The position numbers and the translations under genes are program-made. DNA of 64,000 nt from Chitinophagaceae bacterium (GTDB lineage: Bacteria; Bacteroidota; Bacteroidia; Chitinophagales; Chitinophagaceae): NCBI GenBank assembly GCA_019752045.1, contig JAIEMP010000004.1, forward strand, positions 1-64,000, in the 5' to 3' direction. Numbering within the stretch: position 1 is the first letter of the stretch; each line of letters begins with the position of its first letter. The notes beneath the pieces are model-generated. The model worked only from the letters and a program-made list of their open reading frames with translations, did not search any database and was not told the origin of the DNA. Positions 1 through 64,000 of this stretch are shown here, piece by piece.

Positions 1-93
1 GCCGCTTGGTTAACTTATCAATTACTAAGTTCCTAAATCTGAGGAATAAATCACAGACACAAACCTAAAGGCCAGAAGAGGAAAAAAAATTAG

Positions 94-717
94 ATGAAAA
101 TAGTGATTTTTTTCGGGGCAATACTATTTATGCTGCTTGCCGCATGTACAAATTTCAGTCAAAGGAATAATGTAATTGATAATGCGGGAGGGAATGAAAG
201 TAAAATGTTCGGCAATGATCGCCGCTATAAAGCTTTAGGTATAAGCTCTGTATCAAGCACTGTGGATTCACCCCAGTTCAGAATTTGGCTTGAAGAAGAC
301 GGGTTTAAAGATACCGGAAGTATTATCATTTTTAGAAAAAACAAAGGTCTTTGGCAGGGGGAATTTCATACATATACATTTGCACATACTTCAGAAGAAA
401 GCGTAATTGAGGTTTCTCATCATTATAAGAAAGATATATGCCCGACTCTAAACTCTTCAAGATTAACCTTATCAATTGATTCTTTCTTTAATTATAAATT
501 TAATGACAGCAATAACTATAAATACGATTGTTTTGAAGGAGAAACAGTTTTTTTACAGTTTTGTAATAATGGAAATTATAAGGAGTATTTGTTTCCATGC
601 AGGGCTAATGCAGATAGAGAAGCAAGTGTTGTTTTCTTAAAATCTTTTTTATATATGTTGAAAGCCGAATGCAAAATTCCTGTGATTGGAGTTTCTTCCC
701 TGCAACCTCTTCCATAA
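94..717 (+). CDS. Hypothetical lipoprotein
   Basis: I do not recognise this 207-residue protein. It starts with a lipoprotein signal: a short charged start, a hydrophobic run and the lipobox LAAC with Cys18 as the likely lipidation site. The mature part is polar and rich in beta-type residues, with several scattered cysteines and no motif I can name. A purine-rich stretch precedes the ATG. It stands alone, with a convergent gene pair downstream. The likely location is the periplasm-facing or outer-membrane leaflet. The coding call rests on the lipobox and the length of the open frame. Confidence 0.7.
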   Translation: MKIVIFFGAILFMLLAACTNFSQRNNVIDNAGGNESKMFGNDRRYKALGISSVSSTVDSPQFRIWLEEDGFKDTGSIIIFRKNKGLWQGEFHTYTFAHTSEESVIEVSHHYKKDICPTLNSSRLTLSIDSFFNYKFNDSNNYKYDCFEGETVFLQFCNNGNYKEYLFPCRANADREASVVFLKSFLYMLKAECKIPVIGVSSLQPLP

Positions 718-825
718 TTATTCCCTGCAATTCTCTCCCAATGAGCAAAGAGCATTGCCGGGGACATTGCGTATTACGGAGCGTACTCTTCATCTTTCTT
801 CGCCGCTAAAGAACGTTCACAACCC

Positions 826-850
826 TTCCCCCCCTCAACCCCTATATTCC
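826..850. repeat. C-rich repeat fragment, CCCTAAA-element type
   Basis: A short C-rich stretch lies next to the stop codon of the sterol desaturase-like gene. It resembles the C-rich arm of the CCCTAAA-type elements found elsewhere in the window (11.3, 12.2, 39.6, 43.2 and 61.7 kb). Similarity is judged by eye and this is the weakest copy. Confidence 0.3.
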
Positions 851-1564
851 AAACTTAACCGGTTGATCGGATGGTTTATGATAGGTTTTAAAAATCATAT
901 CCCAATACGGAAGGATAGAACTGTAGTTTGAATCTGTATCAAATTTAAGTACACTGTGATGAATCCTGTGCATCAGCGGTGTTACAATCAATAACCGCAG
1001 CCATGAATCTTTCTTACTGTCTATCCGGATATTTGAATGATGGAAAACAATCACCGGAAATAAAAGAAAGCTGTGCAGTAAAAGTGGCGCAAGACTGATG
1101 CCCAACAAAGGGAAAAGCAGGATCCTTACAACGTAGGAAAGCATTAGCTCTACTGTATGAAATCGAACGGCAGTGGTGCTGTTCATCTTTTCATCTTTGT
1201 GGTGATATTGATGAAACTTCCAGAAGAACGGAATGGTATGATTGGCCCGGTGCCAGCAATACATAAAAAAATCAATCACTAAAAAACCAATGATTAACTC
1301 GGCATAAAAGGGCAGGTTAAGCCATTGTAAAACTCCAAACTGCTTTAAGCTGCTGTATTGTATCAACTGTTGAAAATAATACCCACCTGTAAAAACCAGC
1401 ACCAGGTTAATAAGACCAATGGCTATGTTTTTTAAATCATGCTGATGGTCTATTAATTCTTTTCGCTGCGGATAAATGTGTTCGCTGATGTACACCAGCA
1501 AAAAAACAACACCTAAAACATAGGGTGTTATCAGTTTCAGCAGATGTATAAATTCATTTTGCAT
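842..1564 (-). CDS. Sterol desaturase / fatty acid hydroxylase family protein
   Basis: Integral membrane di-iron oxygenase of the fatty acid hydroxylase superfamily. The histidine clusters that bind the two irons are visible: WHRANH near residues 104-109, HQYHH near 118-122, a HH pair near 175 and HRIHH near 199-203. Hydrophobic segments lie between them. The family hydroxylates or desaturates sterols, carotenoids or acyl chains; the substrate cannot be read from sequence. The ATG at 1564 overlaps the stop of the upstream rhodanese gene (TGATG), which suggests translational coupling; a TTG one codon upstream is less likely. The length of about 240 residues is normal for the family. Confidence 0.85.
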   Translation of the reverse strand: MQNEFIHLLKLITPYVLGVVFLLVYISEHIYPQRKELIDHQHDLKNIAIGLINLVLVFTGGYYFQQLIQYSSLKQFGVLQWLNLPFYAELIIGFLVIDFFMYCWHRANHTIPFFWKFHQYHHKDEKMNSTTAVRFHTVELMLSYVVRILLFPLLGISLAPLLLHSFLLFPVIVFHHSNIRIDSKKDSWLRLLIVTPLMHRIHHSVLKFDTDSNYSSILPYWDMIFKTYHKPSDQPVKFGI

Positions 1565-2079
1565 CAATCATATACTTTTATTCCCTTCTCAAGATAGTTG
1601 CCCCAAAACTGTCCGTAGGCATGAACGCTGTCTGTAATATTGTTTTGGTTATTGTAAACTGCATGGCCCTGATTAACCCATTCAAAAATTCCGCCGTATA
1701 AATTTTTCACATTTGTAAAGCCGGCTTTTATTAATTGCAGCGTTACATCTTCGCTCCGTTTGCCAATGGAGCAATACACAACAAGCGGTTGATTTTTTTG
1801 AATATGCTTTACCCGATCGAGACTGAATGTTTTTGATCCCACAAACAATGCGTTTTTTAAATGACTCACCTGGTACTCCTTTAACTCACGGGCATCTAAA
1901 AAAATAGTATTGCTGAATGCTGCCGCTGCCTGAGGGATTGTGACAGAAGGTGTTTTGCTGCTCAATAATAATTTCAACGTAAAATTAAACGAACTGCTTT
2001 TTACCTGTGCACGGGCATTGTGTACAAATGAAACCATTGAAAAGATCATCAGCATTTTAAACAGTTGTTCATGCTTCAT
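1564..2079 (-). CDS. Secreted rhodanese-like domain protein
   Basis: Single-domain rhodanese of 171 residues with an N-terminal signal peptide (cleavage likely after the ARAQ segment). The rhodanese fold covers about residues 45-142. The active-site loop reads VVYCSIGKRSEDV with Cys103 as the presumed persulfide carrier, followed by the usual LxxAGF and LxGG segments. The signal peptide places it in the periplasm. It overlaps the sterol desaturase-like gene by the TGATG junction, so the two are probably one transcript. The true sulfur acceptor is unknown, and single-domain rhodaneses also act as redox or binding modules. Confidence 0.85.
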   Translation of the reverse strand: MKHEQLFKMLMIFSMVSFVHNARAQVKSSSFNFTLKLLLSSKTPSVTIPQAAAAFSNTIFLDARELKEYQVSHLKNALFVGSKTFSLDRVKHIQKNQPLVVYCSIGKRSEDVTLQLIKAGFTNVKNLYGGIFEWVNQGHAVYNNQNNITDSVHAYGQFWGNYLEKGIKVYD

Positions 2080-2386
2080 AAAGAGTACATACGATGTTTA
2101 TAACAGTTCAGGAATTTTTGCCGCCATATTGCAGGCAGTTGTTTCAAAATCAGATGTTCATACAGGCAAGGTATCATCTTTGTTTTAGATCTGCATGCTG
2201 TGTCATGTATTTGTTTCATCAACCAAAAACTTCATTGCAGGATTGTTGTAATACCGATCTCTTTTTTATTCCCCACTTGGCACAAATGTCGAATAGAAAT
2301 TTTTTCGTGAACCGGGTTCGTTTTTCCCGGGAAGCTGCTTTTTCTTATTATCTCCTCTGAAAGGGTAACCCGGCCCTTATTTTTCT
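2080..2386. other. Intergenic gap without a recognisable gene
   Basis: About 310 bp between the rhodanese gene start and the uppS promoter, with divergent genes on both sides. Open frames here are short and lack sensible starts. I see no hairpin strong enough to call. It probably holds the upstream region of the rhodanese operon and regulatory sequence for uppS. Confidence 0.4.
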
Positions 2387-2394
2387 TACCTTCG
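2387..2394 (+). promoter_or_regulatory. Bacteroidota -7 box (TACCTTCG) for uppS
   Basis: TACCTTCG matches TAnnTTTG at all but one position and lies 20 nt before the ATG at 2415. Transcription from it would begin after the in-frame GTG at 2394, so it supports ATG 2415 as the start. No clear -33 TTTG was found. Confidence 0.5.
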
Positions 2395-2414
2395 TGCCCT
2401 TAATTTTCAAGGCT

Positions 2415-3182
2415 ATGAGTTCCTTGCGTGAACAATTAGATCTGGAGCGTTTGCCGCAGCATATTGCCATCATTATGGATGGTAACGGGCGGTGGGCAAA
2501 AGAACAGGGGCAAGACCGGCTCTATGGTCATTTTCATGGGGTGGAAAGTGTGCGGAATATTGTAGAAGGAAGTGCAGAGCTGGGCGTAAAATATTTAACA
2601 CTCTATGCCTTCAGCACCGAAAACTGGGACCGTCCCATTGAAGAAGTAACGGGACTGATGGAGTTGCTGGTGGATACAATTCGTAAAGAAACGGCCATCC
2701 TGAACAAGAACAATATCCGCCTGCATGTAATTGGCGATACCAATATGCTGCCCGATTATGCACGGAAGGAACTGCAGGAAAGTCTGGACGAATTAAACGG
2801 AAACACCGGGCTGAACCTGATTATGGCATTGAGTTACAGCAGCCGTTGGGAAATTGTGAATGCCATTAAAAATATTGCTGCCGATGTAAAAACCGGTAAG
2901 CTGGAGCCGTTTGAAATTGATCAGGACACCATTAAGGATTATCTCACTACCAGAGAGTTTCCCGATCCGGAACTGATGATCCGCACCAGTGGTGAATACC
3001 GCATCAGCAATTTTCTGTTGTATCAGTTGGCGTATGCCGAGCTGTATTTTACCAATGTACGCTGGCCCGATTTCAGAAAAGAAAATTTATACGAGGCCAT
3101 CCTCGATTTTCAGAAAAGAGAACGCCGCTTTGGTAAAACAGGCGAGCAGATTAAACCGGAACAACATGTAACACCGTCTTAA
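2415..3182 (+). CDS. uppS: Isoprenyl transferase (undecaprenyl diphosphate synthase)
   Basis: Cytosolic cis-prenyltransferase that extends farnesyl diphosphate with isopentenyl units to undecaprenyl diphosphate, the lipid carrier for peptidoglycan and surface glycans. The signature HIAIIMDGNGRWAK is near residues 16-29, with the catalytic Asp22. The C-terminal signature RTSGEYRISNFLLYQ binds the allylic diphosphate. At 255 residues it has the normal length. I chose the ATG at 2415 over an in-frame GTG at 2394 because the promoter box overlaps the latter. It opens the cluster uppS-bamA-ompH-ompH, a common order in this phylum. Confidence 0.96.
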   Translation: MSSLREQLDLERLPQHIAIIMDGNGRWAKEQGQDRLYGHFHGVESVRNIVEGSAELGVKYLTLYAFSTENWDRPIEEVTGLMELLVDTIRKETAILNKNNIRLHVIGDTNMLPDYARKELQESLDELNGNTGLNLIMALSYSSRWEIVNAIKNIAADVKTGKLEPFEIDQDTIKDYLTTREFPDPELMIRTSGEYRISNFLLYQLAYAELYFTNVRWPDFRKENLYEAILDFQKRERRFGKTGEQIKPEQHVTPS

Positions 3183-3310
3183 TAAATGCTTCCGCAAGGC
3201 ATTTTAACAAAAGTGTTTCAGCAAAAGCGATTATTTTGCCGCCCGGCTGTAGCAGGCATGAGCGGCTTTTTTACAACCCGATATACAACATAACCGTAAC
3301 TGATTTATTG

Positions 3311-6046
3311 ATGCGTTTGACTAGAAAATTAATACTGCTGTTGATTGTTTGCTTTGGCTTTCAACCAACCCTCTGGGCACAACAACCCGACACCGGAAAG
3401 CCTGTTTCTGTAGACCCTGAACTGGAAGCCATTTTCAATTCAAAAACTCCCAGGGAATATGTAATTGCCGGTATTACTGTGAGCGGATCTAAAACATTCG
3501 ACTCTGCTTTGCTGGTTTCCATTACCGGTATTGCCATTGGCGATAAAGTGTATTTGCCCGGCGGCGATTTGCTGAGCAAGGCCGTGCTTTCTATCTGGCG
3601 CCAGCAATATTTTGATGATGCTGCTATTTATATTACCCGTGTGGATGGGAAAGATATTTACATCGAAATCAGTGTAAGAGAACGCTCCCGCCTCGGCAAC
3701 TACTTTTTTAAAGGAGTAAAGAAAGGGGAAGAAGATGAGCTGAAGGAGAAAATTGGTTTAACACCCAATAAAGTGATTACCGAAAACCTCCGTTTAACAA
3801 GCATTGAAAAAATTGAAAAGTATTATATCGAAAAAGGATTCAGACAAATAGAGGTAAAGATTGCAGAAACAAAGAATGCCATCAACCCCAACTTTGTAGA
3901 TCTTACGTTTAATGTATCAAAAGGCCCAAAGGTAAAGATTGATGAAATCTATATCAGCGGCAACGAACAGGTATCGGATCTGAAGATTAAAAAGCAACTG
4001 AAGGGAACAAAAGAACGCTTACGTTTTACACTCAATCCTTCCAAACAGCCACCGGTGTATGGCAGTAAAGATTCCACTACGTTTAAAGAATACATGCGTG
4101 ATTGGGGTTTTCTTTCACTCAGCAAAACAAGAGATTATTTAGATCCCTGGTTCAGACTGAAATTCTCCGCAGCAAAATTCAACCAGAGTAAATATGTTGA
4201 AGACAAAGAAAAAGTACTGGAATATTATAACTCACTGGGCTATCGTGATGCGGTGATTGAAAAAGATACCAACTACTACAACAGCAAGGGTAATCTGGTG
4301 GTTGAATTAAAAGTACAGGAAGGCCGGCAGTATTATTTTGGTAATGTTACCTGGAGAGGCAACACCAAGTACAGCGATTCTTTGTTAACCGCCATTCTCG
4401 GAATTAATAAAGGGGAGATCTACAATATTGAAACGCTGAATAAAAAATTAGGTAAACAATTATCGGCCGAAGGTGGCGACATCAGCGGATTGTACATGGA
4501 TGACGGTTATCTCTTCTTCCGTATAGATCCTATTGAAACCAGTGTATATAATGATACGATTGATTATGAAATCCGTATCTCCGAAGGTCCGCAGGCAACC
4601 ATCCGTGCGGTGAATATTTACGGGAACGATAAAACAAAAGAGTATGTCATCCGCAGAGAGTTACGAACCATACCGGGCGAAAAATTCAGCCGCAGTGATA
4701 TGATCCGTTCCATCCGTGAACTATCTGCATTAAATTATTTCAACCAGGAAAAAATCAACCCCAATCCCGTTCCTAATCCCGACGACGGAACAGTAGATAT
4801 TAATTATTCACTCGAAGAAAAATCAAGTGATCAGTTAGAGTTGAGTGCAGGCTGGGGAGGTTATATTGGTTTAACCGGTACACTGGGTATTACCTTCAAT
4901 AATTTTTCTACCAAGAATATATTTAGGAAATCGGCCTGGCAGCCGTTACCATCGGGCGACGGACAAAAGTTATCGCTGCGTGTACAATCAAACGGTCCAT
5001 CGTTCAGCTCACAAAACTTTTCGTTTACAGAGCCGTGGCTGGGTGGTAAAAAAAGGAATAACCTCACCGTTAGTTTGTTCCGCACCAAGCTGGCCAACTC
5101 CTTTGATCCTGCTACAGGATTGCCCACCCGTCAGAGAGCCGACAGTCAGTTTTTACAAACCTTTGGTGCAAGTATATCGCTGGGTAAGCAATTGAAATGG
5201 CCCGATGATTATTTTAATTTAATTACATCGCTCAACTATACGCAGTATAAGTTAAAGAACTATCCCATTTTTCCTGAGCTCAGCAGCGGTTTGAGCAATA
5301 ACATCAACATCAAGTTTCAGGTAATACGTTCAAGTGTAGATCAGCCAACGTTCCCCAGAACAGGATCAAATTTTTCACTGGCTGCTACGTTTACGCCACC
5401 TTGGTCGCTCCTGAGAGACCCTGCCAAGTACAACGATCCTGCAGAGAAATACCGGCTGGTGGAGTATCATAAATGGCGAATGAATTACGAATGGTTTGTG
5501 CCAATTGGCAAACCAATGGGTGCAGAAAAAAACAGGCAGTTTGTGTTAAAAGCTGCTGCTAAGTTTGGTTTCCTTGGCCGATATAACAGGGATCTTGGAG
5601 TTTCGCCATTTGAACGTTTCCAGGTGGGCGATGCAGGTTTACAAAACAACTTTGGTATTATTGGTTTCGACATTATTGCACACAGAGGTTATCCCGTGTA
5701 TGATAACTCTAATCCAAAGATCAACAACAGCAACCAGTCATCGGCGAGCCAGTTCTTTACCATTTTTAATAAATACAGTTTAGAATTAAGATACCCGTTA
5801 AGTACCAACCCCAGCAGCACCATTTTTGGCCTGGCCTTTTTTGAAGCAGCCAACGGATGGTATGATATAAAAGATTACAATCCGTTTAAACTGCGCCGCA
5901 GTGCCGGTTTGGGTATGCGTTTCTTTTTGCCCATGTTTGGTTTGCTCGGGTTTGATTATGGCGTTGGTTTAGACAGAACTTTCCCCGGTGCAAGACTGCG
6001 GGATGTGAGTCGCTTTACCTTTATGCTTGGGTTTGAACCGGAATAA
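3311..6046 (+). CDS. bamA: Outer membrane assembly factor BamA (Omp85 family)
   Basis: Core subunit of the beta-barrel assembly machine, which inserts outer membrane proteins. A signal peptide ends near the LWAQ at residues 21-24. Several POTRA repeats follow (the first begins around the YVIAGITVSGS segment), then a C-terminal 16-strand barrel region from about residue 520. The protein ends in a short FMLGFEPE tail rather than a plain aromatic residue. I chose the ATG at 3311 because it is followed directly by a good signal peptide; an upstream in-frame TTG at 3236 would add 25 residues with no function. At 911 residues it is longer than E. coli BamA, as is usual in Bacteroidota. Skp-like genes follow directly. 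Confidence 0.95.
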   Translation: MRLTRKLILLLIVCFGFQPTLWAQQPDTGKPVSVDPELEAIFNSKTPREYVIAGITVSGSKTFDSALLVSITGIAIGDKVYLPGGDLLSKAVLSIWRQQYFDDAAIYITRVDGKDIYIEISVRERSRLGNYFFKGVKKGEEDELKEKIGLTPNKVITENLRLTSIEKIEKYYIEKGFRQIEVKIAETKNAINPNFVDLTFNVSKGPKVKIDEIYISGNEQVSDLKIKKQLKGTKERLRFTLNPSKQPPVYGSKDSTTFKEYMRDWGFLSLSKTRDYLDPWFRLKFSAAKFNQSKYVEDKEKVLEYYNSLGYRDAVIEKDTNYYNSKGNLVVELKVQEGRQYYFGNVTWRGNTKYSDSLLTAILGINKGEIYNIETLNKKLGKQLSAEGGDISGLYMDDGYLFFRIDPIETSVYNDTIDYEIRISEGPQATIRAVNIYGNDKTKEYVIRRELRTIPGEKFSRSDMIRSIRELSALNYFNQEKINPNPVPNPDDGTVDINYSLEEKSSDQLELSAGWGGYIGLTGTLGITFNNFSTKNIFRKSAWQPLPSGDGQKLSLRVQSNGPSFSSQNFSFTEPWLGGKKRNNLTVSLFRTKLANSFDPATGLPTRQRADSQFLQTFGASISLGKQLKWPDDYFNLITSLNYTQYKLKNYPIFPELSSGLSNNINIKFQVIRSSVDQPTFPRTGSNFSLAATFTPPWSLLRDPAKYNDPAEKYRLVEYHKWRMNYEWFVPIGKPMGAEKNRQFVLKAAAKFGFLGRYNRDLGVSPFERFQVGDAGLQNNFGIIGFDIIAHRGYPVYDNSNPKINNSNQSSASQFFTIFNKYSLELRYPLSTNPSSTIFGLAFFEAANGWYDIKDYNPFKLRRSAGLGMRFFLPMFGLLGFDYGVGLDRTFPGARLRDVSRFTFMLGFEPE

Positions 6047-6095
6047 GAGGAGCCTTTCAAACGGAGAATAAACAAATACATCATAAACTAGAAAT

Positions 6096-6611
6096 ATGAA
6101 AACATTCTTCCTTGCAGCTTTTACCCTGATGCTTACAGCATTTACTGCTCAGGCACAACGGTACGCCATTATTGATACCAAGTATATTCTGGATAAAATT
6201 CCGGAGTACAAAGAGGCCAATAAAAAACTGGAAGACATGGCCGATGCATGGCAGAAAGAAATTGACCTCATCCAGGCCGATCTGGATAAAATGTACCGTC
6301 AGCTCGATGCAGAACGTGCCATGCTAACTCCTGAATTGCTTAAGAAAAGAGAGGATGAAATTTTTAATAAAGAGAAGCAGGTACGTGACCTCCAGAAAAG
6401 ACGATTTGGGTTTGAGGGCGACTATTTCCGCAAGAAACAGGAACTGGTAAAACCCATACAGGATAAGGTGTACAATGCAGTACAGCGGCTGGCTACAGAA
6501 CGATTGTACGATTTTATTTTAGACAAAAGTGAAGGAATTACCGTTATATTTGCCGACCCAAAACTGGACAAGAGCGATGATGTGCTGAAAATATTAGGTG
6601 TTAAACTTTAA
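6096..6611 (+). CDS. OmpH/Skp family periplasmic chaperone, first copy
   Basis: 171-residue protein of the Skp family, which holds unfolded outer membrane proteins in the periplasm. A signal peptide is cleaved near AQAQ. The next segment RYAIIDTKYILDKIPEY is the typical N-terminal strand and helix, followed by a long charged helix rich in K, E and Q (about residues 35-120) that forms the coiled-coil tentacle. The C-terminus (ILGVKL) closes the body domain. It lies 49 bp after bamA and just before a second Skp-like gene. Two or more copies behind bamA are usual in this phylum. Confidence 0.92.
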   Translation: MKTFFLAAFTLMLTAFTAQAQRYAIIDTKYILDKIPEYKEANKKLEDMADAWQKEIDLIQADLDKMYRQLDAERAMLTPELLKKREDEIFNKEKQVRDLQKRRFGFEGDYFRKKQELVKPIQDKVYNAVQRLATERLYDFILDKSEGITVIFADPKLDKSDDVLKILGVKL

Positions 6612-6732
6612 TAAAAGCCATTTTGTTTGCAACCAAAAAAGGGATTCGGTACACTTAACTTAAAACAAACCGACAAAGGAAATGTCCCTTGGGAACATTG
6701 TCTGGTCATTTAACAAAACAAAAAAGAAACAG

Positions 6733-7254
6733 ATGAAAAGAGTTATTGTTCTTGCAGTTATAGCATTGATGAGTAGCGCTGTAACAGTCAACGCTCAAAA
6801 GATGGGCCATATTAATTTCGGTGAATTGGTATCTGTAATGCCAGAAACCAAAAAGGCACAGGACAAAATGCAGAAAATGCAGGACTCCTTAAATATGGTG
6901 TATGCCGAAATGATCCGTGAGTACAACGAAAAAGACAGCATCATCCGTGTTGATTCTGCAAAGTGGACACAGGCAAAAAAAGACATCAAGTTCAGCGAGT
7001 ATCAAAAACTGGCTGAAGAAGTTCAACAATATTCAGGCAAGGCACAGCAATGGTTGCAGGCTAAAGAGCAGGAAATTTATGCGCCTGTTCAAAAAGCAGC
7101 ATTAGATGCTATACAGGCTGTTGCAAAAGCAAATGGCTATGCGTACGTATTTACAAAAGATGCTTTGTTAGCGGCACCACCTGCAGATGATATTTTGCCA
7201 TTAGTTAAGAAGTATTTAAAAATTCCTGAGACTTCACAAGCTCAAAACAAATAG
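6733..7254 (+). CDS. OmpH/Skp family periplasmic chaperone, second copy
   Basis: Second Skp-like chaperone, 173 residues. A signal peptide precedes the cleavage region VNAQ, then KMGHINFGELVSVMPET matches the family N-terminus, followed by a long amphipathic charged helix and a short C-terminal beta segment. A glutamine/lysine-rich tail ends the protein. I chose the ATG at 6733; an upstream in-frame ATG at 6682 would add a polar stretch before the signal peptide. It shares only weak similarity with the first copy, so the two may differ in clients or form a hetero-trimer (inference). A hairpin lies just downstream. Confidence 0.9.
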   Translation: MKRVIVLAVIALMSSAVTVNAQKMGHINFGELVSVMPETKKAQDKMQKMQDSLNMVYAEMIREYNEKDSIIRVDSAKWTQAKKDIKFSEYQKLAEEVQQYSGKAQQWLQAKEQEIYAPVQKAALDAIQAVAKANGYAYVFTKDALLAAPPADDILPLVKKYLKIPETSQAQNK

Positions 7255-7264
7255 ATTAAATCAA

Positions 7265-7300
7265 GGAAAATGCCATACTAGCTTGCAGTACGGCATTTCC
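7265..7300. terminator. Imperfect hairpin between ompH and the leader-peptide gene
   Basis: Two near-perfect complementary arms (7265-7278 and 7288-7300, differing by one mismatch and one bulged A) form a hairpin after the ompH stop. No strong T-run follows, so it may be a weak bidirectional terminator between convergent genes. Confidence 0.5.
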
Positions 7301-7319
7301 TTCAATGTATACATTAGCA

Positions 7320-7529
7320 TTATTGTTGTGCAACTCTACAACTTGCATAAGTAGAGTTGCTTGAACACCAGTTTAATGCATTTAGTGGATCACTTGTTGT
7401 TACCCACCCTGTAATTTGTCCACTACCTGGAGTGCCAGAAAAACAAAGGCATGTAAATTCAGTTCCCCCTTGAATTTTTTTTTGTTCTTCTCGTGAAAGA
7501 ACTGTGCCGATTAACTTTAAATTTTTCAT
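7320..7529 (-). CDS. Double-glycine leader peptide, putative secreted natural-product precursor
   Basis: 69-residue peptide whose first 22 residues end in LSREEQKKIQGG. This matches the double-glycine leader type seen on Bacteroidota bacteriocin-like and natural-product precursors, where a C39-type peptidase cuts after GG during ABC export. The predicted 47-residue core is rich in Ser, Thr and Gly, and has four Cys (core positions 5, 7, 33 and 42) and two Trp, which fits disulfide or ring formation. No exporter, modifying enzyme or immunity gene is visible in the window. The next gene upstream on the same strand, 28 bp away, carries a related leader motif. The coding call rests on the leader match. 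Confidence 0.75.
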   Translation of the reverse strand: MKNLKLIGTVLSREEQKKIQGGTEFTCLCFSGTPGSGQITGWVTTSDPLNALNWCSSNSTYASCRVAQQ

Positions 7530-7557
7530 AAAAACATTTTAAATGATACCTACTCTT

Positions 7558-7953
7558 TTAAAGGTTTTCAGTATTCCCTTGCATTTCATATGCATTGTAA
7601 AGTTCTTTTGGGAAAGTGTCATCAAATGGCATTTTGAAAAATTTATAAAAATTCATAGGAAAATTCTGTATTGCAAAGCCCCCGCTAATTTCCTTTTGCT
7701 CATCTTTTGAAATTTCAGCTCCATTTTGAAAGAGTGATTTAGTCATACTTCCTTCTTCTGTATATATGTATGAGTTTCTTTTTTTATTATATTTTATTGG
7801 GAATCCCAAATTTTTAAGATCCTTTAAGTGTCTTAAAAGAGTTCTTCTGCTAGTTCCCACTTTTCTCGAAAATTCATCTGTGTTCCCTGTAGCTTTTCTT
7901 CTTATATAAAAATCTAATGAACTTATTAGTTTCAGGTATCTTTCTATTGACAT
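7558..7953 (-). CDS. HTH-domain protein with an embedded double-glycine leader motif
   Basis: 131-residue protein with two parts. Residues 1-66 form a helix-turn-helix of the HTH_11 type: residues 30-45 around RKVGTSRRTLLRHLKD look like the recognition helix, followed by a wing-like segment (PIKYNKKRNSYIY). Residues 74-92 read LFQNGAEISKDEQKEISGG, which lines up with the leader of the adjacent peptide gene (LIGTVLSREEQKKIQGG). The last 39 residues are aromatic-rich with no cysteine. It may regulate the peptide gene and may itself be cut at GG; both ideas are inference. It is transcribed divergently from murI across a 30-bp gap. Confidence 0.75.
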   Translation of the reverse strand: MSIERYLKLISSLDFYIRRKATGNTDEFSRKVGTSRRTLLRHLKDLKNLGFPIKYNKKRNSYIYTEEGSMTKSLFQNGAEISKDEQKEISGGFAIQNFPMNFYKFFKMPFDDTFPKELYNAYEMQGNTENL

Positions 7954-7983
7954 AGTATTATTTTAGCTAAATAAATATAGTTA

Positions 7984-8814
7984 ATGTTGGTAAAAACAGG
8001 ACCGATCGGCATTTTTGATTCGGGTTATGGTGGTTTAACTGTGATGCGTGAAATTGTGCAGCAGTTACCGGCATATGATTATCTCTATCTGGGAGACAAT
8101 GCCCGTGCACCATACGGTACCAGAAGTTTTGAAACGGTGTATCGTTATACATTGCAATGTGTTGAATGGTTTTTTAAACAGGGTTGTCCGCTGGTGATTC
8201 TTGCCTGCAACACCGCTTCAGCCAAAGCATTGCGGAACATCCAGCAAAAAGATTTGCAACGGCTCAATCCAACCAACAGAATATTAGGAGTGATACGCCC
8301 AACAGCTGAAGTGATTGGCAGTTACAGTAACACAAAAAATGTAGGGATATTGGCAACAGCCGGCACAGTTCAATCAAATTCATACGAACTGGAGATCAAA
8401 AAATTTTATCCTGATGTAAAGGTATATCAGCAGGCCTGCCCTATGTGGGTGCCGTTGATTGAGAACAATGAGCATGAGAGCATAGGGGCCGATTATTTTG
8501 TACAGCAATGTGTGGATGAGTTACTAACGAAAAGCAAAGAGGTTGATACCGTGTTGCTGGGCTGTACACATTATCCGTTGCTCAGTAAAAAAATAGCTGA
8601 CTGTTTACCAAAAGGAGTGCAGTTGATTTCACAGGGAAAGATTGTGGCGGAAAGTCTGGAAGCCTATCTGCAAAGGCATAACGATCTTGAACAGCGGTTA
8701 ACCAAATCAGGGAACCGGCAGTTTTTTACCACCGATTCAGCAGCAGATTTCAATAAAAGTGCCCGGCTGTTTTATGGAGAAGAGGTGGAGGCCCGGCATG
8801 TTGAATTAAGTTAA
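7984..8814 (+). CDS. murI: Glutamate racemase
   Basis: Cytosolic cofactor-independent racemase that makes D-glutamate for peptidoglycan. The N-terminal signature GIFDSGYGGLTV carries Asp12 and Ser13. The two catalytic cysteines lie in ACNTASA (Cys75) and GCTHYPLL (Cys194), one per domain lobe. At 276 residues the length is normal. The start is ATG with no obvious Shine-Dalgarno. It follows the bamA-ompH cluster, as in many Bacteroidota, but here a two-gene island on the opposite strand separates them. Confidence 0.96.
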   Translation: MLVKTGPIGIFDSGYGGLTVMREIVQQLPAYDYLYLGDNARAPYGTRSFETVYRYTLQCVEWFFKQGCPLVILACNTASAKALRNIQQKDLQRLNPTNRILGVIRPTAEVIGSYSNTKNVGILATAGTVQSNSYELEIKKFYPDVKVYQQACPMWVPLIENNEHESIGADYFVQQCVDELLTKSKEVDTVLLGCTHYPLLSKKIADCLPKGVQLISQGKIVAESLEAYLQRHNDLEQRLTKSGNRQFFTTDSAADFNKSARLFYGEEVEARHVELS

Positions 8815-8929
8815 AAACCGGTTGGTTTCCAGAAAAAAGCAAGGCCATCGGCAGGAACTATTCCCCGTAATCGTGGCTTTTAATAAGAAAATTCTTGCTG
8901 TAAACACCAGTATTTACGGCTGTTTCCCT

Positions 8930-8937
8930 TACCTTTG
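8930..8937 (+). promoter_or_regulatory. Bacteroidota -7 box (TACCTTTG) for rpmH
   Basis: Perfect TAnnTTTG match about 100 nt before the rpmH ATG. It would give a long 5' leader for a ribosomal protein mRNA. No clear -33 element was found. Confidence 0.5.
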
Positions 8938-9035
8938 CCGTCCTTTCACAAACAGCGGGAAGTGGTGTTCTCACTGGGTGATCTGAAATTTCCGGTTTCT
9001 CCCCGGTATTTTTAAAGCAAGTAAAACAGAAAACA

Positions 9036-9203
9036 ATGCCAGGAAAAAAACGTACATACCAACCTTCGAAGCGTCGCAGAAAAACCACACATGGTTTTCG
9101 TAAGCGTATGCAGGATGCTAATGGCCGCAAGGTATTAGCCAGCCGCCGTGCAAAGGGTCGTCATAAGCTTACCATCAGTGATGAGCGTGGTGCTAAGAAA
9201 TAA
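9036..9203 (+). CDS. rpmH: 50S ribosomal protein L34
   Basis: 55-residue basic protein that binds 23S rRNA in the large subunit. It begins [20 protein letters not shown] and continues with the conserved [21 protein letters not shown] segment, so identification is certain. It is slightly longer than the usual 44-53 residues through the tail [11 protein letters not shown], which is typical of Bacteroidota. rnpA and yidD follow, the conserved order near the replication-origin region in many bacteria, although dnaA is not seen here. A strong intrinsic terminator separates it from rnpA. Confidence 0.97.
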
Positions 9204-9229
9204 ATGATTTCTTTTTTGAAGATATCTGA

Positions 9230-9261
9230 AGTCTCACGGCAAACCGTGAGACTTTTTTATT
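9230..9261 (+). terminator. Intrinsic terminator between rpmH and rnpA
   Basis: A perfect 10-bp stem (AGTCTCACGG / CCGTGAGACT) with a 4-nt loop is followed by TTTTTTATT. It is a clear Rho-independent terminator and would reduce read-through from the abundant L34 message into rnpA. Confidence 0.88.
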
Positions 9262-9290
9262 AGTCCTTATTTCAGTTTATTTTCGATTGA

Positions 9291-9689
9291 GTGAAACAGT
9301 TTACACTTGGTAAAAAAGAACGGCTCAAAAGCCGTAAGCAAATTGAACAGCTGTTCAAAGAAGGGAAAACATTTTCTGTTCAGCCATTGAGGATTTATTA
9401 TACTGTTCAACCATCAACAGCTGATTCATCTCTTTTGCAGTTTGGTGTGGCAGTTGGTACCAAACAATTCAAACATGCAGTTGATCGTAACCGGATCAAA
9501 CGATTGATACGTGAAGCCTATCGTTTGCAAAAAAATGAATTGCACGAACAAGTGGTATCGAAAAAAAAAGCAATCAACCTGTTTTTTATTTATACCGGGA
9601 AAGAATTGCCGCAGTATCAATTGATATATGAAACGGTAAGAATAGCTTTGCAAAAACTTCAGCAAATCATTGTGCAGTCAGCAACATAA
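9291..9689 (+). CDS. rnpA: Ribonuclease P protein component
   Basis: Protein subunit of RNase P, which helps the RNA subunit remove 5' leaders from tRNA precursors. The family signature [13 protein letters not shown] lies at residues 66-78. The N-terminal [17 protein letters not shown] helix and the central basic strand also match. Length is 132 residues. The start codon is GTG at 9291, with no better ATG nearby. It overlaps yidD by about 20 bp. A strong terminator upstream suggests either read-through control or a promoter of its own. Confidence 0.95.
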
Positions 9690-9951
9690 CAAACCATCTT
9701 TTTTTAAATGGTTGGGGAGCATCTTTAGTTTTCCGTTTGTAGTATTGATTAAATTTTATCAATACGTCATCAGTCCGGCAATTGGTCCCAAGTGCCGCTA
9801 CACACCCACCTGCAGCAATTATGCATTGCAGGCATTGAAAGAGCATGGCCCTGTAAAAGGTTTTTGGTTGAGTGTAAAACGTATCAGCAAATGTCATCCC
9901 TGGGGTGGCAGCGGTTTTGATCCTGTGCCGCCCCGTAATACAGAAAAATAA
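9670..9951 (+). CDS. yidD: Membrane protein insertion efficiency factor YidD
   Basis: Small inner-membrane-associated protein that aids YidC-dependent insertion. The conserved core is visible: [26 protein letters not shown], followed by [13 protein letters not shown]. The spacing of the three cysteines and the GxDPVP end are the hallmarks. The first available start is TTG at 9670, overlapping rnpA; a TTG at 9712 is an alternative that gives a shorter N-terminus closer to the family norm. yidC itself is not adjacent. (The core motif continues over residues 26-51.). Confidence 0.93.
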
Positions 9952-9967
9952 ACAACTGTTGCAGTTG

Positions 9968-10447
9968 CTAAATCAAATACGCCATCACGGCTTCATCAAT
10001 ATATTGATCTTTGCTTTTTAAGTAGGTGTATTTTTTCAGTATGCCTTCGTGATGAAAGCCTGCTTTAAGATAAAGCTGAATAGCTTTTAGATTTTGTGTT
10101 GCCACTGTTAGTTCAATCCGTAAAAAACCATGTTGTTTGGCGTAGTTAATGATCTCTTTCATCATTTGCAACCCATAACCTTTGCCCGATTTTTCAGGAT
10201 CAATCGCCAACCCGCCCAGATACACGATATGATTATTCCGGTAATGCTGCGGCACCAGTTTACACATGCCAACCGCTTCGCCGGCATCTTCAAAAATATA
10301 CAGCACTCCTCTTTTTTCAAGTTCATCAAACACCAGTTGAAAATTTTCTGCCGTCATTACTTCATACAATAAAAAAGGATTTACCTGCGGATGCATATAC
10401 AGGTAAAACATAAAATTAAAATCGGCTTGTGTGGCTTTGCGGAGCAT
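9968..10447 (-). CDS. GNAT family N-acetyltransferase
   Basis: 159-residue acetyl-CoA-dependent N-acyltransferase. Acetyl-CoA binding motif A is visible around residues 84-105 (GGLAIDPEKSGKGYG), with the Q/R-x-x-G-x-G/A type loop. The following IELTVATQNLKAIQLYLKAGF segment is the usual beta5-alpha4 region with conserved Asn and Tyr. The substrate is unknown. It is convergent with yidD, with 16 bp between. The likely cellular site is the cytosol. Confidence 0.88.
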   Translation of the reverse strand: MLRKATQADFNFMFYLYMHPQVNPFLLYEVMTAENFQLVFDELEKRGVLYIFEDAGEAVGMCKLVPQHYRNNHIVYLGGLAIDPEKSGKGYGLQMMKEIINYAKQHGFLRIELTVATQNLKAIQLYLKAGFHHEGILKKYTYLKSKDQYIDEAVMAYLI

Positions 10448-10501
10448 GGCTTCTTATTGAAAACGTTTAAGTAAAGGTTGCCGGGGCTTGAGGCATTCTT
10501 C

Positions 10502-10509
10502 CAAAATTA
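10502..10509 (-). promoter_or_regulatory. Possible -7 box (TAATTTTG) for the GNAT gene
   Basis: TAATTTTG on the minus strand, about 54 nt before the GNAT ATG, matches TAnnTTTG. The region is AT-rich, so a chance match is possible. Confidence 0.35.
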
Positions 10510-10552
10510 CCGCAATAAAGAATAATGACAAATAGTATAACTTACGTTCAAT

Positions 10553-10650
10553 GCTTTGTGCGCCTTGTGTAATTCTTTGTGATCTTTGTGGTTAAAAAAA
10601 TAGTGGCAGCGGTGTAACACAATGTACGCAAAGCGAGCACAAAGAACACA
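10553..10650. repeat. CTTTGTG / CACAAAG dispersed repeat, copy 1
   Basis: Tandem CTTTGTG-type heptamers on the left and CACAAAG-type heptamers on the right form an imperfect inverted repeat between the GNAT and tag genes. The same arrangement occurs at 38.14-38.24 kb, and the right-hand half occurs at 58.25-58.29 kb. Function is unknown; it may be a non-coding mobile or folding element. Confidence 0.55.
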
Positions 10651-10719
10651 AACTGCTGCTTTAAGAAAATGCTTCATAAAACAAAATGAATTAATTTTTA
10701 CAGTTCATATTTCCAATCA

Positions 10720-11292
10720 ATGCCAAAAGAAAAAATCCGTTGCAGCTGGTGTTTAAAAGATGAATTGTATATGCAGTATCATGATGAAGAGTGGGGAATA
10801 CCGCAACATGATGACAGACATTTGTTTGAAATGCTTTGTCTGGAAGGGGCGCAGGCAGGACTGAGCTGGTACAGCATTCTCAGCAAACGGAACAACTACC
10901 GGAAAGCTTTCAACAATTTTGATGCAAAAAAGATGGCGAAATACAACGATGAAAAAGTGGAGGCATTGTTACAGGATGCAGGCATTGTGCGGAACCGTTT
11001 AAAGGTGCATGCGTTTATACAAAATGCCAAAGCATTTCTGGCTGTGCAAAAAGAGTTTGGAAGTTTTGACAAATACATCTGGCAGTTTGTTAGCGGCAAA
11101 CCGATGATTAATAAAGTGAACAGCATGGCCGATGTGCCTGCTAAAACAGCGATTTCTGATGCAATGAGCAAAGACTTATTGAAACGTGGATTTAAGTTTG
11201 TTGGTTCTACTATTTGTTATGCATTTATGCAGGCAACAGGAATGGTAGATGATCATGTAAAGGATTGCTGGAAGAAGAAGCCCCAACCCTAA
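10720..11292 (+). CDS. tag: DNA-3-methyladenine glycosylase I
   Basis: Base-excision repair enzyme that removes 3-methyladenine from alkylated DNA. The N-terminal zinc half-site is in IRCSWC with the nearby YHDEEWG. The helix with the conserved Glu is in LEGAQAGLSWYSIL, followed by the family segment RNNYRKAFNNFD. The C-terminal zinc ligands are the His and Cys of DDHVKDCW. The length of 190 residues is normal. The last residues, PQP and the stop codon, come from a CCCTAAA-type repeat, so the native C-terminus may have been changed. Confidence 0.94.
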   Translation: MPKEKIRCSWCLKDELYMQYHDEEWGIPQHDDRHLFEMLCLEGAQAGLSWYSILSKRNNYRKAFNNFDAKKMAKYNDEKVEALLQDAGIVRNRLKVHAFIQNAKAFLAVQKEFGSFDKYIWQFVSGKPMINKVNSMADVPAKTAISDAMSKDLLKRGFKFVGSTICYAFMQATGMVDDHVKDCWKKKPQP

Positions 11293-11298
11293 AGGGAG
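11281..11298. repeat. CCCTAAA-type repeat supplying the tag stop codon
   Basis: CCCCAACCCTAAAGGGAG covers the last codons of tag and its TAA. Similar elements lie at 11.355, 12.2, 39.6, 43.2 and 61.7 kb. Confidence 0.55.
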
Positions 11299-11305
11299 AA
11301 AATAC

Positions 11306-11334
11306 AAAGCCGTTTCATAACTTGAAACGGCTTT
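11306..11334. terminator. Bidirectional terminator between tag and sod
   Basis: A perfect 11-bp stem (AAAGCCGTTTC / GAAACGGCTTT) with a 7-nt loop lies between two convergent genes. A- and T-rich ends on both sides allow termination in both directions. Confidence 0.8.
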
Positions 11335-11354
11335 AAAATATATTAGCTTAGAAG

Positions 11355-11374
11355 TCCCTTTAGGGATTTAGGGT
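11355..11374. repeat. CCCTAAA-type repeat at the 3' end of sod
   Basis: TCCCTTTAGGGATTTAGGG runs into the stop codon of the superoxide dismutase gene, so the final Pro codon and the stop come from the repeat. It is a partial inverted partner of the element at 11281-11298 on the other side of the shared terminator. Confidence 0.55.
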
Positions 11375-11967
11375 TTAAATCGTTCAGCTACTTTGCTCCA
11401 GTTAACAACATTCCAGAACGCTGCTAAATAATCAGCTCTGCGGTTCTGATATTTTAAATAGTAAGCATGTTCCCATACATCTGCTCCAAGTATTGGAGTG
11501 CCTTTTACTTCAGCTACATCCATTAAAGGATTATCCTGGTTGGGTGTAGAGCTTACTTCCAGTTTACCATTTTTTACAATCAGCCATGCCCATCCGCTTC
11601 CGAAACGTGTCATACCTGCTGCTGCAAATTTTTCTTTGAATACATCAAATGAACCAAAGGCAGCATTGATGGCATCAGCTAAAGCGCCTGTTGGTGCTCC
11701 ACCTGCATTGGGTGCCAAAGATTCCCAGAAAAAAGTATGGTTCCAGTGACCGCCACCGTTATTACGTACTGCCGGTGAAATGGTTCCTGCAACAGCTACC
11801 AGTTCTTCAATGGTTTTGTTTTCGTGTTCTGTACCCGCCACTGCTTTATTGAGATTATCAACATAAGCCTGGTGATGTTTACCATGATGGATCTGCATGG
11901 TAGTTGTATCAATATGAGGTTCTAATGCATCGTGTGCGTAAGGGAGTGCTGCTAATGTAAATGCCAT
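11368..11967 (-). CDS. Superoxide dismutase (Fe/Mn family)
   Basis: Cytosolic enzyme that converts superoxide to oxygen and hydrogen peroxide. The four metal ligands are visible: His27 (in MQIHHGKHH), His77 ([11 protein letters not shown]), Asp163 and His167 (DVWEHAYY). The family length of about 200 residues is met. The sequence alone does not settle Fe versus Mn. A perfect -7 box lies 37 nt upstream. It is convergent with tag across a shared terminator. Confidence 0.95.
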
Positions 11968-12004
11968 AGTGTTTTAATTTTTGAATGACTTATTGAAAAG
12001 AAAA

Positions 12005-12012
12005 CAAAGGTA
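12005..12012 (-). promoter_or_regulatory. -7 box (TACCTTTG) for superoxide dismutase
   Basis: Perfect TAnnTTTG on the minus strand, 37 nt upstream of the sod ATG, giving a short leader of about 30 nt. No operator was recognised. Confidence 0.55.
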
Positions 12013-12100
12013 CTGACAGTTTATGGATTCTGTTATTTACAAAAATGAATTCTTTCTTATGTCAAACATCGAGGCTGGCCTGTCAGGCTTTTTCTTGAAC

Positions 12101-12574
12101 TTATCGTTTTGATGCAAAAAAATCTTTCATCAGTTGGGCACATTCCTCTTTCAACACACCGGCGCTGACTTCTGCTTTTTGATGAAAAGGAAAGGCCCCC
12201 TCCCGACCTCCCCCAAGAGGTGAGGAGGAATAGTCACCTGTAATTTTTTTATGCCCGTTCTTTTCATCGCTTGCACCCCAAACAATACGGCTGATCTTGC
12301 TCCAGTACAAAGCTCCGGCACACATTAAACAAGGTTCTACTGTTACATACAAAGTTGCACCGGGTAAATATTTGGCGCCTATCTGACTGAAAGCAGAAGT
12401 TAACGCAATCATCTCTGCATGTGCTGTGGGATCATTTAGTTTCTCTACCATATTGTGCCCACGTGCTATCAACTTACCATCCATTACTACCACAGCACCT
12501 ACGGGTACTTCGCCTTCTTCAAAAGCAAGATGTGCTTCCCGTAAAGCCTGTTTCATAAAATGTACATCTGTCAT
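12101..12574 (-). CDS. TadA-type nucleoside deaminase with a repeat-encoded insertion
   Basis: Zinc deaminase of the tRNA-adenosine/guanine deaminase family, 157 residues. The zinc motif HAEM (His52, Glu54) and PCLMC (Cys82, Cys85) are intact. The likely role is A-to-I conversion at the tRNA-Arg wobble position, though a guanine or other nucleoside deaminase is not excluded. I chose the ATG at 12574, which gives MTDVHFMKQALREA; a longer in-frame start adds unrelated residues. Residues 114-128 (YSSSPLGGGREGAFP) are foreign-looking and are encoded by the repeat at 12194-12230. They sit in the C-terminal part after the core fold, so activity may be kept. Confidence 0.88.
   Translation of the reverse strand: MTDVHFMKQALREAHLAFEEGEVPVGAVVVMDGKLIARGHNMVEKLNDPTAHAEMIALTSAFSQIGAKYLPGATLYVTVEPCLMCAGALYWSKISRIVWGASDEKNGHKKITGDYSSSPLGGGREGAFPFHQKAEVSAGVLKEECAQLMKDFFASKR
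12194..12230. repeat. C-rich repeat inserted in the deaminase gene
   Basis: A C- and G-rich stretch (CCCCCTCCCGACCTCCCCC followed by a GAGGTGAGGAGG arm) lies within the coding frame and is read as a PLGGGREG-type peptide. It closely resembles the element at 61.71 kb inside the delta' gene. Confidence 0.7.
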
Positions 12575-12686
12575 AAAACGAAGATACTTATACCATCTTG
12601 ATTTACTAAAGAGTGCAATCGGTAAATCCTGAAAGGAATTATTCCCACACATCAGAGAAAGACAGTGAGGAGGAATAAAGCTTTGT

Positions 12687-12694
12687 TACATTTG
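12687..12694 (+). promoter_or_regulatory. -7 box (TACATTTG) for aldehyde dehydrogenase
   Basis: Perfect TAnnTTTG match about 48 nt upstream of the ATG. The same octamer precedes batD and gldH. Confidence 0.5.
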
Positions 12695-12742
12695 TAAGGA
12701 AGGGTTGCTGTTAAAAGCAAATTCATCGAAAGAAAAAATACC

Positions 12743-14131
12743 ATGATGAATCCATATCAACATATATATGATGAACAGGTTGCATTTTTTAAATCGGGTG
12801 CAACAAGATCATTTGCTTTCCGTAAAGCACAACTGCAAAAACTGGAATCTGTTTTTCGATCAAACAGCAAACTGATTGAAGATGCATTGTACAAAGATCT
12901 CCGCAAGCATCCGCAGGAAACGTATATGACAGAGTTGGGTCCAACCTATGAAGAGATCAATGTGCAACTGAAAGGAATGAGGCAGTGGATGCAACCTCAA
13001 ACAGTGCATACGCCCTTGTATTTATTACCATCAGTTACTAAATTATATCCTGATCCGGTTGGTAATGTGTTGGTGATCTCTCCCTGGAACTATCCTATCC
13101 TGCTCACTTTCCGTGCAGTGGCCGGAGCAATGGCAGCAGGGAACACGGTGCTTATTAAACCATCTGAACAAAGTGCCCATTCATCGGCAGTGATGGCGAA
13201 ACTGATCAATGAACATTTTCCTGCGGGCTATCTGCATGTTGTAGAAGGACATGGTGTAGATGTATTGCCTGCATTATTAGAAAACTTTCATTTCGGTCAT
13301 GTACTGTTTACCGGCGGTATTGAGATTGGTAAAAAAATTATGGCGATGGCTGCCACACAATTATCACCCGTTTCATTGGAGCTCGGTGGTAAAAGTCCTT
13401 GTATTGTTGATGCAACAGCCGATATTAAAATGGCGGCAAAACGGATTGTGTGGGGTAAGTTGCTCAACTGCGGACAGGTTTGTGTAGCACCCGATTATTT
13501 AGTAGTACATGCATCAGTAAAAGAAAAATTAATTGAAGAAATAATTTTCAACATCGAAAAATCGTACGGAAAAAATCAGGAGGCGAATGATAACTATGGC
13601 CGTATGATCAGTGATAAACGCTTTGAAGCTGTGTGCAAATATTTACAGGAAGGAACTATTCGTTATGGTGGCCAAACCAATGCAGACGATAAATTTATTG
13701 CACCAACTATTCTCGAAGAGGTTGCTGCAGATGCGGCTGTAATGAAAGAAGAAATCTTTGGTCCGGTGTTGCCTGTATTTACATTCACAGAAAAAGAAGA
13801 AGTGCTGCAGCTGATAGAAAAAAATCCGCACCCGCTGGCATTGTATTTATTTACAACAAACAAAAAAACCGAACAGTATTTTATTGAACGGGTACAATTT
13901 GGTGCAGGCTGTATTAATGAAACTGTTTATCAAATAGGTAACAGCAATATTCCTTTTGGCGGCATTGGTACAAGCGGACATGGTGGCTATTTGGGAAAAT
14001 TTTCGTTTGATACGTTTACACATTACAAAGGAGTGGTAAAAAAATCAAACTGGTTCGAACCTTTTTTCCGTTATCCTCCTTTCAATAAACTTAAACACAA
14101 CCTCTGGAAGACAGTGATTGGCAGAAAATAA
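12743..14131 (+). CDS. Aldehyde dehydrogenase family protein
   Basis: 462-residue NAD(P)-dependent aldehyde dehydrogenase, class 3-like by length and by its lack of an N-terminal extension. The catalytic Glu213 is in LELGGKSPC and the nucleophile Cys247 in NCGQVCVAP. The cofactor-binding segment VLVISPWNYPILLT and the GNTVLIKPSE motif are intact. A hydrophobic or amphipathic C-terminus (FFRYPPFNKLKHNLW) resembles membrane-anchoring tails of fatty aldehyde dehydrogenases; that reading is inference. Two adjacent ATGs are available. The glutathione peroxidase gene follows after 3 bp, so the two are likely co-transcribed, perhaps to deal with lipid oxidation products. Confidence 0.93.
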   Translation: MMNPYQHIYDEQVAFFKSGATRSFAFRKAQLQKLESVFRSNSKLIEDALYKDLRKHPQETYMTELGPTYEEINVQLKGMRQWMQPQTVHTPLYLLPSVTKLYPDPVGNVLVISPWNYPILLTFRAVAGAMAAGNTVLIKPSEQSAHSSAVMAKLINEHFPAGYLHVVEGHGVDVLPALLENFHFGHVLFTGGIEIGKKIMAMAATQLSPVSLELGGKSPCIVDATADIKMAAKRIVWGKLLNCGQVCVAPDYLVVHASVKEKLIEEIIFNIEKSYGKNQEANDNYGRMISDKRFEAVCKYLQEGTIRYGGQTNADDKFIAPTILEEVAADAAVMKEEIFGPVLPVFTFTEKEEVLQLIEKNPHPLALYLFTTNKKTEQYFIERVQFGAGCINETVYQIGNSNIPFGGIGTSGHGGYLGKFSFDTFTHYKGVVKKSNWFEPFFRYPPFNKLKHNLWKTVIGRK

Positions 14132-14134
14132 ATC

Positions 14135-14803
14135 ATGCGTAAACTAAAACAGCTGCTAATTGTATTGATTGTATGCATTGCTACTTTTGCAGCATATGTT
14201 TTATTCATCAACAGAAATAGTGAAAGTATGACACTGAGACAAAAACTTTTAAAAACAGTATATCCTGTTTTCATGGCTTTTCGCACAAAGGCGAAATTGT
14301 TTGGGAAAAGAAGTATAGTTCCCCCGGCACCCTTCCATTCGTTAAAAGCAATTGCCAATAATGGAAGTGAATTTGATTTTGCGCAATTAAAAGGAAAGAA
14401 AGTATTACTTGTAAATACCGCCAGTGATTGCGGATTTACTCCACAATATGACCAGCTTCAGGAGCTGCATGAAAAATTCAAAGACCAACTGGTAATTCTT
14501 GGTTTTCCTGCAAATGATTTTAAAGAACAGGAAAAAGGAAGCGATGAAGACATAGCAGCGTTTTGTAAAAAAAATTTCGGCGTTACGTTTCCTTTAATGA
14601 AAAAATCAACCGTTAAAAAAGGCCCAGAACAGAACAATGTGTTTAAATGGTTGAGCGATTCAACTCTGAATGGCTGGAGCAACAAACAACCCAGTTGGAA
14701 TTTTTCAAAATACCTGGTTGATGAAAACGGACATCTTGTTCATTATTTCGATCCGTCCATATCGCCGTTAAGTGATGAAGTGATCAACGAGCTTAAAAAG
14801 TAA
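14135..14803 (+). CDS. Membrane-anchored glutathione peroxidase-like thiol peroxidase
   Basis: 222-residue peroxidase of the GPx family with an N-terminal hydrophobic anchor (about residues 5-26). The peroxidatic Cys99 lies in NTASDCGFTPQY. The Gln of the tetrad is in GFPANDFKEQEKG and the Trp/Asn pair in PSWNFSKYL. A second Cys144 (AAFCKKNFGV) is placed as the resolving cysteine of thioredoxin-dependent members. No selenocysteine is used. The anchor probably places the domain on the periplasmic face. It directly follows the aldehyde dehydrogenase gene. Confidence 0.92.
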   Translation: MRKLKQLLIVLIVCIATFAAYVLFINRNSESMTLRQKLLKTVYPVFMAFRTKAKLFGKRSIVPPAPFHSLKAIANNGSEFDFAQLKGKKVLLVNTASDCGFTPQYDQLQELHEKFKDQLVILGFPANDFKEQEKGSDEDIAAFCKKNFGVTFPLMKKSTVKKGPEQNNVFKWLSDSTLNGWSNKQPSWNFSKYLVDENGHLVHYFDPSISPLSDEVINELKK

Positions 14804-14813
14804 ATCAAAGAAT

Positions 14814-15446
14814 ATGCATGAAGAACACAGCAGCCTCCGACTTGAAATTGCCAACAGCATTACACATGGCATAGGAATTATTTTTGGTATTGCTGCATTG
14901 CCGGTATTAGGTACGCTGGCAGCAGCTAAAAACAATATACCTGCGGTAGTTGGGGCATCAGTTTATGGTTTTTGTTTTTTATTACTATTTACCTTTTCAA
15001 CTTTGTATCATGCCTTTCAACACCCAAGGGTAAAAAAAGTACTGCATGTGTTTGATCATGTGAGTATTTATTTTTTAATAGCAGGTACCTACACACCGTT
15101 CCTTTTAAATTATATGATGAATGCAACCGGTATCACCATGCTGGTGGTGTTATGGAGTCTCACTTTTCTGGGTATTTTTTTCAAACTGTTTTTCACAGGC
15201 AGGTTTAATTTTATTTCTACCCTGATCTATGTGGGCATGGGTTGGATATTACTCTTCAGCGGAAAACAGTTTTTTCAGGCAGTTCCCTGGCCTGTTTTAC
15301 TCATGATCATCATTGGCGGTGTATTGTACAGCATTGGTGTCATTTTTTATTTATGGGAGAAACTGTATTACCATCATGTAATCTGGCATTTATTTGTGCT
15401 GGCTGCTGCAATTTGTCATTATGTAGCTGTATTATTAATGGTTTAA
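14814..15446 (+). CDS. Hemolysin III / PAQR family membrane protein
   Basis: 210-residue protein with about seven hydrophobic segments. Conserved PAQR/HlyIII features are visible: the N-terminal EIANSITHGIG, the STLYHAFQH histidine segment, the FDHVSIYFLIAGTYTPF motif and the C-terminal IWHLFVLAAAICHY. These His and Asp residues are thought to bind zinc in the membrane. It is likely co-transcribed with the neighbours on both sides, given gaps of 10 bp or less. The bacterial function is unclear; the hemolysin name is historical. Confidence 0.92.
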   Translation: MHEEHSSLRLEIANSITHGIGIIFGIAALPVLGTLAAAKNNIPAVVGASVYGFCFLLLFTFSTLYHAFQHPRVKKVLHVFDHVSIYFLIAGTYTPFLLNYMMNATGITMLVVLWSLTFLGIFFKLFFTGRFNFISTLIYVGMGWILLFSGKQFFQAVPWPVLLMIIIGGVLYSIGVIFYLWEKLYYHHVIWHLFVLAAAICHYVAVLLMV

Positions 15447-15452
15447 TTTCTT

Positions 15453-16442
15453 ATGGCACAACTCCCTGAATACAATCCTTTACTTCCTTTCATTAAAGCT
15501 AACTGGAACGGAAACCCGTTGAAGGATCAACAGCAATATATCAATCTAGACGGTCCATCGGAGCGCTCGTTTGCAGAGTTGTTTAAATGGCAAACGGAGA
15601 CAAATCCGTTAAAAAAATTCAAACAAAAACAACAGACGGTCGTTGATGTGTGCCTTAACAAACACATTGTAAGTAACAGAGAAGATGGAATTGTTTGGCT
15701 GGGTCATGCATGTTTTCTGTTTACATTAAGTGGAAAGCATTTTATTACTGATCCTGTTTTTTACAATGTGGGACCTGTAAAACGATTTACTCCTTTGCCA
15801 TGTGATGTAGCCGATCTGAAAGAGATTGATTACATTTTGTTATCGCACAATCACCGTGATCATGCTGATAAAAAAAGTATGCAGCATCTATGTGCCATTA
15901 ATCCAACAGCGATTATTCTTACCGGTTTGAACATTGCAGCATTATTGCGTAGCTGGAAGATTGCAAATCCTATAATTGAAGCAGGATGGTATCAACAATA
16001 TCATCTTGAAACAGATGTGCAAATCACTTACCTGCCTGCCAAACATTGGAACAGAAGAGGGTTGCACGACATGAACAATATGTTATGGGGTAGTTTTATG
16101 TTGCAGGGACCTCACCAAAAAATTTACTTTGGTGCAGACAGTGGATTAGGGATTCATTTTACAGAGATTGCACAACTCTTCCCAAACATTGATATTGCAT
16201 TGCTGGGTATTGGCGCATACAAACCGGAATGGTTTATGGCAACGGCACATACTAGCCCGGCTGATGCATTGATTGCTTTTGAACAACTGCAGGCCAAACA
16301 ACTGATCCCTATGCATCATGGTACATTTGATATGGGCGATGAACCGATCTTTTATCCCAAGCAGGAAATGTTATTGCTGCAGGAAAAATTCAACATCAAC
16401 ATTGTTGAGCATCTTTCTATCGGAAACAAACTGCAGTTGTAG
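15453..16442 (+). CDS. MBL-fold metallo-hydrolase, NAPE-PLD/UlaG-like
   Basis: 329-residue metallo-beta-lactamase-fold enzyme. The metal motif HNHRDH is seen in LLSHNHRDHADKKS; the upstream WLGHACFLF and the C-terminal IPMHHGTF and FGADSG segments supply further ligands. The layout resembles N-acyl-phosphatidylethanolamine phospholipase D and UlaG-like hydrolases, so a lipid or phosphodiester substrate is possible. No signal peptide is seen, so it is probably cytosolic. It begins 6 bp after the HlyIII gene, in a likely operon with the aldehyde dehydrogenase and peroxidase. Confidence 0.88.
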   Translation: MAQLPEYNPLLPFIKANWNGNPLKDQQQYINLDGPSERSFAELFKWQTETNPLKKFKQKQQTVVDVCLNKHIVSNREDGIVWLGHACFLFTLSGKHFITDPVFYNVGPVKRFTPLPCDVADLKEIDYILLSHNHRDHADKKSMQHLCAINPTAIILTGLNIAALLRSWKIANPIIEAGWYQQYHLETDVQITYLPAKHWNRRGLHDMNNMLWGSFMLQGPHQKIYFGADSGLGIHFTEIAQLFPNIDIALLGIGAYKPEWFMATAHTSPADALIAFEQLQAKQLIPMHHGTFDMGDEPIFYPKQEMLLLQEKFNINIVEHLSIGNKLQL

Positions 16443-16465
16443 TATCTTACTATAAATCAATTTAC

Positions 16466-16981
16466 ATGTTCAGTAAAGCAGATATTGAGCAATATTTTTC
16501 AGCAGAAAAGCAAGGCAGTCTTTTTTTTCTGGCTGTTGGCATTGTTGCTGTTATTGCAGCAATTGTTTTGTTTTTTGTATTGAAGACACCCTTTTATAAA
16601 GGGTTTGCAGTTCCAATGCTTGTTGTGGGGTTGATTGCAGGAGCAATTGGTTTTACAATTTACAAACGAAGTGATGCCGACCGGATCAGAAATGTATATG
16701 CCTATGATATGGATCCTTCTCAACTCAAACAGAAAGAGTATCCACGCATGCAGAAAGTGATGAAGAGCTTTAACATCATTATTATTTTTGAAGTTGTGTT
16801 TCTCGTAATTGGCAGTTGTTTGTTCTTTTATTTCAGGACAAGTGCTGTACATCAACTCTGGAGTGGAATTGGCGCAGGTCTTTTTCTAATGGCTGTTGCA
16901 GCTTTGTTACTGGATATGGCTGCACAACGCAGAGCTGCTGTTTACACAAAGGGGCTTGAAGCATTTGTAACAAAACAATAA
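16466..16981 (+). CDS. Hypothetical four-helix membrane protein
   Basis: 171-residue protein with four clear hydrophobic segments (about 18-40, 46-65, 101-122 and 129-150). A polar loop between helices 2 and 3 carries charged residues. I do not recognise a motif. It lies 23 bp after the MBL-fold gene, so it is probably the last gene of the same operon. Inner-membrane location is inferred. Confidence 0.75.
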   Translation: MFSKADIEQYFSAEKQGSLFFLAVGIVAVIAAIVLFFVLKTPFYKGFAVPMLVVGLIAGAIGFTIYKRSDADRIRNVYAYDMDPSQLKQKEYPRMQKVMKSFNIIIIFEVVFLVIGSCLFFYFRTSAVHQLWSGIGAGLFLMAVAALLLDMAAQRRAAVYTKGLEAFVTKQ

Positions 16982-17049
16982 AAGAGAGTTGTTATACATT
17001 CTTAAAAATGTTGTACAGTCACCCGTTGGGTGAACAGACAACTGTAAGC

Positions 17050-17382
17050 TCATGAATGTGCTGACACTACTTTCAATCCTACAATGGAAGCAATCAACGT
17101 AGTAATAAAAAACAAACGCCAGAAATCAGCAGGCTCTTTAAAGAAGATGATTCCCATAATCACTGTTCCAACTGCACCAATGCCGGTCCATACAGCATAA
17201 GCAGTTCCTATAGGTAATGTTTGAGTGGCTTTGTATAACAGGAACATACTGATGGTAAGACATACAAAGAAGCCGATCATCCAATAAAGAGATGTATTAC
17301 CGTTAGTTACTCTTGCTTTGCCGAGGCAGGTAGCAAAACCAACTTCAAATAAACCGGCAATGATGAGAAGGATCCAATTCAT
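17050..17382 (-). CDS. Small multidrug resistance family exporter, SugE/Gdx-like
   Basis: 110-residue four-helix inner-membrane antiporter. Glu13 in the first helix (IIAGLFEVGFA) is the conserved proton/substrate-coupling residue. The segment LPIGTAYAVWTGIGAVGT is diagnostic of the Gdx/SugE branch, which exports guanidinium and some quaternary ammonium compounds. Only one subunit gene is present, so a homodimer is likely. It follows dusB on the same strand with a hairpin between. No guanidine riboswitch can fit in the 48-bp gap, so regulation of that type is not supported. Confidence 0.9.
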   Translation of the reverse strand: MNWILLIIAGLFEVGFATCLGKARVTNGNTSLYWMIGFFVCLTISMFLLYKATQTLPIGTAYAVWTGIGAVGTVIMGIIFFKEPADFWRLFFITTLIASIVGLKVVSAHS

Positions 17383-17398
17383 GTGTAATGTTGTTTGG

Positions 17399-17426
17399 GG
17401 TCAGGTCGCATGAAGCGGCCTGAACC
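17399..17426. repeat. GGTCAGG-type hairpin, dispersed copy 1
   Basis: An imperfect inverted repeat of the GGTCAGGTCGC / GCGGCCTGAACC type lies between sugE and dusB. A related, larger element lies at 57.23-57.31 kb. It may act as a terminator between the two genes. Confidence 0.5.
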
Positions 17427-17430
17427 ATTA

Positions 17431-18471
17431 TTAATCAATCGGGCACTTCTCGTGGTAGTTGATCAGTTCAATTTTAGAAGGAGCAAATTCAAAGCCGCTG
17501 AACTTTACAACAATCTCATCCAGTACTGCATCAATTTCTTCAACAGTGTTGAGGGTAACTAATTGGCCACGGTATTCTTTAATGTTGGGCAGTCCTTTTA
17601 AATAGTTGGCATAATGCCTGCGCATTTCAAAAATTCCAACCTTGGGTCCTTTCCATGCAAAGGATTTATGTAAATGCTTTCTGCATACTTCAACCCGTTG
17701 CTCAATAGTTGGAGGAGCAAGGCGCTCACCTGTTTTTATAAAATGTTTGATCTCATTAAAGATCCATGGATAACCAATGGCAGCACGACCAATCATCACA
17801 CCATCAACATCATAACGTTTTTTATACTCCACTGCTTTTTCCGGACTGTCAATATCACCATTACCAAAAATGGGGATCTGCATACGTGGATTATTTTTCA
17901 CCTTTGCAATAAGCGTCCAATCAGCTTCGCCTTTATACATCTGGCTGCGTGTACGTCCGTGAATACTCAATGCTTTAATACCAACATCCTGCAAACGTTC
18001 TGCAACCTCTTCAATATTCTTTGTGTTCTCATCCCAACCCAATCTTGTTTTTACCGTAACAGGTAAGGAAGTGGATTTCACAACGGAGGCGGTTAGCCGC
18101 ACCATCAGATCAATATCTTTCAACACACCGGCGCCTGCACCTTTCATCGCTACTTTTTTTACGGGGCAACCGAAGTTGATATCCACCAGGTCGGGGTTTA
18201 CCGTTTCACAAATACGTGCACTCATCCCTAATGCTTCTTCATCGCCACCAAAGATCTGGATACCAAAGGGACGTTCCTCTTCATCAAAATCAAGTTTCTT
18301 TAAACTCTTGATGGCATCACGGATCAATCCTTCGCTACTGATGAATTCGCTGAACATGAGATCGGCTCCATTGTCTTTACAAACTGCACGAAACGGCGGA
18401 TCACTTACATCCTCCATAGGAGCAAGTAAGAGCGGAAATTCAGGAAGCGATATGTTACCTATCTTTACCAC
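17431..18471 (-). CDS. dusB: tRNA-dihydrouridine synthase
   Basis: Flavoenzyme that reduces uridine to dihydrouridine in tRNA D-loops. The N-terminal LLLAPMEDVSDPPFR, the catalytic Cys in NFGCPVKKV, KTRLGW and the FMN-phosphate segment GVMIGRAAIG are all present. I chose the GTG at 18471, giving MVKIGNISLPEFP, which matches family N-termini. The in-frame TTG at 18489 overlaps the -7 box, so it is unlikely. At 346 residues the length is normal. sugE follows on the same strand. Confidence 0.93.
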   Translation of the reverse strand: MVKIGNISLPEFPLLLAPMEDVSDPPFRAVCKDNGADLMFSEFISSEGLIRDAIKSLKKLDFDEEERPFGIQIFGGDEEALGMSARICETVNPDLVDINFGCPVKKVAMKGAGAGVLKDIDLMVRLTASVVKSTSLPVTVKTRLGWDENTKNIEEVAERLQDVGIKALSIHGRTRSQMYKGEADWTLIAKVKNNPRMQIPIFGNGDIDSPEKAVEYKKRYDVDGVMIGRAAIGYPWIFNEIKHFIKTGERLAPPTIEQRVEVCRKHLHKSFAWKGPKVGIFEMRRHYANYLKGLPNIKEYRGQLVTLNTVEEIDAVLDEIVVKFSGFEFAPSKIELINYHEKCPID

Positions 18472-18486
18472 GTTCAAAAAGAATTG

Positions 18487-18494
18487 CAAATTTA
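18487..18494 (-). promoter_or_regulatory. -7 box (TAAATTTG) for dusB
   Basis: Perfect match on the minus strand 15 nt before the GTG start. It overlaps the upstream TTG and helps decide the start. Confidence 0.5.
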
Positions 18495-18514
18495 ACCACT
18501 TTCCACGAGTTGTT

Positions 18515-19468
18515 ATGTACGAAAATCAGTATCAGCGCAAATTAGAGCCGGCAGTTGAGTTTTTGATCCTTATGGGGATCTGGGTTGGATGTTTTGTGAT
18601 TGGAAGTGCTTCGGCAATACCTATCTGGATTGCTATGACGGGCAAATCAGTGCTTACAATGGACAAGGATATGTTTAATCCTGCTTATGTAAATGCATTG
18701 AAAGTGATCCAGGTGGTATCAACCATCATCATCTTTTTTATTCCTGCTGTTATTACAGCAAGGATTGCATCCACCAAACCGTTTCCAAGATTAGGATTTC
18801 ACAAGGGTATTCATCTCAACAGGGCAATTACAGCGATATTGATTTTATTATGTGCATTACCGTTAGTTGGATTTTTAGCAGAGATCAATAAAGCCATTCC
18901 TATTTCAGCAAGTCTCAAAAAAACATTTGATGCATTGGAGTCGCAATATGCAGAGCAGGTAAAACTGATGGCTACTTTTAAATCGCCCGCTGATTATATG
19001 ATTGCGTTGTTCATTATTGCATTAATGCCGGCCATTGTGGAAGAAATCTTTTTCAGAGGAGCCATGCAGAATATTTTTATGCGTTGGTTTAAAATTCCTT
19101 GGCTCGTTATTCTGATTACCGGATTTATTTTCAGCGCCATTCATTTTTCATGGTATGGATTTATTCCCCGTCTTGCATTGGGAATGGTCCTTGGTTATAT
19201 TTTTTATTTTACCGGCAATCTCTGGTACAGCATCATTGCACATTTTTTTAATAATGCATTGATGGTAACTATTCTTTACTGGCAGTATACAAAAGATAAA
19301 AAGATTGATATGGAAGTGGGCGAGAGTGCGCCCTGGTGGGCAGGCGCCATCAGTGCTGCAGTGGTATTTGGATTGTTTGTTTTGTTAAAAAAACTTTCTG
19401 CTACAAAAGTGGCGGCAGACAGTATAGCTGCTGATACAACTGAAGGGCCCAAAGATTATCTCTCTTAA
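18515..19468 (+). CDS. CPBP family intramembrane metalloprotease
   Basis: 317-residue membrane protein with the CAAX/bacteriocin-processing (CPBP, Abi) domain. The motif EEIFFRGAMQ supplies the Glu-Glu-x-x-x-Arg catalytic set, followed by the ATIHF-like segment FSAIHFSWYGF and the IIAHFFNNAL motif with metal-binding His and Asn. Seven or eight hydrophobic helices surround them. Targets are unknown; the family includes bacteriocin immunity and prenyl-protein proteases. The ATG at 18515 lies between divergent dusB and cdsA; the open frame continues further upstream but overlaps dusB there. cdsA follows 25 bp later. Confidence 0.9.
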   Translation: MYENQYQRKLEPAVEFLILMGIWVGCFVIGSASAIPIWIAMTGKSVLTMDKDMFNPAYVNALKVIQVVSTIIIFFIPAVITARIASTKPFPRLGFHKGIHLNRAITAILILLCALPLVGFLAEINKAIPISASLKKTFDALESQYAEQVKLMATFKSPADYMIALFIIALMPAIVEEIFFRGAMQNIFMRWFKIPWLVILITGFIFSAIHFSWYGFIPRLALGMVLGYIFYFTGNLWYSIIAHFFNNALMVTILYWQYTKDKKIDMEVGESAPWWAGAISAAVVFGLFVLLKKLSATKVAADSIAADTTEGPKDYLS

Positions 19469-19493
19469 AGAAGCACAACCTAACTGACTATGT

Positions 19494-20396
19494 ATGGCAT
19501 TTAACCTGCAAACATTTCAAACCCGTGCAATCACGGCAATCTTATTTGCTGTGATCATGCTTGTTGGTTTGTTATGGAACCACTGGAGTTTTCTTGTATT
19601 GTTCAGTATCATTCATTTTGGTTGCTGGTTCGAGTATCAAAAATTGGTAGCGTTGATTGATTCCGGTTATAAAACCATTAATCCGTTTCATAAGTATGGT
19701 GTAATGATTGCAGGTTACGGGTTGATGTTATTTTTTACCAGCGATTGGTACATAACTGATACGGTTTCTTTGCATGCAGTGGGGATGATGCTTGCATTGA
19801 TCTGTTTATTTATCATCCCCATCAGTGAATTATTGTTTTCGAAACATATTGTACTGAAAAATATTGCTCATTCATTATTTGGGTTGATCTATATTTCATT
19901 GAGCTGGGCATTGTTGCTGAACATACGAAGCAGCCCTTTGTGGATGGCAAAAGATGGACAGCATTCCATTGAACATTTTTTTGCATTGATGGAAGCGATG
20001 ACAGCTTATCTCATTCCACTCATCATCATCTGTTCTATCTGGATCAACGATACCATGGCATACATTGTTGGTTCATTCTTTGGTAAAACGCCGCTGAGTT
20101 CCATCTCTCCCAAAAAAACATGGGAAGGAACCATTGGCGGTATCATCCTTGCCGTTGTTGTGATTGGTTGTATTGCATGGGCGATGGGCCTCGATATAAT
20201 AAAAGTTGTGAGCATAGCTTTTATTGCAGCTGTTGCAGGAACCTTTGGCGATTTGCTGGAAAGCAAATTGAAACGTTTGGCAGGAGTAAAAGACAGCGGC
20301 AGTTTTATGCCGGGACATGGTGGTTTTTTAGATCGCTTCGATTCATTGCTGTTAGCGATTCCTTTTGTGTGGTTGTTTTTAAAAATTATTGAATAA
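19494..20396 (+). CDS. cdsA: Phosphatidate cytidylyltransferase
   Basis: Inner-membrane enzyme that makes CDP-diacylglycerol from phosphatidic acid and CTP, the branch point of phospholipid synthesis. The signature S-x-x-P-G-H-G-G-x-x-D-R-x-D-S is seen in SFMPGHGGFLDRFDS near the C-terminus; the upstream NDTMAYIVGSFFGKTPL and SPKKTWEGTIGG segments also match. Eight or so hydrophobic helices are present. Length is 300 residues. psd, which acts later in the pathway, lies two genes downstream. Confidence 0.95.
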   Translation: MAFNLQTFQTRAITAILFAVIMLVGLLWNHWSFLVLFSIIHFGCWFEYQKLVALIDSGYKTINPFHKYGVMIAGYGLMLFFTSDWYITDTVSLHAVGMMLALICLFIIPISELLFSKHIVLKNIAHSLFGLIYISLSWALLLNIRSSPLWMAKDGQHSIEHFFALMEAMTAYLIPLIIICSIWINDTMAYIVGSFFGKTPLSSISPKKTWEGTIGGIILAVVVIGCIAWAMGLDIIKVVSIAFIAAVAGTFGDLLESKLKRLAGVKDSGSFMPGHGGFLDRFDSLLLAIPFVWLFLKIIE

Positions 20397-20397
20397 C

Positions 20398-21054
20398 ATG
20401 CGGTATTACATCTTCCTTGTTTTGTTCGTGCTGTTTTCCTGCAAAGGAAAGAACACAAAAACAGAGCCTGTAAAAAAAGCAGAGCGTATAAACCTATCGG
20501 AGGTTGAAGAAGTAACTGCAGCTGTAAGTGCATTGTTGCCCTTGCCCAATGCTTTTCAGTTAAAGCGTGCAAAAAAATGGCACGATGCTTCAGGAGAAAA
20601 CTGGCTGGTGCTGTATGAAACAGGAGCGTATATTGAAAAAGGGGAAACCAATGCTTCAGCTAAACTTTCAGCTGTGCTGTATCAAAAAACAGATAGTGGC
20701 TTTGTGCAGAAATGGAAAATGACCGACAATATCAGCAATTGTGAATTTGATATCACTTGTTCTTTTTACGATGATCATTTATCAATCACCGATCTCGACA
20801 GTAATGGTATTGCTGAAATTACTCTTGTATATGCACTCAGTTGTAAAGGGGATGTAAGTCCGCATGAAAAAAAGCTGATCCTATATGAAGGCACAAACAA
20901 ATATGCCATCCGTGGCGAAGAATTAATGATCATGCAAAAAGATAGCATTGGCGGAACCATGGAGGTTGATCCTGCTTTCAGCAAGGCCCCTGCTGTTTTT
21001 CTTTCGTTTGCCAAAGAATACTGGAGCAGGTTTGGGTTGCAGAAGTATGATTGA
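20398..21054 (+). CDS. Hypothetical lipoprotein between cdsA and psd
   Basis: 218-residue protein with a lipoprotein signal (FLVLFVLFSCKGK). A calcium-binding-like DLDSNGIAEITLVY segment in the middle resembles FG-GAP or EF-hand-like loops found in many Bacteroidota secreted proteins. It starts at the ATG at 20398, overlapping nothing, right after the cdsA stop. The position between two phospholipid genes may be incidental. I do not know its function. Confidence 0.75.
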   Translation: MRYYIFLVLFVLFSCKGKNTKTEPVKKAERINLSEVEEVTAAVSALLPLPNAFQLKRAKKWHDASGENWLVLYETGAYIEKGETNASAKLSAVLYQKTDSGFVQKWKMTDNISNCEFDITCSFYDDHLSITDLDSNGIAEITLVYALSCKGDVSPHEKKLILYEGTNKYAIRGEELMIMQKDSIGGTMEVDPAFSKAPAVFLSFAKEYWSRFGLQKYD

Positions 21055-21098
21055 TTTCTGCTGAATCAGCCGACACGATACATTCAGCCGAATCTTTG

Positions 21099-21106
21099 TA
21101 CTTTCG
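21099..21106 (+). promoter_or_regulatory. -7 box (TACTTTCG) for psd
   Basis: One mismatch from TAnnTTTG, 17 nt before the psd ATG. It suggests psd can be transcribed separately from cdsA. Confidence 0.4.
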
Positions 21107-21123
21107 CAGCTCAATACAGCTAC

Positions 21124-21780
21124 ATGACTATTCACAGAGAAGGATTTAAAAGTATTTCCATTGCGGCCATTTTGTTTATTCTCATCAATCTCATGGCCTT
21201 TAATTTTTTGAGTCCAACCTTGCCGCTGCTTTCCTGGTTAATTTTTATTGTAACACTGGTGTTCTTATTATTTATCATCTCTTTCTTTCGTATCCCCAAA
21301 CGTACTACTGTTTTAAATGAACATGCTATTTACAGTCCTTGCGATGGTAAAGTGGTGGTGATTGAAGAAATTACTGATGTTGAGTATTTTAAAGACAAGC
21401 GTATTCAGCTGAGTGTGTTTATGAGTCCGGCCAATGTGCATGTGAACATCAATCCCATTTCAGGTGAAGTCAATTATTCGCAATACCACAAAGGAAAATA
21501 CCTGGTTGCGTGGAATCCTAAATCATCTACTGAAAACGAACGCCATAGTGTTGTATTAAGTGACGGACGCATTACTATTCTTGTAAAACAAATTGCAGGT
21601 GCTGTTGCTAAACGCATTGTAAACTACCTGGAGCCCGGACAAAAAGTTGAGCAGGGCGGTGAGCTGGGCTTTATTAAATTCGGCTCCCGTGTTGATGTGT
21701 TGTTGCCTCCCGGAACAAAAATCAATGTAAAGCTGAATGAAGTGGTGAAAGGCGGGGTTACTGTGCTGGCGGAGTATTGA
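21124..21780 (+). CDS. psd: Phosphatidylserine decarboxylase family protein
   Basis: 218-residue protein of the short (archaeal-type) Psd group, which forms phosphatidylethanolamine. Two N-terminal membrane helices precede the domain. The conserved segments CDGKVVVIEE, FMSPANVHVN and ENERHSVVL are present. The self-cleavage site is in FIKFGSRVDV, where GS supplies the serine that becomes pyruvoyl. It follows cdsA and a lipoprotein gene, consistent with a phospholipid cluster. pssA is not seen in the window. Confidence 0.93.
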   Translation: MTIHREGFKSISIAAILFILINLMAFNFLSPTLPLLSWLIFIVTLVFLLFIISFFRIPKRTTVLNEHAIYSPCDGKVVVIEEITDVEYFKDKRIQLSVFMSPANVHVNINPISGEVNYSQYHKGKYLVAWNPKSSTENERHSVVLSDGRITILVKQIAGAVAKRIVNYLEPGQKVEQGGELGFIKFGSRVDVLLPPGTKINVKLNEVVKGGVTVLAEY

Positions 21781-21839
21781 TGGTGAGTGGTGAATTGATA
21801 CGGGCATAGCTTAAATGGATTTTTGTTAACTTTATACAA

Positions 21840-22466
21840 ATGGATTTTCGTTATGAACTACAAAATATCCTTTCAGCAACTGGCCAAAGTACAGCAGGAA
21901 ATCTTATCCAAACAGCAGCCCACTACCTTAAGCAAGGCCAAAAAACAGGTAAGTCAATTGAAGCAGTCAGGCTCACTAAAGATGAAGAAGCAGCGAAGCT
22001 GATTGAAATGGCCCAAACAGAAAATCATTGGATTGAGCATATTGATGAATCCCGTTTTATTGCAAGAGGTGCAGAACAAAGGGTTTATCTGGATATTGAT
22101 GCAAGGTTTGTGATCAAATTAAATGATGCTGTTTTCTATTTATCGTGGAGTGATTATTTTCTTAGTCTGCAGATTCATAATTTATTTTTCCCCGGCACCG
22201 CTTATATGTTAATCGGTTTTTACCTTTAAAATAATTTGTTGCATGCAGTTGTCAGGCAGCCATATATTGCCATAACAGAGCCAACAAATTTAGAGTCAGT
22301 GAAAGAGATTCTATCAGCAAATGGATTTCGGCTTAAGAAAAATAACGACTACTATCATACAGAGCTCAAATTAATACTCGAAGATTTGCACGATGAGAAT
22401 GTACTAACTAATAACGGCACATTATTTTTTATTGATACTGTATTTTACCTGATGCCTGAGATGTAG
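21840..22466 (+). pseudogene. Kinase-like gene of the polyvalent-kinase type interrupted by an in-frame stop
   Basis: Two open frames in the same reading frame (21840-22226 and 22230-22466) are separated by a single TAA at 22227-22229. Read through, they give about 207 residues. The first part contains RFIARGAEQRVYLD and FVIKLND, resembling a glycine-rich loop and a Lys strand. The second has LILEDLHDENVLTNNGTLFFIDT, a catalytic-loop pattern (D-x-H-x-x-N then FIDT). This matches kinase-like domains of the sort found in phage-type polyvalent proteins. A single base change would repair it. It may be a dead gene, a sequencing error or a recoded stop; I favour a recent nonsense mutation. (The catalytic-loop run spans 22356-22436.). 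Confidence 0.6.
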
Positions 22467-22480
22467 AACCTCTACTGCTA

Positions 22481-23179
22481 TCAAAATATCTCCTCCAACT
22501 CCCTCAAATGATGAATGACATACGTGGGGCGTATTCCATTTAACTCCGCATTGATATGATTTACAAATACTGCATCCATCCCCGCATTCAGCGCACCTTG
22601 TATATCTGCATCGAGGTTATCACCAATCATGATGCTTTCTTTTACATCTGCTTTGGTAACCTTTAACGCATAATCAAAAATTTCTTTGTTGGGTTTGATG
22701 CTGTTACTGGTTTCGCTGGTGATCACTTCTTCAAAATAATGTCCCAGTTTACTGTTATCTAATTTCCGCCACTGTGTTTTTTCAAAACCATTGGTAATAA
22801 GATGCAGCCTGTATTCTTTCTCTTTCAGGTGTTGCAGAATTTCATGCGTATAAGGGAAGAGATTTTGTTTGGTAGGAAGTAATTCTAAAAAATGATGACT
22901 CATTTTTTTGGCGAGCACTTCACTGCCGTTTTTAAAATCGAGCAAGGTACGCCACATCCGTTTCCATTTGAGATCATCCGCAGTAATTAAACCATGATGA
23001 TATCGATCCCATAAAATGGCATTGTGATGCAGGTATTGTTTGCAGAACAGATCAAAATCATTCACACCTGCTGTTTCAAGTTGAAGATCTCTGTACACAT
23101 CGGCCAGTGTTTCCATGGCATTGGCATCAAAATCCCATAGGGTATGATCTAAATCAAAAAAGAGATGACGGTAAGACAT
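22481..23179 (-). CDS. HAD family pyrimidine nucleotidase, YjjG-like
   Basis: 232-residue haloacid-dehalogenase-type phosphatase. Motif I is FFDLDHTLWDFD, motif II is LITNGF with a following GFEKTQWRKL segment, motif III is the Lys in NSIKPNKEIFD, and motif IV is MIGDNLDADIQGA. A helical cap lies between I and II. The order and the YHHGLI segment resemble the YjjG family, which hydrolyses non-canonical pyrimidine nucleotides; the substrate is inferred. It is probably cytosolic and stands alone. Confidence 0.88.
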   Translation of the reverse strand: MSYRHLFFDLDHTLWDFDANAMETLADVYRDLQLETAGVNDFDLFCKQYLHHNAILWDRYHHGLITADDLKWKRMWRTLLDFKNGSEVLAKKMSHHFLELLPTKQNLFPYTHEILQHLKEKEYRLHLITNGFEKTQWRKLDNSKLGHYFEEVITSETSNSIKPNKEIFDYALKVTKADVKESIMIGDNLDADIQGALNAGMDAVFVNHINAELNGIRPTYVIHHLRELEEIF

Positions 23180-23263
23180 GCCGCAAATTACGAACTACAC
23201 AATAAGAACTAAGGGTGGAACTGAAAAAAGTTCGTACTTCGCATTACCTAATACAGATCTGTT

Positions 23264-23980
23264 ATGAATGTTATTATTACCGGAGCTTCCAGGGGAATCG
23301 GAAAAGCCATTGCTGAAATATTTGCAGCCAACGGGCATGCATTATACCTCTGTTCAAAAAACGAAGTGGCGTTGTATAAAACCATGGAAGAGTTGCTGCT
23401 GAAATATCCCGGTTCAAAAATCAAAGCAAAAGCAAGAGACCTGAGTAAAAAAGAAGAAGTGGAAAATTTTGGTCAGTGGCTGTTGGATAATGGAATTCGG
23501 ATTGATGTGCTGGTGAACAATGCCGGTAATTTTTTACCCGGCAGTATACAAAACGAAGAAGCAGGTGCACTGGAAGAAATGATAGCAGTGAATTTATACA
23601 GTGCTTATTTTTTAACCCGTAAACTGTTGCCTTCAATGATGAAGCAGCAACAGGTAAACGGAACCCGTGGTCATATTTTTAACATGTGCTCTATTGCATC
23701 ACTTGCAGCCTATAGCAACGGAGGTTCTTACAGCATCAGCAAATTTGCACTGAACGGTTTCAGTAAAAACCTGCGGGAAGAAATGAAACCACATCACATA
23801 AAAGTAACCGCCGTTTTTCCCGGTGCTGTAATGACGGATTCCTGGGGTGATTATGATAACTCTGCTAACCGCATTATGGAAGCAGAAGATATAGCTAAAA
23901 TGATGTTCGCTAGTGCTATGCTTTCGCCGCAGGCATGTGTGGAGGAAATACTTATTCGTCCGCAGTTGGGTGATTTGTAA
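23264..23980 (+). CDS. SDR family oxidoreductase
   Basis: 238-residue classical short-chain dehydrogenase/reductase. The nucleotide-binding motif ITGASRGIGKAIA is at the N-terminus, NNAG at about residues 86-89, the catalytic Ser in FNMCSIAS and the YSISK motif supply Ser-Tyr-Lys, and the FPGAVMTD segment follows. The substrate is unknown. It lies 35 bp before the BatD gene, but a promoter box in the gap suggests separate transcription. Confidence 0.92.
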   Translation: MNVIITGASRGIGKAIAEIFAANGHALYLCSKNEVALYKTMEELLLKYPGSKIKAKARDLSKKEEVENFGQWLLDNGIRIDVLVNNAGNFLPGSIQNEEAGALEEMIAVNLYSAYFLTRKLLPSMMKQQQVNGTRGHIFNMCSIASLAAYSNGGSYSISKFALNGFSKNLREEMKPHHIKVTAVFPGAVMTDSWGDYDNSANRIMEAEDIAKMMFASAMLSPQACVEEILIRPQLGDL

Positions 23981-24044
23981 GACCTCTCCCAATCATTTAA
24001 CATCTGTTTTCATGAATGTGTAAGGCTGGCAAAGATGCTTGTTT

Positions 24045-24052
24045 TACATTTG
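24045..24052 (+). promoter_or_regulatory. -7 box (TACATTTG) for batD
   Basis: Perfect TAnnTTTG match 5 nt before the ATG at 24058. This spacing would make a leaderless or near-leaderless message, as for pheS and the delta' gene. Confidence 0.55.
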
Positions 24053-24057
24053 TAAAC

Positions 24058-25881
24058 ATGTGTTGGAAGATGCAATACCGTTTAGTGATCTGTGTACTGA
24101 TGCTTTCGTTGTTTGTGCCAGTTGCTGCACAAATAAAATTTGTTGTAATTCCCAGTAAAACTGTTGTTGCACAGAACGAAACATTTCAACTGCAGTTTGT
24201 TATTGAAGGAACCACACAGGTGGATGATTTTAAAGCACCCAGCTTCCGCAATTTTGAGCAACTGAGCGGACTTGATCAGGCTAATGGATGGACATGGGTG
24301 AATGGTGCTTTATCAGAATATGTGAGCTATACCATTTTGCTTCGCCCCAAAATAAAAAGGAAACTGCCTGTTGCTTCTGCAGTGGCAAAAGTAAAAGGCA
24401 AGCTCATTACATCTGCGCCGTTAACGATTGTTGTAACAGAGACAGGAACCACCACACAATCTATGACAGAAGAACGACCCGATTATTATTTACTACCCGG
24501 CGAAAATGTAAAAGAAAAAATTTCAAAAAACTTATTTATTAAAGCAACTATTGATAAACACACTTGCTATGTGGGTGAGCCTGTTCTTGCAACCTTTAAA
24601 TTATTTACACGGCTCGACAGTGAATCGAAGATTGTAAAGCGGCCATCGTTAAACGGATTCTCTGTGATTGACCTGGAAGAACCGGAAGCAGGCATTTTTT
24701 CAAAAGAAATGTATAATGGTAAACTTTTTAACTGCTATCTCATTCGCAAAGTGCAGTTGTTCCCCTTACAGTCAGGTATGATCAGTATAGAACCGGTTGA
24801 AGTGGAAAACATTGTTCGAATGATCAAAGCAAAAACAGGCAGCAGTAAAGAAACCGGAACCTGGCTTGATGCGATGATGGAAAAAATGCAGGATGCAGAA
24901 ATCAGCAGTGAGAATATTATTGAAGAAAAATTGTTATTGAAAACTGAAGAACTGAAAGTGAATGTGCTGGAGTTGCCTCAAAAGAATAAACCTGAAACAT
25001 TCAATGGCGCTGTTGGCAACTTTACCATGGAAGCCGGTTTACTGAACAATGAAATAGCTGCCAACGATAATGCAACACTCCGCATCAGCATCAAAGGAAG
25101 AGGAAATATTCCCATGATCACAACACCAATTGTTAACTGGCCCGCCGGAGTTGATTCTTTTGAAGCAAAGATGACAGAAGAGATCAATAAAACATCTTCA
25201 CCCATCAGCGGCAGCAAAACATTTGATATCCCGTTTTCGGTTGCTAAGACCGGGATGTTTGAAATACCATCTGTCCGCTTTTCTTATTTTGATGAAAAGA
25301 CAAGAAGCTATCAAACCATCACAACAAAAAATCTGCAGTTAAATGTAACGGCGGCAGTAAAAAGAAAACTACCTGTGCAAACAGGTTCGCCCGCAGTGAA
25401 TGAATCAAACCCTTCCTGGGTATGGGTTGCAGGCGGCGGAGGGTTGTTGTTGTTGCTGGCAGGAGGTTTGCTCTTTTTTGTACAACGTAAAAAACAAACT
25501 GATCTTAAAGAAAAAGTAGCTGTTGTAAAAGAAGAAGAAATAAAACCAATCAAAACAGTTGCTGCATATCTGCAACCTGCAGTTGCACTAAAGGATGGGC
25601 TTCATCAAAAACAGTTTTATACGTTGCTGATGGAAGCTGTTCAACTTTTTTTAACAGACAGATTACAGTTGAACGAACAGGTCGTTAACAATGCAATGCT
25701 TGCAGAGGTATTAAAACAAAAAGAGTGGAACGATCTTGCTGCACAATTTCAACTAATCATGAACGAATGTGAAATGCTGGTGTTTAGTGGTGTGGAAGTG
25801 AGTGATGCTAAAGATCAGTTACTTATATCATCAATTGAGTTGATGAAAGAAACAGACAGAAGAGTCAGTTGCGTTTATTAA
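24058..25881 (+). CDS. batD: BatD family protein
   Basis: 607-residue membrane protein of the Bacteroides aerotolerance (Bat) group. A signal peptide ends near VAAQ. A large periplasmic beta-rich region with oxygen-tolerance (BatD) repeats covers about residues 30-460, then a Trp/Gly/Leu-rich transmembrane helix (VWVAGGGGLLLLLAGGLLFF) and a C-terminal cytosolic helical domain. BatABCE, MoxR or CoxE-type partners are not seen, so it is an orphan here. Start choice: ATG 24058, with ATG 24070 as an alternative; both leave a good signal peptide. Bat proteins are linked to stress tolerance, but the mechanism is not settled. Confidence 0.9.
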   Translation: MCWKMQYRLVICVLMLSLFVPVAAQIKFVVIPSKTVVAQNETFQLQFVIEGTTQVDDFKAPSFRNFEQLSGLDQANGWTWVNGALSEYVSYTILLRPKIKRKLPVASAVAKVKGKLITSAPLTIVVTETGTTTQSMTEERPDYYLLPGENVKEKISKNLFIKATIDKHTCYVGEPVLATFKLFTRLDSESKIVKRPSLNGFSVIDLEEPEAGIFSKEMYNGKLFNCYLIRKVQLFPLQSGMISIEPVEVENIVRMIKAKTGSSKETGTWLDAMMEKMQDAEISSENIIEEKLLLKTEELKVNVLELPQKNKPETFNGAVGNFTMEAGLLNNEIAANDNATLRISIKGRGNIPMITTPIVNWPAGVDSFEAKMTEEINKTSSPISGSKTFDIPFSVAKTGMFEIPSVRFSYFDEKTRSYQTITTKNLQLNVTAAVKRKLPVQTGSPAVNESNPSWVWVAGGGGLLLLLAGGLLFFVQRKKQTDLKEKVAVVKEEEIKPIKTVAAYLQPAVALKDGLHQKQFYTLLMEAVQLFLTDRLQLNEQVVNNAMLAEVLKQKEWNDLAAQFQLIMNECEMLVFSGVEVSDAKDQLLISSIELMKETDRRVSCVY

Positions 25882-25904
25882 GTTTTACCTGCAGGTTCGA
25901 TTAA

Positions 25905-26070
25905 TTCTTTAGCCTCGTAGAGGCTATATGTTAGTAGAAAAATTAAAGAATGTTTTAGAGCTCCGTAGGAGTGATATGTATAACATTTCGCTCCTACGGA
26001 GCTGGATAAAATTATTTATTAAAAAATTCTACTGATATTCCGGCCCGATGGGCCTTCGAATTTCTGCCTA
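25905..26070. repeat. Mosaic of palindromic dispersed elements after batD
   Basis: Several palindromic pieces lie in tandem: CCTCGTAGAGG, then GAGCTCCGTAGGAG paired with CTCCTACGGAGCT, then GGCCCGATGGGCC. Flanking TTAGTAG / CTACTGATATTCC pieces add symmetry. No coding capacity is seen. The layout resembles REP-type intergenic elements and could also end transcription of batD and of the convergent GH130 gene. Confidence 0.6.
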
Positions 26071-26092
26071 AATTAAATCAGTTGCATAGAAT

Positions 26093-27178
26093 TCATTCTT
26101 TTACTGCCACAGCAATTTTTGAATCAGCCGTGCCATAATACAGGAACCATTTGTTTTTGAAATAGACCAATCCTTCTACAAAGCACACTTCATTTACTTC
26201 GCCTACCTTTTCATAATCCTTATCGGGCCGTATAAAATTTACAGTTGTTCTGTCGATCAATTGATACGGACGATCCTTATGAAAAAGAGCCTGTCCTGCA
26301 CTGTAGGTAAACTTCGGCATACTTGTATCGTTAAAGTTGGCTGCATTGCTTCCATTATAGATCAACAGCACACCTTCCTCTTTTAACAGTGCATATGGGC
26401 CGGGTTCAACGAGGCGGCTGTCGAAATAACCCATACGTGGATGCAGTACGGTGATCATCTTTTTACTCTCTTCATTTTCTGCAACGGTCCAGTGAATTAG
26501 ATCATCCGATGATGCCATGAACAAATCCGTATCGCCAAAATACATCCAGTACCTGCCGTTGATTTTTGTTGCAATCATTTTTTCACCCGACTGTTTGACT
26601 ACAATGGCTCCGCTTTTACACCAGGTGTTTTTATACTTTTCATCCCTCAGCACCAAACCATGTTTAGTCCATGTTTGCAGATCTTTAGAGGTAGCTAAAC
26701 AAAGCCGGGCTGTTTTGCCATCATAAGAAGTATAGGTAAGAATGTAGGTGCCGTCTTCACTTTCAACTACTCGGGGATCCTCCACTCCACCTTTCCATTC
26801 ATAGGTTTGCATGCTGTCGTTTGCCGGAAAGAAAACGGGTTGCGGTTGTTTGGTAAAATGCAATCCGTCTTCACTTACTGCAACACCCAATCTGGACGTC
26901 ATGGCACGATCCTGTGCACGATACAACAAATACACTTTGCCATCTTTTACAAGGGCCGATGGATTGAGTACATTCCGTTCTTCCCAATTCACGGTTTGTT
27001 TGCTAACGGGGCAAATAAATTGTTGTGTTGAATCGGGCTGCAGAATGGGATTGAGGCTATCTGCTTTTACAAACCCTGTCATGGCCCAGCTGTTATCTGT
27101 TGCAGATGTTTTGGTTGAAGGTTGTTCACTGCAACTGCAAAGCAATAGTAAGAGCAAAATAAAATTATTCCTGTGCAT
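26093..27178 (-). CDS. GH130-type glycoside hydrolase/phosphorylase lipoprotein
   Basis: 361-residue lipoprotein (signal LLLLLLCSCSEQ) with a five-bladed beta-propeller of the GH130 type. The marker GGVEDPRVV is present (the Asp is the likely catalytic acid), along with repeated Asp- and Trp-rich blades such as DDLIHWTV and the C-terminal NEVCFVEGLVYF. GH130 enzymes cleave or phosphorolyse beta-mannosides; surface-anchored Bacteroidota members often act as hydrolases. No SusC/SusD pair or other carbohydrate enzymes flank it, so it is not in a classical utilisation locus here. Confidence 0.85.
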   Translation of the reverse strand: MHRNNFILLLLLLCSCSEQPSTKTSATDNSWAMTGFVKADSLNPILQPDSTQQFICPVSKQTVNWEERNVLNPSALVKDGKVYLLYRAQDRAMTSRLGVAVSEDGLHFTKQPQPVFFPANDSMQTYEWKGGVEDPRVVESEDGTYILTYTSYDGKTARLCLATSKDLQTWTKHGLVLRDEKYKNTWCKSGAIVVKQSGEKMIATKINGRYWMYFGDTDLFMASSDDLIHWTVAENEESKKMITVLHPRMGYFDSRLVEPGPYALLKEEGVLLIYNGSNAANFNDTSMPKFTYSAGQALFHKDRPYQLIDRTTVNFIRPDKDYEKVGEVNEVCFVEGLVYFKNKWFLYYGTADSKIAVAVKE

Positions 27179-27212
27179 CTGTACTTGTTTGTGTTAAGAT
27201 AGGGAAAACAAG

Positions 27213-27635
27213 TTAAGCGTACTTTTCTTTTGTAAGCCGAAGGGATTTTTTGAGCAGCTTTATTAAAACAGTTGTGTTGATGTCGTTCAGTTTTTTAATA
27301 TAAAGACAAACCTTTCCTGTTTTATGTTTCCCTAACTGCTGCAGCAATTCATCCCTGCCATCAAAAGCAGATTCAATGTAAACCACCATCTCTGCTTTGC
27401 GTGGAGAAAAAGCAAGCAGCGGCATATCGCCTTCGTGCCCGCTTTCATATACATAATGGTAGTTGCCAAAACCAATGATGCTGGGCCCCCACATTTTTGG
27501 TTCAAACCCGGAAATTTCCTGCATAAGTTTTACCATTGCCAATGCATCTGTTTGTTTTTGCTGATCAGGAACTGCAGCTATAAACTTGAACACGCTTACT
27601 TCGGTTTCTTTTGTTTTGGCGTTGTATTTTGACAT
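27213..27635 (-). CDS. DUF1801 domain-containing protein
   Basis: 140-residue soluble protein that matches the DUF1801 (YdhG-like) domain: MKLMQEISGF, KMWGPSIIGFGNYHYVY and LLAFSPRKAEMVVYI are visible family blocks. The domain is small, alpha/beta, and found in many Bacteroidota and Proteobacteria. Function is unknown. It precedes the hypothetical cassette region and shares strand with it. The coding call is good because of family conservation. Confidence 0.85.
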   Translation of the reverse strand: MSKYNAKTKETEVSVFKFIAAVPDQQKQTDALAMVKLMQEISGFEPKMWGPSIIGFGNYHYVYESGHEGDMPLLAFSPRKAEMVVYIESAFDGRDELLQQLGKHKTGKVCLYIKKLNDINTTVLIKLLKKSLRLTKEKYA

Positions 27636-27668
27636 GAGAAATGGTTTCGATTGTTCTTGGCATTGAAA

Positions 27669-28328
27669 TTACAAATACAACTCGTATTTATATTTAGGTG
27701 TAATTATTTTCACTTCGTTTCCCTTCCTGTTACTAAAGATTACTTTCAGCTTTAGCTTGTAATTAAACGTTTCGTTTTCTTTTTTGGAAATGACCGCATT
27801 TTCATTGTCACAGTTCTCATATTCCTTTTTAAAAATAAAAAGACCGGTTAAGATGTTGTAGTCAAAATCTACAAAATATTCACAAGGCTTTCCAAAAAAG
27901 CTTTTGTTACCAATCAATTCGAAGTTATTGTTCTGAAACCGGTACTTATCAATATTCCTCCATTTCCAACTGCTGCCACCGGATTGAGTAATAATCAGCA
28001 CGCCGTTCTTTATTTCGATATTCTCAAACGGATCGCCCATCATTCCGCCATCCTTGCTGCCTCCAACAGCATCTTTTGAACGGTGCCAGATGATCCAGTT
28101 GCTTTTTTCTTTTTTATAGATGATGATTTCCCTGACAACCCCGGTATCTCCCTCATCTTCTCTCTCTTCAGACATATTATAAACTACTACCTTCTCATTG
28201 ATGCCATCCTCATTTAAATCGCCAGAGGTTTCTTTGATGGGTTTGTATTGTTTCGGAATTAAACCTTGCTGACTAAAAGCTTTACTGCAAATAAGAACGC
28301 TGAATACTATAACAAAAACCTGTTTCAT
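27669..28328 (-). CDS. Hypothetical secreted protein with a calcium-loop-like repeat
   Basis: 219-residue protein with a signal peptide (VIVFSVLICSKAFSQ). The segment GDLNEDGINEKVVVY resembles the Ca-binding loops of FG-GAP/VCBS-type beta-propellers. The rest is beta-rich and of unknown function. A 22-bp perfect palindrome lies 24 bp upstream of the ATG and could be an operator. It shares strand with the DUF4256 gene upstream. Confidence 0.7.
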   Translation of the reverse strand: MKQVFVIVFSVLICSKAFSQQGLIPKQYKPIKETSGDLNEDGINEKVVVYNMSEEREDEGDTGVVREIIIYKKEKSNWIIWHRSKDAVGGSKDGGMMGDPFENIEIKNGVLIITQSGGSSWKWRNIDKYRFQNNNFELIGNKSFFGKPCEYFVDFDYNILTGLFIFKKEYENCDNENAVISKKENETFNYKLKLKVIFSNRKGNEVKIITPKYKYELYL

Positions 28329-28351
28329 GATTTCTAATTATGGGCTCCTGT

Positions 28352-28373
28352 TTTCAAGAACCGGTTCTTGAAA
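28352..28373. promoter_or_regulatory. Perfect 22-bp palindrome upstream of a secreted-protein gene
   Basis: The arms TTTCAAGAACC and GGTTCTTGAAA meet without a loop, so the 22 bp read the same on both strands. It sits 24 bp before the ATG at 28328 on the minus strand. A dimeric regulator site is the simplest reading; a short terminator is unlikely because there is no loop. Confidence 0.55.
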
Positions 28374-28502
28374 TTAATAAGAAGTTTTTGCAAGAGGAAG
28401 AAAGAACGGATGATTTAAGAGAGGGATGTTGAGCAGATAGATTTGATTCGTGCGAGACGAACCAAAGCAGGGAAATCGAGTTATCATGTCTATTTATTTT
28501 TT

Positions 28503-29078
28503 TTACACTCTCAACGAACCACGAAAAGCTCTGCCTGCATAATACGATTCTGCTCCATTGTGGTATACAAAAACAGTATTGTATCTGCGGTCGCAAAACA
28601 GGGCACCACCAAGTGATCGTATAGCAACCGGAGTTATAATCCAGCTTGAGGTTTTGGTATCGAATGGTTCGAGTTGCTGGAGCTGCCGGTATTGCTCTTC
28701 GTTTAACATTTCAATGCCCATTTCTGCAGCCATGGCTGCCGCACTGTTTACCGGCGGATGTTCTTTTCTTGATTTCAATGCTTCGTGATCATAACAAATG
28801 CTACGTCGGCCTTTGGGACTTTCAGCAGCGCAATCAGTAAAAATCAATTCGCCTGTTTTTTTATCATAAGCCGTTACATCCGGTTCGCCACCCGTTCTTT
28901 CCATTTCATGGAGCGACCATAATTTATCAGATGCTTTGTTGAGTTTAGCCAGAACAGTTACCCATTCCATTCCTTTATGCCTGTGCCCGTTTTTTTCAAA
29001 TCGGATTTGCAGTGTTTGAAGAAGAGCCGAAAGCTGTTCAGGGGATAATTTTTTTATTGAAGGTTTAGCCTTGTTCAT
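28503..29078 (-). CDS. DUF4256 domain-containing protein
   Basis: 191-residue soluble protein matching DUF4256. Conserved blocks are visible: LQIRFEKNGHRHKGMEW, LHEMERTGGEPDV, FTDCAAESPKGRRSICYDHEAL and the C-terminal GALFCDRRYNTVFVYHNGA with AFRGSLRV. I chose the ATG at 29078; a longer frame adds a poorly conserved hydrophobic start. Function is unknown. Repeat R1 copy 1 lies about 90 bp upstream, at the edge of the cassette-like region. Confidence 0.87.
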   Translation of the reverse strand: MNKAKPSIKKLSPEQLSALLQTLQIRFEKNGHRHKGMEWVTVLAKLNKASDKLWSLHEMERTGGEPDVTAYDKKTGELIFTDCAAESPKGRRSICYDHEALKSRKEHPPVNSAAAMAAEMGIEMLNEEQYRQLQQLEPFDTKTSSWIITPVAIRSLGGALFCDRRYNTVFVYHNGAESYYAGRAFRGSLRV

Positions 29079-29170
29079 GATGAATTTTTTTTGATAGATA
29101 TGACTGTTGCTGTCATACTTGCTCACAGGAAGAAGAGTTGAAAGAATAAATATAATCAGTTTGATTTTAA

Positions 29171-29207
29171 GGCACAAGAAGCCAACGCTCTTTTCTGCGC
29201 CTCATTC
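29171..29207. repeat. Dispersed repeat R1, copy 1
   Basis: A 37-bp sequence beginning GGCACAAGAAGCCAACGCTC, identical to 30279-30315. It lies just after the stop of the hypothetical gene at 29239-29808 (minus strand). Confidence 0.85.
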
Positions 29208-29238
29208 ATAAGTAATCGGCGGGAAGTCAACTGGAGCA

Positions 29239-29808
29239 TCAAATTGGTGAAACTCCGCTTGCCAGAAAATATTGATGCTCATTGCCTGTGCTGTCAATGT
29301 AAAAGAATATTCCAATCACTTGTGGGTCTCCAATTTCAAAAAAATACCATTGCTCTTTTTCAAATTTCATAGGACAAGTCCTGAATTTCTTGCTTCCCAT
29401 ACTCCAAGGTAATCTATCTGTTGAGTCGGTTGTGTGTCGTGTTAATCCTTCATGAAGAAATGGAATACTTACAACCTCTTCTGTCCACCAATACTTCCCT
29501 TCTTTTTTAAAATAGATTTTGTCTGGTGGCTCTGGAGGTTTCTTTTTAGGGTGGTCAATACCGCATGTTGTCCAATAAGTTACTGTGTATTTTATCGGAT
29601 AGTTTTGGTCACCAATAGAGTCAACACTAAGTTTCTCAATCGTTACACCGTTAATGAAGTCTTGATTAGTTGAAATATAGTCTTTAGTTATTTTCACTTT
29701 TGGTGGGGCAAAAGCACTAAAAAAGAAATAAAGCAAATAAAGTCCACCAAAAATAAACAGCGCTATCCCGGCAACTACAATTACGATTGATTTGGCTGTT
29801 TTAGTCAT
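29239..29808 (-). CDS. Hypothetical membrane-anchored protein (cassette-like unit)
   Basis: 189-residue protein with one N-terminal transmembrane helix (IVIVVAGIALFIFGGLYLLYFF). The rest is polar and beta-rich, with a Pro-rich KKKPPEPPDK stretch and two Cys. I do not recognise it. It is framed by repeat R2 on the 5' side and R1 on the 3' side, exactly like the lipoprotein gene at 30.4-31.0 kb, which suggests these genes move or are duplicated as cassette-like units. Confidence 0.65.
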   Translation of the reverse strand: MTKTAKSIVIVVAGIALFIFGGLYLLYFFFSAFAPPKVKITKDYISTNQDFINGVTIEKLSVDSIGDQNYPIKYTVTYWTTCGIDHPKKKPPEPPDKIYFKKEGKYWWTEEVVSIPFLHEGLTRHTTDSTDRLPWSMGSKKFRTCPMKFEKEQWYFFEIGDPQVIGIFFYIDSTGNEHQYFLASGVSPI

Positions 29809-29946
29809 TGGAGAAATTTTTCATTCTTTATCATTGTTTGTGTTCATACTCATTCTAAAGATAGGAAAAGTACATAGTCGGCCGTCGTTGGGTGTTTTCA
29901 CCAACGACACATGCACTTTGCTGACTTTTATTTGTTATAATTTATG

Positions 29947-30007
29947 CGGTTGGTCGGGAGACACAACCTCGGCGTGTTTTTTTGCTGTTATACCAACAGC
30001 GGCGAAA
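29947..30007. repeat. Dispersed repeat R2, copy 1
   Basis: A 61-bp sequence beginning CGGTTGGTCGGGAGACACAA and ending in GCGGCGAAA. It matches 31114-31174 at 59 of 61 positions. It includes a small hairpin (GGTC..GACC type) and a T7 run. Confidence 0.88.
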
Positions 30008-30015
30008 TAAAATAA

Positions 30016-30189
30016 TTAGACAAACTGAAGAGTTTTATTCTTAATTTTTGATTTGCCGGATAACTTTTTCGATTTCAGTTTTTCTTTGTTTTTTCGAATA
30101 AACGCACTAATGGCAAGTTCTTCTTCTTTTGTTAGCGGACCTTGCCCTCCAATATAATCTACGTTCAGTTCTTTTGTTTTCTTTTTCAT
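30016..30189 (-). CDS. Small basic hypothetical protein (57 aa)
   Basis: A 57-residue lysine-rich protein. The N-terminus contains YIGGQGPLTKEEELAIS, followed by a charged helix FIRKNKEKLKSK and a basic tail. Similar small proteins with a GGQGPLTKEEE block occur in Bacteroidota as stand-alone or antitoxin-like genes. Its function is unknown. It lies between R2 copy 1 and R1 copy 2, so it is inside the repeat array. Too short for routine detection, but the composition and start are convincing. Confidence 0.6.
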   Translation of the reverse strand: MKKKTKELNVDYIGGQGPLTKEEELAISAFIRKNKEKLKSKKLSGKSKIKNKTLQFV

Positions 30190-30278
30190 AATGGAAAATA
30201 TTTATGTATCAGTTTAAGAGCTGCAACTGTAATTATTTACTGTAGATAGCAGGTCAATTATAATCCGTTCGACTGGCG

Positions 30279-30315
30279 GGCACAAGAAGCCAACGCTCTT
30301 TTCTGCGCCTCATTC
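30279..30315. repeat. Dispersed repeat R1, copy 2
   Basis: Identical over 37 bp to 29171-29207. Here it is also flanked by an inverted pair (CTGGCG at 30273, CGCCAG at 30319), which could fold the element into a hairpin. Confidence 0.85.
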
Positions 30316-30369
30316 TTGCGCCAGCTTTCCGATTATTTGAGTTGTAATGAATGATTGCACTATTTAGTG

Positions 30370-30966
30370 CTACTCATCCAAATTCAATTCCTTTCTTTCT
30401 AAAATAGTTCTTTCGGTTATACTTCCGTTCTTGTTGATTGTATATTCAACCAATACAGTATCACCTTTTGTTATTTTTAGTTTCCCTCTCTTTTTCATAT
30501 CGAACCATTGCGTCATCGCCATGGTCGTCAGCAAGGTGTCCTTGGATTTGAATTTAGAATATGTTGCAAATTCGTATTCAGCCTCCATACTTCCTGCTGC
30601 CACTTTAGTAGCTGATAACAAACTATCTTTTTGGTTGAAAACATAGTAAACCATTCTAACGCCTCGGTCTTCCTCTTCGATAATGGCGGTAAACTCAATA
30701 AACTCAGGGTCTCTTTCTTGCCAAGAATATAAATAAACCTTAGCCCATTCTTCAGAGAGTGAGGAATCTATACGCTTGCTTTGAATGTTATGAAATTTCC
30801 GGTAAGTGTTATATAGTTGTTTATCAAGAGTAAACTCACTAAGATTGTGGTTCGCAAAACTGTCTTTAAGAGCCATCCATTTAGAGGTCGGTGAAACTGT
30901 CTCACTTAGACGGTCAGCACAAGAGAAAAAGCAAAGGACGATAATTATGAAGAAGGCTATGCGCAT
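30370..30966 (-). CDS. Hypothetical lipoprotein (cassette-like unit)
   Basis: 198-residue protein with a lipoprotein signal (IIIVLCFFSCADR). The mature part has an acidic patch, a KWMALKDSF segment and a charged C-terminal tail. I do not recognise it. The ATG at 30966 gives the signal peptide; longer starts add unrelated residues. It is framed by R2 copy 2 on the 5' side (148 bp upstream) and R1 copy 2 on the 3' side (55 bp downstream), the same layout as the gene at 29.2-29.8 kb. Confidence 0.65.
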   Translation of the reverse strand: MRIAFFIIIVLCFFSCADRLSETVSPTSKWMALKDSFANHNLSEFTLDKQLYNTYRKFHNIQSKRIDSSLSEEWAKVYLYSWQERDPEFIEFTAIIEEEDRGVRMVYYVFNQKDSLLSATKVAAGSMEAEYEFATYSKFKSKDTLLTTMAMTQWFDMKKRGKLKITKGDTVLVEYTINKNGSITERTILERKELNLDE

Positions 30967-31113
30967 TAATGATTCAATTAAAGCATTACAGCTAACATAA
31001 ATATACGCACCATCTTGAATAAATTCATTTTTGCAAATTAACACATCGTTATGCGAGAACAGGTTTAACTTCCTCCCTCAATAAACCGAGAGTTTGATTT
31101 TTTATAGTTTATT

Positions 31114-31174
31114 CGGTTGGTCGGGAGACCAAACCTCGGCGTGTTTTTTTGCTGTTATACCAACAGCGGCGAAA
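31114..31174. repeat. Dispersed repeat R2, copy 2
   Basis: A 61-bp sequence beginning CGGTTGGTCGGGAGACCAAA. It differs from copy 1 at two positions. The first part forms the hairpin TTGGTC-GGGA-GACCAA without mismatch. Confidence 0.88.
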
Positions 31175-31245
31175 GAAACCATAGCTTGGATATGCACTGC
31201 TGATGATTGCTGCAACTTCATGCCCCATTTGCACAAAGCTTTTTG

Positions 31246-31719
31246 TTAGCTGGCTTTTTTTATCCGCTTGAATTTATTGATTACAAAAAGTCCACCAGTA
31301 CCTAGTACAGTAAAGAAAATGCCAAGAAACAAATTAAATTTTTGAGACTCTTTATAAATGTTTGTTCCATTCAATTTTATTTCTCTTACACCCAAGTTGA
31401 TTCCATTGTCAGACAATACAGTTGGGTCAACTAGAAACGAATAAACTTTATTCGTTTCAAAAATGTTTGATATTTGATTGCCTGATGATTGGTCTTTTGT
31501 TCCCAAGTAAATGCCAAGCTTGTCTTTGTAATTATCAACTTCAAATATCAATCCGTAGCGATTACTTTGATTATGTGTAGATATAATCTCGATTTTTTTT
31601 GCTAAAACTTTCGCATCAATCTTTGTCAAATTATTTGAACTTAAAAATACCCTATACAACGATAGTAGTCCAGCGCTAAGAATTACAAATAGGATAATGT
31701 AGTTTGTAAATTTTTGCAT
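31246..31719 (-). CDS. Hypothetical protein with two terminal membrane helices
   Basis: 157-residue protein with a transmembrane helix at each end (about 7-25 and 127-147) and a beta-rich domain between them. The layout resembles DUF3592-type proteins, but I see no firm match. It is the last of the minus-strand hypothetical run, with repeat R2 copy 2 just downstream. Function is unknown. Confidence 0.6.
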   Translation of the reverse strand: MQKFTNYIILFVILSAGLLSLYRVFLSSNNLTKIDAKVLAKKIEIISTHNQSNRYGLIFEVDNYKDKLGIYLGTKDQSSGNQISNIFETNKVYSFLVDPTVLSDNGINLGVREIKLNGTNIYKESQKFNLFLGIFFTVLGTGGLFVINKFKRIKKAS

Positions 31720-31821
31720 CGTAGGTTATTTCTGAAAAATACCAGATTACTCTTAGATATAAGTCCCCAATTGTATAAAATTAATTTAACCTCAACAAGT
31801 TTTTATACAAGACAAGAATCT

Positions 31822-32532
31822 TTACTCCCCTTCCACAAACCGATACCCAACCCCTCTTGCCGAGTGAAAGTAAATCGGGTTGCGGCTGTCTTCCTCAAAA
31901 TACTTACGGAAGTTGAGAATAAAATTATCGATGGTACGTGTAGTGGGATACACATTGTAACCCCAAACCACCTGCAGAATTTTTTCACGGGTTACTACTT
32001 CGTTCTTGTTTTCAACCAGCAAATGCAGCAACATACTTTCCTTTTTGCTCAGTTGTATTTTTTCTCCTTTAAAGTTGATGGCTTCCTGGGCTTTAAAGTC
32101 AATATGATTTTTTCCAAAGCTGAAAGATTCGCCCACACTGTCTTTATCAAGGATCTTTTTATTTTTTTCAATCAGCTTCTCCACACGCAGCAACAACTCT
32201 TCCAGATTAAATGGTTTGGTGAGATAATCATCCGCCCCTTTTTTTAAACCCAATACACGGTCGCTGGAAGTGTTCTTGGCACTGAGCATCAAAATAGGCA
32301 CATCGTTCTTACGTATGCGGATGCTTTCTGTTGCACTGATGCCATCCATCTCCGGCATCATCACATCCATAATAATCAGATCAAAGTATTCGTTCTCCAC
32401 GGCTTTGAGTGCAGCCACACCATCACCAGCCGTTGTTACTTCGTAACCTTCCAGCTCAAGATTCAGTTTTAACGCATCTGATAAATGTTCTTCATCTTCT
32501 ACCAGTAAAATAGATGCTTTGTTTGCCGACAT
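31822..32532 (-). CDS. Response regulator, OmpR/PhoB family
   Basis: 236-residue two-component regulator. The receiver domain (about 6-120) has the acid pair near VEDEE and the phosphorylated Asp56 in LIIMDVMMPEMDG. Lys in TKPF completes the set. The C-terminal winged-helix DNA-binding domain (about 145-234) follows. Its cognate kinase gene lies 61 bp upstream. Regulatory targets cannot be read from the window. Confidence 0.94.
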   Translation of the reverse strand: MSANKASILLVEDEEHLSDALKLNLELEGYEVTTAGDGVAALKAVENEYFDLIIMDVMMPEMDGISATESIRIRKNDVPILMLSAKNTSSDRVLGLKKGADDYLTKPFNLEELLLRVEKLIEKNKKILDKDSVGESFSFGKNHIDFKAQEAINFKGEKIQLSKKESMLLHLLVENKNEVVTREKILQVVWGYNVYPTTRTIDNFILNFRKYFEEDSRNPIYFHSARGVGYRFVEGE

Positions 32533-32593
32533 GGTGGTTGTAGTTTAAAGCTGCTGCAGGTATACCATACTTCAAAAGTATAGCATGCCTCAC

Positions 32594-33565
32594 TCAAAAT
32601 TGTATCACAAAAATACTTCCACGTGGAGTATTGTTCATCACGAATATGTCACCATTGTGATCTTCAATGATCTTTTTGGTGAGGTATAAACCCAGTCCGG
32701 TTCCCTTTGCTTTCCGGGTATACTCACTGCCACTGCGGTAAAATTTCTGAAAAATTTTTTGCTTTTCTTCATCAGGTACACCGGGCCCTTCGTCACTTAC
32801 TTTAATCTGGGTGTAATCATTGTCTTCCATCAAATCAACATACACGGGACTTTCTTTGGGTGCATATTTCAGTGCATTATCAATCAGGTTGCTCAGTGCA
32901 ATCTGCACCAGCAGTTCATCCCCATCAATATAAAGATCTTTATCGGCGCTGGCTTCAATCCGGCGTTGAGGAAAACGGTTCTTGTAATCACTCACCACTG
33001 TTTCAACCATATCAGCCAGATTGATCTGTTCATTCTCCCGCTGGAAATTTTTCTCTTCCATTTGTGAAGCAAGAAGAATGTTATTGGTAAGAATGTTGAG
33101 ACGGTTGGTTTCGGAAAGTGCACTTAATAATAATTTCTGTTGCTGCACTTCATCGAGCTTTCGCCGCAAAACGGTTTCAAGACTAAGTCTTGTTGTAGCG
33201 ATGGGCGTTTTCAGTTCATGTGTAATGGCCATCATGAAATTCTGCTGCAGGGATGATACTTCAATTTGTTTGCGGATGGAGCGATATACAAACACAGCAC
33301 CTGTAACAATGAGTGCCAGAAAAGTTAATCCTTCACCAATAAATTTTGCCGATTGTCTTGTTTTGTATTGGAGCACTTCCCGTTGCTGTGCAAAATACTG
33401 CGGATCATTTTTGTTGAGCAACTGGAGTTTGAGAGAGCTCATATCACCACTCTGCCGTTCTAATGAAATAAACCACCAGATGAGTGCAGCCAGTATATAA
33501 ATAAACAGGATCCAGAACCAGAACGAAAAGTTCCCAAAGCGAAAAACTTTATTGGTGTAGGCCAT
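32594..33565 (-). CDS. Sensor histidine kinase
   Basis: 323-residue membrane kinase with transmembrane helices at about 17-35 and 79-95 and a short periplasmic loop of about 43 residues. The HisKA box has His116 in AITHELKTPIATTR. The ATP-binding domain has the N box (LSNLIDNALKYAP), G1 (VSDEGPGVPDEEK) and G2 (KGTGLGLYLTKK). It pairs with the response regulator downstream. The short sensor loop suggests sensing in or near the membrane. gldH lies 2 bp upstream. Confidence 0.94.
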   Translation of the reverse strand: MAYTNKVFRFGNFSFWFWILFIYILAALIWWFISLERQSGDMSSLKLQLLNKNDPQYFAQQREVLQYKTRQSAKFIGEGLTFLALIVTGAVFVYRSIRKQIEVSSLQQNFMMAITHELKTPIATTRLSLETVLRRKLDEVQQQKLLLSALSETNRLNILTNNILLASQMEEKNFQRENEQINLADMVETVVSDYKNRFPQRRIEASADKDLYIDGDELLVQIALSNLIDNALKYAPKESPVYVDLMEDNDYTQIKVSDEGPGVPDEEKQKIFQKFYRSGSEYTRKAKGTGLGLYLTKKIIEDHNGDIFVMNNTPRGSIFVIQF

Positions 33566-33567
33566 TG

Positions 33568-34065
33568 TTAGTTTGCTTTTTCTATTCGGATACCTGCGTT
33601 CATGATATGTTGTAAAGGATTATCCCGCATGGTTTGTTGTAAACGGATGCTGTAACTGCCTTGTTTTTTAAATCGAATATTGCTGAACAAGGGATAACGT
33701 ACTTCCCATATATCGCTCATGCCGGTGCCAATCCATTCTCCCTGCTGGTTTTGGAGTGTAAGTTCAAAACGTTCTTTTGTATAGCTGCTGTCGCCTGGTT
33801 GTTTGGTTGCAATAAACAGCCAGATGTTCTTGTACGCATAAGCATCGGTGTGCCGGAGAGTAACAAACACATTGTAAGGCGAAACAGTATCGGTAATGGA
33901 AAAGTTGATCTCGGGTTGCTGGCTGTAACTCCATTCGTGTTTGGGTATCTCAATATTTTTTTCAAACGTATCCATGGAAGTGCAACTGCTCAACAGGAGA
34001 CTGAAAAAATAGAAGGAAGCAAATGCTTTTGCTGTGATAGTTCTTAAGCTCTGGAAACGTTTCAA
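33568..34065 (-). CDS. gldH: Gliding motility lipoprotein GldH
   Basis: Lipoprotein of the gliding/type IX secretion group, needed for gliding in Flavobacterium johnsoniae. The lipobox is in SLLLSSCTS; the mature protein contains the family segments YSQQPEINFSITDTVSPYNVFV and NIRFKKQGSYSIRLQQTMRD. I chose the TTG at 34065, which gives 165 residues and a lysine-rich signal peptide (MKRFQSLRTIT), because the -7 box lies just upstream and a longer TTG start at 34125 would be ahead of it. It is followed 2 bp later by the kinase gene. (The quoted family run is residues 60-81 and is shortened here.). Confidence 0.9.
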   Translation of the reverse strand: MKRFQSLRTITAKAFASFYFFSLLLSSCTSMDTFEKNIEIPKHEWSYSQQPEINFSITDTVSPYNVFVTLRHTDAYAYKNIWLFIATKQPGDSSYTKERFELTLQNQQGEWIGTGMSDIWEVRYPLFSNIRFKKQGSYSIRLQQTMRDNPLQHIMNAGIRIEKAN

Positions 34066-34079
34066 GCGGAATATTTTTA

Positions 34080-34087
34080 CAAATGTA
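34080..34087 (-). promoter_or_regulatory. -7 box (TACATTTG) for gldH
   Basis: Perfect TAnnTTTG on the minus strand, 14 nt before the TTG start chosen for gldH. The gldH-kinase-regulator genes are likely one transcript from here. Confidence 0.5.
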
Positions 34088-34245
34088 ATGCGGGGGTGAT
34101 GGAAAATCCAAAAGCCGGGTAACAAAACCCAAAATCCAAATCAAAAAAACCCAAATACCAAAAACTAAAGGCTACTGAATTGATGAATTGGCAGTAAGCA
34201 TCTGTATGTTATCTGTCTGACGAGAGCGTCCGACATTGCGTAAAC

Positions 34246-35124
34246 TCACAACACATTCAATACCTGCTCTTTTGCTTTTTCCAGTTCATCTTTCATCAGC
34301 ACCACCAGCTTCTGAATACTGGAATCGTATGCTTTGGCGCCGGTGGTATTAATTTCACGACCGATCTCCTGTAAAATAAAGCCCAGCTTTTTACCTTTTG
34401 ATGCTTCGTTTTCTTTGAGGATGGTGAGGAAATAATCGCAATGGTTGCGGAGGCGTACCTGCTCTTCGCTGATGTCGATCTTTTCAATATAATAAATCAT
34501 CTCCTGCTCCAGCCGGTTGGCATCATAACCCTCTTTACTTAATTGCTCTTCCATTTTGCGACGGAGGTCCTCTTTCATTTTATGCTGACGAAGAGGTTCA
34601 AACTCGCTGATTTTTTCCTGATAGGCAAGAATATTATGGATGCGTTCAATCAGGTCTTTTTCCATCACAGCACCTTCCAGATCACGGTGGCGGTTGATGG
34701 CATCAATGGTTTTTTTCAGCACCTGCTGAAACTGACCCCACTGTTCTTCGCTCAGAATTTCTGTATTGGGTACAACCACATCGGGTAAACGTAACAATGC
34801 ACCGAGTACATACTCACTCAGTTCAATACCCAGATCAGTGGCAACTTCTTTTAATGGTTGAAAGTAAGCCTTCGCCATTTCTTTGTTGATGGTGATGGCA
34901 CCGCTGCCGCCATTTTGTTTTAATGAAATGGTACAATCAATAGTGCCACGCTGCAACTGCTCAGATAATAATGTGCGGATGGTAAATTCGTAAGGCTTTA
35001 ATAAGGGAGTTAATTTTAAATTAAGTTCAAACTGTTTTCCGTTGAGCGATTTAATCTCTACCAAAAATGTTTTATCGCCGGTTGCTTCCTCTGTTCTTCC
35101 GAACCCTGTCATTGATTTGAGCAT
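34246..35124 (-). CDS. YicC/YloC family endoribonuclease
   Basis: 292-residue protein of the YicC family, recently shown to have endoribonuclease activity. The N-terminus MLKSMTGFGR is diagnostic, followed by EIKSLNGKQFELNLKLTP. The C-terminal QEIGREINTTGAKAYDSSIQKLVVLMKDELEKAKEQVLNVL segment with the conserved GREiNT-x-x-x-K motif is present. A long helical middle region joins them. It is a cytosolic enzyme. Genes for guanylate kinase (gmk), often next to it, are not seen here. (The C-terminal segment spans residues 252-292.). Confidence 0.93.
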   Translation of the reverse strand: MLKSMTGFGRTEEATGDKTFLVEIKSLNGKQFELNLKLTPLLKPYEFTIRTLLSEQLQRGTIDCTISLKQNGGSGAITINKEMAKAYFQPLKEVATDLGIELSEYVLGALLRLPDVVVPNTEILSEEQWGQFQQVLKKTIDAINRHRDLEGAVMEKDLIERIHNILAYQEKISEFEPLRQHKMKEDLRRKMEEQLSKEGYDANRLEQEMIYYIEKIDISEEQVRLRNHCDYFLTILKENEASKGKKLGFILQEIGREINTTGAKAYDSSIQKLVVLMKDELEKAKEQVLNVL

Positions 35125-35863
35125 AACTTAATTTTTGGCAAAGTACAGAATTTCAGTTGCACGGGATTATTTTATTCAATGAACAGCAAAACAAAGAATT
35201 TATTATGCAGTGAAATAACAAGGGTGAGTTGTTTGAGATGGAATGATAAAGCTGTGAATTACACTTTTACTGTAAAACAAAAAAGCCCGGAAGACACCGA
35301 GCTTTTATGATGGATGGGTTAGTAAGTACCGGGAAATTTCTTTCCCATCACAATATTAAAAATAATTTCTTCTATTATAAAAATAAATCAAAAATTTTTT
35401 ATTCACATTTTGAGAATGTTTGTGGAAAAGGACTATGGATTTTGCAGGTTGATGCAATCGCTGTTCTTGCTTTCTGCAACAGATTTTATAAAATTAAATT
35501 TGGAGTTTATCAAGTATCCAAAAAAATGAATCAGCTGTAATGCAGTGCCTGTAATTGTTTCCAAAGAATGTGTTTGTTGATTGTATGTACAACTGCTTTC
35601 TTTTACGTTGTAAGCAGAACAATCAAATTTGTATATATATGATGAATTAATCGGTTAAAATAAGAGGGGATGAGGTAAAAAAAATTTTCATAAAAAACGA
35701 AGCATCAGCTGCCATTGAACCATATTTTCCTGAAAAAGGCAAACTTTTTAATTTGGTTCACCAATGTGTAAGGGCAAAACACCTGCTTGATTTTTCTTTA
35801 TCCGGCAGCTTTAACTGAACCATTTATTGCAGCTTCATTAGAATTGTAAGCGTAGAAAACAAA
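35125..35863. other. 739-bp gap with no recognisable gene
   Basis: The longest non-coding stretch in the window. It contains a terminator-like hairpin at 35279-35306, AT-rich sequence, and an inverted pair GAACCA (35717) / TGGTTC (35754). A possible 77-codon frame at 35307-35540 has no convincing start or composition and is not called. A non-coding RNA is possible but not shown. Confidence 0.4.
35279..35306 (-). terminator. Terminator-like hairpin in a long intergenic region
   Basis: Arms AAAAGCCCGG and CCGAGCTTTT with a 6-nt loop and one mismatch. The U-run is longer when read on the minus strand (six T). No minus-strand gene ends here, which suggests an unannotated minus-strand transcript from the gap or the remains of a lost gene. 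Confidence 0.5.
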
Positions 35864-35892
35864 TTGAACGGCGTACAAACTGCATTCGGCAG

Positions 35893-35900
35893 TACCTTTG
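35893..35900 (+). promoter_or_regulatory. -7 box (TACCTTTG) for lpxD
   Basis: Perfect match 14 nt before the ATG at 35915. It lies inside the frame extending further upstream and so supports the shorter start. Confidence 0.5.
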
Positions 35901-35914
35901 AAAAAAATCAGCAT

Positions 35915-36868
35915 ATGCAGTTTCCTTCACCGGTATCAGTTCAATGGGTGGCAGAATTTATTGGCGCAACAATTACAGGAAATAAAAACGGAATGGCAAC
36001 CGGCATCAATGAAATTCATAAAGTAGAACCAGGCGATCTGGTGTTTGTAGATCATCCGAAATATTATGAAAAGTGTATTCACTCCGCTGCATCTTTTATC
36101 ATCATCAACAAAGAAACTACTGTACCCGAAGGAAAAGCATTGCTTGTTTGTGATGATCCCTTTGAAGCCTATTTAAAAATCGTTCAACACTTTCGTCCGT
36201 TTGTTCCTTCAACAAAAGCCATCAGCGATACGGCAAATATTGGCGAAGGTTCTGTTATAATGCCGGGAACGTTTGTCGGCAATCATGTAAGCATCGGTAC
36301 AAATTGTATCATCCATCCTAACGTAACCATCTATGATCATTGTGTTATTGGAAACAATGTAATCATTCAATCAGGAACAGTGATTGGAAGTGATGCATTT
36401 TATTACAATGGAAAAAAGAACCGTGAAGTGTGGTATAAAAAAATGGAGAGTTGCGGAAGAGTGGTGATTGAAGATGATGTGGAAATTGGCGCCAACTGTA
36501 CCATAGATAAAGGTGTTAGTCATGATACAAGAATCGGAAGAGGAACCCGTTTCGATAACCTGATCCATATTGGACACGATACCGTTATTGGTAAGAATTG
36601 TTTGTTTGCAGCTGCAGTAGTAGTGGCCGGTTGTGTAACCATTGAAGATGGTGTAACACTGTGGGGCCAGGTAGTGGTAAATAAAACACTAACCATTGGT
36701 GCCAATGCGGTTTTACTGGGCCGTACCGGTGTGGCAGGTGATCTGGAAGGAAACAAAACCTATTGGGGAGCACCTGCTCAGGAAGCAAGAGTTGCACAAA
36801 AAGAATTGATCTGGATTAAACGGATTGCCGAACTGTGGGATAAAGTAAAAAAGCTGGAAGCAAAATAA
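35915..36868 (+). CDS. lpxD: UDP-3-O-acylglucosamine N-acyltransferase (LpxD)
   Basis: 317-residue acyltransferase of lipid A synthesis. The N-terminal domain (about 1-100) is the LpxD uridine-binding region; the middle and C-terminal part is a left-handed beta-helix with many hexapeptide repeats (for example IGTNCIIHPNVTIYD, VVIEDDVEIGANCTID). The catalytic His is expected in the HIGHDTVIG segment. The ATG at 35915 follows a -7 box; an upstream in-frame start is unlikely. lpxA or lpxC are not adjacent. A second LpxD-like paralogue elsewhere in the genome is possible, since many Bacteroidota have one. Confidence 0.9.
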   Translation: MQFPSPVSVQWVAEFIGATITGNKNGMATGINEIHKVEPGDLVFVDHPKYYEKCIHSAASFIIINKETTVPEGKALLVCDDPFEAYLKIVQHFRPFVPSTKAISDTANIGEGSVIMPGTFVGNHVSIGTNCIIHPNVTIYDHCVIGNNVIIQSGTVIGSDAFYYNGKKNREVWYKKMESCGRVVIEDDVEIGANCTIDKGVSHDTRIGRGTRFDNLIHIGHDTVIGKNCLFAAAVVVAGCVTIEDGVTLWGQVVVNKTLTIGANAVLLGRTGVAGDLEGNKTYWGAPAQEARVAQKELIWIKRIAELWDKVKKLEAK

Positions 36869-36881
36869 AAGTTGTTGAATT

Positions 36882-37970
36882 TTATTCAGGTGGCCAGTAA
36901 TCATAGGGCAGTTCGTGAGCTAAATTTTTCCAGCTCCAATATCCACTGCTGATCAGTTCTGGTTGATTGTAAAAAAATCCATTCTCTGTTATTACAAATC
37001 CATTTAAGAATTCAAGAGTTGACAATTGTTCTTTTGCACTTAAAGAGTATTTATTGGCTATCAGATATTCTTTTTCCATTAGCTCAGGTGTGTAGCGTAG
37101 CAGATATTTACCAAACAAACTCACTTCTTTATCTACACTGTCAACCAATGCATACACAGCAGAGTCGTATGGATTTTCCAGCGTACTCTTCATTGATTTT
37201 CCGCTTATGCTATCCGTATATATTTCTTCCAGAACATACCCGTTTTCTTTAAGTGTACTGTCGAAATAGCAACGCATAAAATGAAGGCGAGATCCGAAGT
37301 ATGCTTTCTCCCTGTTTATTGTCCAGCGTTCTTTTGTTTCTGCTGTTGAATCGAGTTCGGTAAAAAAAGCAACACCTGTATAAGCGCTGAACATGGTGGG
37401 ATAGTCGTATATAAATGAATCGAGCTGGTATTGAATTTTATAACCCAATGCATAATTCATGATGATGAGGGGTTGCTCTGATTTAACTTTTAAACGGTTT
37501 TTCTTTTTTGAAAAATAAAACTTTAATACTTCAGGATTTTCAAGACTGCATTGTTTGGCAAAAGCTGTACGACCTATAAAATAATCGGTAAACTGTTTAC
37601 CGTATTTGTTCCAGCCATCTTTTACTTCTGTACTTGCCTGAACCACCACTTCTTCCAGCTTCTTTTCTTTTTTCTTTAACAGCACTGTAAGTTCATTGCT
37701 GTTATCCTGCGAAGAAGAGATGCGGATACTTTCCATTTCAAAACCGGTGTACGAGATCACCAGGTTATGACCACCTGCCGGTAACTCCATCCTGAACTCA
37801 CCTTCTTTATTGGTGATGGTACCTTTGGTAGTGTTCTGGCAAAGTACAGATGCACCTTCCATGGGGAGTTTGGTGCTGTCGTCAATCACTTTGCCTTTGA
37901 TGTAAAAATAAGATTGTGCTGAAGCAGAATGGGAAACGAATAAAAAAAGAATGAGGTAGATTGTTTTCAT
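36882..37970 (-). CDS. Carboxypeptidase-like regulatory domain protein
   Basis: 362-residue secreted protein. After a signal peptide (LILFLFVSHSASAQ), residues about 25-100 form a CarboxypepD_reg-like beta-sandwich: GKVIDDSTKLPMEGASV, then GTITNKEGEFRMELPAGGHNLVISYTGFE. This domain is also the N-terminal plug extension of TonB receptors. The rest is not recognised; no beta-barrel is predicted. It is convergent with lpxD (14 bp gap). Location is probably periplasmic or outer membrane. (The second block spans residues 49-77.). Confidence 0.8.
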   Translation of the reverse strand: MKTIYLILFLFVSHSASAQSYFYIKGKVIDDSTKLPMEGASVLCQNTTKGTITNKEGEFRMELPAGGHNLVISYTGFEMESIRISSSQDNSNELTVLLKKKEKKLEEVVVQASTEVKDGWNKYGKQFTDYFIGRTAFAKQCSLENPEVLKFYFSKKKNRLKVKSEQPLIIMNYALGYKIQYQLDSFIYDYPTMFSAYTGVAFFTELDSTAETKERWTINREKAYFGSRLHFMRCYFDSTLKENGYVLEEIYTDSISGKSMKSTLENPYDSAVYALVDSVDKEVSLFGKYLLRYTPELMEKEYLIANKYSLSAKEQLSTLEFLNGFVITENGFFYNQPELISSGYWSWKNLAHELPYDYWPPE

Positions 37971-38282
37971 GCGATATTGTTCTGAAAGCTAAAATAAACA
38001 ATTTTTGGGCCAGAGGAAATAAAGAGAAGACATTGGCTCTTATTTAAGATGTTGTTTGAAAATTTCAGATTTATGAAACGACTAATAGTAGTTGGTGAGA
38101 ACTAATCTGCCGACAGGCTGGCACCGACCAAGTCGGCAACCATCTTGTGACCTTTGTGCCTGCTTTGCGCTCTTTGTGTAACGTTTACATTTCAACTTTT
38201 TTATAACACAAGGAACACGAAGATTTACACAAAGTTCACAAAGCAATTATAGCAAATTAAGCTACATGAATAACACAAAAGA
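37971..38282. other. 312-bp gap with repeats, no gene seen
   Basis: Contains a GCCGAC..GTCGGC hairpin around 38110-38140 and the CTTTGTG/CACAAAG repeat. No frame long enough with a sensible start was found. Confidence 0.5.
38144..38242. repeat. CTTTGTG / CACAAAG dispersed repeat, copy 2
   Basis: CTTTGTG-type heptamers on the left and CACAAAG heptamers on the right, as at 10.55-10.65 kb. The two arms can pair imperfectly. Confidence 0.55.
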
Positions 38283-38552
38283 TTAGCGGTTAATGAAGAG
38301 TAACCAAATGAAGAAAATAATTATTATTAGAACCTCAGCCAGAAACGGTTGCCATTTCCTGTTAGGTAAAAAAGCAGCAATCAATAAATGTAACAGTACA
38401 CCTGCAATTGAAAAGAGTAACAGCGGGATAAAAAGCAACATGCCAAATCCCATTGGTCCACTACCTTTATCGGTCAAAAGATAAAGACTGTAAATAAATA
38501 GAAAGAATGAAAGTATGATTAAAGGCGATTGATAAATTTTCATACTATACAA
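38283..38552 (-). CDS. Hypothetical small membrane protein
   Basis: 89-residue protein with three hydrophobic segments. No motif is recognised. ATG at 38552 or, three codons on, at 38543 are both possible starts. It shares strand with the epimerase gene 38 bp away. Confidence is moderate because it is small. Confidence 0.5.
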   Translation of the reverse strand: MYSMKIYQSPLIILSFFLFIYSLYLLTDKGSGPMGFGMLLFIPLLLFSIAGVLLHLLIAAFLPNRKWQPFLAEVLIIIIFFIWLLFINR

Positions 38553-38589
38553 AACCCCGACAGCGGTTGTAAACCCTGTAGGCGGTTGA

Positions 38590-39618
38590 TTAAGCTAAAT
38601 GATAATTTTGCTTTAACCAGTTGCAAGTACGTTCAATCGTTTCATCAACCGGCGTAAATTCAAAACCGGGTAAAGCATTTTTTATTTTACTGCTATCGTA
38701 AAATGTAGTGGCTTGTGCGGTGCCAGCTGTTTCTCTTGTAAGCAACGGTTCTTTATTGCTGAACATGGCTTTTACTGCTTCCATGCGCCACACCAGTTCT
38801 CCCATCCATGGTTTGGCAAAACGTTGCGGTGGTTTTTTACCAAAGCGGTTGGCAATTTTTGTAAAGAGCTGCTGAAAGGTTAAGTGTTCATTGCTTAATA
38901 AAAATCGTTCAGCACTAATATCGCTTTGCATTAAACGGATCATGGCGTTTGCTACATCTTTTGCATCAACAAAGCCGGTACCTCCGGTTGTGTACCAGGG
39001 AAACTCTTCCCATATTTTTTTAAAAATAGCAACAGAGCCATTCTCCCAATTCGATTCACCCAGAATAACAGATGGATTTACAATCACCGCATTCAACCCT
39101 TCACCAACGGCACGCCATACTTCCAGCTCTGATAAATATTTTGTTTTTCCGTAGTGTGAGTTGTTGGTCTCTTCGCTCCATTCGGTTGTTTCAGTTATAT
39201 GTTCTCCTTTGCGGATGCGGCCAATAGCAGCAACAGAGCTTACATGTACAAATTTTTCAACATTGTGTTCAAGCGCTGCATTCACCATATTAGCTGTGCC
39301 TTCAATATTGATCTTGTACATCTGCATCCTTCTTTTGGAATGATAAGAAACAATAGCTGCTGAATGATACACCTGTTTACAATCCTGCATGATATCACTC
39401 AGCAAAGAAGTATCCAATACATCTCCTTTGATCCATTCAATCCGGTTCTTTTCTTCTTCTGATAATGTGATGGGCATATTGTAACGATACAATGCCCTGA
39501 TGGATGTATGATTTTCCTGTAACAGTTGTTTGAGTATAGCGGAACCAACCAATCCAGCGCCGCCGGTAACGAAAATGCCCCCATCCCCTAAAGGGGGGTT
39601 ATGATAATCATGTTCCAT
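38590..39618 (-). CDS. NAD-dependent epimerase/dehydratase family protein
   Basis: 342-residue extended SDR. The Rossmann motif VTGGAGLVGSAI is at the N-terminus, with the YxxxK active site in the segment SHYGKTKYLSE and the preceding VHVSSVAAIG. The N-terminal residues HNPPLGDGGIF before the Rossmann motif derive from a CCCTAAA-type repeat, so the natural start may have been disrupted and replaced. I chose the ATG at 39618 (MEHDYHN); no better in-frame start follows directly. Likely substrate class: NDP-sugar or isoprenoid/steroid-type. hbd lies 77 bp upstream on the same strand. Confidence 0.88.
   Translation of the reverse strand: MEHDYHNPPLGDGGIFVTGGAGLVGSAILKQLLQENHTSIRALYRYNMPITLSEEEKNRIEWIKGDVLDTSLLSDIMQDCKQVYHSAAIVSYHSKRRMQMYKINIEGTANMVNAALEHNVEKFVHVSSVAAIGRIRKGEHITETTEWSEETNNSHYGKTKYLSELEVWRAVGEGLNAVIVNPSVILGESNWENGSVAIFKKIWEEFPWYTTGGTGFVDAKDVANAMIRLMQSDISAERFLLSNEHLTFQQLFTKIANRFGKKPPQRFAKPWMGELVWRMEAVKAMFSNKEPLLTRETAGTAQATTFYDSSKIKNALPGFEFTPVDETIERTCNWLKQNYHLA
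39577..39600. repeat. CCCTAAA-type repeat in the epimerase N-terminus
   Basis: CCCCCATCCCCTAAAGGGG, read in frame as NPPLGDGG. It belongs to the same family as the elements at 11.3, 12.2, 39.675, 43.2 and 61.7 kb. Confidence 0.65.
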
Positions 39619-39674
39619 TTCAGATGTGTTACTAAAGCTCAATATTAATATAAATGTAGAAGAGTAAAACAACA

Positions 39675-39697
39675 TTCCCCTTTAGGGGTTAGGGGCT
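39675..39697. repeat. CCCTAAA-type repeat upstream of the epimerase
   Basis: TTCCCCTTTAGGGGTTAGGGG, 57 bp from the copy inside the epimerase start and touching the hbd stop. With the first copy it brackets the epimerase start. Confidence 0.6.
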
Positions 39698-40538
39698 AGT
39701 AGTCATAATATCCCTTCTTTGTTTTTCTTCCCAGTTCTCCTTTTTGTACTTTTTCTTTTTGAATAGAAGATGGTTTCAACCGTTCGGGTTTGCCGAGTTG
39801 CTCATATACACTGCAGCTCACCGCATAGTTAATATCGTTGCCAATAAGATCCATCAGTTTAAACGGTCCCATTTTAAAGCCGGTTGCTTCCATGAGTGCA
39901 TCAACAGTTGCAAAATCGGCAACACCATCTTCCACCAGTTTCAATGCTTCTATATAATACGGACGAGCCACACGGTTTACAATAAAACCCGGTGCATCTT
40001 TACATACCACCGACACCTTGTTCATTTGTTGGGCTAAACCGGTTAATGCATCCATTACCGATTCATTGGTTTGTTCTCCTTTTACTACTTCCACTAATTT
40101 CATAATGGTTGCAGGGTTAAAGAAATGCATACCCGCCACCCGTTCCGGATGTTTTATTTTTTGCTGCAATTGAGAAATAGAAAGTGATGAGGTATTGCTT
40201 GCAAAAATGGTTTCGCTGTGATTGATCTCTGCGAGTTGATTAAAGAGTGCAATCTTGGCTTCCGGTTTTTCAATGATGGCTTCAATGATTACATCGGCGA
40301 TACAGTTATTGAGATCAGTGGTAAACGACAGATGACCGCTGATTTCCCGCTTTTGTGCCTCGCTGATTTTTTGTTTTGTTACCAACGACTGTAAATTCTG
40401 CTCAATGGATGCTTCTGCTTTTTGCAGCACTTCTTTGTTCAGATCGAACAGTACCGTATATATGCCGCTTTGTGCAGCAGCCTGTGCAATACCGCTGCCC
40501 ATTGTTCCTGCACCGCAAACGCAAATTGTTTGAACCAT
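39696..40538 (-). CDS. 3-hydroxybutyryl-CoA dehydrogenase family protein
   Basis: 280-residue NAD-dependent 3-hydroxyacyl-CoA dehydrogenase. The N-terminal Rossmann motif VCGAGTMGSGIAQAAAQSG is clear; the catalytic His-Glu pair is near GMHFFNPATIMKLVEVV, and the second domain shows FIVNRVARPYY and ATGFKMGPFKLMDLIGND. The reaction is oxidation of 3-hydroxybutyryl-CoA in fatty acid or butyrate metabolism. No beta-oxidation partners are nearby. It ends against a CCCTAAA-type repeat. Confidence 0.93.
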   Translation of the reverse strand: MVQTICVCGAGTMGSGIAQAAAQSGIYTVLFDLNKEVLQKAEASIEQNLQSLVTKQKISEAQKREISGHLSFTTDLNNCIADVIIEAIIEKPEAKIALFNQLAEINHSETIFASNTSSLSISQLQQKIKHPERVAGMHFFNPATIMKLVEVVKGEQTNESVMDALTGLAQQMNKVSVVCKDAPGFIVNRVARPYYIEALKLVEDGVADFATVDALMEATGFKMGPFKLMDLIGNDINYAVSCSVYEQLGKPERLKPSSIQKEKVQKGELGRKTKKGYYDY

Positions 40539-40540
40539 GA

Positions 40541-40912
40541 TTATCGCTGATAGTGAAGATGAGTAATTGTGTTTATTTTTTTGAAATCTTCATCAGCCGT
40601 TAAAACGGGCATGTTAAGATAACCAGCGGTTGCAGCTATAATACTATCAGGAATCTTCAATCCAAATTCTTTTCTGATGCTGATTGTTTTTTTCTTGATG
40701 GAAGGATTGAGATCAGTAATGGTTACATCATTAAGGAAATATTTAATACTTTGCTCTTCATGAACTGAAAGTTTTTTAAAACTCAAAAGCTCTATTTCCG
40801 AAATAAAGGAAATATGAACATCTTTACCATTGATAAGTGCAGCTAAAGTTGAATCACCAGCCAATAAGTAAAGGATTACGTTTGTATCAAGCAGCAAACT
40901 ATTTCCACTCAT
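40541..40912 (-). CDS. PIN-domain toxin (VapC-like)
   Basis: 123-residue PIN-domain ribonuclease. The acidic residues that bind metal are visible: Asp8 in LLDTNVILYLLAG, Glu in SEIELLSF, and the late pair in PDSIIAATAGY and LTADEDF. The VapC family cleaves tRNA or rRNA to stop growth. It overlaps its antitoxin gene by 14 bp, the usual sign of a type II pair. It lies directly after hbd. Confidence 0.88.
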   Translation of the reverse strand: MSGNSLLLDTNVILYLLAGDSTLAALINGKDVHISFISEIELLSFKKLSVHEEQSIKYFLNDVTITDLNPSIKKKTISIRKEFGLKIPDSIIAATAGYLNMPVLTADEDFKKINTITHLHYQR

Positions 40913-41072
40913 TTCTTAGTTTTTTTTGAATGGCCAGTGCGTCAGTTTTCAGTTTAATAACCCCGCAATGTTTATATGCATTGAATCCTTTCTTTTTTTT
41001 TCCTTTAGAAAGTTTTAAAGTGATGGCTTCAATTTCTTTTGGTGAAGCTCCTTTTTTTATGACGAGTGTCAT
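40899..41072 (-). CDS. Small antitoxin partner of the PIN toxin (57 aa)
   Basis: 57-residue basic protein, MTLVIKKGASPKEIEAITLK at the start, then KKGFNAYKHCGVIKLKTD and a KLRNEWK end. Short proteins of this pattern are found as the upstream partner of PIN toxins in Bacteroidota. The stop overlaps the toxin start, indicating translational coupling. It is below the usual length cut-off and so easily missed. DNA-binding and autoregulation are typical for such antitoxins but are not shown here. Confidence 0.72.
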   Translation of the reverse strand: MTLVIKKGASPKEIEAITLKLSKGKKKKGFNAYKHCGVIKLKTDALAIQKKLRNEWK

Positions 41073-41260
41073 TGTTGCATTATTTTAATAAAGTTACAAA
41101 AGAAATTTCAGCACGGGTGGTTATCATCAATACGAAGAAGTTATTTTAAAGTGATTCTGCGAATTTCTTATAAGGCTAACAGTGGTTGGTGGAGACATCG
41201 GGCAGGGGCACCATTGTCTGAACCGGGATTTATTGAATGATTAGAATTAATGGGACAAAG

Positions 41261-41932
41261 TTAAAGCTTCTCTTTTATTCTTACAGAAAGTAAGCATTTA
41301 TACATTGTTTCATAAAAACCGGTAGTGTCATTTCCACTATGTTCAGCGATTATTTGCAAGTACCTGTCTTTTAAACTTGTTACACCTATAACATAAATAG
41401 ATGGCGTATTGGTTATAGAATTTTCGGAGCTCTTTAGATAATATGTATAAAAAGGGTAATCATTAATGATTATTTTTTCTTTCTTTAGAAGCTCAGGTTC
41501 TCTAAGCGAACTCCTATCAAGAGCATCGTTTATTATTGCGCTGTCGCTCTCGTCTATTGGTCGTAGAATTTTGCCCATCTCTATCCATCTTTTTGGTTTG
41601 TGTCGAATTGTGAGTTGATATAGGGAATCCGGTTCTTTATCGGAAAAGAAACCACTTTCTGCAATAGCTTTATATTTGCTGTCTGCAAACCTGTATTGCA
41701 TCCATCCGCATGGAATACAATCCGAAGTATTCCACCATTGATAGAAAGTATCAAGCTTGTTTGGGATTTTAATTGTGAGGAGCCCTAAAGTATCCTTTTG
41801 TATAGTGTTACTATCGAGGCCTCTAAGAACGATTATCTTTTCTTGATAGATATCTTCAGTTGTAAGGTTTTTGTCGGTACATGCGGTAAAATAAATCGAA
41901 AAGAGTATCAGTAATAGCAACAGGTCTTTCAT
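41261..41932 (-). CDS. Hypothetical lipoprotein
   Basis: 223-residue protein with a lipoprotein signal (LILFSIYFTACTDK). The mature part is beta-rich with a Trp- and Cys-containing middle (QWWNTSDCIPCGWMQY). I do not recognise it. It stands alone, with a palindromic element (TGGTG..CACCA) downstream around 41190-41216. Similar lone lipoproteins occur in the 30-kb cassette region. Confidence 0.65.
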   Translation of the reverse strand: MKDLLLLLILFSIYFTACTDKNLTTEDIYQEKIIVLRGLDSNTIQKDTLGLLTIKIPNKLDTFYQWWNTSDCIPCGWMQYRFADSKYKAIAESGFFSDKEPDSLYQLTIRHKPKRWIEMGKILRPIDESDSAIINDALDRSSLREPELLKKEKIIINDYPFYTYYLKSSENSITNTPSIYVIGVTSLKDRYLQIIAEHSGNDTTGFYETMYKCLLSVRIKEKL

Positions 41933-42075
41933 GATGTTTTTAATGTACTAACATAAACGAACTTATACAGGGAGTTGTTGCTCAGTTGAATAATACCGTA
42001 CAAGAGTGCGACGCCAATGCAGCTGATTAGACGAACAACAGCTGACTAACTAAAAACTATAAACTACAAACTGTA

Positions 42076-43134
42076 TTACACCGCCCCAGTAAACTGTTTC
42101 AAAAACCGTACATCGTTTTCACTGAACAGACGAATATCTTTAATACCATATTTCAACAAGGCAGGACGTTCGATGCCCATACCAAATGCAAAGCCTGAAT
42201 ATTTATGACTGTCAATGCCGCAGTTCTCTAATACTTTGGGATGCACCATACCACAGCCTAAAATTTCGAGCCAACCTGTTTTTTTACAAACACTGCAACC
42301 TTCTCCGTTGCAAAGCAAACAGCTGATGTCCATTTCGGCACTTGGTTCTGTAAACGGAAAGTAAGAAGGACGGAAACGAATTTTTACATCTTTACCCCGT
42401 CCGACCGATTCATCCGGGCGGGCAAACATCTCCTTTACAAAAAAGTAAAGTGTTTGTTTTAAATCAGCAAAGCTTACCTGTTCATCAATATACAATCCTT
42501 CGATCTGGTGAAAGAAGCAATGACTTCTTGCACTGATGGTTTCGTTTCTGTAAACACGACCGGGTGTAACAATACGAATCGGCAGTTTTCCTTTTTTCAT
42601 TTCATGGATCTGCACATTACTTGTATGTGTGCGTAAGAGCCATGCAGGATCGGTGCTGATATAAAAGGTATCCTGCATATCACGGGCAGGATGATTCTCC
42701 GGTAAGTTGAGTGCAGTGAAATTGTGAAAGTCGTCATCAATCTCCGGACCTTCAGCAACGGAAAAACCGAGGCGCTGAAAAATGGTGACCATGCGGTTAC
42801 GCATAAGGCTGATAGGATGACGGCTGCCGATGGGAACTGCATCACCGGGTAATGTAAGATCAACCGCAGCGGCAGCAGTTTGTTCTCCGTTACCGGTTAA
42901 TGCTTTCCATTCTTCGTATTTGGTTTCAGCAAAGAGTTTGAATTCGTTCATGCTTTGACCAAACGCTTTCCGTTGTTCATTGGCTACATTTTTCATTTCG
43001 CCCATGAGCGCTTTAACCAGACCTTTTGTTCCCAAAAAGCGGATGCGGTATTCTTCCAGTGCTTTGGCACTATCGATCTGTAATGTCTCGATTTCTTTCC
43101 GTAAAGTTTCAATCTGTTGTAACACCTGTTCCAT
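42076..43134 (-). CDS. pheS: Phenylalanine--tRNA ligase alpha subunit
   Basis: 352-residue class II aminoacyl-tRNA synthetase subunit. The N-terminal coiled coil is followed by the catalytic core with GSRHPISLMR (motif 1), RTHTSNVQI (motif 2 region), FHQIEGLYID and the motif 3 GFAFGMGIERPALLKYGI. It charges tRNA-Phe with the PheT subunit, not seen here. The -7 box lies 4 nt before the ATG, so the message may be leaderless. Confidence 0.97.
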   Translation of the reverse strand: MEQVLQQIETLRKEIETLQIDSAKALEEYRIRFLGTKGLVKALMGEMKNVANEQRKAFGQSMNEFKLFAETKYEEWKALTGNGEQTAAAAVDLTLPGDAVPIGSRHPISLMRNRMVTIFQRLGFSVAEGPEIDDDFHNFTALNLPENHPARDMQDTFYISTDPAWLLRTHTSNVQIHEMKKGKLPIRIVTPGRVYRNETISARSHCFFHQIEGLYIDEQVSFADLKQTLYFFVKEMFARPDESVGRGKDVKIRFRPSYFPFTEPSAEMDISCLLCNGEGCSVCKKTGWLEILGCGMVHPKVLENCGIDSHKYSGFAFGMGIERPALLKYGIKDIRLFSENDVRFLKQFTGAV

Positions 43135-43138
43135 GCGG

Positions 43139-43146
43139 CAAAGATA
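43139..43146 (-). promoter_or_regulatory. -7 box (TATCTTTG) for pheS, leaderless arrangement
   Basis: Perfect TAnnTTTG on the minus strand, only 4 nt from the ATG. Transcription would begin at or within a few nucleotides of the start codon. Confidence 0.6.
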
Positions 43147-43239
43147 ATTATTTGGAGTTTGTAGTTGATCGTTTGTAGTTGGTAGCCTTGATTTGTTGAA
43201 CGAGCACTGAATTCAGATTGAAAATACACGGGTTAGAAA

Positions 43240-43270
43240 GTCCCCCTGCAGGGGGATTTAGGGGGTTTTT
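43240..43270. repeat. CCCTAAA-type repeat between pheS and the arginase-family gene
   Basis: AGTCCCCCTGCAGGGGGATT followed by TAGGGGG. It lies in the divergent promoter region. Confidence 0.6.
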
Positions 43271-43275
43271 CTTCT

Positions 43276-43283
43276 TATGTTTG
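43276..43283 (+). promoter_or_regulatory. -7 box (TATGTTTG) for the arginase-family gene
   Basis: Perfect TAnnTTTG match 18 nt before the ATG at 43302. It lies just after the GC-rich repeat, which fills the -33 region. Confidence 0.45.
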
Positions 43284-43301
43284 CCAGCGAAATAATATTC
43301 C

Positions 43302-44438
43302 ATGCGTGATTCCCTTTTGACAACCGATTTTCTGCAACCACTTGATTTATCCGCTATTCTTGGAGACGATGAACTGAACGATGCCCAGCTGGGTCATAAA
43401 ATAAAATCGTACACATTTGAATTTCCTGATATTGACGATGCAGATATTGTTATCCTTGGTATGGCCGAAGAACGGGGTACTGGTAATGGCGTTTCTGTTG
43501 GTGATTCACCTGCATTAATCCGGAAAAATTTATATCGTTTGTACAACTGGCATCCCGATGTGCAGTTGGCCGATATTGGCAACATCAAATCAGGTGCATC
43601 GTTGAACGATACCTATGCGGCTGCCAAAGCTGTGATAGCAGAATTGATCGCTGCGGGAAAAACAGTGATCATTTTGGGAGGCAGTCATGATTTAACGCTG
43701 GCACAATATGGAGCCTATGTACAACGGGAGCAGATCATTGAAGCCAGTTGTGTAGATGCGTTTATTAATCTCAGTGTTGATACTCCGTTGCGGAGTGAAA
43801 ATTTTTTAATGGAAATGCTCACGGGTGAACCCAACTTTATCCGTCATTATAATCATATTGGTTTTCAGAGTTATTTTGTTCATCCGAATATTTTGCAAAC
43901 CATGGATCGTTTACGATTCGATTGCTTTCGTGTGGGTGTAGTGAAAGATGCATTGTTTGAAATGGAACCGGTGATCCGCAGTTCACAGATGTTAAGTATT
44001 GATCTCTCGGCCATGTCGCATGCATATGCACCCGCTAACAAAACCACACCCAATGGTTTGAACGGAGAAGAAATGTGTACGCTTACACAATATGCAGGTA
44101 TGAGCGAACAGTTGAATACGCTGGGTCTTTATGGATACAATGCAAAGAATGATGTGGATGAACTCACGGCTATCCAGATTGCACAAATGATCTGGTATTT
44201 TATTGATGGAAAGAGCAAATCAAAAACGGAGCCTTCAATTAAAGACCGTCAGCAGTTTACAGAATACCATACAACCGTTGCAGGAACCGATACTGTTTTT
44301 CTGCAAAGTAAACGTACCGCCCGTTGGTGGATGCAGTTACCCAATCAAAAATTTATTGCCTGCAGTGCAGCCGATTATCAACTGGCCATCCACAGTGAAA
44401 TACCTGAACGTTGGTTGAGGGCGCAGGAGAGAGATTAA
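43302..44438 (+). CDS. Arginase/formimidoylglutamase family protein, metal site altered
   Basis: 378-residue protein of the ureohydrolase fold. The first metal motif GGSHDLTLAQYG with His129 is intact. The usual DAHxD motif is replaced by INLSVDT (155-161), so one His is lost, and the SxDxDxxDP motif is changed to SIDLSAMSHAYAP (232-244). Two manganese ions may therefore not be bound normally. Bacteroidota commonly carry this divergent form next to housekeeping genes. Function is uncertain; a regulatory or altered-substrate role is possible. Confidence 0.8.
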   Translation: MRDSLLTTDFLQPLDLSAILGDDELNDAQLGHKIKSYTFEFPDIDDADIVILGMAEERGTGNGVSVGDSPALIRKNLYRLYNWHPDVQLADIGNIKSGASLNDTYAAAKAVIAELIAAGKTVIILGGSHDLTLAQYGAYVQREQIIEASCVDAFINLSVDTPLRSENFLMEMLTGEPNFIRHYNHIGFQSYFVHPNILQTMDRLRFDCFRVGVVKDALFEMEPVIRSSQMLSIDLSAMSHAYAPANKTTPNGLNGEEMCTLTQYAGMSEQLNTLGLYGYNAKNDVDELTAIQIAQMIWYFIDGKSKSKTEPSIKDRQQFTEYHTTVAGTDTVFLQSKRTARWWMQLPNQKFIACSAADYQLAIHSEIPERWLRAQERD

Positions 44439-44515
44439 ATACCCGAACACTTTATAAAAAAAGCATTCTGTTTGGATTTTTTTGTACAGATTTCATGTTA
44501 GAAGTGGTGCCTTTC

Positions 44516-44881
44516 TCAGTTTGTTTTTAAGTTTTGGATCAGATCCTTGAGTTCTTTATCGGAAATATTGTCAACATCTCCTTTATCAAAAATAGTTAGC
44601 AGGTTAACGGTTATTTCTTCGTCTGAAATTTTTTCAGCATATCCGATCAAAGTAGTTTCAACTAATGAGATCACTCTTGCTCCGCCACTTTTGCCTTTGC
44701 CTTTACTTGTAACTTTAAGCCGAATTTTATATGCTTCCTTACCCAAAGGAGTACCAAGTCTGGGCGTATTTACAAGAGCTTTTTCAAGATTCAATAAATC
44801 TTTCGAAAGAGATTGATACTTCTTTAGCAGGGGTTTTGCGGCAGTTTTAAAAGATTTGGTAATCTTAACTGTTACTTTCAC
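44516..44881 (-). CDS. RelE/ParE-like toxin
   Basis: 121-residue basic protein that looks like a RelE/ParE-type toxin. It contains FKTAAKPLLKKYQSL, GKEAYKIRLKVTSKGKGKSGGARVIS and a C-terminal VNLLTIFDKGDVDNIS segment, all typical of RelE-fold toxins. RelE-type toxins cut mRNA on the ribosome; ParE-type inhibit gyrase, and I cannot distinguish them. It overlaps the antitoxin gene upstream by 17 bp. (The second motif spans residues 48-71.). Confidence 0.78.
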   Translation of the reverse strand: MKVTVKITKSFKTAAKPLLKKYQSLSKDLLNLEKALVNTPRLGTPLGKEAYKIRLKVTSKGKGKSGGARVISLVETTLIGYAEKISDEEITVNLLTIFDKGDVDNISDKELKDLIQNLKTN

Positions 44882-45089
44882 GCAAAAAATCTTTTAGGGT
44901 TTGTAATTTTTTCCCCGACTTTCTTGCTTCTTTTACTTCTAAAAAACCTTCTTTTATATCAGTAAAAACCTTCAATTTGTTTTGAAGCTTGGTATACTCT
45001 TTAGTCATCTTCTCCCAAGTCCTTATTGGAACCAAAACAGAAGTTTTATCTCCGTTTTCATCAACCATATATTTTAATGCACCTGCCAT
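44865..45089 (-). CDS. Antitoxin partner of the RelE/ParE-like toxin
   Basis: 74-residue protein with a short N-terminal beta segment (ALKYMVDENGDKTSVLVPI) and a long charged helix that ends in a Ser-rich tail. The arrangement (small upstream gene, 17-bp overlap, RelE-type toxin downstream) marks it as the antitoxin. A third, diverged copy of repeat R2 lies 126 bp upstream. Confidence 0.78.
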   Translation of the reverse strand: MAGALKYMVDENGDKTSVLVPIRTWEKMTKEYTKLQNKLKVFTDIKEGFLEVKEARKSGKKLQTLKDFLRESNS

Positions 45090-45214
45090 ACATGACGTTT
45101 AATCAAAGCTACAAAATTTCTTTGAACCGAAAAGCTGACGTAGCGTCACCGCTAACTCTGTGCTTTGCGCTATTTTTTGTTTTGTTGATATTGCAGGTGG
45201 GTTAATGTATTAAA

Positions 45215-45297
45215 CGGTTGGTTATAACTTATCCCGCCTCATGCGGGAAGACACAACCTCGGCATGCTTCTTTTTATAATATTCCAATAACGCCAAG
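45215..45297. repeat. Diverged repeat R2, copy 3
   Basis: Begins CGGTTGG, is then interrupted by an extra hairpin (CCCGC..GCGGG), and resumes with GGGAAGACACAACCTCGGCA. Further positions match R2 weakly. It lies between a toxin-antitoxin pair and a lone outer-membrane-type gene. Confidence 0.6.
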
Positions 45298-45305
45298 AGT
45301 CAAAA

Positions 45306-45941
45306 TTAAAAGCGATATGTCAATGAAGGAGTTAATGTTATTGCTTCAAAGCTACTTGTTGATATTGTATAATAAACTCTACTTTTAATACCTAAATCAA
45401 ATTTAGTGTCAATCTTTTTTAAGTAGTGAAAGCCTAAAAATATACCTCCCTCTTCCAGTTTATAGTGTTTAAAATCTCTTTCTTCAAAAAATACTCCTGT
45501 TGGTGATACATCTACTTCTTGTTGATTCATTCTCAAATAATAAAAGCCGCCGTGAAGTCTAAAAGGTTTCATTTTTTTTGAAATCGCAGTTTCATAAAAC
45601 AATTGGTAGAAATGATTTGTATGGCTAATATTAAAATAGAGTATAGTTGCGTTAAAACCATTATCATAGTTTATTTCTCGTTTATTCACAGATTTAGTAA
45701 ATGCTAAATTAATGCTTGAGTTTGTAGTAAGATTATATTTTACCTCAAAACCTGCAGCAGTTCCTATGAAACTCTTTTTATAAAATAGTTTTGCAGGTGG
45801 GGGTATTGTTTCATTATAGCTCCGAACAAAAAAATTTCCATTTAAACCATAATGAACTTCTAGCGAAATACTTTTTTTATTTTGAGCTTGTAAAATAGGA
45901 ATTTGAATCACTATAAGACAGAGCAGAATTAAGCGTTTCAT
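45306..45941 (-). CDS. Hypothetical outer membrane beta-barrel-type protein
   Basis: 211-residue secreted protein with a signal peptide (LILLCLIVIQIPILQAQ). The mature part alternates polar and hydrophobic residues in short strands, and ends in SLTYRF with a C-terminal Phe, typical of outer membrane barrels. I do not recognise the family. The ATG at 45941 gives the signal peptide; an upstream start adds residues without one. Repeat R2 copy 3 lies just downstream. Confidence 0.6.
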   Translation of the reverse strand: MKRLILLCLIVIQIPILQAQNKKSISLEVHYGLNGNFFVRSYNETIPPPAKLFYKKSFIGTAAGFEVKYNLTTNSSINLAFTKSVNKREINYDNGFNATILYFNISHTNHFYQLFYETAISKKMKPFRLHGGFYYLRMNQQEVDVSPTGVFFEERDFKHYKLEEGGIFLGFHYLKKIDTKFDLGIKSRVYYTISTSSFEAITLTPSLTYRF

Positions 45942-46236
45942 GTATATACTATAAAACAAGTCGGTATAGTTTGCAGACAATATAATAAGTTGAATTAGTT
46001 TTGTGTTTAGCATATTTTTTTAATTAATTTTTTGTGTTTTGAAATATTAACCTACTCATTTTGTTAAAGCAGACAAACAATACCACTAAGTTGTAATAAT
46101 AGAAACACTTAGTCTGTAAAGGTTGCCAGCGATATTTTGTTTCGCTCTATTTTTTATTTAAAAATTGATTGATCTTCAATGTAAATTAAAACAAATACTT
46201 GAACCCATAACCACCGGAGAGTAATATGGAAAGCTA

Positions 46237-46686
46237 TTACTCTATTCCTTCAATTCTATACTCCATTCCATTAAAGCTGCAGGTATCGCCTTTCTTTAAA
46301 TGCAGCATTGCTTTTCCTAATGGAGATTCAGGAGAAAGAGCAATAACCAACTGATGATTGATAGTTGCTTTGCCCAACCCAATACTGATAAAGAAGACGC
46401 CTTTGTTGGTTGTAACCAAACTGCCTCTCACAATTTGTTCTGTATGCAGTGTGGCATCAATTTTTTCCAATACGGTTTTTTGTGCAAGGGTTTCTTTCAA
46501 CTGGCGGCTGCTGTTTTCCTGTTCAATCTGTAACATGGCCAATGCCGTTTCATGTTTATCGCCGGCGGTTCGTTTGGTTTCATTGCCTGCACTTTCTGTT
46601 AAGTCGTGCAGAGATTGTTGTAGTACACGTATTTTTTCATTGATCAGTTGCAGGTAGTGTTGGTATATTTTTTCTTTAAAGGTCAT
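46237..46686 (-). CDS. GreA/GreB-like C-terminal domain protein
   Basis: 149-residue protein with an N-terminal coiled coil (about 1-75, rich in Q, E, K) and a C-terminal FKBP-like domain of the GreA/GreB type (GVFFISIGLGKATINHQLV, SPLGKAMLHLKKGDTCSFNG). Such proteins bind the secondary channel of RNA polymerase. The coiled coil lacks a clear acidic DE tip, so cleavage stimulation is doubtful. Bacteroidota homologues are often misnamed 3-oxoacyl-ACP synthase. The -7 box lies 5 nt before the ATG. Confidence 0.8.
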   Translation of the reverse strand: MTFKEKIYQHYLQLINEKIRVLQQSLHDLTESAGNETKRTAGDKHETALAMLQIEQENSSRQLKETLAQKTVLEKIDATLHTEQIVRGSLVTTNKGVFFISIGLGKATINHQLVIALSPESPLGKAMLHLKKGDTCSFNGMEYRIEGIE

Positions 46687-46691
46687 CAGTT

Positions 46692-46699
46692 CAAAGATA
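46692..46699 (-). promoter_or_regulatory. -7 box (TATCTTTG) for the GreA-like gene, leaderless arrangement
   Basis: Perfect match on the minus strand, 5 nt before the ATG. It shares this spacing with pheS and the delta' gene. Confidence 0.55.
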
Positions 46700-46718
46700 C
46701 AAGGTATGATGCTTGTTG

Positions 46719-46783
46719 AGGTATGCCATACCTTTTTAGGGAGTATCCGAAAATTACTTGTTGCTGATAGGTATGGCATACCT
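46719..46783. repeat. Inverted doublet of a 14-bp near-palindrome (REPIN-like), type A
   Basis: AGGTATGCCATACC at 46719-46732 and GGTATGGCATACCT at 46770-46783 are reverse complements, and each is itself nearly palindromic with an odd central base. The arms are 37 bp apart. It lies between the divergent GreA-like and PBP4-type genes. Confidence 0.65.
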
Positions 46784-46827
46784 GCCTACAACTAAACAAT
46801 GTATATTTAGCCATAAAATAAGTGCTG

Positions 46828-48168
46828 ATGTTCTCTGTAAAAAAAAGTATAGGCTGTCTTTTTGTTTCTGTCGTAATGTTTTCCTGCACAACGCAAAAAC
46901 AGGTAAGGATGTCAACTTTGCAAAAACGACTCATTGCTGATTCTGCACTAACCAATGCACATGTTGGTGTGGCGGTATATGATGTAGAAGCCAAAAAATT
47001 TCTGTATCAGCATAACAGCAATAAATATTTTGTCCCTGCCAGTAATATCAAGCTTCCTACTTTATATGCCGGTATGAAATATCTGGGCGATAGTCTTGTT
47101 GGCTTGAAATACAAAGAACAGAACGATACCATTTTTCTGCAACCAACAGGCGATCCTACGTTGTTGCATCCAGAGTATAAACGTCAACCTGTTTATGATT
47201 TTCTGAAAAAGCAAGAGAAGACAATGGTCATCAGTAACCGCAATTGGAGATCAGAAGCATTGGGATATGGCTGGGCTTGGGACGATTATTTAGGTTACTA
47301 CATGACCGAACGGAGTGCATTTCCTGTGTATGCTAATTTAATTAAGTGGATTCAGCAACGGAACATTGAACAAAAAGGAAGCGGACCAGATACTTCTATT
47401 TCTGTGTTTACTGATCCGGAGATTAACTGGAATGCAAGCTTCTCCACTAAAAAAACAAATTCATTTGAAGTTTCCCGTCCACGTACAGAAAATGTATACA
47501 CGATCATTGAAGGTAAAGAAATGAAAAAGGAACTGGAAGTTCCGTTTGTAACAAACGGTATTCAGTCAGCGTTGGAATTATTAAAAGACACACTACATAA
47601 AGAAATAAAAGAACACAATTTTCAAATTGCAAAATCAGATAATTATAAAGTAATCCATTCGCAACCGGTGGACTCCCTGTTTAGACCGCTCATGCACCGC
47701 AGCGATAATTTCTTTGCGGAGCAAACCTTACTGATGGTGAGTAATCAATTGTTGGGTTATATGGATGAACAAAAATTGATAGATTCTTTACTGAAAACCG
47801 ATCTCAGCGGCTTTCCTCAAAAACCAAAGTGGGTAGATGGAAGCGGACTCAGCAGGTACAATTTATTTACACCCGAAGATTTTGTATGGCTGCTGGGAAA
47901 AATGAAAGATGAATTTGGTATGGACAGGTTGAAAACAATTCTGCCCACCGGCAATACGGGTACGCTCCGTAATTATTATAAAGACGAAACGGGAGTGATC
48001 TTTGCAAAAACGGGATCACTCACCAGTCATATTGCGTTGAGTGGTTTCCTGATTACATCTAAAAACAAGCTGCTCATTTTTTCTGTGCTGGTGAATAATC
48101 ATGCAGCATCTCCGGCTGCAGTGCGCAGGGCGGTTGAAAAATTTCTGCAACAGATACGCAAAGAGTAA
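46828..48168 (+). CDS. dacB: D-alanyl-D-alanine carboxypeptidase/endopeptidase (PBP4 type) lipoprotein
   Basis: 446-residue serine peptidase of the S13 family that trims peptidoglycan peptide stems or cross-links. A lipoprotein signal ends in VVMFSCTTQ. The SxxK motif is in PASNIKLP, SxN is in DGSGLSRYN, and KTG is in FAKTGSLTSH. The start ATG 46828 follows an upstream in-frame GTG. The lipid anchor places it at the membrane facing the wall. With the GH3/beta-lactamase fusion and murI it supports wall recycling. Confidence 0.93.
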   Translation: MFSVKKSIGCLFVSVVMFSCTTQKQVRMSTLQKRLIADSALTNAHVGVAVYDVEAKKFLYQHNSNKYFVPASNIKLPTLYAGMKYLGDSLVGLKYKEQNDTIFLQPTGDPTLLHPEYKRQPVYDFLKKQEKTMVISNRNWRSEALGYGWAWDDYLGYYMTERSAFPVYANLIKWIQQRNIEQKGSGPDTSISVFTDPEINWNASFSTKKTNSFEVSRPRTENVYTIIEGKEMKKELEVPFVTNGIQSALELLKDTLHKEIKEHNFQIAKSDNYKVIHSQPVDSLFRPLMHRSDNFFAEQTLLMVSNQLLGYMDEQKLIDSLLKTDLSGFPQKPKWVDGSGLSRYNLFTPEDFVWLLGKMKDEFGMDRLKTILPTGNTGTLRNYYKDETGVIFAKTGSLTSHIALSGFLITSKNKLLIFSVLVNNHAASPAAVRRAVEKFLQQIRKE

Positions 48169-48187
48169 TAAGTTAAAAGAACCTGTT

Positions 48188-48278
48188 GGGCTAAAGCCCG
48201 CATCAATTTTTTTTTACTAACCCCGGCTTTAAAGCCGGGGTTAGTAACCATACTTGCTTCATGGGCTTTAGCCCGATG
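48188..48278. repeat. Nested inverted repeat with a 34-bp perfect palindrome, type B
   Basis: Outer arms GGGCTAAAGCCC (48188) and GGGCTTTAGCCC (48263) are reverse complements. Between them lies a 34-bp perfect palindrome at 48214-48247 with core CCCCGGCTTTAAAGCCGGGG. It follows the PBP4-type gene and may also act as a terminator. Confidence 0.75.
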
Positions 48279-48446
48279 TAAAAAAAACTTACTGCACAGG
48301 CAGCATTTTATTTTTTGCAGGGAACTATTATACAGCATCCTTTCAGGAAAACATCTTTCGCCGGAACACATCCGTAAGAGACAAGCACATTATCCAAATT
48401 AATCCACCGAAGCTTTGGCCCAGGCGGAACACTAAACCACTTTTTT

Positions 48447-50327
48447 ATGAAGAAGTTTATTTACTCTTTTATGGCCATGCTGTGCATATGGATAACAGCA
48501 GCACAGGCTCAAACAAATCCCTGCGAAGGCAAAGCAAATTTCGAGTTTACCATCAATGTAAATACGGTAACTTTTGTATCCATCAACACATCCAATACTG
48601 TATTGGAGCACAAGTGGAGCTTTGGTGATGGTGCCATCTCAAATGCAGTAAACCCTGTTCATCTGTATCAGTTGCCCGGTAATTACCGTGTGGTACATTA
48701 TATTAAAGATGTTGCAAGGAATTGTTACGATTCTGCTGTAAAAGAAATCCAACTCATCTTTACACCTGCCTGTGAATTGTTACAATCAAAGTTTGAATGG
48801 ATTAGAGATACCACAGTGCCTAACAGGATCAAGTTCATCAATCAATCATTGCCCAATATAGCAGGAACAACACTGTTGTATAAATGGAATTTTGGTGATG
48901 GTACGTTTTCTTCAGAAAAAAATCCGATACATACTTACAACGCACCCGGACAATACAATGTTTGTTTAACCATCCGTTATGCCAATGCTAATTGTGAAAA
49001 AACTTTTTGCATGGTTGTTACGGTGCCACCAACCTGTAACTTGCAAGCTCTATTTACATGGGCTGCTGATTCTGCCAATCCCCAAAAAATAAAATTCAGT
49101 AATCAAACAGTTGTTCCAGCTACTGCTGCGCAGGTAAGCTGGAGCTTTGGCGATGGAACAGGCAGCAATGAATGGAGTCCGACGCATGTATACACACACC
49201 CCAGCGTTTATAAAGTTTGTTTAAAAGTATACATCAATAATACCTGCGTAAAAGAAATTTGTAAAGAGGTTGTCATCAGGGCATGTACTGTTCAGCCAAA
49301 CTTTACATGGACACTTGATACGGTTTATCCGATGCGAGGAGTGAAGTTTCACAATCAAACCCCACTCACCAGTAATACGCCGCCAATTAGTGTGAAATGG
49401 ACTTTTGGTGATGGTGCAACCAGTAATGAATGGAGTCCGTTCCACAACTATGCTCAACCGGGAACGTATAAAGTTTGTCTGCGTATTGAATTCTTCCCTG
49501 GCTGTCTAAAAGAAATTTGTAAAGAAGTAACTGTTCCTGCGCCCATGCATTGCGAACAGATGAGTGCATTCTCTATGGAGCGTATCATTAATGAGCCAAA
49601 TACATTTGTGTTTAAAGCTAATGTGCCCAATGCTTTTGCAAAGTATACTTGGACCTTTGGTGATGGCACCGGTGCGTTAGGACCAAATGCAAGACACAAG
49701 TATGATCGTCCCGGCCGTTATACTGTTTGTTTAACAGTGTACCGCAGCAACGAATGTGCATCTACAACCTGTAAAGAAGTAGTGATCGGACAACTGAACT
49801 GTGAACAGACGTATGTAAAGTTTGAATATCAGCGCCTCAATCCGCCGATTGGTAATGCCATTAAGTTTACAGCAGTAAGTAATCAGCCGCTTGTTTCACA
49901 ACGTTGGACGATTCAGAAAAGTAACAGCAATACTCCCGTTATCATCCATACGAACAATCCAACCTATATTTTTCAGGATACGGGTTTGTATAAAGTTTGT
50001 CTGCGTGCAGTTACTGCCAATGGTTGTGTAAAAGAGTTTTGTGAAACGATTCGTATACAGCAGATTCCTGTTGCCTGTACCTTACAGGTAACACCTAATC
50101 CTGCAACCACCACAGTTAACTTTAAAGTTCAGGTTGAAGTATCACAAACGGTAACAGCATCCATCATTGATATTACCGGTGTGCGCAAAGCCATCTTTTA
50201 TTTAAATGCAGCGGTTGGGGTAAACAGTTTTGCTTTGCCTGTAAGTACATTGCCGGCCGGTTATTATACGCTGGAAGTAAAAGTGGGCAACCGGATTTGC
50301 CTGGGCCGGTTTCAGAAAATAAATTAA
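48447..50327 (+). CDS. Multi-PKD-domain secreted protein with a type IX sorting tail
   Basis: 626-residue extracellular protein. After a signal peptide (ITAAQAQ) come about five PKD domains marked by the repeated WSFGDG/WTFGDG strand (for example KWSFGDGAISN, KWNFGDGTFSS, SWSFGDGTGSN, KWTFGDGATSN, TWTFGDGTGA) and a sixth degenerate one. Each carries a paired Cys. The last 75 residues match the type A T9SS C-terminal sorting domain (LQVTPNPATTTVNFKV, then LPAGYYTLEVKVG), so it should be exported by the type IX system and anchored or released. PKD repeats often mediate binding to polysaccharide or protein. Confidence 0.9.
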   Translation: MKKFIYSFMAMLCIWITAAQAQTNPCEGKANFEFTINVNTVTFVSINTSNTVLEHKWSFGDGAISNAVNPVHLYQLPGNYRVVHYIKDVARNCYDSAVKEIQLIFTPACELLQSKFEWIRDTTVPNRIKFINQSLPNIAGTTLLYKWNFGDGTFSSEKNPIHTYNAPGQYNVCLTIRYANANCEKTFCMVVTVPPTCNLQALFTWAADSANPQKIKFSNQTVVPATAAQVSWSFGDGTGSNEWSPTHVYTHPSVYKVCLKVYINNTCVKEICKEVVIRACTVQPNFTWTLDTVYPMRGVKFHNQTPLTSNTPPISVKWTFGDGATSNEWSPFHNYAQPGTYKVCLRIEFFPGCLKEICKEVTVPAPMHCEQMSAFSMERIINEPNTFVFKANVPNAFAKYTWTFGDGTGALGPNARHKYDRPGRYTVCLTVYRSNECASTTCKEVVIGQLNCEQTYVKFEYQRLNPPIGNAIKFTAVSNQPLVSQRWTIQKSNSNTPVIIHTNNPTYIFQDTGLYKVCLRAVTANGCVKEFCETIRIQQIPVACTLQVTPNPATTTVNFKVQVEVSQTVTASIIDITGVRKAIFYLNAAVGVNSFALPVSTLPAGYYTLEVKVGNRICLGRFQKIN

Positions 50328-50352
50328 GTGTGTATGTTTTAAGTACCCGATG

Positions 50353-50495
50353 AACTTTGCCAAAGTTATAAGTGTATGATTGCTATTTGTCAGTCTGTAT
50401 AAACTTTGGCAAAGTTTTTTTGAAAGTGTACAGCTTTGCCAAAGTTATAAATGTAGAACTGCTATTTGTGAGTATGTATAAACTTTGGCAAAGTT
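50353..50495. repeat. Tandem pair of inverted 15-bp near-palindromes (REPIN-like), type C
   Basis: AACTTTGCCAAAGTT-type and AACTTTGGCAAAGTT-type arms alternate at 50353, 50402, 50432 and 50481. The 79-bp unit is present twice. Inter-arm sequence is diverged but alignable. It lies between the PKD gene and the DUF5684 gene. Confidence 0.75.
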
Positions 50496-50510
50496 TATAA
50501 CTTAATTTTT

Positions 50511-50921
50511 TTATGAAGATTGTTCTTGATCTTTTCCGATTAAATCAATTTCATGTTCAATTGGGTTTCTGTCTTCATAAACAGCGCTTCCAAATCCAAG
50601 AATGGGCCAGAAGATAAACGGCAGAAAAACCAGACCAAGTGTATACCCCACGTCCTTATTGAATTTTTTGCAGAGAAGATTTTTTATCCAGACTTGAAAA
50701 ATAATGCCGGCATACGGGATGATGCAAAGAACTCCCCACCAACTTGGCTTGCCTGCTAATTCAGCCATCACCATATAATTATAAACAGGGACAATCGCTT
50801 CCCATCCTTGTCTGCCGGCTTTTTGGAATGTCTTCCACATGCCAATAATGGAAGGAAGAGCAATGATTAAAATAAATACGAGGAGAAAAATGATCTGAAT
50901 TGAAGCTAAATTTTCGTTCAT
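50511..50921 (-). CDS. DUF5684 domain-containing membrane protein
   Basis: 136-residue protein with four hydrophobic segments. The family segment KTFQKAGRQGWEAIVPVYNYMVM and GKPSWWGVLCIIPYAGIIFQVWI match DUF5684, a membrane domain found next to signal-peptidase-like proteins in Bacteroidota. The C-terminus is charged and probably cytosolic. Function is unknown. (The two blocks span residues 30-52 and 57-78.). Confidence 0.8.
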   Translation of the reverse strand: MNENLASIQIIFLLVFILIIALPSIIGMWKTFQKAGRQGWEAIVPVYNYMVMAELAGKPSWWGVLCIIPYAGIIFQVWIKNLLCKKFNKDVGYTLGLVFLPFIFWPILGFGSAVYEDRNPIEHEIDLIGKDQEQSS

Positions 50922-50960
50922 AAGTTTGAGTTTAGGTGCACTGAAGATAATTATTGTATG

Positions 50961-51050
50961 CTATCGCCCAAACATTTTCTCCAGTTCTTCTTTCTTCAAT
51001 TCCATATAAGTTGGAAAGCCGTTGGAAGTTGCATTGGGTTGTGTACAGTT
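50961..51050. repeat. Orphan copy of the mutL 3' end (90 bp)
   Basis: 88 of 90 positions match 51773-51862, the true 3' end of mutL including its stop codon. The two differences are single transitions. It starts exactly where the DUF6624 gene ends, so the inserted gene is bracketed by direct repeats. Confidence 0.9.
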
Positions 51051-51753
51051 AATTATTATCAGCTTTACTAATTTCTTCTCTCCATTTTAAAATTTCTTCC
51101 AACGTGTAAATCTGATAATTTATACCCATACTTCTTGCATGATCCTCTACGGAGTTAGCAAAGCCAGCAGACTTTCTTCTTTGATTAACATGTAATGGGT
51201 CCTTGATTGGCCAAATGAACGACAAGTTTTCCCATTGGCCTGTCTGTTTACTCTTTATACTCATGCCTGAACTTTGCGTACCATAGATTTGCTCCTTATC
51301 GTTAAACATCAGTGAGCGGTCAAGCATCATCGCATAAAGTTGAAAACGCAACTCATTTTTTTCAGCTGCTTCCTTTATAACTGGCAAATATTTATCAACG
51401 ACTTTTGAATGCTGTATAATATAGAACGCAACTTCATTAGATGAGTTACCTACTAATGAAACACCCGGATAGCCATACTTACTTATTATTTCTTCAATTC
51501 GAATTGTGTTCAATGAATCGATTGCAGCTTGCAACTTCCATAAGTGTTCATTCAGTAGCTCTTTATTGACACCATAAACTATAGCAAGTGAATCGCCTTT
51601 GCCTCTCATATTTGCAATTAAGGCCGCTCGATATTTTTGGTCTAGAGGTATCAATCTGTCAAGCTCCTTTTTTAAGGGAATATTCAGTCCTGTCTGTGCA
51701 TTTGTTACAAGCAAAAACGAAAAGACAATAAAAAGTGAGAACATTCGCTTCAT
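51049..51753 (-). CDS. DUF6624 protein, inserted at the mutL 3' end
   Basis: 234-residue secreted protein with a signal peptide (MFSLFIVFSFLLVTNAQ). The segments EEIISKYGYPGVSLVGN, AFYIIQHS and RFQLYAMMLDRSLMFNDKEQIYGTQ match DUF6624, found in Bacteroidota secreted proteins of unknown function. The ATG at 51753 lies 19 nt after the mutL stop. Its own stop overlaps the orphan mutL-tail copy. It is co-directional with mutL, so it may be transcribed by read-through. (The third block spans residues 154-178.). Confidence 0.8.
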   Translation of the reverse strand: MKRMFSLFIVFSFLLVTNAQTGLNIPLKKELDRLIPLDQKYRAALIANMRGKGDSLAIVYGVNKELLNEHLWKLQAAIDSLNTIRIEEIISKYGYPGVSLVGNSSNEVAFYIIQHSKVVDKYLPVIKEAAEKNELRFQLYAMMLDRSLMFNDKEQIYGTQSSGMSIKSKQTGQWENLSFIWPIKDPLHVNQRRKSAGFANSVEDHARSMGINYQIYTLEEILKWREEISKADNN

Positions 51754-51772
51754 AAATGCTTCAATATTATAC

Positions 51773-53608
51773 CTATCGCCCAAACATTTTCTCCAGTTCT
51801 TCTTTCTTCAATTCCATATAAGTTGGGAAGCCGTTGGAAGTTGCATTGGGTTGCGTACAGTTGAACAAATCTTCCACCAGCTGTTTCATTTCTTTTTGTG
51901 TTAATGAACGGCCGGGTTTAATGCTGTGTTGCTTTGCAAGCGAACGGATCAGTTTTTCCCGCTTGGAAAATTTAAGATCACTGGTATAGTGTTTAAACTG
52001 TTCAAGCAATAACTCAATGGCCCTGCTTTCATTTCCCTGATCCACATCGGCAGGTGTTCCCTGAATTACAAAGGTATCTTTTCCAAACGGCTCAATATGA
52101 TAACCGAGCTGATGCAGATCTGTTGTAAGCTCCTGTAATAAAATAGCATCCTGTGGAGAGAGTTGCAAGGTGGATGGAAACAAACTGCGTTGCGTGGCAA
52201 TGGCTTTGCCTTCTGCTGCTGTTAAATATTTTTCATACAACACCCGCTCATGTGCATTTTGCTGATGAATGAGCAGCATGCCTTTATTGGTTGACGCAAG
52301 AATATAGGTATTGTGCAATTGTGTAAGATCTGTATCACTGATAGTTGGTTGCTGATTATTTGCAAACGATGATTGTACAGATTTACTTTCAAACTGCTGA
52401 CTACCGGCTAACGACTCATTACTAACGACTGATTCCTTCCAATGTTTCAGCTCACTCTTGTGCTGCGGATCAATTTTATGTGCCGCATGTTTCTGTGTAA
52501 ATGTTTGATACAATGAAGAAGAAGAAGCCTGCGATTTTTGTTCAGCAGTAAATGGTTTGCTCACCGCATCTAAATGTTGAATAGAAGGATCCAGATCAAA
52601 ATCAAGTGTAGGTGTAATGCTGAATTGGGCCAGCGCATGTTTTACTGCAGATTGCACAAATGCATAAATGATCTTTTCATCTTCAAACTTAATTTCCTGC
52701 TTGGTAGGATGTACGTTAATATCTACCTGTGAAGGATCTAAATCAATAAACAACACATAAGCAGGAAAACTGTCGCTGGCAATCATTTCCTGAAACGCAC
52801 CTGCAACAGCATGATTGAGATAAGCACTTTTAATAAAACGTTTGTTTACAAAAAAGTACTGATCACCTCTTGTTTTCTTGGCTGTTTCGGGTTTGCCGAT
52901 AAAACCAAAAATGTTCATGTAGTCGGTTTGTTCATCAAGAGCCACCAGTTTCGCATTGTATTGATTACCGAGTAACTGAACAATGCGTTGTTTAAGTGTG
53001 CCTTTTTCTAAATGAAATAATTCCTGTCCGTTTGCACTGAGTGAAAAGAAAATTTCAGGATAAGCCATACTCACACGAATAAACTCATCTGCAATATGAC
53101 GCATTTCTGCAGCATTGCTTTTTAAAAAGTTGCGACGTGCAGGAACATTAAAGAATAAATTCTTCATGGCAATGCTGGTGCCATTAGCAGCAGCAACAGG
53201 TTCCTGTTTGGTAACAATGCTGTTTTCAATTTCAATCAAGGTGCCTGATGGATCGGTTGCTTTTTTTGTTTTTACTTCAACCTGTGCAACAGCAGCAATG
53301 GAAGCCAGTGCTTCACCCCGAAAGCCCATGGTTTTAATCCGGAAGAGATCATCAATTTCTTTGATCTTTGAAGTAGCATGCCGTTCAAAAGCCATGCGTG
53401 CATCAGTTTCACTCATGCCCACACCGTTATCAATCACCTGAATCAATTGCTTGCCTGCATCGTTGATGATGAGTTGAATGTCGGTGGCACCTGCATCCAC
53501 TGCATTTTCCAGTAACTCTTTTACAGCACTGGCAGGTCGTTGAATCACTTCGCCGGCAGCTATCTGGTTGGCTATATGATCGGGCAATAATTGAATGATA
53601 TCCGGCAC
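51773..53608 (-). CDS. mutL: DNA mismatch repair protein MutL
   Basis: 611-residue mismatch-repair ATPase. The N-terminal GHKL domain is intact: SAVKELLENAVDAG, DNGVGM (62-65 region) and GFRGEALASI (96-105). The linker (about 340-425) is low-complexity. The C-terminal domain starts near 430; the segment IHQQNAHER (447-455) occupies the place of the endonuclease DQHA motif, so nicking activity may be absent or changed. A GTG start at 53608 is set by a clear AAGGAGG 8 nt upstream. The last 30 residues are duplicated downstream beyond an inserted gene. Confidence 0.95.
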   Translation of the reverse strand: MPDIIQLLPDHIANQIAAGEVIQRPASAVKELLENAVDAGATDIQLIINDAGKQLIQVIDNGVGMSETDARMAFERHATSKIKEIDDLFRIKTMGFRGEALASIAAVAQVEVKTKKATDPSGTLIEIENSIVTKQEPVAAANGTSIAMKNLFFNVPARRNFLKSNAAEMRHIADEFIRVSMAYPEIFFSLSANGQELFHLEKGTLKQRIVQLLGNQYNAKLVALDEQTDYMNIFGFIGKPETAKKTRGDQYFFVNKRFIKSAYLNHAVAGAFQEMIASDSFPAYVLFIDLDPSQVDINVHPTKQEIKFEDEKIIYAFVQSAVKHALAQFSITPTLDFDLDPSIQHLDAVSKPFTAEQKSQASSSSLYQTFTQKHAAHKIDPQHKSELKHWKESVVSNESLAGSQQFESKSVQSSFANNQQPTISDTDLTQLHNTYILASTNKGMLLIHQQNAHERVLYEKYLTAAEGKAIATQRSLFPSTLQLSPQDAILLQELTTDLHQLGYHIEPFGKDTFVIQGTPADVDQGNESRAIELLLEQFKHYTSDLKFSKREKLIRSLAKQHSIKPGRSLTQKEMKQLVEDLFNCTQPNATSNGFPTYMELKKEELEKMFGR

Positions 53609-53616
53609 TTACACTT

Positions 53617-53623
53617 CCTCCTT
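53617..53623 (-). promoter_or_regulatory. Shine-Dalgarno sequence deciding the mutL GTG start
   Basis: AAGGAGG lies 8 nt before the GTG. Strong Shine-Dalgarno sites are rare in this phylum, so it is good support for a GTG start. Confidence 0.65.
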
Positions 53624-53632
53624 TTGAAGCGG

Positions 53633-53640
53633 CAAAAATA
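53633..53640 (-). promoter_or_regulatory. -7 box (TATTTTTG) for mutL
   Basis: TAnnTTTG match on the minus strand 24 nt before the GTG start, just upstream of the Shine-Dalgarno sequence. Confidence 0.45.
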
Positions 53641-53664
53641 CGGGATATGGCAGGGAATTGAAGT

Positions 53665-54207
53665 TTAGTCTGCAAATAATTCTGAGAAGTTGATGGTGGC
53701 TTTGCAATCCTCTTCCAGTGTAAAAGTAAACTCTGATGGATTTACTGCAACAGCTTGATACCCGATTGCAATTTTTTCGAAAATCTCCACTTTATTAAAC
53801 CCCGGATCAATAATGATGTAATATTTCACTCCCTGCGATTCATAAATTTCATATTTCTCTCTACGGTCGGTAACGGAACTGGATGGAGAAATGATCTCAA
53901 CAACTAATTCGGGAGGGAAGTCAAGAAAATTATTGTTATTGATGGGTTTACAAATAACTAACAAATCGGGTTGAAGAACAGTATTGTCTTTTACTTTCCA
54001 ATCAAATGGTTGAAGCGCTGTACATTGTTTGCATTGCTTTAAGGCGAATACAAAAAGCGAACTTAATTCAGTGGCAACTTTCTGGTGTTTATAATTAGGT
54101 GATGGGCTCATTGCATATGGAATTCCACCTATTAACTCCCATCTACCTTCCCATAAAAGGTAATCTTCGTACGTATAATGCGGTGTATATTTTGGTGCGG
54201 TTGACAT
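53665..54207 (-). CDS. Uma2 family restriction-endonuclease-fold protein
   Basis: 180-residue PD-(D/E)xK fold protein of the Uma2 (DUF820) family. The core is visible in VLQPDLLVI, PPELVVEIISPSSS and KYEIYESQGVKYYIIIDP, giving the Asp, Glu and Lys-like positions. Members are abundant in Cyanobacteria and Bacteroidota and of uncertain function. The ATG at 54207 is supported by a -7 box 5 nt upstream. It diverges from the GH3 fusion gene. Confidence 0.87.
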   Translation of the reverse strand: MSTAPKYTPHYTYEDYLLWEGRWELIGGIPYAMSPSPNYKHQKVATELSSLFVFALKQCKQCTALQPFDWKVKDNTVLQPDLLVICKPINNNNFLDFPPELVVEIISPSSSVTDRREKYEIYESQGVKYYIIIDPGFNKVEIFEKIAIGYQAVAVNPSEFTFTLEEDCKATINFSELFAD

Positions 54208-54212
54208 CAGTA

Positions 54213-54220
54213 CAAATTTA
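54213..54220 (-). promoter_or_regulatory. -7 box (TAAATTTG) for the Uma2 gene, leaderless arrangement
   Basis: Perfect match on the minus strand, 5 nt from the ATG. Confidence 0.5.
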
Positions 54221-54289
54221 TTCAAATTATTGCCAATTGCAAGCAGGTTGTTTTGGTTAACTTTAGCCATTCGAAAAGAAGAAAAAAAC

Positions 54290-57226
54290 ATGAAGAAATT
54301 CCTACTTGCATTTGCCGTAACAGTTACTCATCTCTTTGCATTTTCACAAAACAAACAGGAACTGGCCAAACAATGGGCCGATAGTGTACTGCAAACCTTA
54401 ACCAAGGATCAGCGGATTGCACAACTCATGATCATTCGTGCTCACAGTAATTTAGGAGCAGCTCATATTAAAAGCGTCACCGAGCAAATTCAAAAATATA
54501 ATGTAGGCGGACTTTGTTTTTTCCAGGGCGGACCTATCAGGCAGGCCAATCTTACCAACTATTATCAAAGCATTGCACAAACACCTTTATTAATTACAAT
54601 TGATGCAGAATGGGGCTTGGGTATGCGGTTAGATAGTGTGGTATCACTTCCCCGTCAGTTAATGATGGGTGCTGCGCAGGATGCAGCGCTGGTATATCAA
54701 TACGGCCGCATCATTGGTGATCAATGCAAGCGTATGGGTATTCAAGTAAACTTTGCACCGGTGGTAGATGTAAATAATAATCCAAACAACCCGGTGATCA
54801 ATGACCGTTCATTTGGTGAAGACCGTTATAAAGTGGCACTGTTTGGTGTGCAGTGTATGAAAGGGATGCAGGATGCAGGTGTGATGGCTTGCGCTAAACA
54901 TTTTCCGGGGCATGGTGATACAGAAACAGACAGTCATTATGATTTGCCCGTGATCAGTAAAACAAAACCTGAACTTGATTCACTGGAGTTGTATCCTTTC
55001 CGTGAATTGTTTGAGCAAGGGATAGGAAGTGTAATGGTAGCTCATTTATACATTCCCGCCATTGATAACACAAAGAATGTAGCCACTTCCATCTCTTATA
55101 ATAATGTAACAAAATTATTGCGTCAGGAACTGGGTTATAAAGGATTGAGTTTTACAGATGCCTTGGAAATGCAGGGCGTAAAAAAGTTTTATCCTGATGG
55201 GGAAGCAAGTGTACAATCGCTTATTGCAGGCAATGATCTGCTTTGTTTACCGGGCGATGTACCGGCGGCGATTCAGAAAATTAAGAAATCCATTAAAAAG
55301 AAAAAACTGAAATGGGATGATATCAACTCCCGTGTACATCGTGTACTGATGGCGAAATATATGTACGGACTTTCAACACTTCAACCGATCAATACAAACA
55401 ATCTGCTGAACGATCTCAATGCACAAACCGCTGCATTTAAAAAACTATCAGCAGAAAAAACCATTACACTCTTACGCAATGATCTGGATGTGTTGCCGCT
55501 TTCAGCAGCAGCCATGTCGTTTAAAAACAAAGTAACAAGAGACGACCGCAAGATTGCATATGTAGCAATTGGTGTCACTGCCGATAATGTGATCATTAAA
55601 AAAATGAAAGAAGAATTAAATGCAGATGTATTTTTCTTTTCGTACAAGAATGATGCTGGCAGAATATTATCATTGGTAGAACTGATGAAACAAAATTATC
55701 AGCAGGTAGTTATAGGTGTGCACGGGTACAGTCGCCGTCCGCAAAATAATTTTGGATTGAGTGTGCCTTCTGTTCAATTGGTAAACCGGTTGCTTGAATT
55801 GCCCAAGTCTGTTTTGCTGGCATTCGGTAATCCTTATGTGCTGAAGAATTTCTGCGCTGCTAAAAACAGCATGGTTTGTTACGAAGATGATAACTATACA
55901 CAGGCTGCTGCATTTGACATTCTCATTGGTAAACAATTACCGCAAGGAAAATTACCGGTAACGGTTTGTGATGAATTGAAATTTGGTACTGGTTTGCAGT
56001 ATGCAGAAATAAGACCGGGTTCTTTACCGATTGACAAAATAGATGAATCAAAATTTGCAACAGTTGATTCCATTATTGCAGATGCCATAAATAAAAAAGC
56101 AACGCCGGGTTGTGTAGTGATGGCAGTGAAAGAAGGTAAGATCGTTTTTGAAAAAGCGTATGGTTCGTATACTTATGAACAAACAGAACCAATGACTTTG
56201 GAGTCGGTATTTGATATGGCATCGGTTACCAAGATCTGCGCCACTACTATTTCAGTCATGAAGTTGTATGAAGAAGGCAAACTGGATCTGCAACAAAAAC
56301 TCGGCTACTATCTGCCTTGGGTAAATGGTACCAATAAACAGGATTTAGTGATACAGGATATCTTATTACATCAGGCCGGATTAAAATCGTACATTCCTTT
56401 CTTTCGGGAAACGATTGATACAGTGACGGGGGTTCCTTTTCAAAATCTGTATGCCAGCGGACCTGCTGAAGAGTTTACAATCCGAGTAGCAGATAATTTT
56501 TATATGCGGAATGACTGGACAGATACTATTCGTCAACGTATCTTAAAAAGTGAACTGGGGCAATTTGGAAAATATGTGTACAGTGATAATGATTTTATTT
56601 TCTTAGGCAAGATCGTTGAGCAACTGAGCGGAATGACATTGGATAACTATGTACGCAAAACATTTTATGAACCACTGCATTTGTACGCAACAGGATTTCT
56701 TCCGTTGCAACATGTGCCGCTGAACAGGATTGTTCCAACCGAACGTGAACTGCAGTTCCGCAGGCAGTTATTAAGAGGTGATGTACATGATCCCGGTGCA
56801 GCGATGTTTGGTGGTATAGCCGGTCATGCAGGATTGTTCAGTACCGCATACGAACTGGCAGTGATTATGCAAATGCTCAATAACGGCGGAACCATCGGCA
56901 AACAAACATTTTTTAAACCGGAGACGGTTCAAAAATTTATTGCTTATGGTAGCCCAATCAGCAGAAGAGGATTGGGGTTTGACAAACCGGAGAAGGACAA
57001 TCTTACCAGAAAAGATCCTTATCCAGCGTTGAGTGTGTCGCCTTCAACCTTTGGGCATACAGGTTATACGGGCACAGGTGTGTGGGCCGATCCTGAACAT
57101 AAAATCGTTTATATTTTCTTAAGCAACCGTGTACATCCTGATGGTGGCACCAATACAAAATTGTTAACGATGAATGTGAGAGGGAAAGTGCAGGATGCGA
57201 TTTATAAAGTGTTGTTGGCGAAGTAA
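54290..57226 (+). CDS. GH3 beta-N-acetylhexosaminidase / class C beta-lactamase-type fusion
   Basis: 978-residue secreted two-enzyme protein with a signal peptide (VTVTHLFAFSQ). Residues about 30-370 form a GH3 NagZ-like domain with AKHFPGHGDTETDSHYDLP and the presumed nucleophile Asp in SFTDALEMQG; 380-590 are the GH3 C-terminal sandwich. Residues about 600-970 form a serine beta-lactamase/esterase-type domain with SVTK (SxxK), YSDND (YxN-like) and HTGYTGT. The fusion is found in Bacteroidota and is thought to strip muropeptide sugars and peptides. The ATG at 54290 is supported by the signal peptide. Confidence 0.93.
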   Translation: MKKFLLAFAVTVTHLFAFSQNKQELAKQWADSVLQTLTKDQRIAQLMIIRAHSNLGAAHIKSVTEQIQKYNVGGLCFFQGGPIRQANLTNYYQSIAQTPLLITIDAEWGLGMRLDSVVSLPRQLMMGAAQDAALVYQYGRIIGDQCKRMGIQVNFAPVVDVNNNPNNPVINDRSFGEDRYKVALFGVQCMKGMQDAGVMACAKHFPGHGDTETDSHYDLPVISKTKPELDSLELYPFRELFEQGIGSVMVAHLYIPAIDNTKNVATSISYNNVTKLLRQELGYKGLSFTDALEMQGVKKFYPDGEASVQSLIAGNDLLCLPGDVPAAIQKIKKSIKKKKLKWDDINSRVHRVLMAKYMYGLSTLQPINTNNLLNDLNAQTAAFKKLSAEKTITLLRNDLDVLPLSAAAMSFKNKVTRDDRKIAYVAIGVTADNVIIKKMKEELNADVFFFSYKNDAGRILSLVELMKQNYQQVVIGVHGYSRRPQNNFGLSVPSVQLVNRLLELPKSVLLAFGNPYVLKNFCAAKNSMVCYEDDNYTQAAAFDILIGKQLPQGKLPVTVCDELKFGTGLQYAEIRPGSLPIDKIDESKFATVDSIIADAINKKATPGCVVMAVKEGKIVFEKAYGSYTYEQTEPMTLESVFDMASVTKICATTISVMKLYEEGKLDLQQKLGYYLPWVNGTNKQDLVIQDILLHQAGLKSYIPFFRETIDTVTGVPFQNLYASGPAEEFTIRVADNFYMRNDWTDTIRQRILKSELGQFGKYVYSDNDFIFLGKIVEQLSGMTLDNYVRKTFYEPLHLYATGFLPLQHVPLNRIVPTERELQFRRQLLRGDVHDPGAAMFGGIAGHAGLFSTAYELAVIMQMLNNGGTIGKQTFFKPETVQKFIAYGSPISRRGLGFDKPEKDNLTRKDPYPALSVSPSTFGHTGYTGTGVWADPEHKIVYIFLSNRVHPDGGTNTKLLTMNVRGKVQDAIYKVLLAK

Positions 57227-57227
57227 T

Positions 57228-57307
57228 GGTCGGGGCGCTTTCTGCGACCTGAACGATGACGTATTGTATTGTAAAGTATGGTTCAGGCCGCTTCAGCGGC
57301 CCGACCC
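57228..57307. repeat. GGTCGGG-type nested inverted repeat, dispersed copy 2
   Basis: Outer arms GGTCGGG and CCCGACC and inner arms of the GTTCAGG / CCTGAAC type, with an extra CCGC-TTCA-GCGG hairpin. It is related to 17399-17426. It lies between convergent genes and may terminate both. Confidence 0.6.
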
Positions 57308-57312
57308 TGTTC

Positions 57313-58167
57313 TCATTTCAACTTCAACAACAACTCTACAATCTCTTTCTCTCTCGTCCACACAATAAAGTGGTTTTCTTTTTCGAAGCTTGTTACAAAA
57401 ACAGAATCGGTTTTAGTGAGCATCGTTTGTGTGTAAGCTACATTGCTGTAAGGTACCAGTATATCTTTTTTTCCATGCAGTATATAAACAGGGCAATGAA
57501 TTTTTTCATAATCAGGCCCCATTTCTTTCAGATCCTTTTTTAAATACCATAATTCCTCATTGCTTGGCCGCAAGGCTCCCGGTATCAGTAAATTCAAGGG
57601 TGTTTTAAATAAGATGGGCCGCCACTTTTCCGGTTTCTCTAACGATGGGTCCTGTGAACCTGCAAGCAATACAAGTGCTTTTGTATACTGCGGTCTTGCA
57701 GCAGCGATCTTAATTGCCATAGGTCCACCAAGACTGTGGCCTATGATAATAAATGGTTTGTTATTATGAATACTGTCCATCCATGCAGCAATAATGTTTG
57801 TTTGAGCAGTAAGGTTCATGGCGTTACCAAAATCGCTGTAACCAAAACCGGGTCGGTCAACAGAAATGATGCGATAGTGCTGTAACAGTTCTTTATTTTT
57901 TAAGTACGCTTTAAACGCATCCCAACTGCCGGGTGAGCCATGCACAAATAAAAGAGTAGGCAGCGTATCGCTTCCGGTTTGCGCATAGTGCAAAGGGAAG
58001 CCGTTGATCTTTATCACAGGTGTTTGCAATACAAGACCGGCTTCGTTGAATTGCTGTTTGGCTTTTTTATCACTGATGCGCATCTTCATACAACTTTGCG
58101 CCATCAACAACCAGAGCAATAAAATAATTCCGATGATCATAAAGGATCTTTTCATCCAGCGGGGCAT
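57313..58167 (-). CDS. Alpha/beta hydrolase
   Basis: 284-residue hydrolase with an N-terminal membrane anchor (about 8-24; IIGIILLLWLLMAQSCM). The oxyanion-loop segment LLFVHGSPGSWD and the nucleophile elbow IIGHSLGGPMA (Ser) are clear, and the C-terminal HFIVWTRE supplies the His; Asp is in KKDILVPYS. The substrate is unknown. The anchor would place it facing the periplasm. It is convergent with the GH3 fusion gene. Confidence 0.9.
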   Translation of the reverse strand: MPRWMKRSFMIIGIILLLWLLMAQSCMKMRISDKKAKQQFNEAGLVLQTPVIKINGFPLHYAQTGSDTLPTLLFVHGSPGSWDAFKAYLKNKELLQHYRIISVDRPGFGYSDFGNAMNLTAQTNIIAAWMDSIHNNKPFIIIGHSLGGPMAIKIAAARPQYTKALVLLAGSQDPSLEKPEKWRPILFKTPLNLLIPGALRPSNEELWYLKKDLKEMGPDYEKIHCPVYILHGKKDILVPYSNVAYTQTMLTKTDSVFVTSFEKENHFIVWTREKEIVELLLKLK

Positions 58168-58248
58168 AGTTTTAGTAAGTTAAGGAAATTGAATGACTGT
58201 AAACTTTATGCATTCAGATGGTAAACGAGTTTAATGATGTTTTTTGTT

Positions 58249-58288
58249 GCACAAAGAACGCAGAGAGTTGCACAGCGTACACAAAGTA
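58249..58288. repeat. CACAAAG-type dispersed repeat, copy 3 (half element)
   Basis: CACAAAGAACGCAGAG and CACAAAGTAAG heptamers like the right-hand arm of the elements at 10.6 and 38.2 kb; the CTTTGTG arm is missing. Confidence 0.45.
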
Positions 58289-58303
58289 AGAGGCAATACT
58301 CAT

Positions 58304-58957
58304 TTATTCTTTTGGATAGTTTGGAATGTTTAATCCAAGAATAATATCTCTTCTGCCGTATAACAACCCTTCACTGTTTGTTGTAAGTGTAAGAATACCT
58401 GATCCTGCATAATTCTGTAACCTGTCCCGTTCTTTTTTTGTTAAAAACGGATCGTCATCAAATTGAATGTCATCTATAAAATATTCATTCATCCCCGGTT
58501 CTTTTATCATGAGATGAATATGTGCAGGTATTGAACTTTGAGGATAGGAGCCGGGCTTAGAGGTGTAAATTGTATAACGTCCATCGGTTGCCGTTAGTAA
58601 CCAGCCACGTAAAGATCCGTGTCTTGTTTTTTCAGTTGCCGTTTGTACATACTCACCTTCTGTGTTGGTTTGATAATAATATACAATCACTCCTGCTGCC
58701 GGAGTTTTGCCATCTTTTTTATAAACCGTTCCTTCAATCTTCATCTGTTGCCCTTGCTGGTTCCAGCCAATACAGGTGTCAACTGCATTTATTTGCTTTG
58801 GCATATTAATGTACATGATTTCGCAACCTTCGCATGATGCACCAACACGAACTGTTGAAGCAGATGATTTGTTTATTTGTTGATTGTTTACCTGGCCGCA
58901 GGATGTTTGCAGCAACATCAGATAGAACATACAAAGCAGCATCGATTTCATAACCAA
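58304..58957 (-). CDS. Intradiol ring-cleavage dioxygenase-like lipoprotein
   Basis: 217-residue lipoprotein (signal LMLLQTSCGQ) with an intradiol-dioxygenase-like fold. The iron ligands of the family map to Tyr in VIVYYYQTN, Tyr in KPGSYPQSS and two His in IPAHIHLMI; a conserved Arg-Gly is in SLRGWLL. Cytosolic homologues open protocatechuate or catechol rings. A surface-anchored version may act on phenolics outside the cell. No aromatic pathway genes are nearby. Confidence 0.83.
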   Translation of the reverse strand: MVMKSMLLCMFYLMLLQTSCGQVNNQQINKSSASTVRVGASCEGCEIMYINMPKQINAVDTCIGWNQQGQQMKIEGTVYKKDGKTPAAGVIVYYYQTNTEGEYVQTATEKTRHGSLRGWLLTATDGRYTIYTSKPGSYPQSSIPAHIHLMIKEPGMNEYFIDDIQFDDDPFLTKKERDRLQNYAGSGILTLTTNSEGLLYGRRDIILGLNIPNYPKE

Positions 58958-59053
58958 TAAGTTTATTGTTATTGAAATCTACAGCAATTCGTCCGAAGAA
59001 AATAGTTAAGAATGATAAAAGAAAACCCCGACTGCTGTCGGGGTTTATTTATT

Positions 59054-60415
59054 TTATGATTGATCATTTTGCGGAGGATCAATTTTTTTCTTTTCAATTT
59101 GCGGACGGCTTTGTTGCGGTGGCCGCTGTTGCTGCGGACGTTGCTGCTGCTGACCGCCTGATCTGTTTTGAGCAGCACCTGAACCACCCTGTTGCGGACG
59201 GTTTTGCTGAGGCGGCCTTTGTTGCTGCGGACGTTGCTGCTGCTGTCTTTGCTGGTTACCTTGTTGCGGACGGTTACCTTCCTGCTTCCGTTGCTGGCCC
59301 TGTTGTTTATCTCTTCTGCGGCGGCTGTCACGTTCCAGTGTTTTTAAACTGATTTGCCCTACTAACTCCACATGTGCATGTTCTTTTTCTTCGGCTTTTG
59401 CAGGCGATAATTCAATAGCACCTAACTCATCGGGCCGCTGACCTTTTACATTCATCAGCCTGATTTCTTTTACCCTTTCTATCGCAACAGGATATTGCTG
59501 GTTACTGCCCGGCAGTACATACCACATCACGCTTTTAAAAATATCTTTCTTAACCAGTTGTGCAGTACCACGGCTCAACTCCAGTACATCTGCATTGTTG
59601 GGGAACTGTTGCAATGCATCAAGGTAAGTATCCAGTTCATAATTCAAACAACATTTTAAACGGCCGCATTGTCCGCTCAGTTTTGTTTGATTAATGGTGA
59701 GGTTCTGGTAACGGGCAATGGTTGTTGTTACACTTTTAAAATCGCTGAGCCAACTGCTGCAGCATAATTCACGACCGCAACTTCCAATACCGCCTATTTT
59801 GGCAGCTTCCTGGCGAATACCGATCTGCTTCATTTCTACCTTGATCTTAAAATCGCCGGCAAACACTTTGATCAGTTCACGGAAATCCACACGGTCTTCG
59901 GCTGTATAATAAAAAGTGGCTTTGCGTCCATCGGCCTGAAACTCCACTTCAATCAGTTTCATATCCAGGTTCATTTGGATGGCTGCAGCTCTTGCTCGTA
60001 CCAACGCCGGCTTTTCACGCTCTTTGCTTTCTTTCCATTTTTGCAGATCCATTTCGTTGGCACGGCGCATGATCTTCCTGATTTCAGCATTATCTTCCTT
60101 CACTCCTTTTTTCTTTAACTGCAAACGCACCAGTTCACCACTCATGTTTACCATGCCCACATCGTAACCGCTTACACCTTCTACTGCCACCATATCACCT
60201 TTGGTAAATGTTTGCAGGGTATTGTTGCGGTAAAATTCTTTGCGGCTTCCATGATTAAAGCTCACTTCTACAATACGGCAATCGCTGTTGGGATCACTGA
60301 ACGGAAGATTGGCCAGCCAATCGTGCACGTTCAACCGGTTACAGCCACCTGTGCTGCAACTTCCGTTGCTCTTACATCCGTTCGGAGTTCCTGTTCCACA
60401 ACTTGTACAACTCAT
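59054..60415 (-). CDS. ricT: RicT/PSP1-domain protein with a Pro/Gln-rich tail
   Basis: 453-residue protein with the PSP1 domain found in RicT (YaaT), part of the RicAFT complex that controls RNA processing in Bacillus and binds Fe-S clusters. Cysteine motifs are visible: an N-terminal CTSCGTG, and IGSCGRELCCS and CGRLKCCLNYE in the core. The tail from about residue 370 is Pro/Gln/Arg-rich and includes the block QQQQRPQQQRPPQQ twice, separated by a Gly/Ser spacer. The tail is probably unstructured and might bind RNA or proteins; this is inference. RicA and RicF are not seen. Confidence 0.9.
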   Translation of the reverse strand: MSCTSCGTGTPNGCKSNGSCSTGGCNRLNVHDWLANLPFSDPNSDCRIVEVSFNHGSRKEFYRNNTLQTFTKGDMVAVEGVSGYDVGMVNMSGELVRLQLKKKGVKEDNAEIRKIMRRANEMDLQKWKESKEREKPALVRARAAAIQMNLDMKLIEVEFQADGRKATFYYTAEDRVDFRELIKVFAGDFKIKVEMKQIGIRQEAAKIGGIGSCGRELCCSSWLSDFKSVTTTIARYQNLTINQTKLSGQCGRLKCCLNYELDTYLDALQQFPNNADVLELSRGTAQLVKKDIFKSVMWYVLPGSNQQYPVAIERVKEIRLMNVKGQRPDELGAIELSPAKAEEKEHAHVELVGQISLKTLERDSRRRRDKQQGQQRKQEGNRPQQGNQQRQQQQRPQQQRPPQQNRPQQGGSGAAQNRSGGQQQQRPQQQRPPQQSRPQIEKKKIDPPQNDQS

Positions 60416-60778
60416 TATAATGAGGAATTAAAAAATGAACAATAAATGAAAAGGGGGAGCAAGCAGCAGAATGTGTATGTAGCTTCGGTTGTATCACTCA
60501 CTTGTACACTTTGTTTTCTGTGGAGCAAACAAAGCCCTGTGTTGAATATTATTTGAAATAACGTTGCCCCTAATGGCAATGCTGTACAAGAGTGCGACGC
60601 AACAAAAGATGATCAGCGATTCAAAAGCTCACTCACAAAATCCTTTTCTTCACTATGACCTGTTCTCTCTCACCAATCTAACGCACAGGTCAATTCATCA
60701 AAAATAGTGATTTATCGGGAATGAAAGCAAGGATCGGTGGGTCATCCGCTGTTTTGGGGATGGCTCACCGGAAAACAG
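60416..60778. other. 363-bp gap between ricT and the delta' gene, no gene seen
   Basis: Contains the dispersed motif GTACAAGAGTGCGACGC at 60584-60600 and a GGTGGGTCATCC..GGATGGCTCACC inverted pair just before the delta' stop (about 60735-60771). No open frame of note. Confidence 0.5.
60584..60600. repeat. 17-bp dispersed motif, copy 2
   Basis: GTACAAGAGTGCGACGC, identical to 41998-42014 upstream of pheS's stop region. Two copies only in this window; function unknown. Confidence 0.5.
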
Positions 60779-61957
60779 TTAGCTGACCTCAATCGCCGAG
60801 TGATTGGCAATAATATGGTACAGCTTAATAGTGAGGGCCATAAACAGCATTTTGCCGTTGGCATTGCGTTCAATATGATAAGCCGCTTTGTCGAGCTCCT
60901 GTGTAATGGCCTGCTGCTGACTTACATCGCACAGCTTATTGAGGCGGAGAGCAAAATCTTTTTCGGCACCGGTAAGCGGCAAATGATCTTCGCCCATGGT
61001 GCGTAAACGGATGCTTTGCTCCAGCAAATGAGTAAAGTAACGGAGGAATTGTTTTTGTTTTTCACGGCCCTGCTGGCTGATGGTATCTACCCATTTCACC
61101 TGTGCAATGGGACCGGTTTTTAAAACTGCGTTCAGCCATTCCCGTAACAAAGCCTGCCAGTCTTCTTCGGCATGTTGAATGAGTTGCAATGCTTCCCGGT
61201 AATTGCCTTCGCTTACAGCAGCAATTTGCCCGGCCTGATCTTCATTGAGTTTACTGCGTTGCACCAATGCATCGGCAACATCGGCTGCATCAATAGGTGG
61301 TATGCGAACAGTTTGGCAACGGCTTACAATGGTAGGCAAAACCAAATCTTCATTTTCTGTTACAAGAATAAACAAGGTATTTGCAGGCGGTTCTTCAATA
61401 AGCTTGAGTAATTTATTTCCTTCTCTGCCTAAAAATTCGGCCATCCATAACACAAGGATCTTGTATTCGCTTTCAAAACTTTTGAGATTAAGTTTGCGGA
61501 TGATGTCGGCACATTCTGCCGAAGTAATATTTCCCTGTTTGTTTTCGGCGCCAATAAATTGTAACCAGTCGTACACATTGCCGTAAGGATACAGTTTAAT
61601 AAACTCTCTCCACTCGCTGATGAAATCGGTGCTGATGGGTTTGTCGCCGCTTTTCTTTGTAATAACAGGATAGCTGTAATGAATATCGGGATGAATGTAT
61701 TGTGCTGCCAACCTCCCCCCTTGCCCCCCTCCCAAAGAGGGGGGTGGTTCTTCGCCAAACAAACCAATTGTTGTTGCAACGGGTTTGTTTTTTTCGCTTT
61801 GTGTAACCACATAGTTACTGAAAGCCAGTGCAAGTGGTAAGGCACCCGTTCCTTCTTTGCCAATAAACAACAATGCATGGCTGAGGCGGTTATGATGAAC
61901 CATTTCCTGCAGTTGCTGAATGACCTGTTGCTGCCCAATGATATGGCTGAATTGCAT
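60779..61957 (-). CDS. holB: DNA polymerase III subunit delta' without the zinc-finger cysteines
   Basis: 392-residue clamp-loader subunit. The N-terminus MQFSHIIGQQQVIQQLQEMV, the AAA+ core with GKEGTGALPLALAF, and the later KILVLWMAEFLGREGNKLLKLIEEPP (Walker B-like) and VSRCQTVRIP segments all match. Most delta' proteins have a four-Cys zinc module near residue 75; here the position is occupied by EEPPPSLGGGQGGRLAAQ, encoded by a C-rich repeat, and no cysteine is found. The ATG at 61957 is set by a -7 box 4 nt upstream. (The Walker B-like run spans residues 165-190.). Confidence 0.9.
   Translation of the reverse strand: MQFSHIIGQQQVIQQLQEMVHHNRLSHALLFIGKEGTGALPLALAFSNYVVTQSEKNKPVATTIGLFGEEPPPSLGGGQGGRLAAQYIHPDIHYSYPVITKKSGDKPISTDFISEWREFIKLYPYGNVYDWLQFIGAENKQGNITSAECADIIRKLNLKSFESEYKILVLWMAEFLGREGNKLLKLIEEPPANTLFILVTENEDLVLPTIVSRCQTVRIPPIDAADVADALVQRSKLNEDQAGQIAAVSEGNYREALQLIQHAEEDWQALLREWLNAVLKTGPIAQVKWVDTISQQGREKQKQFLRYFTHLLEQSIRLRTMGEDHLPLTGAEKDFALRLNKLCDVSQQQAITQELDKAAYHIERNANGKMLFMALTIKLYHIIANHSAIEVS
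61711..61748. repeat. C-rich repeat inside the delta' gene
   Basis: ACCTCCCCCCTTGCCCCCCT followed by a CCCAAAGAGGGGGG arm. It resembles the element at 12194-12230. It is read in frame as PPSLGGGQGG. Confidence 0.7.
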
Positions 61958-61961
61958 GGGG

Positions 61962-61969
61962 CGAAGATA
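61962..61969 (-). promoter_or_regulatory. -7 box (TATCTTCG) for the delta' gene, leaderless arrangement
   Basis: One mismatch from TAnnTTTG, 4 nt from the ATG at 61957. It supports this start over an upstream one. Confidence 0.5.
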
Positions 61970-62072
61970 GGAGAAGGATAAATTGTAAGTGCATTTCATT
62001 AAGTTCTTTCATTCCATTTATGAAACTACACGCTTTGGAGTATTGGTTATACGAAGCAATTATTTATTAACT

Positions 62073-62103
62073 AAAGCGTTTGTATTTAGTATGCAAACGC
62101 TTT
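62073..62103. terminator. Hairpin between the delta' gene and the TonB receptor
   Basis: A perfect 10-bp stem (AAAGCGTTTG / CAAACGCTTT) with an 11-nt loop. No long T-run follows, so it may be a weak terminator or an operator for the receptor gene. Confidence 0.45.
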
Positions 62104-62123
62104 GGTTTAGCTAAAGATGTAAT

Positions 62124-64000
62124 ATGAGAATCAAACTGCTAACTGCTTTTATTTTCTTAATTTTTGGGGATACGAATGCTCAGGTTTCCATAAATATCAG
62201 TGGTTTTACAGAAGAAGTAATAACTAAAGAACGTATTACCGGAGTGACTGTTTTTTACAAAGAGAAAAGCAGTAACATCATAACAAATGATGCCGGATAT
62301 TATAGTATAAAAGTGAAAAAGGGCGACAGCTCTACATTGATATTCAGTCATGCCTCTTTTGAAACTCTCATCATTAAAGTATTTTCTTATAAGGATACTT
62401 TTTTCTCTGTTGTCCTAAAACCTTTATCAAAGGAATTGCAAGAAATACAAATTCAAAACAGGAATTCAAATGATGGCAAATCGTATTTAGGAACAGTTTC
62501 TATACCTGTTAAAAAGTTAGCCAAACTTCCGACCCTTTTTGGAGAAAAAGATGTTATAAAAGCAATACAGTTGCTTCCCGGTGTTCAAACAGGCAATGAA
62601 GGGAATGCCGGTTTTTATGTACGGGGAGGTGGAGCAGATCAGAACCTGATTTTATTGGACGGCATTACTATTTACAATGTTTCACATCTGTTTGGTTTTT
62701 TCTCATTATTTCCAACCGATGCGGTTAAAAGTGTAGACTTAATAAAAGGAGGTTTCCCGGCAAGATACGGGGGTCGTTTATCATCTGTTTTAGATATAAA
62801 ATTAAAAGATGGGAATAAGCAGAAGTATGAAACTAATTACAATATTGGATTGCTTTCTTCAAAATTTTCGGTTGAAGGTCCAATCAAAAAAAATGGGTCA
62901 TCCTTTATTTTTACAGGAAGACGAACATATTTTGATGTATTAACTAAACCGTTTCTTGCCAAGAAAGCAAATAGCGCAGGATATAATTTTTATGATGGGA
63001 TAGCAAAACTAAATTTTATACTTAATGAAAGGAGTAGTTTATCTGTCAGTGCTTATAATGGAAAAGATAAATACAATTCATTTGCCAAAGAGACTTATTA
63101 CTCAAATTCGGGTGAGGTAATAAGTAAATCGAATTCAAATTCCGGATTGGAATGGGGGAATTCAACATTTGCATTGCGCTATGGTATAGCCTTATCTTCA
63201 AAAATCAATTTCAATCAGAGTGTAAATTATACAAGTTATTATTACAATTCATTTTATAAAAATGATATTTCGGATAAAGATGGTAATGAAATGCCTGAAA
63301 AATCTTTTTCATTTTTATTTCGAAGCTCAATAAAAGATATAAGTTACAAGTCAGAGTTAGATTGGTTTATTTCAAATAAACTAAAACTTAAATCAGGAAT
63401 AGGCTATATCCATCAAATATTTAACCCATCCTCTGCACTGGTAAGAACCGGTGGTAATGGACAGCCGGTTTCTCAAAATTTAACTTCCGGTAATATTCGT
63501 ACTAATACAGCTTATTTGTTTTCAGAAGCTGATTATTCAATAACTGATAAGGCGCAGGTAAATATGGGAGTCCACAGTACTTTATATGTTGTAAATAATC
63601 GAAAGTTCTATTCCGCACAACCCAGATTAAACGGAAAATTTCAAATAAGTAATTTATCCAACTTGCAGTATTCGTTTTCTTATATCCTTCAACCTATTCA
63701 TTTGTTAACTAATAATGGCCCCGGGTTGCCGGTAGATTTATGGGTTCCTGCAACTCCAAAAGTACCACCACAGAATGCATGGCAATATTCATTAGGATAT
63801 CTCATAAAGCCGAAGAAAGGTTATGAGATTTCACTTGATATCTATTATAAAATTATGAATGGATTAATTGAATATGGTGAAGGTGCAAACTTTTTAAATA
63901 GTACCCTTGATTGGGAAAAAAGAATTGAAATTGGAAAGGGGATTAGTTACGGGGCAGAGTTGTTTATGCAAAAAAAAGTGGGTGTTTTTTCGGGATGGGT
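62124..64000 (+). CDS. TonB-dependent receptor, truncated by the window end
   Basis: Outer membrane receptor; 625 residues are visible and the frame is still open at 64000. A signal peptide ends in TNAQ, then a CarboxypepD_reg-like domain (about 24-110: GVTVFYKEKSSNIITNDAGYYS), then a plug with the motif AIQLLPGVQTGNEGNAGFYVRGG and ILLDGITIYN, and the start of a beta-barrel. The substrate cannot be told. No SusD-like gene is seen in the window. The ATG at 62124 is preceded by a hairpin. (The plug run spans residues 148-170.). Confidence 0.93.
   Translation, partial: MRIKLLTAFIFLIFGDTNAQVSINISGFTEEVITKERITGVTVFYKEKSSNIITNDAGYYSIKVKKGDSSTLIFSHASFETLIIKVFSYKDTFFSVVLKPLSKELQEIQIQNRNSNDGKSYLGTVSIPVKKLAKLPTLFGEKDVIKAIQLLPGVQTGNEGNAGFYVRGGGADQNLILLDGITIYNVSHLFGFFSLFPTDAVKSVDLIKGGFPARYGGRLSSVLDIKLKDGNKQKYETNYNIGLLSSKFSVEGPIKKNGSSFIFTGRRTYFDVLTKPFLAKKANSAGYNFYDGIAKLNFILNERSSLSVSAYNGKDKYNSFAKETYYSNSGEVISKSNSNSGLEWGNSTFALRYGIALSSKINFNQSVNYTSYYYNSFYKNDISDKDGNEMPEKSFSFLFRSSIKDISYKSELDWFISNKLKLKSGIGYIHQIFNPSSALVRTGGNGQPVSQNLTSGNIRTNTAYLFSEADYSITDKAQVNMGVHSTLYVVNNRKFYSAQPRLNGKFQISNLSNLQYSFSYILQPIHLLTNNGPGLPVDLWVPATPKVPPQNAWQYSLGYLIKPKKGYEISLDIYYKIMNGLIEYGEGANFLNSTLDWEKRIEIGKGISYGAELFMQKKVGVFSGW

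Follow-up and report, generated by a model that had tools for sequence, protein, structure and literature searches.

A winged helix-turn-helix regulator with a fused double-glycine leader-like block, encoded beside a double-glycine peptide gene in a Chitinophagaceae bacterium, and its relatives

Regulators such as FlgM are exported by the machine that they control, and the rtg locus of pneumococcus, which is Rgg-regulated, reportedly holds a regulator together with a PCAT exporting double-glycine (GG) peptides, as do many of the loci described here. The parts of the rtg literature covered here mention no leader on the Rgg regulator, unlike P0001, the regulator described below. The likeness to FlgM is one of working, in that export capacity would be read through a regulator; the machine is a different one, FlgM is an anti-sigma factor and not an HTH repressor or activator, and no homology is claimed. 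For the double-glycine leaders of PCATs (ComA/ComC and LahT type) the C39 leader rule, as given in the sections of PMC10885120 consulted, is a hydrophobic residue at each of -12, -7 and -4 ahead of a GG, GA or GS site. The hydrophobic positions and the GG recur in many of the blocks described here, P0001 having two of the three positions; these blocks differ from those leaders in coming after a folded DNA-binding domain, where the leaders stand at the start of a small precursor, and in having a site that is often AG or absent. Bacteroidetocin regions, in the parts of PMC6671954 consulted, bring together genes for a TM protein, a GG-leader peptide, a thiol oxidoreductase and a C39 ABC transporter, and the last three are likewise found together in many of our regulator loci; the unit in our window has neither an adjoining exporter nor an oxidoreductase and falls outside that class, and the main text on bacteroidetocins, as far as it was covered, mentions no HTH protein or regulator. 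We recognised no description of a leader-fused HTH regulator in the literature covered, which included parts of PMC6671954, PMC10352776, PMC8939145 and PMC10885120 and had most subscription papers outside its scope; within the same scope, nothing in the DUF805 literature was recognisable as a regulator-leader fusion. No account of how double-glycine peptide loci are switched in these bacteria was found in the literature searched.

The window, that is, the whole stretch of DNA analysed, covers positions 1-64000 of contig C1 in a genome (G000) of 29 contigs. The features discussed here are as follows.

7558-7953, minus strand: P0001, the regulator open frame, 131 residues plus stop, with an ATG start
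7729..7953, minus strand: winged HTH DNA-binding domain, P0001 residues 1-75, from PF08279 and, for the domain end, comparison with short homologues
7684..7728, minus strand: leader-like block QNGAEISKDEQKEIS, P0001 residues 76-90, from the leader-matrix score and the recognition positions
7678..7683, minus strand: Gly-Gly, candidate C39 cut site by sequence, P0001 residues 91-92
7561..7677, minus strand: post-GG tail with several aromatic residues, P0001 residues 93-131, from the sequence
7547-7581, minus strand: DUF805b element (Rfam RF02914), 41.5 bits against a gathering score of 35.6
7320..7529, minus strand: P0002, a 69-residue peptide with the double-glycine leader MKNLKLIGTVLSREEQKKIQGG (15.9 bits) and a Cys-containing core

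The initial annotation, made from this DNA alone, had described an HTH domain joined to a leader-like block that aligns with the leader of the adjacent peptide, and both parts of that description were confirmed. P0001 matched HTH_11 (PF08279) only just, over residues 25-59 (25 bits versus a printed cut-off of 25, E-value 1.7e-5), and AEISKDEQKEIS-GG scored 15.7 bits on a leader matrix, close to the P0002 leader, with the next-best window of P0001 at -2.1. For this matrix, 102 unique leaders were taken from peptides lying near homologues in other genomes; a GG-requiring pattern had supplied those peptides, but the scoring itself is limited to the 12 residues that precede the site. When the 56-residue tail was shuffled 20,000 times, one shuffle reached 15.7 bits and none did so with GG following. 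The P0001 block and the P0002 leader align in the same register, with Gln at -7 in both sequences; P0001 has Ile at -12 and -4, so two of the three C39 recognition positions are hydrophobic, and P0002 likewise lacks a hydrophobic residue at -7. The GG at residues 91-92 is among the sites of the C39 rule, and the block, sitting after a 75-residue HTH domain, lacks the N-terminal position of a leader in a small precursor.

The limits first given for the block held only in part. The leader itself stands, but the segment 'GSMTKSLF' that had been included in it is probably the end of the winged HTH, as judged by short homologues, which have EGSFxIxF-like ends there and stop soon after, 'MTKSLF' falling where they carry the last domain strand; the leader proper of P0001 is therefore about residues 76-92. 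The 39-residue aromatic tail is likewise present, but its last seven codons and the stop overlap the DUF805b element, so that the extreme C-terminus of P0001 may reflect the element and not protein function alone. We considered an internal start at M70 that would give a free leader peptide and did not find it supported, as the Met is not constant in the printed rows and inspection by eye showed no start context that was conserved. An AlphaFold model of P0001 from the single sequence had a mean pLDDT of 42.9, a confidence too low for use; a sequence search of solved structures gave 12 matches (E-values 0.002-0.08), mostly antibody chains plus the HTH proteins NolR and Aca7, with no usable relative among them, and a tblastn search for related loci with P0001 found no relative.

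Protein searches did recover relatives. A search of its own family with P0001 found relatives in 57 of 394 genomes (E 1e-3), and profile A1 matched 70/396 genomes in the order and 19/295 in the class (E 1e-10). With profile A3 (E 1e-8), matches were found in 3/22, 46/241, 51/221 and 7/42 genomes in the orders of G753, G930, G919 and G875, respectively. Two plasmid matches came from Aureibacter and Persicobacter, and together with the gene content they suggest that the genomes searched are Bacteroidota. Six tailed members had no NCBIfam match over cut-off among the matches listed at E 0.1. We took 120 stretches with ~9 kb on each side where contigs allowed, several being cut by contig ends. An HTH model found 122 copies in 119 stretches, of which the wrongly split L211 was dropped to give 121; the remaining stretch, L202, is the exporter region of the window's genome and was left out of the count for want of an HTH. 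Among the 121 copies, 87 extend more than 20 residues past the domain and 34 do not, a ratio that is not a population frequency since we chose the stretches from match lists with tailed members first, and profile A3 was itself built from tailed members.

It is mainly the extended copies that are found beside export genes. A C39 exporter or VKOR gene was present in the stretch for 61/87 extended copies versus 3/34 short ones (p 4.9e-10), a GG-leader peptide, as detected by a GG-requiring pattern, lay within 1.5 kb of 69/87 versus 7/34 (p 3.1e-9), and either neighbour was found for 81/87 versus 7/34 (p 5.5e-15; six extended copies have neither), all three p-values ignoring kinship. By family group, the C39 or VKOR counts for extended versus short copies were 12/16 vs 1/13 (f1), 23/33 vs 0/9 (f61), 14/17 vs 1/7 (f18/12), 3/3 vs 0/1 (f26), and 9/18 vs 1/4 in other groups. 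This split by tail length was adopted with the data in view, after a split by strict matrix classes (43/121 positive) had given a weaker C39 result (30/43 versus 34/78, p 0.008); the peptide link under the matrix split was 38/43 versus 38/78 (p 1.1e-5). A quick domain tree requires at least 12 changes of the extension trait; well-supported branches force just two of these, which is too few for a kinship-corrected decision on the linkage. P0001 falls in a 21-row set of this tree (support 95) in which all rows are extended. HTH and leader-like block stay fused in relatives of several family-level groups, with leader peptides adjoining 69 of the 87 extended copies, which supports the initial annotation; the pattern it took as speaking against itself, an HTH kept without the GG block, is confined to the 34 short copies, which are mostly unlinked to export genes.

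Sixty-eight extended copies have a same-strand peptide, and in 64 of them the nearest one lies downstream of the regulator (median gap, 93.5 nt); many loci have an exporter-sized and an HlyD-sized ORF upstream of the regulator (identified by size; C39 by profile, with Pfam on examples). A compact set with exporter is found on pAT7, the 15,402-base plasmid of Aureibacter tunicatorum, in the order annotated HTH domain-containing protein ending MSATDMYHINGGSTLRSFANAGHIFFNFS, TolC, HlyD, and peptidase domain-containing ABC transporter. Beside its HTH gene the opposite strand encodes three small proteins with GG leaders, MENLSNTELSQLNGG being an example, and another small protein starts after the transporter, a gene order that differs from the usual one in the other loci.

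Hydrophobic residues at all of -12, -7 and -4 occurred in 38/72 regulator tails with a GG or AG site versus 2.1% of shuffles and 84/108 peptides, a count that favours the tails over the fixed-site shuffles because the site with most hydrophobic matches was chosen. Tail leaders also resemble the leaders of their own loci (mean 9.52 versus 6.37 when permuted, with 0/2000 permutations as high), and do so when permutation is kept within family groups (7.84; 7/2000 as high); this comparison covers the 55 of 64 tails that had a peptide and includes L272 and L274, whose sites were wrongly chosen. Taken together, the leader fusion is genuine, occurs repeatedly and matches the locus in which it sits.

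The cut site is kept less well than the leader. By a simple pattern, GG is present in 49/87 extended copies, AG in 21/87 and neither in 17/87, a pattern that miscounts at least L161 (where AAG is no site by eye) and probably L254; about 9 of the 17 copies without GG or AG look leader-like by eye, e.g., LTREEANGVGKP and LTAPELKNINLS. With one matrix threshold that does not require GG, GG was found in 55/57 downstream peptides versus 13/31 regulator tails (p 1.1e-8), the other tails having AG (13) or something else (5), and in group f61 the counts were 25/26 versus 1/12. Estimates of pN/pS rose from 0.18 in the HTH through 0.39 in the leader to 0.63 beyond the site (41 non-independent pairs with shared members); these come from the unfiltered run, and a run filtered on tail identity gave 0.14 for the HTH and 0.34 for the tail. 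The protein of L176 ends one residue after its GG. Evolution has held the leader more tightly than either the cut site or the product, which speaks for recognition that does not require cutting. Cutting after GG with release of the tail, which the initial annotation had suggested for P0001, does not look like a family rule. With its GG intact, P0001 itself may be cut.

The tails differ among clades in other ways. In L161, L167, L170, L172, L189 and their kin, LCFS-type tails end near LCFSxxxIFxxC with two cysteines, beside VKOR-thioredoxin genes, and GG is often lost in these regulators. Quite different regulators (L165, L181, L182, L187, L192, L193) have, by eye, like endings of FF..SP.ILD or.LLDG after GG or AG. 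The regulators of L270, L271, L275 and L276 lie 0-37 nt from a C39 exporter, and their tails have no GG or clear leader but have proline-rich ends in common.

No C39 gene was found in the window; the three C39 matches of the genome all lie outside it, the C39 exporter is ~336 kb away on the same contig, and the window unit stands alone. That exporter belongs to a set at ~339-348 kb of the contig, comprising a C39 ABC transporter, an HlyD protein and a VKOR-thioredoxin protein with a C39-like domain. The wider export region (~332-348 kb) also encodes thioredoxin-like proteins, and the peptide pattern picked out two GG-leader-like peptides in it. VKOR-thioredoxin proteins with an N-terminal Peptidase_C39 match (by Pfam on L161, L163 and L202, elsewhere by similarity) adjoin several LCFS-type regulators and are near some others, and several of the regulators that they adjoin are without GG. 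In an alignment of seven of these C39-like domains with five exporter C39 domains, none of the seven had Cys in the catalytic Cys column, the loss being clear in four and L161, L170 and L172 having a Cys one position off; six had clearly lost the His of the catalytic His column, and L172 has a His near that column. Judging from these residues, it is plausible that the VKOR C39-like domain would bind the leader without cutting it.

Downstream of P0001, P0002 starts 28 nt after the P0001 stop. P0002 scored 17.6 bits against the NCBIfam model leader_Chryseo (NF047798), a weak match that falls short of the cut-off of 23.5. The DUF805b element scores above the gathering score of its RNA family (RF02914), and its setting here is distinctive: it overlaps the stop codon of the upstream regulator, covering the last seven codons of P0001 plus the stop, and a GG-leader peptide follows, with 17 nt between the end of the element and the start of P0002. 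No other Rfam match in the window is at gathering level, and no other site in the genome passes the cut-off. A weaker site in the same genome (C2:481880-481914, L282; 28.1 bits, below cut-off) shortly precedes a 342-residue ORF that we read as an outer-membrane-like or secreted protein. A model (R1) built from ten sites, which match it by construction, listed 71 matches across the window and loci L161-L280, of which 48, all except the window's own and 22 weaker ones, were examined. Directly after an extended regulator gene stood 24 of the 48 (24/85 extended loci) and after a short one none; 32 of the 48 had a pattern-found GG peptide within 80 nt, mostly 18-29 nt away. We considered the element as the target of P0001 itself and did not find this supported, the element being present in 136/221 genomes of one order (E 1e-7) and the A3 profile in 51, with modest co-occurrence (39/51 genomes with A3 versus 97/170 without, p 0.014). 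Of 30 strong sites inspected, a GG-leader peptide follows about seven as judged by eye, or 11 under a loose script pattern. Elsewhere the elements stand before quite different genes and are not private to the regulator-peptide system. A TAnnTTTG promoter was found in 6/64 of the gaps between regulator and peptide, and with a -33 box in none.

The reading we favour, tentatively and with a confidence somewhat short of even, is that P0001 and its extended relatives are local regulators of a double-glycine peptide gene that wear the substrate tag of the exporter and dock on it, cutting being optional. The winged HTH would act near the peptide gene, the C-terminal leader helix would dock in the C39 leader groove of the exporter or in the C39-like domain of the VKOR-thioredoxin protein, and peptide precursors would compete for the same C39 groove; given that competition, the share of regulator held by the exporter would report free export capacity, and peptide transcription would follow it. 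Where GG is intact, as in P0001, the exporter may also cut the regulator, and where it is AG or lost there would be docking only. The computational support for docking consists of the fusion with its leader score and register, its recurrence, the linkage to exporters and peptides, tails that match nearby leaders, the hydrophobic pattern of the tails, a cut site conserved less well than the leader, the compact set on pAT7 and the VKOR proteins with a C39-like domain beside several regulators that lack GG. Against it stand the isolation of the window unit, the lack of a hydrophobic residue at -7 in P0001, the GG in 49/87 tails by simple pattern, the weaker C39 link under the matrix split, a sample of our own choosing with too few kinship-corrected pairs, the L176 protein that stops one residue past GG and the six extended copies with neither neighbour. 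We regard as possible, if rather doubtful, the broader proposal that a transcription factor family reads exporter occupancy through a substrate tag, queuing with its own cargo, and that in some clades an uncuttable tag is read by a C39-like sensor fused to a membrane disulfide-forming protein.

The circuit of the initial annotation, in which cleavage after GG by the C39 peptidase would release the regulator's tail as a signal and at the same time switch its DNA-binding half, fared unevenly, its fusion and neighbouring leader peptides being borne out and obligatory GG cutting as a rule not, with GG kept in 13 of 31 tails. It is possible for GG-bearing members, P0001 included, and the intact GG of P0001 and of 49/87 extended copies, tails recognisable within some clades (e.g., ...NYPLLFL) and the established cutting of peptides after GG by PCATs (parts of PMC10885120) all fit it. 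The AG of 21 copies, which is not among the GG, GA and GS motifs given in those parts of PMC10885120, the 17 with neither, the much better keeping of GG in peptides, the low constraint after the site and the single residue after GG in L176 make it unlikely; docking with optional cutting fits better than obligatory cutting and release, since conservation favours the leader over the cut site. Flux could also be read with no contact with the exporter if the tail filled a leader-binding site on the regulator itself and were displaced by free leaders left in the cytosol after export, the peptidase being described as releasing the leader during its cycle (parts of PMC10885120). This would account just as well for tails that resemble local leaders and for cut sites that have decayed. 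To our knowledge no leader-binding site on an HTH domain is known, and none was found here, model confidence being too low to look; we hold this reading to be very unlikely.

Two further readings would take the regulator's tail as something other than a tag. Were the HTH gene a peptide precursor, with the tail its product and the HTH a long leader-side domain, the two cysteines and LCFSxxxIFxxC kept by some tails beside VKOR-thioredoxin genes would be explained, but ordinary GG peptides lie within 1.5 kb of 69/87 extended copies, GG is often absent in the LCFS clade itself and the HTH is the most constrained part, which leaves this highly improbable. Alternatively the tail could be a relic of read-through fusion with the neighbouring leader-peptide gene, kept by chance; leader genes next door make such a fusion easy, and the tail is less constrained than the HTH. 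The leader's pN/pS of 0.39 (from the 41 non-independent pairs), a hydrophobic pattern much commoner than in shuffles, the presence of the fusion in several family groups and the supported 21-row set of P0001, all extended, speak against a relic, which we consider distinctly unlikely.

An export tag on a regulator encoded beside a secreted peptide suggests that peptide production may be coupled to the state of the cell's export machinery. Some double-glycine peptides are antibacterial, and if the coupling is true, these loci would have a built-in check that confines peptide synthesis to times when export is available. A regulator with an exporter tag would in turn be a marker for finding peptide loci, and the P0001-P0002 locus gives the DUF805b RNA family a genomic setting.
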